Source: Sphingomonas sp. (GTDB taxonomy: Bacteria > Pseudomonadota > Alphaproteobacteria > Sphingomonadales > Sphingomonadaceae). Taken from it: a stretch of 31,356 nt of DNA. Shown here piece after piece: positions 1-31,356 of this stretch (within the stretch, counting starts at the first letter, position 1; every line of letters starts with the position of its first letter). Below the pieces are notes generated by a model. That model did not search any database, had not been told where the DNA came from, and saw nothing but the letters and a program-made list of their open reading frames with translations. The stretch is taken from the NCBI GenBank assembly GCA_025981625.1, contig JAICXF010000016.1, positions 1-31,356 on the forward strand, given 5' to 3'. The position numbers and the translations under genes are program-made.

Positions 1-1334
1 AACCGGAAGGCCGCGTGACCGGCGAACATGAGGTTGTTTTCCACCGGCCCGCCATGAGCGATGTCCTGAAGCGTCTTCTGAATGCAGAAGCTGCGCGGAT
101 CGGCGAGACGACCGGTCGAGTTCTTCTCGTTATCCGCCCAGGATGAAAAGGCGCACTGGCTGAGGCAGCCCATGCACTCGGCCTGGTCGACGCGAATCTG
201 CTTCTCTTCCGTCGGAGTGACGAAGATCAACGTCTCGTCGGGGGTCTTCATGGCATTGGTGAAGCCCTTGGCGTACCATTCGCGGGCGTGGATCAGGTCG
301 CCCTTGGTCACCCAATAATTCTTCTTCGTGCCGATACCGACGTCGAGTTCGAAATGGTGATCGCCGATCGGTTCCTTGGTGAAGGCGATCTGGCGCTCGC
401 TGCGCGCTTCGAGGTTGCGGAGGAACGGATTGCGCACCGCCGATGAATAGAAGCCGGTCGGGGAGAAGCGGTGCAGCAGCACGTCGCCCTCCTCCAGCGT
501 CATCAGCCGCGCCTTCCATTCCGGCGGAATCGGGCTTTCCTGAGTCAGCAGCGGACGAGTTCCGAACTGGAACACGATCTGCCCTAGCTCGGGATTGTCG
601 ATCCAGTTCTCCCACTCGTCGAGGCGCCACACGCCGCCCGCCATGACGATCGGAACGCTGTCTGCGATTCCCTCGGCCCGCATCGTGGCGCGCAGCTCGG
701 CCACGCGCGGATAAGGATCCTGGGGCTTGCGCGGATCCTCCGCGTTCGACAGGCCATTGTGGCCGCCGGCGAGCCACGGGTCTTCGTACACCACGGCGGC
801 AAGCCACTCGGCCGCCTTGTGATAGGCGCGCTTCCACAGCGCCCGGAACGCTCGAGCGGAGCTGATGATCGGCAGGTAATTGACGCCGTAGGACGCGGCG
901 ATCTCGGACAGCTTGTAGGGCATCCCGGCGCCACAAGTGACTCCGCTGACAAGGCCCTTGGTGCGCTCCAGCACGCCGTGCAGGACACGCTGGGCGCCAC
1001 CCATTTCCCACAGCACGTTGATGTTGATCGCGCCGTTGCCGCTGGCCATTTCATAGGCGCGCTGAACCTGCGCGACTGCGCCGTCGATCGCGTACTTGAT
1101 CAGCTCTTCATGCCGGTCGCGCCGGGTGAGCGCTTCATAGATTTGCGGGATTATGCGGCCTTCGGCATCGTAGCTGTCGGCATTGACGGCGGAAACGGTG
1201 CCGATCCCGCCGGCGGCTGCCCAGGCGCCGCTACTGGCGTGGTTGGTCGCGGACACGCCCTTGCCGCCTTCGACCAGCGGCCAGACTTCGCGGCCGCCGT
1301 ACAGGATGGGCTTGAGGCCCTTGAACAAAACCAC
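1..1334 (-). CDS. NAD(P)H-dependent flavin oxidoreductase, nitronate monooxygenase family (3' end cut by window)
   Basis: The protein reads from a GTG at 1334 (MVLFKGLKPILYGGREVWPL) after a GGGAGA ribosome site; the last 444 or so codons visible run off the window at base 1, so the C terminus is missing. The N-terminal stretch with GGKGVSATNHASSGAW, then AAAGGIGTVSAVNADSY, and the middle VPIVMAGGVW segment fit the FMN TIM-barrel fold of 2-nitropropane dioxygenase/nitronate monooxygenase-like enzymes. Such enzymes oxidise alkyl nitronates or act as NAD(P)H:flavin/quinone oxidoreductases; the true substrate cannot be told. This is a long variant: after the barrel comes a C-terminal part with a Cys-rich motif (ECMGCLSQCAFSSW) that might bind a metal or cluster (inference). 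The open frames in the other phases here are antisense shadows. An 18-bp palindrome lies 29 bases upstream. Confidence 0.8.
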   Translation of the reverse strand, partial: MVLFKGLKPILYGGREVWPLVEGGKGVSATNHASSGAWAAAGGIGTVSAVNADSYDAEGRIIPQIYEALTRRDRHEELIKYAIDGAVAQVQRAYEMASGNGAININVLWEMGGAQRVLHGVLERTKGLVSGVTCGAGMPYKLSEIAASYGVNYLPIISSARAFRALWKRAYHKAAEWLAAVVYEDPWLAGGHNGLSNAEDPRKPQDPYPRVAELRATMRAEGIADSVPIVMAGGVWRLDEWENWIDNPELGQIVFQFGTRPLLTQESPIPPEWKARLMTLEEGDVLLHRFSPTGFYSSAVRNPFLRNLEARSERQIAFTKEPIGDHHFELDVGIGTKKNYWVTKGDLIHAREWYAKGFTNAMKTPDETLIFVTPTEEKQIRVDQAECMGCLSQCAFSSWADNEKNSTGRLADPRSFCIQKTLQDIAHGGPVENNLMFAGHAAFR

Positions 1335-1362
1335 TCTCCCGGGCGCCGCATGCGCCCCGTTA

Positions 1363-1380
1363 CCGCTCCTATAGGAGCGG
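1363..1380. promoter_or_regulatory. 18-bp perfect palindrome upstream of the flavin oxidoreductase
   Basis: CCGCTCCTATAGGAGCGG is identical to its own reverse complement and ends 29 bases before the GTG start at 1334. A perfect even palindrome without a loop favours a dimeric-regulator operator over an RNA hairpin. No regulator gene is adjacent, so the identity of a binding protein is unknown. Confidence 0.35.
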
Positions 1381-1396
1381 ATGGTTAGCAATGCCC

Positions 1397-1438
1397 GAAA
1401 AAAGTGAGCGGGACCCCGGAGGTTCCGAGGCCCCGCTC
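1397..1438 (-). terminator. Rho-independent terminator of the glycine-zipper gene
   Basis: On the minus strand, 25 bases past the stop at 1464, a 15-bp stem (arms 1424-1438 and 1406-1420, two G-U pairs) closes a 3-nt loop and is followed within two bases by a run of six T. This is a textbook intrinsic terminator for the minus-strand gene ending at 1464. Confidence 0.85.
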
Positions 1439-1463
1439 CTTATGCGGCTAACCGAAAGTCAGC

Positions 1464-1949
1464 TTAGCAGCTGGAAGCGCCAACCGCTCCGCCGAGGATC
1501 GCGCCGGCGATGCCGCCGATGAGGGCACCGTTGTTTCCGCGATTGTACCCACGATAGCTGTAATGGTTCTGGCCAGCAGCGCTGCCGAGGGCTGCGCCGG
1601 CGATGCCGCCGATCGCGGCACCGGCAACGGTGTTGCCGCTGCACTGGTAGCCGTTGTTGTAATAGCCGTTGTACCCGTAACCGTAGGCCGGATAGTTATA
1701 GCTGTAAGCGGGATAGCTGTAGCCGTAGCTTGGATAGCTGTAGCCGTAGCTCGGATAGCCGTAGCCGTACGGTGCATATCCGCCGTAATAGCCGTAGCCC
1801 GGCGTTCCGATGGAAATCACCGTCCGGACCCGCGGCCTCGAATAATGGTGATAATGATAGCCGTAGCCACCGTAATATTGCGCGTCGGCAGCGGCCGGTA
1901 CTGCGACCATTGCTGCAGCCGAAGCGGCCAATGCAAACTTCCTGAACAT
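1464..1949 (-). CDS. Exported Tyr/Gly-rich glycine-zipper protein
   Basis: The 161-residue product starts at the ATG at 1949, preceded by GGAGGA at good spacing; the open frame extends further upstream but without a better site. Residues 1-23 are a clear signal peptide (MFRKFALAASAAAMVAVPAA...DA). The middle is a low-complexity region of repeated GYGYPSYGYSYP-like units, and the C-terminal third holds two glycine-zipper segments (AGAAIGGIAGAALGSAAG and ALIGGIAGAILGGAVG), as in the glycine-zipper 2TM family of outer-membrane or periplasmic proteins. Two Cys flank the zipper region. The function is not known; an envelope or stress-related role is usual for such proteins. The gene is monocistronic, with its own terminator. 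Confidence 0.75.
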   Translation of the reverse strand: MFRKFALAASAAAMVAVPAAADAQYYGGYGYHYHHYSRPRVRTVISIGTPGYGYYGGYAPYGYGYPSYGYSYPSYGYSYPAYSYNYPAYGYGYNGYYNNGYQCSGNTVAGAAIGGIAGAALGSAAGQNHYSYRGYNRGNNGALIGGIAGAILGGAVGASSC

Positions 1950-2095
1950 GGCATTCCTCCGTTTACTAGCCGGCCGTGGAGGGAACTCGCGGCCCTGTGA
2001 TGCCAGTAAATACGCTTGAGTAGCTGTCATGGGTCTGAACGTTGCGGTCAGGAATCGATAAGCTTGCCTATAATTGCCGCAAACGGGGCCTCAGC

Positions 2096-2941
2096 TTAAC
2101 CTATTGAATAATCAAGGCCGATATCGACCGCTGGAGCCGATTGGGTGATCCTGCCCACGGAGATGAAGTCGACCCCCGTTTCGGCGATGAAACGAATGCT
2201 TGCGAGGGTCACTCCGCCGGAAGCTTCGAGCGGTATCCGTCCGGCGACCAGGGCGACCGCCTCTCGGAGCTGCGCCGGATCCATGTTGTCGAGCAGCAGC
2301 CGGTCGGCGCCGGCCGTGAGCGCCGGTTCGATCTGCTCGATCCGGTCGACCTCGACCTGAATCTGCAACCCCGTATCGGCGGCTTTCGCGCGACGGACGG
2401 CCTCGGCGACGCCGCCGCACACGGCAACGTGATTGTCCTTGATCAGCACCCCGTCGTCGAGCCGCATCCGGTGGTTCCGGGCGCCTCCCATGTGGGTCGC
2501 GAACTTCTCGAGCACGCGGAGCCCCGGAAGGGTCTTGCGGGTATCGATCAGGATCGCGCCGGTGCCGGCGATCGCGTCGACATATTGTCGGGTCAGCGTT
2601 GCGATGCCCGAGAGATGCTGGAGGGTGTTGAGCGCCGAACGCTCCGCCGAGAGCATGGCGCGGGCGTTTCCGGCCAGGCGCATCAGCGCCGCACCCTTTT
2701 CAACGCAATCCCCATCGCTGGCGAGCAGTTCGACGCGGACCGCGGAATCCATCGCCCGGAAGAATGCGGCGGCGACCTCCAGCCCCGCGATGACGATATG
2801 CTGTCGCGCGTTCATCGCCGCGGTGAACCGCGCATCCTCGGCAATCGTCGCCCGCGACGTCACGTCGCCGCCGCGGCCGAGATCTTCGGCCAGCACGCGG
2901 CTGACGAAATCGTCGAGATCGAAACCGTCTGGAAGCGCCAT
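2096..2941 (-). CDS. nadC: Nicotinate-nucleotide pyrophosphorylase (carboxylating), quinolinate phosphoribosyltransferase
   Basis: NadC turns quinolinate and PRPP into nicotinate mononucleotide with loss of CO2, the third step of de novo NAD synthesis in the cytoplasm (EC 2.4.2.19). The 281-residue length is normal. Visible family motifs are the N-terminal LAEDLGRGGDVTS segment, DTRKTLPGLR (133-142), NHR (156-158), IKDNH (167-171), the Glu and Asp in QVEVD and LDNM (near 197 and 219), and SGGV (241-244). The start at 2941 lies directly before the D-rich helix expected for the family. nadA and nadB are not in the window. The upstream metallophosphoesterase gene ends 39 bases away, so co-transcription is possible. 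Confidence 0.95.
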   Translation of the reverse strand: MALPDGFDLDDFVSRVLAEDLGRGGDVTSRATIAEDARFTAAMNARQHIVIAGLEVAAAFFRAMDSAVRVELLASDGDCVEKGAALMRLAGNARAMLSAERSALNTLQHLSGIATLTRQYVDAIAGTGAILIDTRKTLPGLRVLEKFATHMGGARNHRMRLDDGVLIKDNHVAVCGGVAEAVRRAKAADTGLQIQVEVDRIEQIEPALTAGADRLLLDNMDPAQLREAVALVAGRIPLEASGGVTLASIRFIAETGVDFISVGRITQSAPAVDIGLDYSIG

Positions 2942-2980
2942 TCGCCTGCCTCTAGGCGAGCGCGGCGCCTGGAAACAAGC

Positions 2981-3814
2981 TCAGTCGGCGTGTTCGGACG
3001 CCTTGCGCAGCAGCCACTTGCCGTCGGACCATTGGTAGCGGCGGGGCTCTGTCGGCGCGAACCGCTCGCCGGTCCAGCCGTGCACGGTGATGGTCGCGGA
3101 GCGGTCCGCCACGTCGATGACGTTGAAGCTCTGTTCCTGCTCCCGAACCCGGGTCGATGTCGCCGTCCCGGCCTGGACAACCAGCACGCCGCCGGCGCGC
3201 GTCACGAGATCGCTCGCGTCCTGGCTCGAGGCATGATGATTGTGGCCGGCAAGGAGGATGTCGACGCCGGCTTCTTCCACTGCATCGAGCGCGAGCTCCT
3301 GGCGGCCGATCGCCCGGCCCGTCTCGCCGCCAACCTCCAGCGCGAACAGTGGATGATGGGTGACGAGGACCCGCATTGCCTCACTCGGGGTACGCGCGAA
3401 TGTCTCGCGGATGAAGGCGACCTGGTCCTTGTTGATGCGCCCGTCCTTGAACGTCAGCGAGCGCGCCGTGTTGATCCCCAGCACGGCGAGTCCGGGAAGC
3501 TCCAGAAACGGGCAAAGGCTCTCGTCGATGAAGCGGCGGTAGCGCGCCAGCGGCGACAGGAACCGGCGGAGGACGTCGTAGAGCGGGACATCATGGTTGC
3601 CCGGAACGCCGAGCACGTCGTGGCCGCGCTCCCGCAAGCCGTCGAGAAACTCGCACGCCTCGCGGAATTGCTCGGTGCGCGCGCGCTGGGTGAAGTCGCC
3701 GCTGATGACCACGAGATCGGGCTTCAGCTCATCGACCTGCCGGTCGACGGCATCGACCAGGCGCTGGTCGTGCGCTCCAAAATGGAGATCGGACAGGTGG
3801 ACGATGCGCGGCAT
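2981..3814 (-). CDS. Calcineurin-like metallophosphoesterase
   Basis: The 277-residue protein carries the full set of dinuclear metal motifs in order: SDLHFG (8-13), SGDFTQ (38-43), GNHD (72-75), VTHHP (151-155) and AGHNHH (189-194). It lacks a signal peptide and membrane segments, so it is cytoplasmic. It resembles the CpdA/Icc-like cyclic-nucleotide phosphodiesterase group, but the substrate (cyclic nucleotide, phospholipid head group or other) cannot be assigned from motifs. It starts 50 bases past the end of the Nudix gene and may be the distal part of that transcription unit. Confidence 0.9.
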   Translation of the reverse strand: MPRIVHLSDLHFGAHDQRLVDAVDRQVDELKPDLVVISGDFTQRARTEQFREACEFLDGLRERGHDVLGVPGNHDVPLYDVLRRFLSPLARYRRFIDESLCPFLELPGLAVLGINTARSLTFKDGRINKDQVAFIRETFARTPSEAMRVLVTHHPLFALEVGGETGRAIGRQELALDAVEEAGVDILLAGHNHHASSQDASDLVTRAGGVLVVQAGTATSTRVREQEQSFNVIDVADRSATITVHGWTGERFAPTEPRRYQWSDGKWLLRKASEHAD

Positions 3815-3864
3815 GAGCTCGGCTGGAAAACGCCGCCGGCCGCGTCAGGTTCAGCCGGTCGCCG

Positions 3865-4380
3865 TCAGAAATTCATGAACAGCAGGAGCTTGACGTCGAC
3901 CCCGAGTCCTTCGGCGCGCTTCTGCTCGATGAAGTTCGGGATCTCGGCGCGCGGCACGAGGTGCACCTTGATGTCCTCATTCTCGTCGCCGCCGCCTTCG
4001 CCAATTTTCCGCAGGCCGTGAGCGCGGACGAGCGTGAAACTCTCCGACAGCATGCCCGGAGAAGCGTAGAATTCGCCGAGCCGCTCTATGCGATCGGCGG
4101 TGTAGCCGGTCTCCTCCTCGAGTTCCTTGATCGCGGTGGCTTCCACCGTCGCGTTCGGGTCCTGGTCGCCGACAAGTCCGGCCGGCAGCTCGATGCAACG
4201 GCAGTCCGGCGCCACCCGCGGCTGTTCAACCAGGATTACCTTGCCGTCATGCTCGGCGAGGATGACCACCGCGTTGATGTTGTTAGTGCGGCTCGCATAT
4301 TCCCATTTGCCGCGACGGAGCGCGCGGACGAACTTGCCTTGCCACATCACCTCCACCGGAGGCAGGTCGTCGAGGTTCAT
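3865..4380 (-). CDS. Nudix hydrolase, ADP-ribose pyrophosphatase-like
   Basis: The 171-residue protein has a Nudix box starting at the GLVGDQDP segment and ending in KELEEETGY, giving the metal-binding REXXEEXGX-type helix, followed by FYASPGMLSE, which is usual in the ADP-ribose/nucleotide-sugar pyrophosphatase (NudF-like) branch. It probably hydrolyses an NDP-linked compound in the cytoplasm. Its ATG overlaps the stop of the preceding TPM gene (TTATGA), so translation is likely coupled. The window holds a second, unrelated Nudix gene at 12519. Confidence 0.85.
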   Translation of the reverse strand: MNLDDLPPVEVMWQGKFVRALRRGKWEYASRTNNINAVVILAEHDGKVILVEQPRVAPDCRCIELPAGLVGDQDPNATVEATAIKELEEETGYTADRIERLGEFYASPGMLSESFTLVRAHGLRKIGEGGGDENEDIKVHLVPRAEIPNFIEQKRAEGLGVDVKLLLFMNF

Positions 4381-5051
4381 AATTCGAGCAGCGCGTCCGG
4401 AATCTCGTTCACATCGCCGGCCGAGCGCGGGAAATGCTCCGCCAGCACGCCCCCAACGCGCTCGACCGCAGCAACGATCCCGTCGGCAGGACGGCCATGC
4501 TTCAGCTCAATGAGCAGCGCCGTCATGGCCTCACCCCAGGTATGCGCGTCGGTGACCGTGAGGATGGCTTCATCGGCGACGATTTCCGCGCGGCGCTCGG
4601 CAACCGACAGGTAGATGAGGATGCCGGTGCGCCCCGTCGTGCGCCGCTCGGCCGCGGCCTTGAACACCGTCACAGCACGGCGACGAACCCGCCGATGCTT
4701 GGTCGCCGCCGGCGTGAGCGCCAGCCGAAGCGGCATCCATTTAAGGATCAGCAGCGTGACGGTGAACGCCAGCGCGGCGAAAACCATCAGCAGCGTGAGG
4801 AGCTCGCTCATGGTCGGATCGGGACTCCAGCCGCCGAACAGGAAGTCGTACCACCACACCAGCGCACTCGGCCGCCACGCTGCCCAGGCAAGCACCGCGA
4901 ATAGCGGAATCAGCGCCCATTGGAGCGCGACGTCGTGATAGGCGTCGCTGACGGGCGTCGTGACGGCGACGATCTCGCCGCTGAAGTTCGCCTCGGCCGC
5001 GGCAATCGCCTCGGCGATTTTCCGCCGGTCCGCGTCGCTGAGCTTGATCAC
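4377..5051 (-). CDS. TPM-domain membrane protein
   Basis: The GTG at 5051 overlaps the stop of the upstream gene (TGGTGATC), giving a 224-residue protein; a much longer reading of this frame up to 5546 is a shadow of that gene. The N-terminal part (DRRKIAEAIAAAEANFSGEIVAVTT) and the C-terminal part (GRTGILIYLSVAERRAEIVAD) make up a TPM domain, split by two membrane segments (around LQWALIPLFAVLAWAAW and MSELLTLLMVFAALAFTVTLLIL). Such proteins are regularly found beside YgcG-like and LemA proteins; the biochemical role is unsettled, although TPM domains have been linked to membrane protein assembly or phosphatase activity in other organisms. The gene is translationally coupled to both neighbours. 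Confidence 0.8.
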   Translation of the reverse strand: MIKLSDADRRKIAEAIAAAEANFSGEIVAVTTPVSDAYHDVALQWALIPLFAVLAWAAWRPSALVWWYDFLFGGWSPDPTMSELLTLLMVFAALAFTVTLLILKWMPLRLALTPAATKHRRVRRRAVTVFKAAAERRTTGRTGILIYLSVAERRAEIVADEAILTVTDAHTWGEAMTALLIELKHGRPADGIVAAVERVGGVLAEHFPRSAGDVNEIPDALLEL

Positions 5052-5869
5052 CAGCTCCCGCCGGCGCCGCCGCCTCCGAACGATCCGCCGCCGAAGCCGC
5101 CGAAACCGCCGCCTCCGCCACCGCCGCCCCAGCCGGAACCGCCTCCCCAGCCGCCGCCGCGCGAGCCGCGATCGAGCGCATTGAGGCCCCAAAGCATCAC
5201 CCACGGGCTGATGCCGCCGCCGCGCGTCCGATAGCGGCGGCCGAAGCCGCGCCGGAAATGGGACAAGCCAACAAAGCCGATCACCATCAGCCAGAAGATG
5301 ACCGGCAGCGGGCTTCCGCCCGAATGCTGTCGCTGGGTCTGCGCCTGGCCGGCAGCAGCGACGTTCTTCGCGGCCTGGTCGGGCGGCAGGCTCATCTGCT
5401 TGATGATCGCGTCGGCGCCGGCCTCGATGCCGCCGCCATAGTCGGGCGGGGTCTGCTTGAAGTGCGGCAGGATGTCGTCGCGGATGATGATGCCGGACAT
5501 CGCGTCGGTCATGAAAGTGCCGGCGCCATAGCCCGTGGCGATCCACACCTTGCGCTCATTGGGCGCGACCAGCAGCAGGACCCCGTCGTCCTTGCCCTTC
5601 TGGCCGAGTCCCCACGCGCGCCCCAGCCGATAGGCGTAGTCATCGATCGGATAGCCTTCGAGGCTCTTGACCGTCGCGACGGCGAAGGCCCGTCCCGACT
5701 GGGCGTACAGCGCCTGCGCTTTCGCGGTCAGGTCGGCGATTTGGTCGGGACGAAGGATACCCGCCTGGTCGACAACGGGCGACCCGTTGTTCGCCGGAAA
5801 GGTCTGGGCTGCAACCGGCGAGGCAAGCGCCAGAAGCGCTAACCACAGGACGGCAAGAACGTGCTTCAC
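5048..5869 (-). CDS. YgcG-type TPM-domain protein with Gly-rich tail
   Basis: The 273-residue protein begins at a GTG at 5869, one base past the LemA stop. It has a signal peptide (about 1-21, ending in AAQ), a TPM domain (about 30-150: VVDQAGILRPDQIADLTAKA, then VLLLVAPNERKVWIATGYG), one membrane segment near VIFWLMVIGFVGL, and an extremely Gly-rich C terminus (GGGGGGGFGGFGGGSFGGGG). This is the classic YgcG layout: a periplasmic TPM domain, a membrane anchor and a flexible Gly/Ser tail. The tail's GC-rich code explains the long proline-rich open frames on the other strand. It acts with LemA and the second TPM protein at the membrane; the exact role is unknown. Confidence 0.85.
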   Translation of the reverse strand: MKHVLAVLWLALLALASPVAAQTFPANNGSPVVDQAGILRPDQIADLTAKAQALYAQSGRAFAVATVKSLEGYPIDDYAYRLGRAWGLGQKGKDDGVLLLVAPNERKVWIATGYGAGTFMTDAMSGIIIRDDILPHFKQTPPDYGGGIEAGADAIIKQMSLPPDQAAKNVAAAGQAQTQRQHSGGSPLPVIFWLMVIGFVGLSHFRRGFGRRYRTRGGGISPWVMLWGLNALDRGSRGGGWGGGSGWGGGGGGGGFGGFGGGSFGGGGAGGSW

Positions 5870-5870
5870 C

Positions 5871-6470
5871 TCAGCTCGCGTTGCCGAAGTTCACTGTCGG
5901 CGCGTTCTGGGCGGCGGCGGCGGCCTCGAACGGGACCTTGGGCTTGGCGCCGTAGAACACCTTGGCGCCGACGGCCGTCGGGAAGGTGCGGATCAGCGTG
6001 TTATATTGCCGTACCGATTCATTGTAATCGCGGCGCGCGACCTCGATCCGGTTCTCGGTGCCTTCGAGCTGGTCCTGCAGCGCGAGGAAATTCTGGTTGG
6101 ACTTCAGGTCCGGATAGGCCTCGACGCTGACCAGCAGCCGCCCCAGCGATCCGCTGAGCTGGCTTTGCGCATTCTGGAACGCCTGGACCTTGGCGGGATC
6201 GCTGAGGTCGCCGGCATTGAGCTGGACGCTGGTCGCCTTGGCCCGCGCGTTGGTCACGTCGGTGAGGACCGTCTTTTCCTGCTGGGCATAGCCCTTCACC
6301 GTCGCGACCAGGTTCGGGATGAGGTCGGCACGGCGCTGGTAGTCGGCCTGGAGGTCGCCCCATTTGGCGTTGACCTGCTCCTCGGCGGTCGGGACGCTGT
6401 TGATGCCGCAGCCGGCAAGGCTCAGCGCGGCCAGCGGTGCAAGCAATCCGAGACGGCGGAAGATAGTCAT
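5871..6470 (-). CDS. LemA family lipoprotein
   Basis: The 199-residue form starting at the ATG at 6470 has a GGAGGGG ribosome site just upstream; the open frame reads further up but the added residues lack signal character. The N terminus is a lipoprotein signal with the lipobox LAGC (LSLAGCGIN). The mature part is the LemA fold: AKWGDLQADYQRRADLIPNLVATVKGYA, then long helices including SLGRLLVSVEAYPDLKSNQNF and ENRIEVARRDYNESVRQYN. LemA proteins are membrane-anchored coiled-coil bundles of uncertain role. Being first in a LemA-TPM-TPM-Nudix series, it likely works with the two TPM proteins. Confidence 0.9.
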   Translation of the reverse strand: MTIFRRLGLLAPLAALSLAGCGINSVPTAEEQVNAKWGDLQADYQRRADLIPNLVATVKGYAQQEKTVLTDVTNARAKATSVQLNAGDLSDPAKVQAFQNAQSQLSGSLGRLLVSVEAYPDLKSNQNFLALQDQLEGTENRIEVARRDYNESVRQYNTLIRTFPTAVGAKVFYGAKPKVPFEAAAAAQNAPTVNFGNAS

Positions 6471-6624
6471 GTGCCCCTCCCAATATGGTCGAGCGGATAA
6501 GTAGAGCGACCGCCGTTCCCGTTCAAGATGCTGTCTTAAGAATGCAACACAGCAAAGCTGCTGCTGGCAAACAGCCGTCACTTCGCTAGTGTCGGCTCAC
6601 CGACATGGAAAGGGGTGCGTGCAC

Positions 6625-7056
6625 ATGCTGAAAGATTTCCGCGCGTTCATCGCCAAGGGCAACGTCCTCGATCTCGCTGTCGCCGTGATCATCGGCGCGG
6701 CCTTCGCCAAGATCGTGACCAGCCTGACGGATGACATCATCATGCCGATCGTCGGCAAGATTTTCGGCGGGCTCGATTTTTCAAGCCACTTCACGATGCT
6801 CGGTCCGGTTCCGGCGGATTACCACGGATCGATGACGGACTATGCGGCGCTCAAGAAAGCGGGCGCGCCGGTGCTCGGCTGGGGACAGTTCGTCACCGAG
6901 GTCGTCAGCTTCCTGATCCTCGCCTTCATCATCTTCTTGATGGTGCGCTGGGCGACGAAGGTGATGCGCAGGCGAGAGGAACCGGCGGTGGTCGCCGGCC
7001 CGACCGAGACCGAGCTGCTGACCGAGATCCGCGACGAGCTGCGGCGGCGCGCTTAA
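6625..7056 (+). CDS. mscL: Large-conductance mechanosensitive channel MscL
   Basis: MscL is a homopentameric inner-membrane channel that opens under membrane tension during hypo-osmotic shock. The 143-residue protein starts with MLKDFRAFIAKGNVLDLAVA, followed by the pore-lining first membrane helix (VAVIIGAAFAKIVTSLTDDIIMP), a short periplasmic loop, the second helix (FVTEVVSFLILAFIIFLMVR) and the charged C-terminal helix with LLTEIRDELRRR. The ATG at 6625 is chosen with AAGGGG at 6610-6615; a GTG at 6619 would add two residues. The gene is divergent from lemA. Confidence 0.95.
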   Translation: MLKDFRAFIAKGNVLDLAVAVIIGAAFAKIVTSLTDDIIMPIVGKIFGGLDFSSHFTMLGPVPADYHGSMTDYAALKKAGAPVLGWGQFVTEVVSFLILAFIIFLMVRWATKVMRRREEPAVVAGPTETELLTEIRDELRRRA

Positions 7057-7117
7057 AGGCGCCAGCGGCCACTGGGGTGCATTGCGAAGCTCGGCCCCGC
7101 ACACGATAGAAGCTGAG

Positions 7118-7534
7118 ATGCGGGACAGTAGAAAATTGGATGCGCTGTCCAGGCGCGCTCCCACGATCGTGATCGTCACTTTGTGTGCCGCGCTCGTGGC
7201 CGATTGGGCGGACGCACCACTGTGGCTGCCCTATGGTCTCGCGATTGTGGTCGGTTGCCTGGCGCTCGCTGTGATGGCCTCGAGGGACCGTCAGACGCCG
7301 TTCAGCCCTGAAGAGGGGGCTGGCGGCAGCGGTAAAAGCTGGATCGCTCACGAACTCGCCGGGAAGGGGTCGCCTTCCGGCTTCTATGTCCTGGGCTTCT
7401 TCGCTTTGATCACGATCGTTCTGACCGGGTTTCAAGGGCCATATTCCACGCCCGCGTGGGCCGCTTTGGCGCTCGGGGCCGCCTGGGGCATGGCGAACGC
7501 CCGCTATCCGGCAGACGAAGAAGCGGAGCCATGA
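7118..7534 (+). CDS. Small integral membrane protein, function unknown
   Basis: The protein is about 138 residues if read from the ATG at 7118 (MRDSRKLDAL); a TTG at 7082 would add 12 residues, and no ribosome site clearly decides. Four hydrophobic segments are visible: APTIVIVTLCAALVADW, LPYGLAIVVGCLALAVM, FYVLGFFALITIVLTGF and WAALALGAAWGMANA, joined by a polar loop with a Gly/Ser stretch. The family is not recognised. It lies 61 bases behind mscL on the same strand, and its end faces the lipoprotein gene at 7561. Confidence 0.6.
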   Translation: MRDSRKLDALSRRAPTIVIVTLCAALVADWADAPLWLPYGLAIVVGCLALAVMASRDRQTPFSPEEGAGGSGKSWIAHELAGKGSPSGFYVLGFFALITIVLTGFQGPYSTPAWAALALGAAWGMANARYPADEEAEP

Positions 7535-7560
7535 TGCCCGCTTTCGACGCAGAACTGACG

Positions 7561-7950
7561 TTAGCGGGCGGCTTTTTGGTAAGTAATCCTGACGCCGGCG
7601 ACTTCATTGGCCTCTTTGAAGATGCGGGAGTTGGCGGCATACCTGATGAGCAAATGGTCTGGTGATAGCCACCGCATATCTGCCCACGAACCTTGCCACG
7701 GCCCGACTGCGGCTGCGCCGTCATTATCATCAGCGATGAAGGCGTTTCCGCCGCCTGCCACTTTGTCGCCGGGGAGCAGCACGGAAATGTGGGTGGAAAA
7801 ACTCGTGCTGGCTCCGCAATCCCGTCGGAACAACGCAGCAGCATACTGACCATCCGGAGCCTTCACCACCTGCACAAGGGTGTTGCTGCATAGGTCAGAG
7901 CAACCAGCCAATGTCCCCAATAAAAGAAGGCCTATTGCAGCTTTGAACAT
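7561..7950 (-). CDS. Small lipoprotein, function unknown
   Basis: The 129-residue product begins with a short signal (MFKAAIGLLLLGTLAGCSD) whose LAGC lipobox predicts lipid attachment at Cys17. The mature part contains VKAPDGQYAAALFRRDCGAS followed by SFSTHISVLLPGD. I recall this pattern of a compact beta-rich domain from uncharacterised proteobacterial proteins but cannot name the family. It begins 15 bases past the end of the broken membrane-protein gene, on the same strand, so the two were probably co-transcribed. Confidence 0.65.
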   Translation of the reverse strand: MFKAAIGLLLLGTLAGCSDLCSNTLVQVVKAPDGQYAAALFRRDCGASTSFSTHISVLLPGDKVAGGGNAFIADDNDGAAAVGPWQGSWADMRWLSPDHLLIRYAANSRIFKEANEVAGVRITYQKAAR

Positions 7951-7965
7951 AGGCCGAATGGCGCC

Positions 7966-8549
7966 TTAGAAGAGCCGGCTGTGCATGCCGATACCGAGGA
8001 AGGCGAGCGCCGGGACGACGGCATCTTTTGCCAGCATCAGGATCAAAAGCACGATGTTCGCTCGCTTGTCGCGCAGCGCGAGGAGCGCGATCAGCAGTGC
8101 GAAAAGGGTGAGATCGTTCGCGAAGCCGAGCGGTGACCGCACGAATGGCTTGCCGAGCGCCGTCAGGACCACGACGGCGACGATGTTGCAGAAGAGGATG
8201 CCACCGAGCACCCATTGCTTGTGCTTGGAATAATAAACGTCAAAGTCGGCCATTCGACGAAGTCCCTTGGGAAGACCAGCCGCGCCGCGAGATAATAGAT
8301 GCCGGCTAGGAAGACGCCGAGGATCAGGACGATGAGAGCAGGGCGCTCGAACATGTCCCTCAGTTGCCACGCGATCTCCCAGAAGGAGATCAGATCGAGG
8401 ATGACGAACAGGCCGAGCAGCGGGGTCAGCCAGCCGATCTTGAGCTTGTGCCGCTCCTGGAGCGTATTGCCGAACCCTTGGAACACCTGCGCCAGGGCGA
8501 GCCCGAACAGCAGGCTGTAGAGCGAAAAGACGAATTCGAAGATCGTCAT
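7966..8549 (-). pseudogene. Frameshifted four-to-six-helix membrane protein
   Basis: Two overlapping frames together make one protein. From the ATG at 8549 (after AGGGGGCT) the frame reads a membrane protein (MTIFEFVFSLYSLLFGLALA...) up to LVFPRDFVEWP near 8247, then turns into Ser/Thr-rich nonsense ending at 8163. The next frame carries on with DFDVYYSKHKQWVLGGILFC and four more hydrophobic segments to the stop at 7966. Restoring one base between 8247 and 8246 would give a continuous product of about 194 residues. By analogy with related proteins that I recall from sphingomonads, the whole is normally one gene. It may be a real mutation, a sequencing error or, less likely, a slippage site; an ATG at 8253 could also start the second part on its own. 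Confidence 0.6.
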
Positions 8550-8726
8550 GAGAGCCCCCTCCCGCCCTGCTTATAAATCGACCGCGGGCGGCTGAGCAGT
8601 CGTTTTCGATGATGACCGCGTTCAACCCGTTGCGGACATCAGTAGCTGGTGGGAAGGTTCGTTCATGGCCAGCATGGATCAACCGCGCTTCGAAGATCTC
8701 AATATCACAATGCGGAGAGCGGAAAA

Positions 8727-9731
8727 GTGAACCGCCGCGATCAGCCTCGCTGCAGCAGCGTCAAGCCGTTCGCGGTCGTGCTGTGCCTGTTCTTGTCGAG
8801 CAGTTGCTCAGCCAGTGCGCAGACCTTTGATCCCCGTGACCCGCGTTCGCCCTTGCATCTCATTCGCGTGATCGAGCTTCCGGGGGTGAAAGGCCGCATC
8901 GACCACATGGCCCTGGATGCTGACGGAAAGCACCTCTTTGTTGCGGAAAACGGCAACGGCAGCCTTGATGACGTCGACCTGGCTTCGGGCAAGATCGTCC
9001 GTCGGATCGACGGACTGCATGAACCGCAGGGCGTTGCGTGGCTGCCTTCGCAAGGGGAGATCGCCGTCGCATCCGGCGACGGTCTGGTCACCTTCTATCG
9101 CGGCACAGACGGGCGTGAGGTTGCAACACTCAGCTTAGGAGCGGACGCAGACAATGTTCGCGTCGATCCTCGGAATGGCGATCTGGTCGTGGGTTACGGC
9201 TCAGGTGGGCTGGCCGTAATCGATCCAGCAACGCATCGCGTCATTGGACGCGTAGCCCTGCCCGCGCATCCCGAAGCATTCGAACTACTTGGGGCCAAGG
9301 TCTTCGTGAACATTCCGGATGCCCACAAAATTGTCGTTGCCGATCTTGGTCGAGAACGGATCAGTTCGACGCTGAGCACAGGACTTTTCTTCGGCAACTT
9401 TCCAATGGCATCGGACGCAACAGGGTCGCGGATTGCGGTTGCATATCGGACGCCGGGAACCGTGTCGGTTTTGGACGCACAGTCGGGCGCCGCCATTTCT
9501 TCCACCCCGATCTGCGGCGACGCCGACGACCTTTATTTCCGCGGTCGGCAGTTGATTATCATCTGCGGAAGCGGCGCGGTTGAGCTGATTGATCAGCCGA
9601 GGCAGCATGTCCGTGTCCGTACCCAGCGGGGTGCGAGAACGGGCGTCCTCGACCGGATCAGCGATCACCTGCTTGTCGCGGTGCCTTCGCGGCAAAGTGC
9701 GGCCGCGATCTGGGAGTTTTCTTTCCGTTGA
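8727..9731 (+). CDS. Exported beta-propeller (YncE-like) protein
   Basis: From the GTG at 8727 (GGAGAGCGGAAAA upstream) the product is 334 residues with a signal peptide (basic start, hydrophobic VKPFAVVLCLFLSSSCSASA). The mature protein is a run of short propeller blades: LDADGKHLFVAENGNGSLDDVDLASGKIV, GVAWLPSQGEIAVASGDGLV, VRVDPRNGDLVVGYGSGGLAVID and so on, as in the YncE/quinoprotein-like seven-bladed group. No catalytic or cofactor residues are apparent; a periplasmic binding or scaffold role is inferred. The nearest downstream DNA is the tmRNA-like fragment at 9771. Confidence 0.7.
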   Translation: MNRRDQPRCSSVKPFAVVLCLFLSSSCSASAQTFDPRDPRSPLHLIRVIELPGVKGRIDHMALDADGKHLFVAENGNGSLDDVDLASGKIVRRIDGLHEPQGVAWLPSQGEIAVASGDGLVTFYRGTDGREVATLSLGADADNVRVDPRNGDLVVGYGSGGLAVIDPATHRVIGRVALPAHPEAFELLGAKVFVNIPDAHKIVVADLGRERISSTLSTGLFFGNFPMASDATGSRIAVAYRTPGTVSVLDAQSGAAISSTPICGDADDLYFRGRQLIIICGSGAVELIDQPRQHVRVRTQRGARTGVLDRISDHLLVAVPSRQSAAAIWEFSFR

Positions 9732-9770
9732 ACTATGCGCCGCCGGTTCGATTTCCACCCGAAGCGGACA

Positions 9771-9860
9771 CACTCGTCCATCCTGTTTCGCCCCATCAAC
9801 ATCCGCGCCCGATATTGCCCCTGACGCGGATGCTAATGGAGGCGCCGGGGTACTGCCCCC
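9771..9860 (-). repeat. Decayed partial copy of the permuted tmRNA gene
   Basis: This stretch matches the junction region of the intact tmRNA gene at 12007-12097, in the same orientation. The outer blocks are nearly identical (9771-9809 with about three differences; 9837-9860 with none), while the middle 27 bases differ. Read on the minus strand it has an acceptor-piece end (GGCAGTACCCCGGCGCCTCC) and a coding-piece start (GGGGCGAAACAGGATGGACG). It is not functional as it stands: the CCACCA end reads CCATTA, the T-arm stem is broken, and only 40 bases separate it from the beta-propeller gene, leaving no room for a tag. Confidence 0.75.
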
Positions 9861-9871
9861 GTGGATCGTAA

Positions 9872-10654
9872 TTAAGCCTGTTGACGACCCATGCCGCCCC
9901 GGTTGCCCCGCCTCAGGGCGCAACCCATGCCACCCAAACCGAGCAACATCATGGCCCACGTCGACGGCTCCGGAACGGCACCAACGCTTGTGTTGAACGT
10001 GAACCGGGTGGCCATCGCGTAACCTGGGTCACTCACCGTCCCCGTCGTCGAATCATCGATGAACGTATAGACCTGTTGCGCATCCGCGGTCGCGCCCTCG
10101 TAGGACGAGTAGATGCGATCATCGCCTATCGGATGGGTGATCTGAACGAGCAGGTCGCCGAGATTGGGATCGTATAGGAAGTCCGTCCCGGAGAAGCTCA
10201 CCCAGGTCCCCGGATAGGCGGGAGCGCCCGGGACGCCCGTATAAAAGGTCGCAGCGTCCGCGCCCAGATTGTTAGCGAACGTGCTCGACAGCGAACCGAC
10301 CGGATTGGCGCTGGTCGAAAGCGTGATCGTGTAAGTCTGCGTGTTCGGGATTGAGGTATTTCCGAGGAAAAGGTCGATCGCGCTGATGACGACCGGCGAA
10401 GAGCCGAAAAGGGTGTGGCTATACACCGTCTGCAAAGTCGGCGTGCTTGACGGCGCGGTATTGTTGATTGCCGACGGACTGGGCGAGCCGTAATTCACCG
10501 TTGTCGAGGCCAATGTCGGCGTGGAAACACCCAGCAAAGCGACCAGAGCGAGATTTAATGCAGACGCTACCAACCGCATAAAGCTCGCCCGCCGACGATC
10601 GCCCGTTCGCCTTTCGCCCCGAATCAGCGGTGCGCCTTTGCTTGTTTTCAGCAT
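9872..10654 (-). CDS. PEP-CTERM sorting-signal protein
   Basis: The 260-residue protein ends with a PEP-CTERM module: VPEPSTWAMMLLGLGGMG (from about residue 227) followed by an Arg-rich tail, the signal by which an exosortase processes exported proteins. The start at 10654 has AAAGGA eight bases upstream; an inner ATG at 10579 would give a more usual signal peptide (MRLVASALNLALVALLG) but lacks a ribosome site. The mature region (about residues 50-225) is Ser/Thr/Gly-rich and beta-rich with conserved-looking FSGTDFLYDPNLGDLLVQI. It is probably a surface or extracellular-matrix protein. No exosortase gene lies in the window, so processing would rely on one elsewhere. Confidence 0.8.
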   Translation of the reverse strand: MLKTSKGAPLIRGERRTGDRRRASFMRLVASALNLALVALLGVSTPTLASTTVNYGSPSPSAINNTAPSSTPTLQTVYSHTLFGSSPVVISAIDLFLGNTSIPNTQTYTITLSTSANPVGSLSSTFANNLGADAATFYTGVPGAPAYPGTWVSFSGTDFLYDPNLGDLLVQITHPIGDDRIYSSYEGATADAQQVYTFIDDSTTGTVSDPGYAMATRFTFNTSVGAVPEPSTWAMMLLGLGGMGCALRRGNRGGMGRQQA

Positions 10655-10749
10655 GTTAATTTTCCTTTAAACGCTCGCTGGTAATGTTTGCGTCAACCGG
10701 GAGGCGGCGTCATCAAGCCGTTCTCAAGCTTTTCTAAAGGGCGCGGGGG

Positions 10750-11733
10750 ATGTCCGATTTGATGGCAAGCGCAGTTGATCGGCGACCTCGCCGCCGCTGG
10801 GTTTTCGACGACTGCGCCTTCGACGATGCGAGTTGGTCCCTCACCGTAGGCGGCAATCGGGTAACGGTTGAAACCAAACCGCTCGAGCTGCTGCGCGCGC
10901 TTCTGGAGGATGCCGGAAACCTCGTTTCCAAGGACGAACTGCTCGATCGCGTCTGGCCCAATGTGACCGTGGTCGAGGGGTCGCTACCGACCGCCGTTCA
11001 TAAGCTCAGGCAGGTCCTCAAAGACGAAGGCCGTCCATCGCGAATCATCGAGACGGTGCCCCGCATTGGCTATCGGATTGCCGTACCCGTTCGAGTCGAG
11101 GCGGCGCCGGACGCACCATCTCGATTACCCGTTGCGGGCGGGTTTCCGGACTCAGTTGCCGCGCCACAAACGCCTGTCGCACCTTGGTCGCACTGGAAGC
11201 GCCCCCTGCGCCTGCTTTCGGTACTGACCGCTGTCGGAGTTCCCGCGGTATTTGCAGCCTTTCTGTCCGCGCGGCCCGACAATCTTCACGCGACCCTGGC
11301 TAGTCCAGCTTACACCCAGCGTCCGGCTCGGTACGCACTGCGCAAGCTCGATATTGGCGCCGTCGAGGAAATGCTCACCGCCGGCTGGGATCCGAACAAG
11401 TCCTTGGATGATCAGGGCAATGGCGCGATCAATTACGTGCTAAACCAATGCGAATGGGACCACGGCCATAATCAGGAACAGATTTTGCTCATGATTCGCA
11501 CGCTTACGGACGAGGGAGCGGCAATAGACGACCGGAACGTCTGGGGCGACACGCCTTACAGCATCGCCAAGGCACCGCGTTATTGCGGACCAGACCATCC
11601 GGTCACAAGATATCTGCAAATGATGTGCGCCCAAGGCCAGAAGCCGCTCGGCGATCGATGCATGGCTTCTTACGAACTGGCGCGGGGCCACCACTTCGTG
11701 AAGGACCCGGTCCTGGCGGTCGCGAGCCGCTGA
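10750..11733 (+). CDS. ToxR/CadC-like membrane regulator with ankyrin-like sensor domain
   Basis: The 327-residue protein has an OmpR/PhoB-type winged helix at about 17-113 (VETKPLELLRALLEDAGNLVSKDELLDRVW, then SRIIETVPRIGYRI), without a receiver domain; a Pro-rich linker; one membrane helix at about 153-173; and a C-terminal domain, predicted periplasmic. That domain has ankyrin-like units (ALRKLDIGAVEEMLTAGWDPN; GAAIDDRNVWGDTPYSIA) and four Cys (234, 279, 293, 304) that could form disulfides. The layout implies one-step signalling: an outside signal changes DNA binding at the membrane. It is divergent from the PEP-CTERM gene 95 bases away, which is the most natural target (inference). Confidence 0.8.
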   Translation: MSDLMASAVDRRPRRRWVFDDCAFDDASWSLTVGGNRVTVETKPLELLRALLEDAGNLVSKDELLDRVWPNVTVVEGSLPTAVHKLRQVLKDEGRPSRIIETVPRIGYRIAVPVRVEAAPDAPSRLPVAGGFPDSVAAPQTPVAPWSHWKRPLRLLSVLTAVGVPAVFAAFLSARPDNLHATLASPAYTQRPARYALRKLDIGAVEEMLTAGWDPNKSLDDQGNGAINYVLNQCEWDHGHNQEQILLMIRTLTDEGAAIDDRNVWGDTPYSIAKAPRYCGPDHPVTRYLQMMCAQGQKPLGDRCMASYELARGHHFVKDPVLAVASR

Positions 11734-11739
11734 ACCTCG

Positions 11740-12153
11740 TTTAGAGGACCTGAAGTGGGGGGCTTCTGTTGCCCGATGCCTCGCGCCCTTTTGAATGAGT
11801 CCGAGGGATTCTGTTGCCCGGCTCCCTCGGAGGCCGCTGGAATCCCCTTCTGTTGCCCGGCGGGGTCCGACCGCGCTTTAGCTTTGTAACGTCAGTCCGT
11901 TAGGACTTCAGTTACGCCGCAAGAGCAAGTGCTTCGTTATCGTTGGCACTTGTGTGAATGAGCCGTCACGGTGGTCTCATACCGATCGGCAATCGGGCCT
12001 TTATTGCACTCGTCGATCCTATTTCGCCCCCATCAACATCCGCGCCGACCAAGACCGGTGGCGCGGTTGATGGTGGAGGCGCCGGGGTACTGCCCCCCGG
12101 GTCCGAAGTGCCTATTCCACCTGACAGTCTACCGACATAGCCGGTCACCCGGC
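11740..12153 (-). ncRNA. ssrA: Permuted two-piece transfer-messenger RNA (tmRNA)
   Basis: On the minus strand the acceptor piece comes first and ends CGCCUCCACCA at 12071. Its T-arm is CCGGGG/CCCCGG around a GGCAGUA loop. After a spacer of about 39 bases that folds back on itself, the coding piece starts at 12031 with GGGGGCGAAAUAGGAUCGAC. GGGGGCG pairs with CGCCUCC as a 7-bp acceptor stem, and GAGUGC near the coding-piece start pairs with GCACUU in the acceptor piece. The tag frame is 11912-11947: GCC AAC GAT AAC GAA ... GCG TAA, encoding ANDNEALALAA. Three hairpins with the loop GGGCAACAGAA follow. Together with SmpB it frees stalled ribosomes and tags their products for proteases. The 3' limit near 11740 and the mature 5' end of the acceptor piece are estimates. 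Confidence 0.93.
11912..11947 (-). other. ssrA: tmRNA proteolysis-tag reading frame (ANDNEALALAA, stop)
   Basis: Twelve codons from the resume codon GCC at 11947 to TAA at 11912. The ANDN start and the ALAA-type hydrophobic end match the pattern of bacterial ssrA tags that ClpXP and related proteases recognise (the E. coli tag ends in ALAA as well). Confidence 0.9.
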
Positions 12154-12159
12154 ACGGTT

Positions 12160-12188
12160 CAGATAGGGAATTAGCGCGTGAATCTCAA
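12160..12188 (-). promoter_or_regulatory. Promoter of ssrA
   Basis: On the minus strand TTGAGA (12188-12183) and TATCTG (12165-12160) are 17 bases apart, a good sigma-70-type pair, placing the transcript start near 12153, about 80 bases before the acceptor-piece 3' end. This fits a constitutive stable-RNA promoter. Confidence 0.6.
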
Positions 12189-12242
12189 GTCGACCGCTGT
12201 TATGGCGACTTGCCCAACCGGATTTCATGGGAACGGAAATCA

Positions 12243-12503
12243 ATGAAAAGACTGGCTTTTGTGGTGATTGGAGCAGGTTCGCTAGTACTTTCGGCGTGCC
12301 ACAACGGGAATGAAGACGCGGTGCAGAATGCCGAGCTTAACCAGCCCGACGCCGAGCAGCTCAACGATCTCGCCAATCAGGCGGCGGTGGACGCGAACGC
12401 CCAGGCGCCCGTCAACAATGTGCTGCAGGACGAGAATGCGGCGGCGACCGAAAACACGGTCAATCCCAAGGAAGCAGACGAGCAAAACGTCAGCGGCATG
12501 TAA
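12243..12503 (+). CDS. Small Asn/Ala-rich lipoprotein
   Basis: The 86-residue protein starts at the ATG at 12243 (GGAACGG upstream; a TTG at 12210 is less likely). The signal (MKRLAFVVIGAGSLVLSAC) ends in the lipobox LSAC. The short mature part is polar and rich in Asn, Ala, Glu and Gln, without a fold that I recognise. It resembles the lipoprotein at 30046 in size and composition. The gene is divergent from ssrA and 15 bases ahead of the Nudix gene at 12519, so these two probably form an operon. Confidence 0.65.
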   Translation: MKRLAFVVIGAGSLVLSACHNGNEDAVQNAELNQPDAEQLNDLANQAAVDANAQAPVNNVLQDENAAATENTVNPKEADEQNVSGM

Positions 12504-12518
12504 GCCAAGGCGCGGCCG

Positions 12519-13259
12519 GTGAGCGACGACGCGATCCCGGCCGCGACGCTGATCCTGGTGCGCGAACGGGCCGACGGTCCGCCCGAGCTGCTGATGGTCG
12601 AGCGGGCCGGCGGGATGGCGTTCGCTGCGGGCGCGCTGGTCTTCCCCGGTGGCCGCATCGATACGGCTGACATCGACCTAGGCGAGCACATCGGCGTCGA
12701 TGCAGCCGCGATTGCGGCAATCCGCGAAACGATCGAGGAGACGGCAGTGCCGGTGGCCCTGACGCCGGCACCGGGCCGCGACACCGCGCGCGGCCTTCAG
12801 GACGCGCTCGTCGCCGAAGGGCGGTTCGCGGAACTGCTCGAGGAACATGGCCTGCGCATCGAGGCCGACCGGCTCATTCCGTTCGCGCGATGGGTTCCGA
12901 AGTTCCATGCGGTGCGCCGCTTCGACACAATGTTCTTCGTCGCCCGCTGCCCGCCGGGCGAATGGCAGCCGCGCGTGGTTGAAGGCGAATGCAGCGGCGC
13001 CTGCTGGATCACCGCCGCCGAGGTGCTCGATCGCGACCGGCGCGGCGAAGCACGGCTGATCTTCCCCACGCGCCGCAATCTCGAGCGGCTGGCACGGCAT
13101 GGCTCATTCGAGCAAATTCGCGCCGACGCGCTTGCTCACGCCATCGAACCGGTCACGCCGCGGGTCGAAGAGGTGGACGGCGAACAATACATCACCATCC
13201 CGCCGGACCTCGGCTATCCGGTCACCCGGGGAAAGCTCGACGGCTTGTGGCGTGGCTGA
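12519..13259 (+). CDS. Nudix-fold hydrolase (NUDT19-like)
   Basis: The 246-residue protein from the GTG at 12519 has an N-terminal Nudix half (PAATLILVRERADGPPELLMVERAGGMAF, then FPGGRID) and, after an insert of about 18 residues, AAIRETIEETAV, the REXXEE helix. Such an insert between GGR and RETIEE is usual in the NUDT19/RP2p group, some of which act on coenzyme A esters; the substrate here is open. The C-terminal half (RFDTMFFVARCPPGEWQPRVVEGEC, LIFPTRRNLERLA) also fits that group. It is a cytoplasmic enzyme and the second gene after the small lipoprotein. Confidence 0.75.
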   Translation: MSDDAIPAATLILVRERADGPPELLMVERAGGMAFAAGALVFPGGRIDTADIDLGEHIGVDAAAIAAIRETIEETAVPVALTPAPGRDTARGLQDALVAEGRFAELLEEHGLRIEADRLIPFARWVPKFHAVRRFDTMFFVARCPPGEWQPRVVEGECSGACWITAAEVLDRDRRGEARLIFPTRRNLERLARHGSFEQIRADALAHAIEPVTPRVEEVDGEQYITIPPDLGYPVTRGKLDGLWRG

Positions 13260-13290
13260 CGGTCACCGCCGAGTCGCCCTTGCTCCACAT

Positions 13291-13322
13291 AAAGAAAAGG
13301 GGACCCGCGAGCGCGGATCCCC
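13291..13322 (-). terminator. Rho-independent terminator of the SWIB gene
   Basis: On the minus strand, 23 bases past the stop at 13346, a 10-bp stem (13313-13322 with 13299-13308, one G-U pair) with a 4-base loop is followed by TTTTCTTT. It faces the end of the Nudix gene and may also slow read-through from that side. Confidence 0.75.
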
Positions 13323-13345
13323 TTCGTGCCTGAACGGGCTTGCGC

Positions 13346-13612
13346 CTATTTCAGGTGGTTCGACAGGTGCTTGTTCATTTCGAACATGCTGACCCGGTCC
13401 TTGCCCCCGAAAACCTTCTTCAGCTTGTCGTCGGCAACAATTTCTCGTTTGTTTTGCGGATTTTGCAGGTTGTTCTTGCGGATGTGGTCCCACACCTTGG
13501 AAACGACCTGGCTGCGCGGCAGCGGGTCATTGCCAGTGATTGCGGCGAGATCCGCCGAAGGTTGAACCGGGCGGGCCAGTCCGCCCCCTGCCTTACGTGC
13601 GCCTTGTGCCAT
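13346..13612 (-). CDS. SWIB/MDM2-domain protein
   Basis: Two ATGs follow AGGAGG; the second, at 13612, has the better spacing (6 bases) and gives 88 residues starting MAQGARKAGGGLARPVQPSA. The rest is a SWIB domain: LAAITGNDPLPRSQVVSKVW, DHIRKNNLQNPQNKREIVAD and DKLKKVFGGKDRVSMFEMNK. SWIB domains are best known from eukaryotic SWI/SNF complexes, yet small stand-alone versions occur in chlamydiae and many proteobacteria. A DNA- or chromosome-binding role is usually assumed, without firm proof. The gene is monocistronic with its own terminator. Confidence 0.88.
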   Translation of the reverse strand: MAQGARKAGGGLARPVQPSADLAAITGNDPLPRSQVVSKVWDHIRKNNLQNPQNKREIVADDKLKKVFGGKDRVSMFEMNKHLSNHLK

Positions 13613-13749
13613 CATGGCCCTCCTGTTGTTCCTCTTGTCGATAGAGCGCAAAGCCGGCCGCTTTGCAATGCCCGTACAGAGGGAAAATCGGTCCGGGCCG
13701 ATCGGGGTGCTTGCGCTCGGTCCCTGTTTCACGCAGCAATGGGCCCGAG

Positions 13750-14223
13750 ATGGCGAATAGCGACCTTAAGCGCACCTATCTGGTGGTGGTCGACGACAGC
13801 GCCGAATCGCGCGTTGCACTGCGCTTCGCCGCCCGCCGTGCGGCCAAGACCAACGGCAGCATCGAGGTGCTCGGGATCGTCGAGCCGCAGGACTTCGTCC
13901 AGTTCGGCGGAGTCCAGGCGGCGATCGAGGAAGAGCAACGCTTGCGCATCGAGGGCGTGGTCAGTTCCGCGATCGGAGAAATCCTCGACGAGTCCGGGAT
14001 CGAGGCCCAGATCGTCATCCGCCAGGGCGATCCCGTCCGCACCGTCCGCGAGTTCGTCGGCGAGCGCGAGGAAATCTGCGCGCTGGTGCTCGGCGCGGCG
14101 CCCAGCGGAAGCCCGGGCCTGCTCGTCGCCGACTTTGCGGGATCCGACGCAGGCCAGCTTCCCTGCCCGGTGATGATCATCCCCGGATCGCTGACCGACG
14201 AGCGGCTAGAGCAGTTGAGCTGA
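13750..14223 (+). CDS. Universal stress protein (UspA family)
   Basis: The 157-residue protein starts at the ATG at 13750 (MANSDLKRTYLVVVDDSAES); the frame is open further upstream but without a site. The Usp fold is visible: the first strand YLVVVDDSAESRVALRFAARRA with its nucleotide-side Asp, the helix with EEEQRLRIEGVV, the strand AQIVIRQGDPV and the loop ALVLGAAPSGSPG, then CPVMIIPGS at the end. The GX2GX9GS/T ATP motif is only partly present (GAAPSGSPG), so ATP binding is uncertain. Its start is 137 bases from that of the divergent SWIB gene. Confidence 0.8.
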   Translation: MANSDLKRTYLVVVDDSAESRVALRFAARRAAKTNGSIEVLGIVEPQDFVQFGGVQAAIEEEQRLRIEGVVSSAIGEILDESGIEAQIVIRQGDPVRTVREFVGEREEICALVLGAAPSGSPGLLVADFAGSDAGQLPCPVMIIPGSLTDERLEQLS

Positions 14224-14251
14224 CTACTGCTCCCGGGCATTCGCCGGGGAG

Positions 14252-14731
14252 CTAGAGGACTTTCGCCAGGATTTGGGCGAGCTGCATACACCCTGCTTCG
14301 TCGTCGACAGTGAAGCGGCCGGTGCTTGGACTATCGAGGTCGAGAACAGCCAGTAATTCACCGTCGCGAACGATCGGCACGACCAGTTCGCTGGCGCTTG
14401 CTGAATCGCAGGCGATGTGGCCGGAAAAGGCGTTCACGTCATCGACCCGCTGGACCTGCAGCGTCGCCGCGGCCGTCCCGCACACGCCCGTTCCGAAGGG
14501 GATGCGGATGCAGGCCGGACGGCCCTGGAACGGGCCGACGACCAGCTCACCCGCGACATTCCGGTAGAAGCCCGCCCAGTTGAGGCCGGGCAGAGTCTCC
14601 CAGATGAGCGCGGCGGCATTGGCCATGTTGGCGAATGCGTCGGGCTCGCCGGCCACCAGCCCTTCGAGCGCGGCGGCGAGGTCGCGGTACATGGTCGCGG
14701 TATCGCCGGCGGCAATCTTGAAATCGTACAT
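14252..14731 (-). CDS. msrC: Free methionine-(R)-sulfoxide reductase (GAF domain)
   Basis: This 159-residue single GAF-domain enzyme reduces free Met-R-sulfoxide with thioredoxin (EC 1.8.4.14). The three family cysteines are in place: Cys74 (GRPACIRI), Cys84 (GTGVCGTAA) and Cys108 (GHIACDSAS). Other conserved parts are NWAGFYR and ELVVPIVRDGELLAVLDLDSP. Its ATG overlaps the stop of arfB (TGATG), so translation is probably coupled. It is the last gene of a three-gene series with rluA-like and arfB. Confidence 0.92.
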   Translation of the reverse strand: MYDFKIAAGDTATMYRDLAAALEGLVAGEPDAFANMANAAALIWETLPGLNWAGFYRNVAGELVVGPFQGRPACIRIPFGTGVCGTAAATLQVQRVDDVNAFSGHIACDSASASELVVPIVRDGELLAVLDLDSPSTGRFTVDDEAGCMQLAQILAKVL

Positions 14732-15141
14732 CAGTCGAAAGCCACCTTTCCGCGCCCCTGCTTGACGGCGCTGCGCTGCCGCTTCCGGTCGACCCGCTCG
14801 GCCTTCGCGGCCTTGCTCGGGCGCGTCGGCTTGCGCTTGCGCGGCGCAATATGGGCCGCGGCAATCATCTCCGCCAGCCTGCGTCGCGCATCGGCCCGGT
14901 TCGCCTCCTGCGTGCGGAATCGGCGCGCGGTGATCAGCAGCTCGCCCGCGCCGGTGACCCGACTCCCCGCGATGCGCTTGAGACGTTCGTAGACATCAGG
15001 ATGAAGGCCCAGCCGAAACAGATTCACCCGCAGCTGCACCGCGGTCGCGACCTTGTTGACGTTCTGGCCGCCGGGCCCGGTCGCGGCGAGGAAGCTTTCG
15101 CTGAGCGCCTCGTCGGGAATGACGATGTCGTCAGGCGGCAT
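14731..15141 (-). CDS. arfB: Alternative ribosome-rescue factor ArfB (peptidyl-tRNA hydrolase)
   Basis: The 136-residue protein has the catalytic GPGGQ motif (22-26, TGPGGQNVNKVAT) of class-I release factors and the basic tail (RKRKPTRPSKAAKAERVDRK) that enters the empty mRNA channel of a stalled ribosome. It hydrolyses peptidyl-tRNA without a stop codon and without tmRNA. The start at 15141 overlaps the end of the pseudouridine synthase gene by 11 bases and gives the usual length; an ATG at 15183 would add 14 residues. It lies 2.7 kb from ssrA, the primary rescue system. Confidence 0.93.
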   Translation of the reverse strand: MPPDDIVIPDEALSESFLAATGPGGQNVNKVATAVQLRVNLFRLGLHPDVYERLKRIAGSRVTGAGELLITARRFRTQEANRADARRRLAEMIAAAHIAPRKRKPTRPSKAAKAERVDRKRQRSAVKQGRGKVAFD

Positions 15142-15781
15142 CGCGCCACTCGCCGAAATAGTCGGGAAGCGGAGCAACGACATCGATCGCCGGCTTGCGC
15201 TCGCGCGGAACCATCAGCCGCGAGGCGTGAAGCAGCATGGGTCCGCCGGGCACGCCATAAACGCGGTCGCCGACGATGCCCCGCCCGAACGCCTCACGCG
15301 CATGCGCGCGGATCTGGTGCGTGCGTCCCGTCAGGGGACGAAACTCGACCAGTGTCGCGCCATCCCGGACCGCAAGCCGGCGCCAGCGCGTTGCCGCGTC
15401 AAGACCATGATCATCGGCGACCATTTTCCAGCCCGCTTCAGCACTCGAGTGCTTGGCGAGCGGTACGTCGATGACCCCCTGCTCTTCGGCGATGTCGGCG
15501 GCGACAACGGCAAGATAGAATTTTTCCACCACGCGAGCCTCGAACGCCTGCTGGAAAGCGGACCGCGCTCTCGCCGTGCGCGCGAACAGCAGGCAACCGC
15601 TGGTGTCGGTGTCGAGCCGGTGCATCGCGACCGGCGGCCGCTTGAACCCGCACTTGAGCTCATCGATGCGGGCCGCGATCGACTCCCCGCCGCGTCGCGG
15701 CGCGTCGACCGGCAGCCCCGCCGGCTTGTCGAGGACGATTGCCTCGGCATCGATGAAGAGGATGAGATCGGACAGCAACAT
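15131..15781 (-). CDS. RluA-family RNA pseudouridine synthase
   Basis: This is a 216-residue protein with the catalytic motif HRLDTDTSG (Asp57 the nucleophile) and the later RTHQIRAHA and LLHASRL motifs of the RluA family. It lacks an S4 domain and is short, as in the RluA/TruC branch. It modifies uridines in rRNA or tRNA; the exact site cannot be named. The ATG at 15781 (MLLSDLILFIDAEAIVLDKP) matches the usual start; one at 15817 would add 12 residues that look unlike the family. Confidence 0.88.
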   Translation of the reverse strand: MLLSDLILFIDAEAIVLDKPAGLPVDAPRRGGESIAARIDELKCGFKRPPVAMHRLDTDTSGCLLFARTARARSAFQQAFEARVVEKFYLAVVAADIAEEQGVIDVPLAKHSSAEAGWKMVADDHGLDAATRWRRLAVRDGATLVEFRPLTGRTHQIRAHAREAFGRGIVGDRVYGVPGGPMLLHASRLMVPRERKPAIDVVAPLPDYFGEWRDAA

Positions 15782-15840
15782 CAGGCCGCCATGAGAGCGA
15801 ACCTGGACCGGGCGCAAGCTCCCGCTGTGGATGAACTTGT

Positions 15841-15945
15841 GACTCGATTACAACAAGCCAAGGAATCCAGCCGGTTACACAATATTAACCTTTTCCCTTC
15901 AGACGTCGAATGGTTAATAGACGCTTCAAGGCCGTTAAGGGCGGG
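15841..15945 (+). promoter_or_regulatory. ctrA upstream control region
   Basis: The 199 bases between the divergent synthase gene and ctrA are AT-richer than their surroundings. They hold one GANTC site (GACTC, 15841-15845), the CcrM methylation target that times ctrA transcription in Caulobacter, and three TTAA half-sites (15885, 15914, 15935) like those in CtrA-binding boxes. The half-sites are not spaced 7 bases apart as in the classic TTAA-N7-TTAA box, so autoregulation is only suggested. Confidence 0.35.
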
Positions 15946-15980
15946 TTACGCTCTCGGCCTCGGACGGGGGGACTAATTCG

Positions 15981-16694
<714 letters not shown>

Positions 16695-16717
16695 ATCAAT
16701 TTTCGAACAGGGGCGGG

Positions 16718-16757
16718 AAGGCGGGGGGTCTCAGCGACGCCCCGCCTTTTTCCTTTT
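16718..16757 (+). terminator. Rho-independent terminator of ctrA
   Basis: A 9-bp stem (AAGGCGGGG 16718-16726 with CCCCGCCTT 16740-16748) with a 13-base loop runs into TTTTTCCTTTT, 23 bases past the ctrA stop. Confidence 0.8.
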
Positions 16758-17314
16758 CAGGCGTGCGCTGCCTTGCGGAACAGCAAAGCCGAGACCAGCC
16801 AGATCCCCGCGAAGAAGCCGATCAGGATCAGCACGCCAGGGAAGAACGGCGGCTCGTTCGCGCCCAGCCGCAAAATCAAGGCAATCACCCCGACCAAAAG
16901 CTCGGCGGCGGCCGTGACGATCATTGCAACAGCCATTCCGGCCGCCTGGAACCGTGCGACGATCGAGCCTGCGAGCGCGATTGCGATGACCGCGAGGAAC
17001 ATCAGGTTCGCCGGGTTACCTTCGTCACCGATGATCCCGACCGCGGCGTTGATCCAGACGAGCAGGAAAGCCGTCCCGAGGGCGACCGCCACGCCAAGAC
17101 GGTACCATCCGTTGCCGCTCCTCCTCACCGCCAGCTCGAACGTGCCGCCGACCAGGCCGAAGATTGCGGCGGCGAACGCGAAGTCGGCCGGAGTCCAGTT
17201 TACTTCATTGGTAAACTGCATTGCGACGAGCGGTACGAGCAACAGCGCCGCCGCCCCTCCCCACCCGAGCAGCCGCCACGGGACTGTCCTCGGTTCGTGA
17301 ACCTTGCTTGCCAT
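16757..17314 (-). CDS. Integral membrane protein, function unknown
   Basis: The 185-residue protein starts at the ATG at 17314 behind GGAGG. After a basic N terminus (MASKVHEPRTVPWRLLGWG) it has about six hydrophobic segments: GGAAALLLVPLVAMQF, PADFAFAAAIFGLVGGTFEL, RLGVAVALGTAFLLVWINAAVGI, LMFLAVIAIALAGSIVARF, AVAMIVTAAAELLVGVIALIL and GVLILIGFFAGIWLVSALLF. No family is recognised. It is divergent from the membrane regulator gene at 17402 (87 bases between starts), so that regulator may act on it (inference). Confidence 0.65.
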   Translation of the reverse strand: MASKVHEPRTVPWRLLGWGGAAALLLVPLVAMQFTNEVNWTPADFAFAAAIFGLVGGTFELAVRRSGNGWYRLGVAVALGTAFLLVWINAAVGIIGDEGNPANLMFLAVIAIALAGSIVARFQAAGMAVAMIVTAAAELLVGVIALILRLGANEPPFFPGVLILIGFFAGIWLVSALLFRKAAHA

Positions 17315-17401
17315 TCTGAAACCTCCATACATGACTTGTGCTTCGATCTTGGCCCGGTCGCGGGTGGGAAGCATGAGGAAGCCGTGAGGGATCGCTGAAT
17401 A

Positions 17402-18454
17402 ATGGCCGCAGCCTTCGCCTTCGACCGGTTCGTCCTCGATACCCGCGAACGCCGGCTGCGGGCCGGGGACCAGCTAATCGAGCTCAACGCGCGCTATCTC
17501 GATGCCCTGGCGCTGCTCGTCCAGGAGCAGGGGCGGCTGGTGTCCAAGGACGAGTTCCTGACCAGCGTCTGGCGGGGCATTCCGGTGACCGACGAAGCGC
17601 TGACGCAGTGCATCAAGACTCTTCGCCGGCAACTCGGCGACGACGCGGCCCGGCCGCGCTTTATCGAGACCATCGCCAAGCACGGCTACCGCTTCATCGC
17701 TCCTGTCGAGGCAATCGATGGAGCGCCGCCCGTCCGCGAAGCCCGCGCCGAGGCCGAAGTCGGCAACTGGCAGGAGTTCGTCACCATTGCGGTCGCCGGG
17801 ATGTTCGGCGGAGCGGTCGCCGGAGTGATCGGCGGGCTCATCTATGGTCTGACGATGGCGTCCGAGCTCGGCGGCGGCGCAATTTCATTCGTGCTGGTCC
17901 TGTTGGCGATTTGCGGCCTCGTCTCAGTCATCGGCGCGGCAGGCGTGAGCCTCGCCATCGCGACGGTCGTGTTTGCGCCCAGACGATCGCTACTATGGAT
18001 GATCGTCGCGGGCGCAGGCGGCGGGCTGTTTGTCGGCGCGTTCGTCAAGTTGCTCGGCCTCGACGCATTCAGCCTGCTCATCGGCCAGTCCCCCGGAAAC
18101 ATCACCGGCGGCCCCGAAGGGCTCGTCATTGGCGCAGTCGTCGGTCTTGGCGCGTGGATCGCCAGTCGCGTCTCCTCGCTGAGGCGCGGTGTCGCGGCGA
18201 CGGCGGCGTGCGGCGCGGCGGCGGGCCTGGCGATTTCGCTATTCGGCGGGCGCCTGCTGCTCGGCAGCCTGGACCTGCTCGAGCGCCATCTCCCCCAATC
18301 GCATCTTCGTCTCGATGCGATCAGCAGCCTTTTCGGTGAGCGTGACTTTGGCCCGGCAACTCAGGCGGTCACGTCGATGCTCGAAGGCGCCCTTTTCGCC
18401 GCCTGCGTCGTCGGCGCCATCCAGATCGTGCTTCGCCGCCGCCGGCGCGACTAG
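17402..18454 (+). CDS. Winged-helix regulator fused to a polytopic membrane domain
   Basis: The 350-residue protein has an OmpR/CadC-type winged helix at about 5-100 ([56 protein letters not shown]), with no receiver domain. From about residue 125 come six to seven Gly/Ala-rich membrane helices (such as [70 protein letters not shown]). It is unlike CadC, which has one helix and a periplasmic sensor; here the sensing part would be within the membrane. Its stop overlaps that of bpt on the other strand by CTAG. The ligand is unknown. Confidence 0.75.
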
Positions 18455-19263
18455 GCGTCGATTAGCAGGCGCCTGCGCTCGCGCCGGGTCGGCAGGACCA
18501 TTGGTTCGCTGAGCGGCAGCGTGCCCTGCACCTCGTCCATCCGCCGCCACCCGTCGCGGCCGAGGCGCTCGAGCGGCCGGAAGCCGGTCTTGTAGGCCAT
18601 GCGCGTGGAACCCTCGACCCAATAGCCGAGGTAGACATAGGGGAGTCCGGCGCGCGCGGCGCGGATAATGTGGTCGAGAATGATGAAGGTGCCGAGGCCC
18701 TTGCGCGCGCCCGGCCCGACATCGAAGAAACTGTAGATCATCGACAGCCCATCGCTCTGCTGATCGCTGAGGCACGCGCCGATCAGCTTGCCGGGACGGC
18801 CGTCGACCGACGGCTCGCGATACTCAATGACGAAGGTCCGGACAGGCGTCTGCTCGACCATGTCGGCGAAGTCGCTCTCGTCCATCTCCGCCATTCCGCC
18901 GCCCGGATGCCGTGCAGCGAGATAGCGGCGCAAAAGCACATATTGCTCCTCGTTGGTCCACGCCTTGCACGCGCTCACCTCAATATCGGCGTGACGCCGG
19001 AGGAGCTTGCGCTGCGTGCCGCTGGCCTCGAACTCCGCGGCGAGAACGCGGACCGACACGCAGGCGGAGCAATCGATGCAGCTTGGACGGTACGCAACCG
19101 ACTGGCTGCGGCGGAAGCCGATTCGCCCGAGCGCCTCGTTGAGCTCGGCCGCATGGCGACCGCTCAACTCGGTGAACACCTTCCGCTCGACCTTGCCCGG
19201 CAAATACGGGCAGGGGCTCGGGTTGGTGACAAAAAACTTGGGGAAGCGGAATGGTGCGCTCAC
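18451..19263 (-). CDS. bpt: Aspartate/glutamate leucyltransferase (N-degron pathway)
   Basis: Bpt moves Leu from Leu-tRNA to proteins with N-terminal Asp or Glu, marking them for ClpAP through ClpS (EC 2.3.2.29). The 270-residue length is usual. Visible family parts are [36 protein letters not shown] (the Cys-rich N-terminal domain), [15 protein letters not shown] and [20 protein letters not shown] in the acyltransferase fold, followed by RPLERLG. Its coding end overlaps the end of the convergent membrane regulator gene by three bases. Confidence 0.93.
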
Positions 19264-19381
19264 CCGTGACCTCGCTCAATAGTTACGCGACTCTTTATGC
19301 TGCCGGTTAACGCCGAAGAAAAGACTTCGGGCTCGCGATTTTCGATCGAAGATTGCCCTTGTCCCGGCCAGGGACAGCAAA

Positions 19382-20602
19382 TCAGTCGAGCGACGCCCGG
19401 TCGACTCGGAAACCGACCGCTTCGAGCCGTGCCACCACGTCCTCGATGGCTTTCGGATCGCGGGCTTCGCACTCCACCTCGATCATTGTGTCCTTGGCAG
19501 GGAGGCTGGTGAAAATCCGGCTGTGGTTGATCTCGAGCACGTTGACGCCGGCCTCGTAAACCTTGCGCGTGATCGCGGCGAGCGCTCCGGGCTGGTCGTG
19601 CGCGGCGATGTGGAGACGGGCGATGCGGCCCTGCCGGACGAGATCGCGGACAAGAACATTGGCGAGCAGATGCGTGTCGATGTTCCCGCCGCACAGGAGA
19701 GTCGCGATCTTCTTGCCCCGGAAGCGCTCCGGCTGCGAAAGCATTGCCGCGACGCCGGCGGCGCCGGCTCCCTCGACGACGGTTTTTTCGATGCCCACCA
19801 GCATCGCGACGGCGCGCTCGAGCTTACGTTCAGACACGAGCATCACGTCGCTCGCATAGTCCCTGAGGATGCGCGAGGTGAGTTCACCAGGCTGCTTGAC
19901 CGCGATTCCCTCGGCGAGCGTGTCGCCGCCGAGCGGCATGTGACAGCCCTGGATCGCGCATTTCATTGACGGATAGAGCTCGGCCTCGACCCCGATCAGC
20001 TCAATGTCCGGCTTCACCGAGCGGGCGGCGATCGATATTCCTGACATGAGGCCCCCGCCGCCGATCGGAACGATGATCGTGTCGAGCTCGGGCGCGTCCT
20101 CGAGCATTTCGAGGCCCACGGTGCCGGCGCCAGCGATGATCTGCGGATCGTCGAACGGATGGACGAACACGAAGCCGTTCTCCAGCGCGAGCTCGCGGGC
20201 GCGGGCGTAGGCGTCGTCGAACATGTCGCCGTGGAGCACGACGCGGGCGCCATGGCCTTCCGTCTGCGTCACCTTCACCGTCGGCGTCGATTCCGGCATG
20301 ACGATCGTTGCCGGGATGCCGAGCCTGCGCGCGTGGTAGGCGACAGCCTGCGCGTGATTGCCCGCCGACGCCGCAATCACTCCCCGCGCCCGCTCGTCGG
20401 GCGATAGTTGCAGCAATTTGTTGAGCGCGCCGCGCTCCTTGTAGGCGGCGGTGAACTGCAGATTCTCGAACTTCAGCCAGACCTCGGCACCGACGATTTC
20501 CGACAGCGTCCGGCTGACCAGCATCGGGGTCCGGATGACGGCGCCTTCGATCCGCTCGGCGGCGGCGCGGATGTCATCGATGGTCGGCGGCTCGAGGAAC
20601 AT
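19382..20602 (-). CDS. ilvA: Threonine ammonia-lyase (threonine dehydratase)
   Basis: This PLP enzyme turns threonine into 2-oxobutanoate and ammonia, the entry to isoleucine synthesis or threonine breakdown (EC 4.3.1.19). From the ATG at 20602 it has 406 residues: a catalytic domain with the PLP lysine in TAAYKERGAL (Lys55), SAGNHAQ, and the phosphate loop VPIGGGGLMSG, then a single ACT-like C-terminal domain (about 330-406; ARLHIAAHDQPGALAAITRKVYEAG). This short form with one ACT domain differs from the two-domain E. coli IlvA. A GTG at 20626 is a possible earlier start. The open frame continues far upstream but there it lies antisense to the amidohydrolase gene. Confidence 0.92.
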   Translation of the reverse strand: MFLEPPTIDDIRAAAERIEGAVIRTPMLVSRTLSEIVGAEVWLKFENLQFTAAYKERGALNKLLQLSPDERARGVIAASAGNHAQAVAYHARRLGIPATIVMPESTPTVKVTQTEGHGARVVLHGDMFDDAYARARELALENGFVFVHPFDDPQIIAGAGTVGLEMLEDAPELDTIIVPIGGGGLMSGISIAARSVKPDIELIGVEAELYPSMKCAIQGCHMPLGGDTLAEGIAVKQPGELTSRILRDYASDVMLVSERKLERAVAMLVGIEKTVVEGAGAAGVAAMLSQPERFRGKKIATLLCGGNIDTHLLANVLVRDLVRQGRIARLHIAAHDQPGALAAITRKVYEAGVNVLEINHSRIFTSLPAKDTMIEVECEARDPKAIEDVVARLEAVGFRVDRASLD

Positions 20603-20656
20603 TCGGGCGACGGCGTAGCGGTTCACTTCACGGCGGACAATGCTAAGGCCGGGACC

Positions 20657-22303
20657 ATGCTGAAATCCATGCTTGCGCTGACCGGCGCGCTGTTCGCCGT
20701 CCCCGCCGCCGCCGACACGCTGATCGATCATGCCAATGGCATCCAGGCGACGATCGACGGCAAGATCGACCATTTCACGGGACTGCTGATCGGCAATGAC
20801 GGCAAGCTGATCCGCGTGCTCCATGCGGGCGATCCGGCGCCGCGCGGGACCACGGTCATCGACGCTCATGGCCGCACGATGCTGCCCGGCTTCATCGACG
20901 CGCACGGGCACGTGACGGACCTGGGCTTTGCGGCGTTGCACCTGGACCTGGTCGGTACCCGCTCGCTCGCGGAGCTGAAAAAGCGGCTGAAAACCTATGC
21001 GGCGGGGCACCCTGCTGCACGCTGGATCATCGGCTTCGGCTGGAATCAGGAGCTTTGGCCGGAGAAGAGATTCCCGACCTCCGCCGACCTCGACTCCGTC
21101 GTCCCGGATCGGCCCGTGGTGCTGGAGCGGGTCGACGGACATGGCGTCGTTGCCAATAGCGCGGCGATGAAGGCGGCCGGAGTGACCGCTGCGACGCCGC
21201 CGCCGCCGGGTGGGCGAATCGACAATGGCTTCTTCGTCGATGCCGCACGCGGTCTGATCGACAAGGCAGAACCCACGCCGACAGCCGCCGAGCTCGATCA
21301 GGCACTCGCCAGGGCGGAGGACATCCTGCTCGGCTTCGGCGTGACGGGGGTGGGGTCAATGAGCACGTCGGTCCCCGATTGGGAGGCATTCCGCAGGGCG
21401 GGTGCTGCCGGCCGGCTGAACGTCAGGTTGATGAGCTATCTGCTCGGCACCGAGTCGATGAGTGCGGTCCCGCACCCGACGCCGTGGCTGTACGGCGACC
21501 ACCTGCGAGCGGTCGGCATCAAGTTCTTCGCCGATGGCGCGCTCGGCTCGCGCGGCGCCTGGCTGAAGCAGCCTTATAGTGACAAGCCTGACAGTCGGGG
21601 CCTGCAATTCCATTCCGATGCTGAAATCCTGCGCCTGACAGAGCAAGCGGCGGCGGCGGGTTTCCAGATCGCCACCCACGCCATCGGCGATGCGGCCAAC
21701 GCGCAGATGATCGCCACCTATGAGCAGCTGCACCGGAAGTATCCCGGCGACCGACGGTGGCGGATCGAGCATTTCCAGATCGTCGATCCGGCCGACATCC
21801 CGCGGCTGGCACCAGCGGGGATCATCGCTTCGATGCAGCCGACCCACCAGACGAGCGACCGCTTGATGGCCGAGGAGCGGCTCGGTCGTGACCGGCTCGC
21901 CGGGGCCTACGCCTGGCAATCAGTGCTGAAGAGCGGCGCCAAGCTGGCGTTCGGGACGGATTTTCCGGTCGAATCGCCCAACCCCTTCCCCGGCCTTTCG
22001 GCCGCGATCAGCCGGCAGGACATGAACGGCCAGCCTCCCGGTGGCTGGATTCCCTCCGAGCGGGTGACTCTTGGCGAGGCGATCCGCGCCTACACGCGGG
22101 GCGCCGCTTATGCCGGTTTCGCCGAGGACAGGATCGGCGCGCTGGAACCGGGCAAATGGGCCGACTTCGTCATCGTCGACCGCGACCCGACCATGGTCGA
22201 CGCGCAAAGTCTGGCGCGGACGCAGGTGCTGGAGACCTGGGTCGCGGGGAAGAAGGTCTGGAGCCGGATGCCTAGCGCTTCACCGACCGAGCGCGGTCAA
22301 TAA
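20657..22303 (+). CDS. Exported metal-dependent amidohydrolase (YtcJ-like)
   Basis: The 548-residue protein starts at the ATG at 20657 with a signal peptide (MLKSMLALTGALFAVPAAAD). The amidohydrolase-3 fold shows the metal motif HGH (His83, His85, in GFIDAHGHV), ATHAIGDAAN, RIEHFQIVDP and the catalytic FGTDFPVE, then the composite domain end GALEPGKWADFVIVDRDP. It belongs to the YtcJ/N-substituted formamide deformylase-like group; the natural substrate is unknown and periplasmic action is inferred from the signal. It diverges from ilvA across 54 bases and its last 32 bases overlap the end of dsbD. Confidence 0.88.
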   Translation: MLKSMLALTGALFAVPAAADTLIDHANGIQATIDGKIDHFTGLLIGNDGKLIRVLHAGDPAPRGTTVIDAHGRTMLPGFIDAHGHVTDLGFAALHLDLVGTRSLAELKKRLKTYAAGHPAARWIIGFGWNQELWPEKRFPTSADLDSVVPDRPVVLERVDGHGVVANSAAMKAAGVTAATPPPPGGRIDNGFFVDAARGLIDKAEPTPTAAELDQALARAEDILLGFGVTGVGSMSTSVPDWEAFRRAGAAGRLNVRLMSYLLGTESMSAVPHPTPWLYGDHLRAVGIKFFADGALGSRGAWLKQPYSDKPDSRGLQFHSDAEILRLTEQAAAAGFQIATHAIGDAANAQMIATYEQLHRKYPGDRRWRIEHFQIVDPADIPRLAPAGIIASMQPTHQTSDRLMAEERLGRDRLAGAYAWQSVLKSGAKLAFGTDFPVESPNPFPGLSAAISRQDMNGQPPGGWIPSERVTLGEAIRAYTRGAAYAGFAEDRIGALEPGKWADFVIVDRDPTMVDAQSLARTQVLETWVAGKKVWSRMPSASPTERGQ

Positions 22304-24248
22304 GCATCGCGGGGGTGAGCAGCTGCGGCAGCTCCTCCGGCGCCTTCCCGGGCGCGTACCAGAGGTAAAGCGGCACTCCGGCGCGACCCCGGCTCTCGAG
22401 AAACCGCGTGATCGCCGGATCGCCGTTGGTCCAGTCGCCGGCGAGCACCTGCACGCCCGCCTGCTTGAACGCGTCGCGCACCTCGCGCCGGTCGATCGCC
22501 GCGGCCTCGTTGACCTTGCAGGTGAGGCACCAGTCGGCGGTGAAATAGACGAACACCGGCCTGTTCTGTGACGTGTAGCTGGCGAGCCGCGCTTCGCTCC
22601 ACTTCCCGGCTCCGGCGGGTATCTCCGTTGCCTCGCCCGCGAGCCTGGGCACCGTCATGATTGCGATGACGCTGCACACGAGGGCCAGTCCCGCAACGCC
22701 GATCGCCACGGCCCTGCCCCGCCGTTGCGCCACGCCGAAGGCGACGAGCAATGCCACGAGGATTCCCGACCAGGCGACGGCGGCGATCAGCGCATCACGG
22801 CCGCCGTGCCGGTACAGCAGCCAAACAACCGCGAGTGCGCTCACGCCCATCGGTATGGCGAGCAAGTGCTTGAGCCGGCCCATCCAGCGGCCCGGCCTCG
22901 GCAGCCGGTCTCGAAGCGATGGGACGAAGGCCAGCAGCAGAAACGGCAGTCCCAAGCCTAATCCCAGAGAGGCAAAGATTGCGATCGCGCCTGCGGGCGG
23001 CAACGCAAGCGCGGCCCCAAGCGCTGCGCCAAGGAACGGTCCGGCGCAGGGCGTCGCGACGAACGCGGCGAGAGCGCCCGTGCCGAAGCTCCCCGCCGGC
23101 TGAGCGCTGCCGCCGAGCACGGGCAGCTCGAACAGGCCGAGCAGGTTGGCCGTGATGGCGACCGCCAGCAGCAGCAGGAGCATGATGGTGCGCGGGTCCT
23201 GGAGCTGGAATGCCCACCCCGCCTCCGTGCCCGCCGCGCGGATCAGCAGCAGCACGACGCCGAGCGCGCCGGTGCCCACGATCGTTCCGCCAAGATAAGC
23301 AATTGAGTCCAGCCGGGCCTGCCGCGGTCCCTCGCCGGCCCTCGCGACATGAAGCGCCTTCAGTGCGAGGATCGGGAAAACGCAGGGCATCAGGTTGAGG
23401 AGTATGCCGCCGGCGATGGCGCCGAGCACCGCGAGCAGGACGGCCTTCCAGCCGAGCTCACCGATGCTGTTCCCGCCTTCCGGGATTGCGCCGGCAACCG
23501 CGTGGAACTCCAGCCCGCGCCCGTCCTCCATGGCGAGCACGCCGGCGAAGTCCGACGGCGTCTGCTTGGCCTGCAGTTCGGCAACGAGCCAGTCTCCGGC
23601 CCGGCGAAACGACTGGCGCGCCTCGTAATCCACCGCGCCGTCGGTGATCGGAAAGATGTAGGGCTTCCCGACTGCGACCCGGGCCGGAAGCGGGATAGCC
23701 ACGCGGAGCTTGCCGTCGGCGCGCTGGAAATGCCCCAGTGTCGCGATCGGCTGCGCGAGCTGCCGGCGCCAATCGTCGAACCGCGCGCGATTGGGCGAAC
23801 CGCTGCCCACGGGAAGATCGAGCGAAAGCTCACCCTGCTCCGGGACGCAGACCCGTTCGGTGCAGGCGAGCCAGTGCGCCTCGGCCCGGACGGGAATGGT
23901 GCCGCGGGCATCGGGTGGAACCCGGAGCCGCACGAGCACCGCATAATCGTGCTCGAACACATAATTCATCAGCCCTGCGACCGTCAGTCTCGTCGGCACC
24001 GGATAGCGAAGCGCCCCGGCGGCAAAGCCCTTGGGAAGCCGCCAATCGATCCGCATCGGCAGGCCCGCATCGCCCGGATTGAGCCAATAGCCATGCCAGC
24101 CCTGCTGCGGGCGCATATGGATGGCAAGCTCGACCTCCCCGCCTGGGGGCGCCGGACCTTCCGCGACCAGCTCCGGAACGATGTGCCGCGCCTGCGCAAG
24201 CGCGGGCATGAGCATCAGCGCAACGAGTAGAATTAGCCTTCGCAGCAT
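22272..24248 (-). CDS. dsbD: Thiol:disulfide interchange protein DsbD
   Basis: DsbD carries electrons from cytoplasmic thioredoxin across the inner membrane to periplasmic disulfide isomerase and cytochrome c maturation proteins. From the ATG at 24248 it has 658 residues: signal peptide (1-20), the periplasmic alpha domain with Cys129 and Cys134 (ACTERVC), the membrane beta domain with Cys289 (NLMPCVFP) and Cys401 (ATPCAGPF) and about eight helices, then the thioredoxin-like gamma domain with Cys574-Cys577 (ADWCLTCK). An upstream ATG at 24287 falls inside a repeat element and would spoil the signal peptide. Its end overlaps the amidohydrolase gene. Confidence 0.93.
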   Translation of the reverse strand: MLRRLILLVALMLMPALAQARHIVPELVAEGPAPPGGEVELAIHMRPQQGWHGYWLNPGDAGLPMRIDWRLPKGFAAGALRYPVPTRLTVAGLMNYVFEHDYAVLVRLRVPPDARGTIPVRAEAHWLACTERVCVPEQGELSLDLPVGSGSPNRARFDDWRRQLAQPIATLGHFQRADGKLRVAIPLPARVAVGKPYIFPITDGAVDYEARQSFRRAGDWLVAELQAKQTPSDFAGVLAMEDGRGLEFHAVAGAIPEGGNSIGELGWKAVLLAVLGAIAGGILLNLMPCVFPILALKALHVARAGEGPRQARLDSIAYLGGTIVGTGALGVVLLLIRAAGTEAGWAFQLQDPRTIMLLLLLAVAITANLLGLFELPVLGGSAQPAGSFGTGALAAFVATPCAGPFLGAALGAALALPPAGAIAIFASLGLGLGLPFLLLAFVPSLRDRLPRPGRWMGRLKHLLAIPMGVSALAVVWLLYRHGGRDALIAAVAWSGILVALLVAFGVAQRRGRAVAIGVAGLALVCSVIAIMTVPRLAGEATEIPAGAGKWSEARLASYTSQNRPVFVYFTADWCLTCKVNEAAAIDRREVRDAFKQAGVQVLAGDWTNGDPAITRFLESRGRAGVPLYLWYAPGKAPEELPQLLTPAMLIDRARSVKR

Positions 24249-24256
24249 CTGGCCTT

Positions 24257-24339
24257 CGTCATTGCGAGGAGTGCAACGACGAAGCAATCCAGTTCATCGC
24301 CAAGGCAATCTGGATTGCTTCGCCTCACTCGCGATCACG
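24257..24339. repeat. REP-like palindromic element between dsbD and metH
   Basis: The inner arms CGAAGCAATCCAG (24280-24292) and CTGGATTGCTTCG (24310-24322) are perfect 13-bp inverted repeats. The outer ends CGTCATTGCGAG (24257-24268) and CTCGCGATCACG (24328-24339) pair with two mismatches. The pattern 'CGTCATTGCGAG...CAATCCAG...CTGGATTG' is a widely seen bacterial intergenic repeat. It fills almost the whole gap between the metH stop at 24343 and the dsbD start, and could form a hairpin in both transcripts. Confidence 0.75.
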
Positions 24340-24342
24340 ACC

Positions 24343-26991
24343 TCAGTCGAGGTTCGGCCTCAACCAGCGCTCGGCCTGCTCGAGGGACACTCCGCGCCGC
24401 GCGGCATATTCCTCGAGCTGGTCGCGACCGATGCTCGCGACGCCGAAATACCGGCTGTCCCGATGGGCAAAATAGAATCCGGAGACCGCCGAGGTCGGAA
24501 GCATGGCAAAGTTCTCGGTGAGGGTGACTTCACCGGGATTCTCGCCGAGCATCTGAAACAGGAGGGGCTTGAGGCTGTGGTCGGGACAGGCCGGGTAGCC
24601 TGGCGCCGGCCGGATGCCCTCATATTTCTCGCGGATCAGCTGCTCGTTCGAAAGATGCTCGTCGGCATAGCCCCACAGCCGGTTGCGCACCGTCGCATGG
24701 AGGACTTCCGCGAAACTCTCGGCGAGCCGGTCGGCCAGCGCCTTTAGCAGGATGTCGTCATAATCGTCGATCGTCTGCTTGAACCGTTCGATATGTGGCT
24801 CGAGGCCATGGATGCCGAGCGCGAACCCGCCGATCCAGTCCTCGCCATCCGGATTGATGAAATCGGCGAGGCACATGTTAGGGCGCCCCTCGCGCTTTTT
24901 CATCTGCTGGCGAAGCATCGGCAGACGCGTCCAGTCGTTGCCGGCCAGCACCAGGATGTCGTCACCCTCGCGCTTGCAGCGCCACAGCCCGACCGTCGCC
25001 TTGGGCGTGATCCACCGCTCGGCGATGATCTGGTCGAGCATCGCATTGGCGTCCTTGAACAAGCTTCGGGCGCTTTCGCCGACGACTTCATCGTCGAGGA
25101 TCGCCGGATAGTTGCCTGCCAGTTCCCACGCGCGGAAGAAGGGGGTCCAGTCGATCGATGCTCGCAGGTCGGCGAGCGGCCACTCGCCGAAATGGTGGAG
25201 CCCCGGATAAGCGGGCGCCGGCCGCTGGCCCGAGGGGTCGAACGGAAAAGCATTGGCGCGCGCTTCCTCAAGGCTCGACAGCACGCTTTGACCGCTCCGC
25301 TCACGCGACTTGCGGAGATTGTCGTAATCATCCGCGGTGGTCGCGATCAGCGGCTCGCGCTGCGTATCCGAGACGAGCGAGGAAGCAACGCCGACCGCTC
25401 GGCTGGCGTCGAGCACGTGGATCACCGGTCCCGTGTAGGCGGGATCGATCCGGAGTGCCGTGTGCGCCTTGCTCGTCGTCGCTCCGCCGATCAGCAGCGG
25501 GGTCGTGAGCCCGAGGCGCTGCATCTCTCCGGCAACCGTGACCATCTCGTCGAGCGACGGCGTGATCAGGCCCGAGAGGCCGATCATGTCGGCCCGGTTG
25601 TCGTTCGCGGCCTTGAGGATGTCCTGCCACGGCACCATCACGCCAAGGTCTATCACCTCGAAGCCGTTGCACTGGAGGACGACCCCGACGATATTCTTTC
25701 CGATGTCATGGACGTCGCCTTTCACGGTGGCCATGACAATCCGGCCCTTGCCCGCGGTGGCACCGGTCTTTTCCTTCTCCGCCTCGATGAACGGGATGAG
25801 GTGGGCGACGGCGCGCTTCATCACGCGCGCCGACTTGACCACCTGCGGCAGGAACATCTTGCCCGATCCGAACAGATCGCCGACGACGTTCATGCCGTCC
25901 ATGAGCGGCCCTTCGATCACTTCGATCGGCCGACCGCCGCGCGCGAACACCTCCTGCCGTGCTTCCTCCGTGTCATCGACGATGTGCGCGTCGATTCCCT
26001 TGACCAGCGCGTAGGACAGCCGCTCGCCGACCGGCAGCGAGCGCCATTCGGCAAGCTTCTTCTCCTCGGCTTCGTCGGTGCCCTTGTAGCGCTCGGCGAG
26101 GGTAATCAGCCGCTCTGTAGCATCGTCGCGCCGGTCGAGAATGACATCCTCGCACGCCTCGCGCAGCTCCGGGTCGATCGTGTCATAGACGTCTAGCTGG
26201 CCCGCGTTGACGATGCCCATGTCCATGCCTGCGGGGATCGCGTGATAGAGGAACACGCTGTGCATCGCCCGGCGAACGGGCTCGTTGCCGCGGAACGAGA
26301 AGCTGAGGTTCGACAGGCCCCCGCTGATATGCGTGCCGGGACAGCGACGGCGGATTTCGCGCGTCGCTTCGATGAAGTCGATGGCGTAGCGGCGATGCTC
26401 GTCGATCCCGGTCGCCACCGCGAAGATGTTCGGGTCGAACACGATGTCGTTCGCATCGGTGCCGTCTGCGACGAGCAGCTTGTAGGCCCGCTCACAGATT
26501 TCGACCTTCCTCTGAACCGTGTCTGCCTGACCGACTTCATCGAACGCCATGACGACGCATGCGGCGCCGTACGACCGGCACTTGCGCGCCAGTTCGAGAA
26601 ACGGCCCCTCGCCTTCCTTCATCGAGATCGAGTTGACGATCGGCTTGCCCGACACACATTTGAGGCCCGCCTCGATCACGCTCCATTTCGAGCTGTCGAT
26701 CATCACCGGAACGCGGGCGATGTCCGGCTCGGCGGCGATGCGCTTGAGGAAGGTCGTCATCGCCAGCTCGCTGTCGAGCAGCGCCTCGTCGACGTTCACG
26801 TCGACGATCTGGGCGCCGTTCTCGACCTGGTCGCGCGCAACCTCGACCGCGGCATCGTAATCGCCCGCCATCACCAGCTTCTTGAAGCGGGCGGAGCCGG
26901 TCACGTTGCAGCGCTCGCCGATATTCACAAAGCGCGCGCCAGCTCCCTCTCCCGCGGGGCGGGAGAGGGCTTCCGTAGCCATCGTACTCAT
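24343..26991 (-). CDS. metH: Cobalamin-dependent methionine synthase, folate/B12/reactivation half
   Basis: This 882-residue protein is MetH without its homocysteine domain. In order it has the pterin-binding barrel (about 20-290; [16 protein letters not shown]), the B12 cap (about 305-410), the B12-binding Rossmann domain with the DVHDIG motif (Asp426, His428 the cobalt ligand) and the SAM-dependent reactivation domain with [12 protein letters not shown] (794-805). The missing first domain is the next gene upstream, whose stop overlaps this start (ATGA at 26988-26991), so the two are made together and probably work as a complex (EC 2.1.1.13). Residues about 8-16 (ALSRPAGEG) are encoded by a palindromic element; an ATG at 26982 is an alternative start. 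Confidence 0.95.
26945..26969. repeat. Palindromic element inside the metH coding region
   Basis: CCCTCTCCCG (26945-26954) and CGGGAGAGGG (26960-26969) are perfect 10-bp inverted repeats around a 5-base centre. This 'CCCTCTCCCGC' palindrome is commonly intergenic in proteobacteria, but here it is read in frame as residues 8-16 of the metH second half. Confidence 0.6.
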
Positions 26992-28022
26992 GCTGCGATC
27001 AGCATCGGCTCGAGACCCGCCAGCAGGGTCCCGGAGCGAGCGGTCGGAATTGCGCGCGGCGTGCGATCGCGCACCGTCGCCGCGATTGCGGCAATGTGCG
27101 CAGGTGTCGTCCCGCAGCAGCCGCCGACGATGTTGACCAGGCCGCTCTCGACCCACTCGCGAACCTGCGCGGCCGTCTGCTCCGCCGCCTCATCATATTC
27201 GCCAAGTTCATTGGGCAGACCCGCATTGGGGTAGGCCATGATCAGCGTATCGGCCATCGCCGAGAGAGATGCGAGATGCGGCCGCAGCTGCGCGGCGCCG
27301 AACGAGCAATTGAGCCCGATCGTCACCGGCCGCGCGTGCCGGACGGAGGCCCAGAACGCCTCCACGGTGTGCCCGGACAGATTGCGGCCGGAGAGGTCGG
27401 TGAGCGTCATCGAAATCATCAGCGGCAGCTCGCGACCGAGCGCCTGCTCGGCCTCCAGCGTGGCCATGATCGCCGCCTTGGCATTCAGCGTATCGAAGAT
27501 CGTCTCGATCAGGATGAAATCGACCCCGCCCTCGACGAGTGCGTCGATCTGCTCGCGATAGACCGCTTTCACCTGGTCGAAATCGACCTCGCGATAACCG
27601 GGATCGTTGACGTTGGGGGACAATGACAGAGTCTTGTTGGTCGGGCCCAGGGCTCCGGCGACCCAGCGCAGCCTGCCATCGCCATCCGCGACCTCACGGG
27701 TAAGCCGTGCTGCGGCGCGATTGATGTCGCCGACCAGCGCCTCGGCGCCATAGTCGGCCTGACTGATCGCGTTGGCGTTGAAGGTGTTGGTAGCCAGGAT
27801 TTCGGCGCCCGCGGCGGCAAAGCTCTCGCAGATCGACCGGACCACCTCGGGCTTGGTGATGTTGAGCAGATCGTTGTTTCCGCGCTGGTCCTTGGGCAAT
27901 CCGAGGCGGCCCGCATAGTCGGCAGTCTGGAGCTTGCGGGCCTGGATGGACGTCCCGTAGGCACCGTCCTTGACGAGGATCCGCCTGGCGGCTTCGGCGC
28001 GAAGAGTTTGAGCGACAGTCAT
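26988..28022 (-). CDS. Methionine synthase, homocysteine-binding half
   Basis: The 344-residue protein is the Hcy-binding barrel of MetH as a separate gene. The zinc ligands are all present: Cys239 (GLNCSFGA) and Cys302-Cys303 ([11 protein letters not shown]). Other MetH-type parts are [42 protein letters not shown] and [13 protein letters not shown]. It delivers zinc-activated homocysteine to methyl-cobalamin on the partner protein encoded by the next gene. Its ATG overlaps the metF stop (ATGA at 28019-28022) and its stop overlaps the start of the B12 half. Such a split is known from sphingomonads and relatives. Confidence 0.93.
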
Positions 28023-28921
28023 GCTTTGGGACGTACTCCGAGAAGATGGCAAATGGCGTAGCTGAGCTCCGCGCGGTTGAGCGTGTAGAAATGAAAGTGC
28101 CGGACGCCCCCTGCATAGAGCTGTCCGCACATCTCTGCCGCGACCGCCGCCGCCACCAGCTGCCGCGCCGCGGGAAGATCGTCGAGCCCTTCGAACAGAT
28201 CGTCGAGCCATTGCGGAATCGAAGCGCCGCAGGCCTGGGCGAAGCGGCGCGTCGTGGCAACGTTGGACACCGGCAGGATGCCGGGCACGATCTCGACATC
28301 GATGCCTGCAGCGGCGGCATCGTCGCGGAACCGGAAAAAGGCCTCGGCAGAGAAGAAGAATTGCGTGATTGCCCGATCAGCCCCTGCCCCGACCTTCCGC
28401 TTGAGATTCTCGAGGTCGAACTGGCGCGTCGAAGAGTCCGGGTGAACCTCCGGATAGGCGGCGACCGAAATGTCGAAGGGCGCGACTTTCTTCAGCCCCG
28501 CCACGAGAGCCGCCGCATCGCGATAGCCTTCAGCGTGCGGCTGAAACTTCGAGCCGGCCTCGGGCGGGTCACCACGCAGGGCGACGATGTTTCGGACGCC
28601 GATATCCCAATATTCGCGCGCGATGGCATCGATCTCGCCGCGGCTCGCACCGACGCAGGTCAGATGCGCGGCCGGAGTCAGCGCCGTCTCGCCGAGAATC
28701 CGCGCGACCGTGGCGTGAGTGCGCTCGCGGGTCGTCCCGCCGGCGCCGTAGGTCACCGAGACGAAGCGCGGGTGCAGCGGCTCGAGCGTCTTGATCGACT
28801 CCCACAGCGTTTGCTCCATCTTCTCCGTCTTCGGCGGGAAGAATTCGAAGCTGAGGGCGATATCGCCGCGCGCTTCGGCGAACAGTGGCAGGTGCCGGCC
28901 GATGCTCTCCAGGGCGTTCAT
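28019..28921 (-). CDS. metF: 5,10-methylenetetrahydrofolate reductase
   Basis: MetF reduces methylene-THF to 5-methyl-THF, the methyl donor for methionine synthase (EC 1.5.1.20). The 300-residue protein has the FAD-barrel motifs SFEFFPPKTEKMEQTLW, FVSVTYGAGGTTRERT, VALRGDPP, SVAAYPEVHPDS, AITQFFFSAEAFFRF and GILPVSN. The ATG at 28921 overlaps the stop of the upstream regulator gene (ATGA), and its own stop overlaps the next start, so the whole operon is coupled. It supplies the substrate for the two proteins encoded right after it. Confidence 0.95.
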   Translation of the reverse strand: MNALESIGRHLPLFAEARGDIALSFEFFPPKTEKMEQTLWESIKTLEPLHPRFVSVTYGAGGTTRERTHATVARILGETALTPAAHLTCVGASRGEIDAIAREYWDIGVRNIVALRGDPPEAGSKFQPHAEGYRDAAALVAGLKKVAPFDISVAAYPEVHPDSSTRQFDLENLKRKVGAGADRAITQFFFSAEAFFRFRDDAAAAGIDVEIVPGILPVSNVATTRRFAQACGASIPQWLDDLFEGLDDLPAARQLVAAAVAAEMCGQLYAGGVRHFHFYTLNRAELSYAICHLLGVRPKA

Positions 28922-29877
28922 GCGGCCCTCCGCTGCGGCAGCGCGGCCTTGATGCCGCGCCACAGGCTGACCGTCAGCTCGCCGCCCTCGAGGTGCTGAA
29001 CCTGGTCGATCTCAAGACCCGCGGCCGAGAACCATGCGGCCATCGCCTCGTCGTCAAAGCCGAGGCGGATGTGGGCATCGCGCTCGCGCAGCTCCTCGCG
29101 CTCATGGGCCGCGAAGTCGACCACGAGCAAGGTCCCGCCGGGCGCCAGAACCCGCGCCGCTTCGGCAATCGCCGCGGCGGGCGAGTGCGCGTAATGAAGC
29201 ACCTGGTGGATGATGATGCTGTCGGCGCTGTGATCGGCGAGCGGGAGCGCATACATGTCGCCCTGCCGAAGGCTCGACTGGATTCCGGCGGCCTCCAGCT
29301 TCACGCGAGCGAGGCGAAGCATCTCGGACGAGCGATCAATGCCCACCGCCTGCGCCGAACGCGGGCCGAACAGCTCGATCATCCGCCCGGTGCCGGTGCC
29401 GATGTCGACGAACCGCCCGAGCGGCCGCGTGCCGAGTGCTGCCTCGATCGCGCGCTCGACCTCGCACTCGGCGACATGGAGCGAGCGAATCTGGTCCCAC
29501 ACCTCCGCGTGGCCGGCAAAATAGCGGGTGGCCGCCTCCGCCCGCTCCGCTCGGATCGATTCGGTGCGCGCGGCATCGAACGTGAATAGCGCCTGCGTCG
29601 ACTGGTCCGCCCAACAGTCGATGAGCACGAACAGCGGCTCGACCCGCTCCGCGTCGGCGAGGGTCAGGAATACCCAGCTGCCTTCCTTGCGGCGCTCGAG
29701 GACCCCGGCATCGGCCAGGATCTTGAGATGGCGCGACACGCGCGGCTGGCTTTGGCCGAGCACCTGCGCGAGCTCGCCGACCGACAATTCCATCAGCCGG
29801 AGCAGCGCAAGGATGCGTAGCCGGGTCGGATCGGCAAGTGCCTGGAAGCGATCGGCGAGAGGAAGCGGCATGGTCAC
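28918..29877 (-). CDS. ArsR-family regulator fused to a SAM-dependent methyltransferase domain
   Basis: The 319-residue protein has an ArsR winged helix (about 5-75; LADPTRLRILALLRLMELSVGEL, then SQPRVSRHLKILADAGVLERR) and a class-I methyltransferase domain (motif I FVDIGTGTG at 157-165; ADSIIIHQVLHYAHSP). There are no ArsR metal-site cysteines of the CXC type. Heading a metF-metH operon with a palindromic operator, it fits the SAM/SAH-responsive ArsR repressors of methionine genes described in proteobacteria (SahR-like); using the methyltransferase fold as ligand sensor is inference. The GTG at 29877 lies at or beside the predicted transcript start and there is no ribosome site; an ATG at 29871 is the other candidate. 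Confidence 0.88.
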   Translation of the reverse strand: MTMPLPLADRFQALADPTRLRILALLRLMELSVGELAQVLGQSQPRVSRHLKILADAGVLERRKEGSWVFLTLADAERVEPLFVLIDCWADQSTQALFTFDAARTESIRAERAEAATRYFAGHAEVWDQIRSLHVAECEVERAIEAALGTRPLGRFVDIGTGTGRMIELFGPRSAQAVGIDRSSEMLRLARVKLEAAGIQSSLRQGDMYALPLADHSADSIIIHQVLHYAHSPAAAIAEAARVLAPGGTLLVVDFAAHEREELRERDAHIRLGFDDEAMAAWFSAAGLEIDQVQHLEGGELTVSLWRGIKAALPQRRAA

Positions 29878-29883
29878 GAAATA

Positions 29884-29912
29884 AGGATATAAAGATATCT
29901 TTATATGGTCAA
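29884..29912 (-). promoter_or_regulatory. Promoter and 20-bp palindromic operator of the methionine operon
   Basis: On the minus strand TTGACC (29912-29907) and TATCCT (29889-29884) are 17 bases apart. The spacer and -10 are covered by the perfect palindrome ATATAAAGATATCTTTATAT (29887-29906). A dimeric repressor bound here would block RNA polymerase directly. The predicted transcript start falls near 29877, at the GTG of the first gene, so the message is probably leaderless. Confidence 0.7.
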
Positions 29913-30045
29913 TTCAGCCTTTCAAAATAATCCCTTGTGCCTCGGTAGAGATTATCGCTATTGCCGCCGGCCTGGCCTGAACGACTCGCACGGACAGGCC
30001 CGGGTGGTGCCCACCCCAGGGGTGCTTTTAAAGGGAGTGATAGAC

Positions 30046-30297
30046 ATGAAGAAGGTTGCGATCGTGACCGTTGCGGTCCTCGCGCTCGGCATTGCCGCGT
30101 GCAACAAGAACAACGCCGAGAACAATGCGGCGAACGAGACCGCGGTCGAGAACACCGCGTCGACCGACGTCAACGCCGCGACGGAGAACACCGGCGCCGA
30201 AGCGAATGCCGATGCCGCGCTGAACGCTGCAGGCAATTCGGTCGAGAACGCCGGCGCCGCCGTCAACAACGCGTCGAACGCCGTCGAGAACAAGTAA
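30046..30297 (+). CDS. Small Asn/Ala-rich lipoprotein
   Basis: The 83-residue protein starts at the ATG at 30046 behind AAGGGAG. The signal (MKKVAIVTVAVLALGIAAC) ends in a lipobox (GIAAC). The mature part is almost only Asn, Ala, Glu, Val, Thr and Ser in loose repeats (NAAN, VENT, NAAGNSVENAG, NNASNAVENK), low in hydrophobics and without Cys after the lipid site, so it is probably extended or helical rather than globular. Similar in kind to the lipoprotein at 12243. The gene has its own strong terminator and is divergent from the methionine operon. Confidence 0.7.
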   Translation: MKKVAIVTVAVLALGIAACNKNNAENNAANETAVENTASTDVNAATENTGAEANADAALNAAGNSVENAGAAVNNASNAVENK

Positions 30298-30320
30298 GCT
30301 TCAGCTTACAAGGTTTCAGG

Positions 30321-30352
30321 AAAGGGCCGCGCCTTCGGGTGCGGCCCTTTTT
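30321..30352 (+). terminator. Rho-independent terminator after the small lipoprotein gene
   Basis: A 10-bp stem (30324-30333 with 30338-30347, one G-U pair) capped by a TTCG tetraloop, preceded by AAA and followed by TTTTT. It sits 26 bases past the stop at 30297. Confidence 0.9.
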
Positions 30353-30383
30353 CTGTGTCCGCTCGAAATGGTATTTGGCCCGC

Positions 30384-30599
30384 ATGCGACGCCTGATCCT
30401 TTGCGGCTTCCTGTTCACGACGGCCTGCCACAAGGACCGCCCACCCGCGCCGACCGCCGAGCAATCGGCTCAGCTCAACGACGCCGACGACATGCTCGAC
30501 AAGCTCGCCAACGAAGAAGGGCCGGCGGATCGAGGACCCCATCAAAGTAGTACTTTGATGGGACCCTCCTCCGCCAGCCCTTCCAACAAGTCAGACTGA
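30384..30599 (+). CDS. Small lipoprotein with palindrome-encoded tail
   Basis: The 71-residue product reads from the ATG at 30384 with a short signal (MRRLILCGFLFTTACHKD) and a lipobox-like TTAC at 14-17. The mature stretch PAPTAEQSAQLNDADDMLDK has a helical, acidic look. The last third (about EGPADRGPHQSSTLMGPSSA) is encoded by a palindromic element, after which PSNKSD ends the protein. No clear ribosome site is seen, so expression is less sure than for its neighbours. It converges on groEL, 10 bases away. Function unknown. Confidence 0.55.
   Translation: MRRLILCGFLFTTACHKDRPPAPTAEQSAQLNDADDMLDKLANEEGPADRGPHQSSTLMGPSSASPSNKSD
30519..30580. repeat. 62-bp palindromic element at the 3' end of the lipoprotein gene
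   Basis: The core arms CCCATCAAAGTA (30538-30549) and TACTTTGATGGG (30551-30562) are perfect around one central base. The outer arms GGGCCGGCGGA (30519-30529) and TCCGCCAGCCC (30570-30580) pair at 10 of 11 positions. It would form a strong hairpin on both strands; for the minus strand it stands 30 bases past the groEL stop and could act as its transcript end. Confidence 0.7.
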
Positions 30600-30609
30600 G
30601 CTTGAGGAC

Positions 30610-31356
<747 letters not shown>

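Follow-up and report, generated by a model that had tools for sequence, protein, structure and literature searches.

Fragments of tmRNA genes serve as signatures of genomic islands, and for cyanobacteria Williams reportedly described, in 2003, a permuted ssrA with integration at its non-tRNA 3' end. In a permuted ssrA, the hairpin core lies inside the gene. Islander requires an integrase together with a gene and a fragment in the correct orientation before it calls an island (PMC4383910), and the islands of Dehalococcoides enter ssrA in the T-loop (PMC3146451). The tmRNA database holds 72 sequences classed as "permuted, no CDS" (PMC11915505), phage-borne two-piece tmRNA is already known (PMC9004378), and template switching is described as a process that creates and mends hairpins (PMC8794818). 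Among the matches listed in the literature on permuted ssrA, islands, and tmRNA fragments, there was no report of a permuted ssrA fragment that consists of the core only.

The window, by which we mean the whole 31,356-nt stretch of Sphingomonas sp. DNA analyzed here, contains a permuted ssrA and, about two thousand nucleotides from it, a truncated copy of its core (Table 1). The nearest loci found carry the name Sphingomonas sp., and one of the window's proteins has relatives named Sphingomicrobium sp. A preliminary description made from the letters alone had noted that 9771-9860 repeats 12007-12097 in the same orientation. The repeat is confirmed by two ungapped matches, one of 24 nt at 92% identity and one of 70 nt at 80% (repeat families D6 and D1), by a BLAST comparison of the window ssrA with its own locus (81% over 91 nt, E 5e-19), and by a dedicated covariance model of the core from T-arm to D-arm, which gives 58.7 bits for the fragment (E 3e-12 in 1.38 Mb) and 97.2 bits for the intact gene. 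The model was trained on 26 ssrA genes that included the window's own gene and excluded the fragment; among 77 sources, its best match other than ssrA or its antisense reached 20.7 bits. The fragment is also detected by the Rfam model alpha_tmRNA (minus strand, 9777-9863, model positions 91-166), although its 29.1 bits (E 5e-6) fall short of that model's gathering threshold of 50.

In the minus-strand reading, the fragment begins with a 24-nt T-loop/acceptor block equal to that of the intact gene and continues with CCATTA where the gene has CCACCA; its acceptor 5' strand is one G shorter than the gene's. The preliminary description had correctly seen that CCACCA, the T-stem pairing, and the tag region are lost: CCA, T-stem, and tag reading frame are all absent, and ARAGORN calls the other copy only. 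Most likely the fragment is a nonfunctional truncated copy of the tmRNA core that does nothing, and the working gene is the one at 11839-12192. To the left of 9771, no significant similarity was found (p 0.24-0.30), either to the coding part or to the tail. To the right of 9860, the nearest 30 nt give p 0.04 and the nearest 50 nt p 0.17-0.19, with nothing convincing; the value over the nearest 30 nt suggests that the copy may once have been longer.

Table 1. Features of the window around the fragment, with the tandem duplication of one relative in the last line
Feature	Position	Strand	Basis
Truncated ssrA copy	9771..9860	-	repeat search, fold, self-BLAST, Rfam alpha_tmRNA, dedicated covariance model
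Fragment: T-loop and acceptor 3' strand	9837-9860	-	sub-coordinates read from sequence
Fragment: intervening hairpin	about 9793-9836	-	sub-coordinates read from sequence
Fragment: acceptor 5' strand and start of D-arm	9771-9792	-	sub-coordinates read from sequence
Part of intact ssrA matched by the fragment	12007..12097	-	repeat search, self-BLAST
Intact permuted ssrA (tmRNA), tag ANDNEALALAA	11839..12192	-	Rfam RF01849 alpha_tmRNA, 226 bits; ARAGORN tag
3' tail of ssrA, in which all three hairpin-like units carry the loop GGGCAACAGAA (motif at 11764, 11809, 11848)	11754..11880	-	hairpins by eye
GC-poor accessory interval between mscL and ssrA, fragment in its middle	7057..11740		GC comparison, relative loci
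Beta-propeller protein gene, ending 39 nt left of the fragment	8649..9731	+	profile search
PEP-CTERM protein gene, pointing toward the beta-propeller gene from the other side of the fragment	9872..10654	-	PF07589 / NF035944
Winged-helix regulator gene (Trans_reg_C, ToxR/HilA-like), divergent from the PEP-CTERM gene	10750..11733	+	PF00486
LemA and MscL genes on the left flank, which many relatives conserve	5871..7056		PF04011, PF01741; synteny
Small lipoprotein-like gene (named by eye) and NUDIX gene, right flank	12243..13259	+	NUDIX profile; synteny
Tandem duplication in G066 with two ssrA cores (L113, L048, L049)	C1:2143657-2171377

The coding part of the intact gene gives no sign of having been exchanged. 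A species tree of seven proteins (FastTree, 60 of 69 rows kept) places the window as sister to L088 and then to L085, and the coding part of ssrA is likewise nearest to that of L088, with 94% identity over 194 columns. The grouping of the window with L088 and L085 is not rejected in the coding-part test (AU p 0.52, 23 rows), and the 5' acceptor part gives p 0.25, although ssrA trees of 98-196 columns have little power. Because the coding part is closest to L088 and the clade is not rejected, these short sequences show no sign of an imported coding part, which looks inherited rather than brought in. The idea that a tandem duplication had renewed ssrA is accordingly not indicated on the side of renewal; the duplication itself, followed by a deletion, is possible, and a relative described below has one that ends in ssrA. 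With three hairpin units versus two in the sisters L088 and L085, the window gene's tail could have been imported. In the tails of 67 relative loci, the GGGCAACAGAA motif occurs twice in 60, three times in 4, and once in 1, the tail being cut in 2. A comparison of 20 tails by eye found units 1 and 2 kept in some and units 1 and 3 in others, as if units were lost through recombination between them.

The fragment was not recognized as part of a shared repeat in the relatives searched. When it was used to search 71 genomes of the nearest genus, 67 matched at E <= 0.05, with one ssrA place each and two in G066; two of these genomes (G036, G051) match over 24 nt only, and five (G010, G016, G026, G033, G067) have one additional weak match each of 20-27 nt. 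The T-loop/acceptor pattern, with 3 mismatches or fewer, is likewise found in 67 of the 71, once in 66 and twice in G066, so that the check proposed earlier, whether relatives have just one ssrA copy, returned a single copy in 66 of 67. The exception, G066, carries a 13,861-bp unit in two head-to-tail copies that are 99.99% identical, and one boundary of the unit falls within the ssrA tail; this arrangement may be a young event or an assembly artefact. When each ssrA was compared by BLAST with the locus around it, a long further fragment appeared in the window alone; matches of 15-43 nt (E 0.005-0.02) were found in 6 of the 68 relative loci, some of which are shortened by contig ends. With the core model, run under stricter filters, the non-ssrA matches among those listed for the 71 genomes reach at most 27.1 bits, and the best of them sits in an ORF. 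Four weak core-model matches (G073, G071, G066, G013) were rejected, the best lying inside an ORF beside an integrase-domain ORF and the other three being judged on alignment only. No further copies of a dispersed repeat were thus seen in the 71 genus genomes, a sample outside which the window's own genome lies, nor was the same two-copy layout across a clade; these were the two outcomes that the preliminary description had named as speaking against its reading.

Across the wider family, alpha_tmRNA was found in 383 of 397 genomes, with three candidates scored per genome under stricter filters, and a second match in two (G279, G399). A 22-nt T-loop/acceptor pattern matched 15 of the 397, none of them twice, and is specific to the genus and its near kin. 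The fragment as query matched 32, once each, with two candidates scored per genome. These family-wide counts may have missed weak second copies in genomes beyond the genus. The case of G399 consists of two partial ssrA pieces, both at contig ends. The second match of G279 scores 15.4 bits over model range 87-168, nearly the range of the fragment, and 20.7 bits with the core model; it was set aside because this is less than the 27.1 bits reached by an ORF in the genus genomes. This match (L166 1501-1604; C20:15200-15303) is a weak core-like hairpin between ordinary genes and plasmid partition/replication genes, and probably a chance one. Its two hits in a plasmid database (E 0.1 and 0.4) have no Rfam match and overlap ORFs.

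The interval in which the fragment lies is distinct from its surroundings in composition and gene content. Its GC content is 60% on both sides of the fragment versus 65.0% and 65.7% in the flanks, and GC3 is 57-72% in five interval ORFs versus 71-85% in 13 flanking genes, 11 of which have at least 79%. The flanks are syntenic in many relatives, with LemA and MscL on one side and NUDIX, often with the small lipoprotein-like gene, on the other. mscL lies left of ssrA in 46 of 68 relative loci, at a spacing of 44-6486 nt (less than 600 nt in 13 of the 46) and of 4786 nt in the window on the same count. Close relatives have different genes in this interval, and no homologs of the window ORFs 7082, 7966, 8649, 9872, and 10750 were found in any of the 68 relative loci (E <= 1e-6), so that these loci lack the five genes and with them the segment whose absence from relatives the preliminary description had wished to see checked. 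The best relatives of the beta-propeller protein come from metagenomes (94%, on a 49.6-kb contig) and a Sphingomicrobium MAG (77%). Near full-length relatives of the regulator, all of them distant from ssrA, occur in four of the 71 genus genomes; exported or repeat proteins, as read from translations, are encoded near several of them and a tRNA-Thr near one. In that locus (L133 9295-10465), the regulator relative ends beside the tRNA-Thr gene, as the window regulator ends beside ssrA; no repeat of this tRNA-Thr was recognized among 20 of at least 60 repeat families.

Such an interval, bounded by an intact gene, resembles the known islands at tRNA and tmRNA genes (PMC4383910; PMC3146451), which share with the window an intact gene, a same-orientation fragment, accessory genes between the two, and an edge in the T-loop. 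In contrast to them, no integrase was found in the window's interval, the fragment stops in the D-arm and lies in the middle of the interval, and no such repeats were found in relatives. A decayed island, or more than one, would have recombined at the T-loop and rebuilt the gene from a T-loop-to-tail copy that it carried, moving the old part to the far end. Loss of the integrase and of most of this displaced part would have followed, and the fragment may be the divide between two old tandem islands. The direct orientation, a repeat whose right edge falls at the T-stem/T-loop, the GC-poor accessory genes on either side of the fragment, and the lack of the five tested interval genes in the 68 relative loci agree with this history. 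The cognate fragment in the same orientation as the intact tmRNA gene is present, as is the empty site, with mscL and ssrA together in 46 of 68 relatives and the window genes absent. However, the fragment ends in the D-arm instead of extending from a crossover point as far as the gene's 3' end, and it lacks the gene part that a displaced end must carry. As for a foreign gene part, the coding part is nearest to L088 and without foreign signal, a comparison of low power, and the three-unit tail is unlike that of the sisters.

The search for a recombinase also speaks against an island. None was found in 7057-11740 among the 14 of 18 ORFs of at least 80 aa that were compared with Pfam, 10 of them also with PHROGs; the sole PHROG match, to the regulator, is to a PHROG of unassigned function. 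The earlier remark that no integrase remains therefore holds for these 14 ORFs. Integrase-domain matches occur in 71 of 71 genus genomes, and among the matches listed the nearest one downstream of ssrA lies at ∼22 kb (G059), whereas some upstream are closer, such as one at ∼12 kb in G051. Excision between repeats of a permuted gene would, moreover, remove the coding part of ssrA, and together with the lack of a recombinase among these ORFs this leaves the integrating-island origin put forward earlier without support. Nor does the fragment lie at the far end, where in the preliminary description islands leave partial gene copies: it sits in mid-interval, with 7057-9770 beyond it equally GC-poor. 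Finally, a second T-loop/acceptor block is found in none of the 67 genus genomes other than the tandemly duplicated G066, even though the interval varies freely (44-6486 nt). We regard a decayed ssrA island as the main rival reading of the locus, and as a rather doubtful one.

The origin of the copied segment points to the host lineage. The 16-nt arm GCGCGGATGTTGATGG of the fragment occurs exactly in the window gene and in L087 only, out of 69 loci, and the segment that holds it is strongly variable among relatives; the fragment is therefore most likely a copy of the lineage's own ssrA. Its occurrence in none of the relatives searched suggests an origin after the split from L088. A search for a plasmid source gave no match, and 27-base matches in two records of one Caulobacter phage (E 0.1) were taken as chance. 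Separately, we note that the viral contig L146 (IMG/VR) encodes, at 7731-7996, a whole permuted tmRNA of the alpha type whose T-loop/acceptor block is host-like. It matches 21 nt of this block exactly; in contrast to the fragment, it is a complete gene with its own tag region, and its intervening segment is unlike the fragment's.

The preliminary description had called the middle of the fragment divergent and decayed. Divergent it is, whereas plain decay accounts poorly for a nearly unbroken hairpin of -49.9 kcal/mol with z -5.2 on the minus strand (z -1.4 on the plus strand). The 5' arm CCATTAGCATCCGCG pairs along its full length with the fragment's own 3' arm CGCGGATGTTGATGG, two G-U pairs included, and two changes separate it from the exact complement of that arm, CCATCAACATCCGCG. 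In several of this clade's relatives, the arm facing CGCGGATGTTGATGG, or facing an arm much like it, reads CCACCATCAACCGCG and leaves mismatches. When decay of the present gene was simulated in 1000 copies with 13 random substitutions and 2 indels, 0.3% folded equally well, a proportion that rose to 2.4% at 8 substitutions and 7.1% at 5. One template switch and two transitions would explain both the 5' arm and the loss of CCACCA. The likeness to template-switch (quasi-palindrome) mutations (PMC8794818) lies in one hairpin arm being turned into the complement of the other; the abstract of that work deals with RNA genes that keep their structure, whereas the fragment no longer works as a tmRNA. 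The pairing could alternatively reflect selection or an origin from another functional allele, the latter weakened because CCA is invariant in all 26 aligned ssrA genes.

The hairpin could be maintained by selection, for example as a 3'-end structure between the flanking convergent genes. It occupies 90 of the 140 nt between the two stop codons (9731 and 9872), and the minus-strand fold and the pairing beyond the expectation of random decay would suit such a function; against it stand the absence, by reading, of a T-run after the hairpin on both strands, the weak plus-strand fold, the absence from every relative searched, and the fact that templated mutation accounts for the pairing. Retention for function is therefore very unlikely in our estimation. 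The hairpin core might also have moved as a unit, by single-strand or RNA-mediated copying of a palindrome. Flanks of 16 and 18 nt stand nearly symmetrically around the predicted hairpin within the repeat, as read from the fold, and similarity beyond the repeat edges is not convincing; this symmetry may, however, be chance, because the acceptor is flanked by the T-arm and the D-arm, and one copy only was found, with no further strong matches among those listed for the 71 genomes. We give this mode of movement hardly any credence. It is quite improbable, too, that the palindromic core of the permuted ssrA was copied and inserted as a unit and then kept as a hairpin by template switching. If unit copying were true, it would provide an integrase-free route to tmRNA pseudogenes.

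With no recombinase found, a fragment that stops short of the gene end and lies in mid-interval, and no second block in the genus genomes outside G066, the balance moves from an island toward a rearrangement. We consider it reasonably probable that the fragment is a fossil of the lineage's own ssrA, left by a rearrangement of the interval free of any site-specific recombinase and later reshaped by hairpin-templated mutation. The uniqueness of the fragment among the genomes searched, its own-lineage arm, the apparently inherited gene, the failure to find a recombinase, and pairing above random decay support this reading. Against it, the direct orientation, the T-loop edge, and GC-poor cargo beside ssrA fit island leftovers as well, no intermediate was seen, and the copy must have lost its coding part and tail in a second step. 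The rearrangement would have occurred within the lineage once it had separated from the closest relatives sampled, and would have rebuilt the mscL-ssrA interval with its accessory genes. One possible route is a deletion after a tandem duplication that had one of its ends in the T-loop; another is a template-switched insertion. Ordinary mutation and a hairpin-templated correction of the fragment would have come afterwards, and a single templated event may have removed CCACCA and restored the pairing together. The duplication in G066 offers a partial likeness, with a second ssrA copy in direct orientation and a break inside ssrA; it differs in extending over 13.9 kb at 99.99% identity with two equal tRNA-like cores, whereas the window retains 90 bp only.

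These findings suggest that a fragment with two features of an island, which fails in two others that were tested, calls for caution where islands are called from fragments of a permuted ssrA. The apparent hairpin correction that removed CCACCA is recorded here in what is otherwise an ordinary genomic fossil. For this soil bacterium, the 90-nt broken tmRNA copy is most likely the leftover of a local DNA rearrangement, neither a working gene nor the proven footprint of a mobile element.
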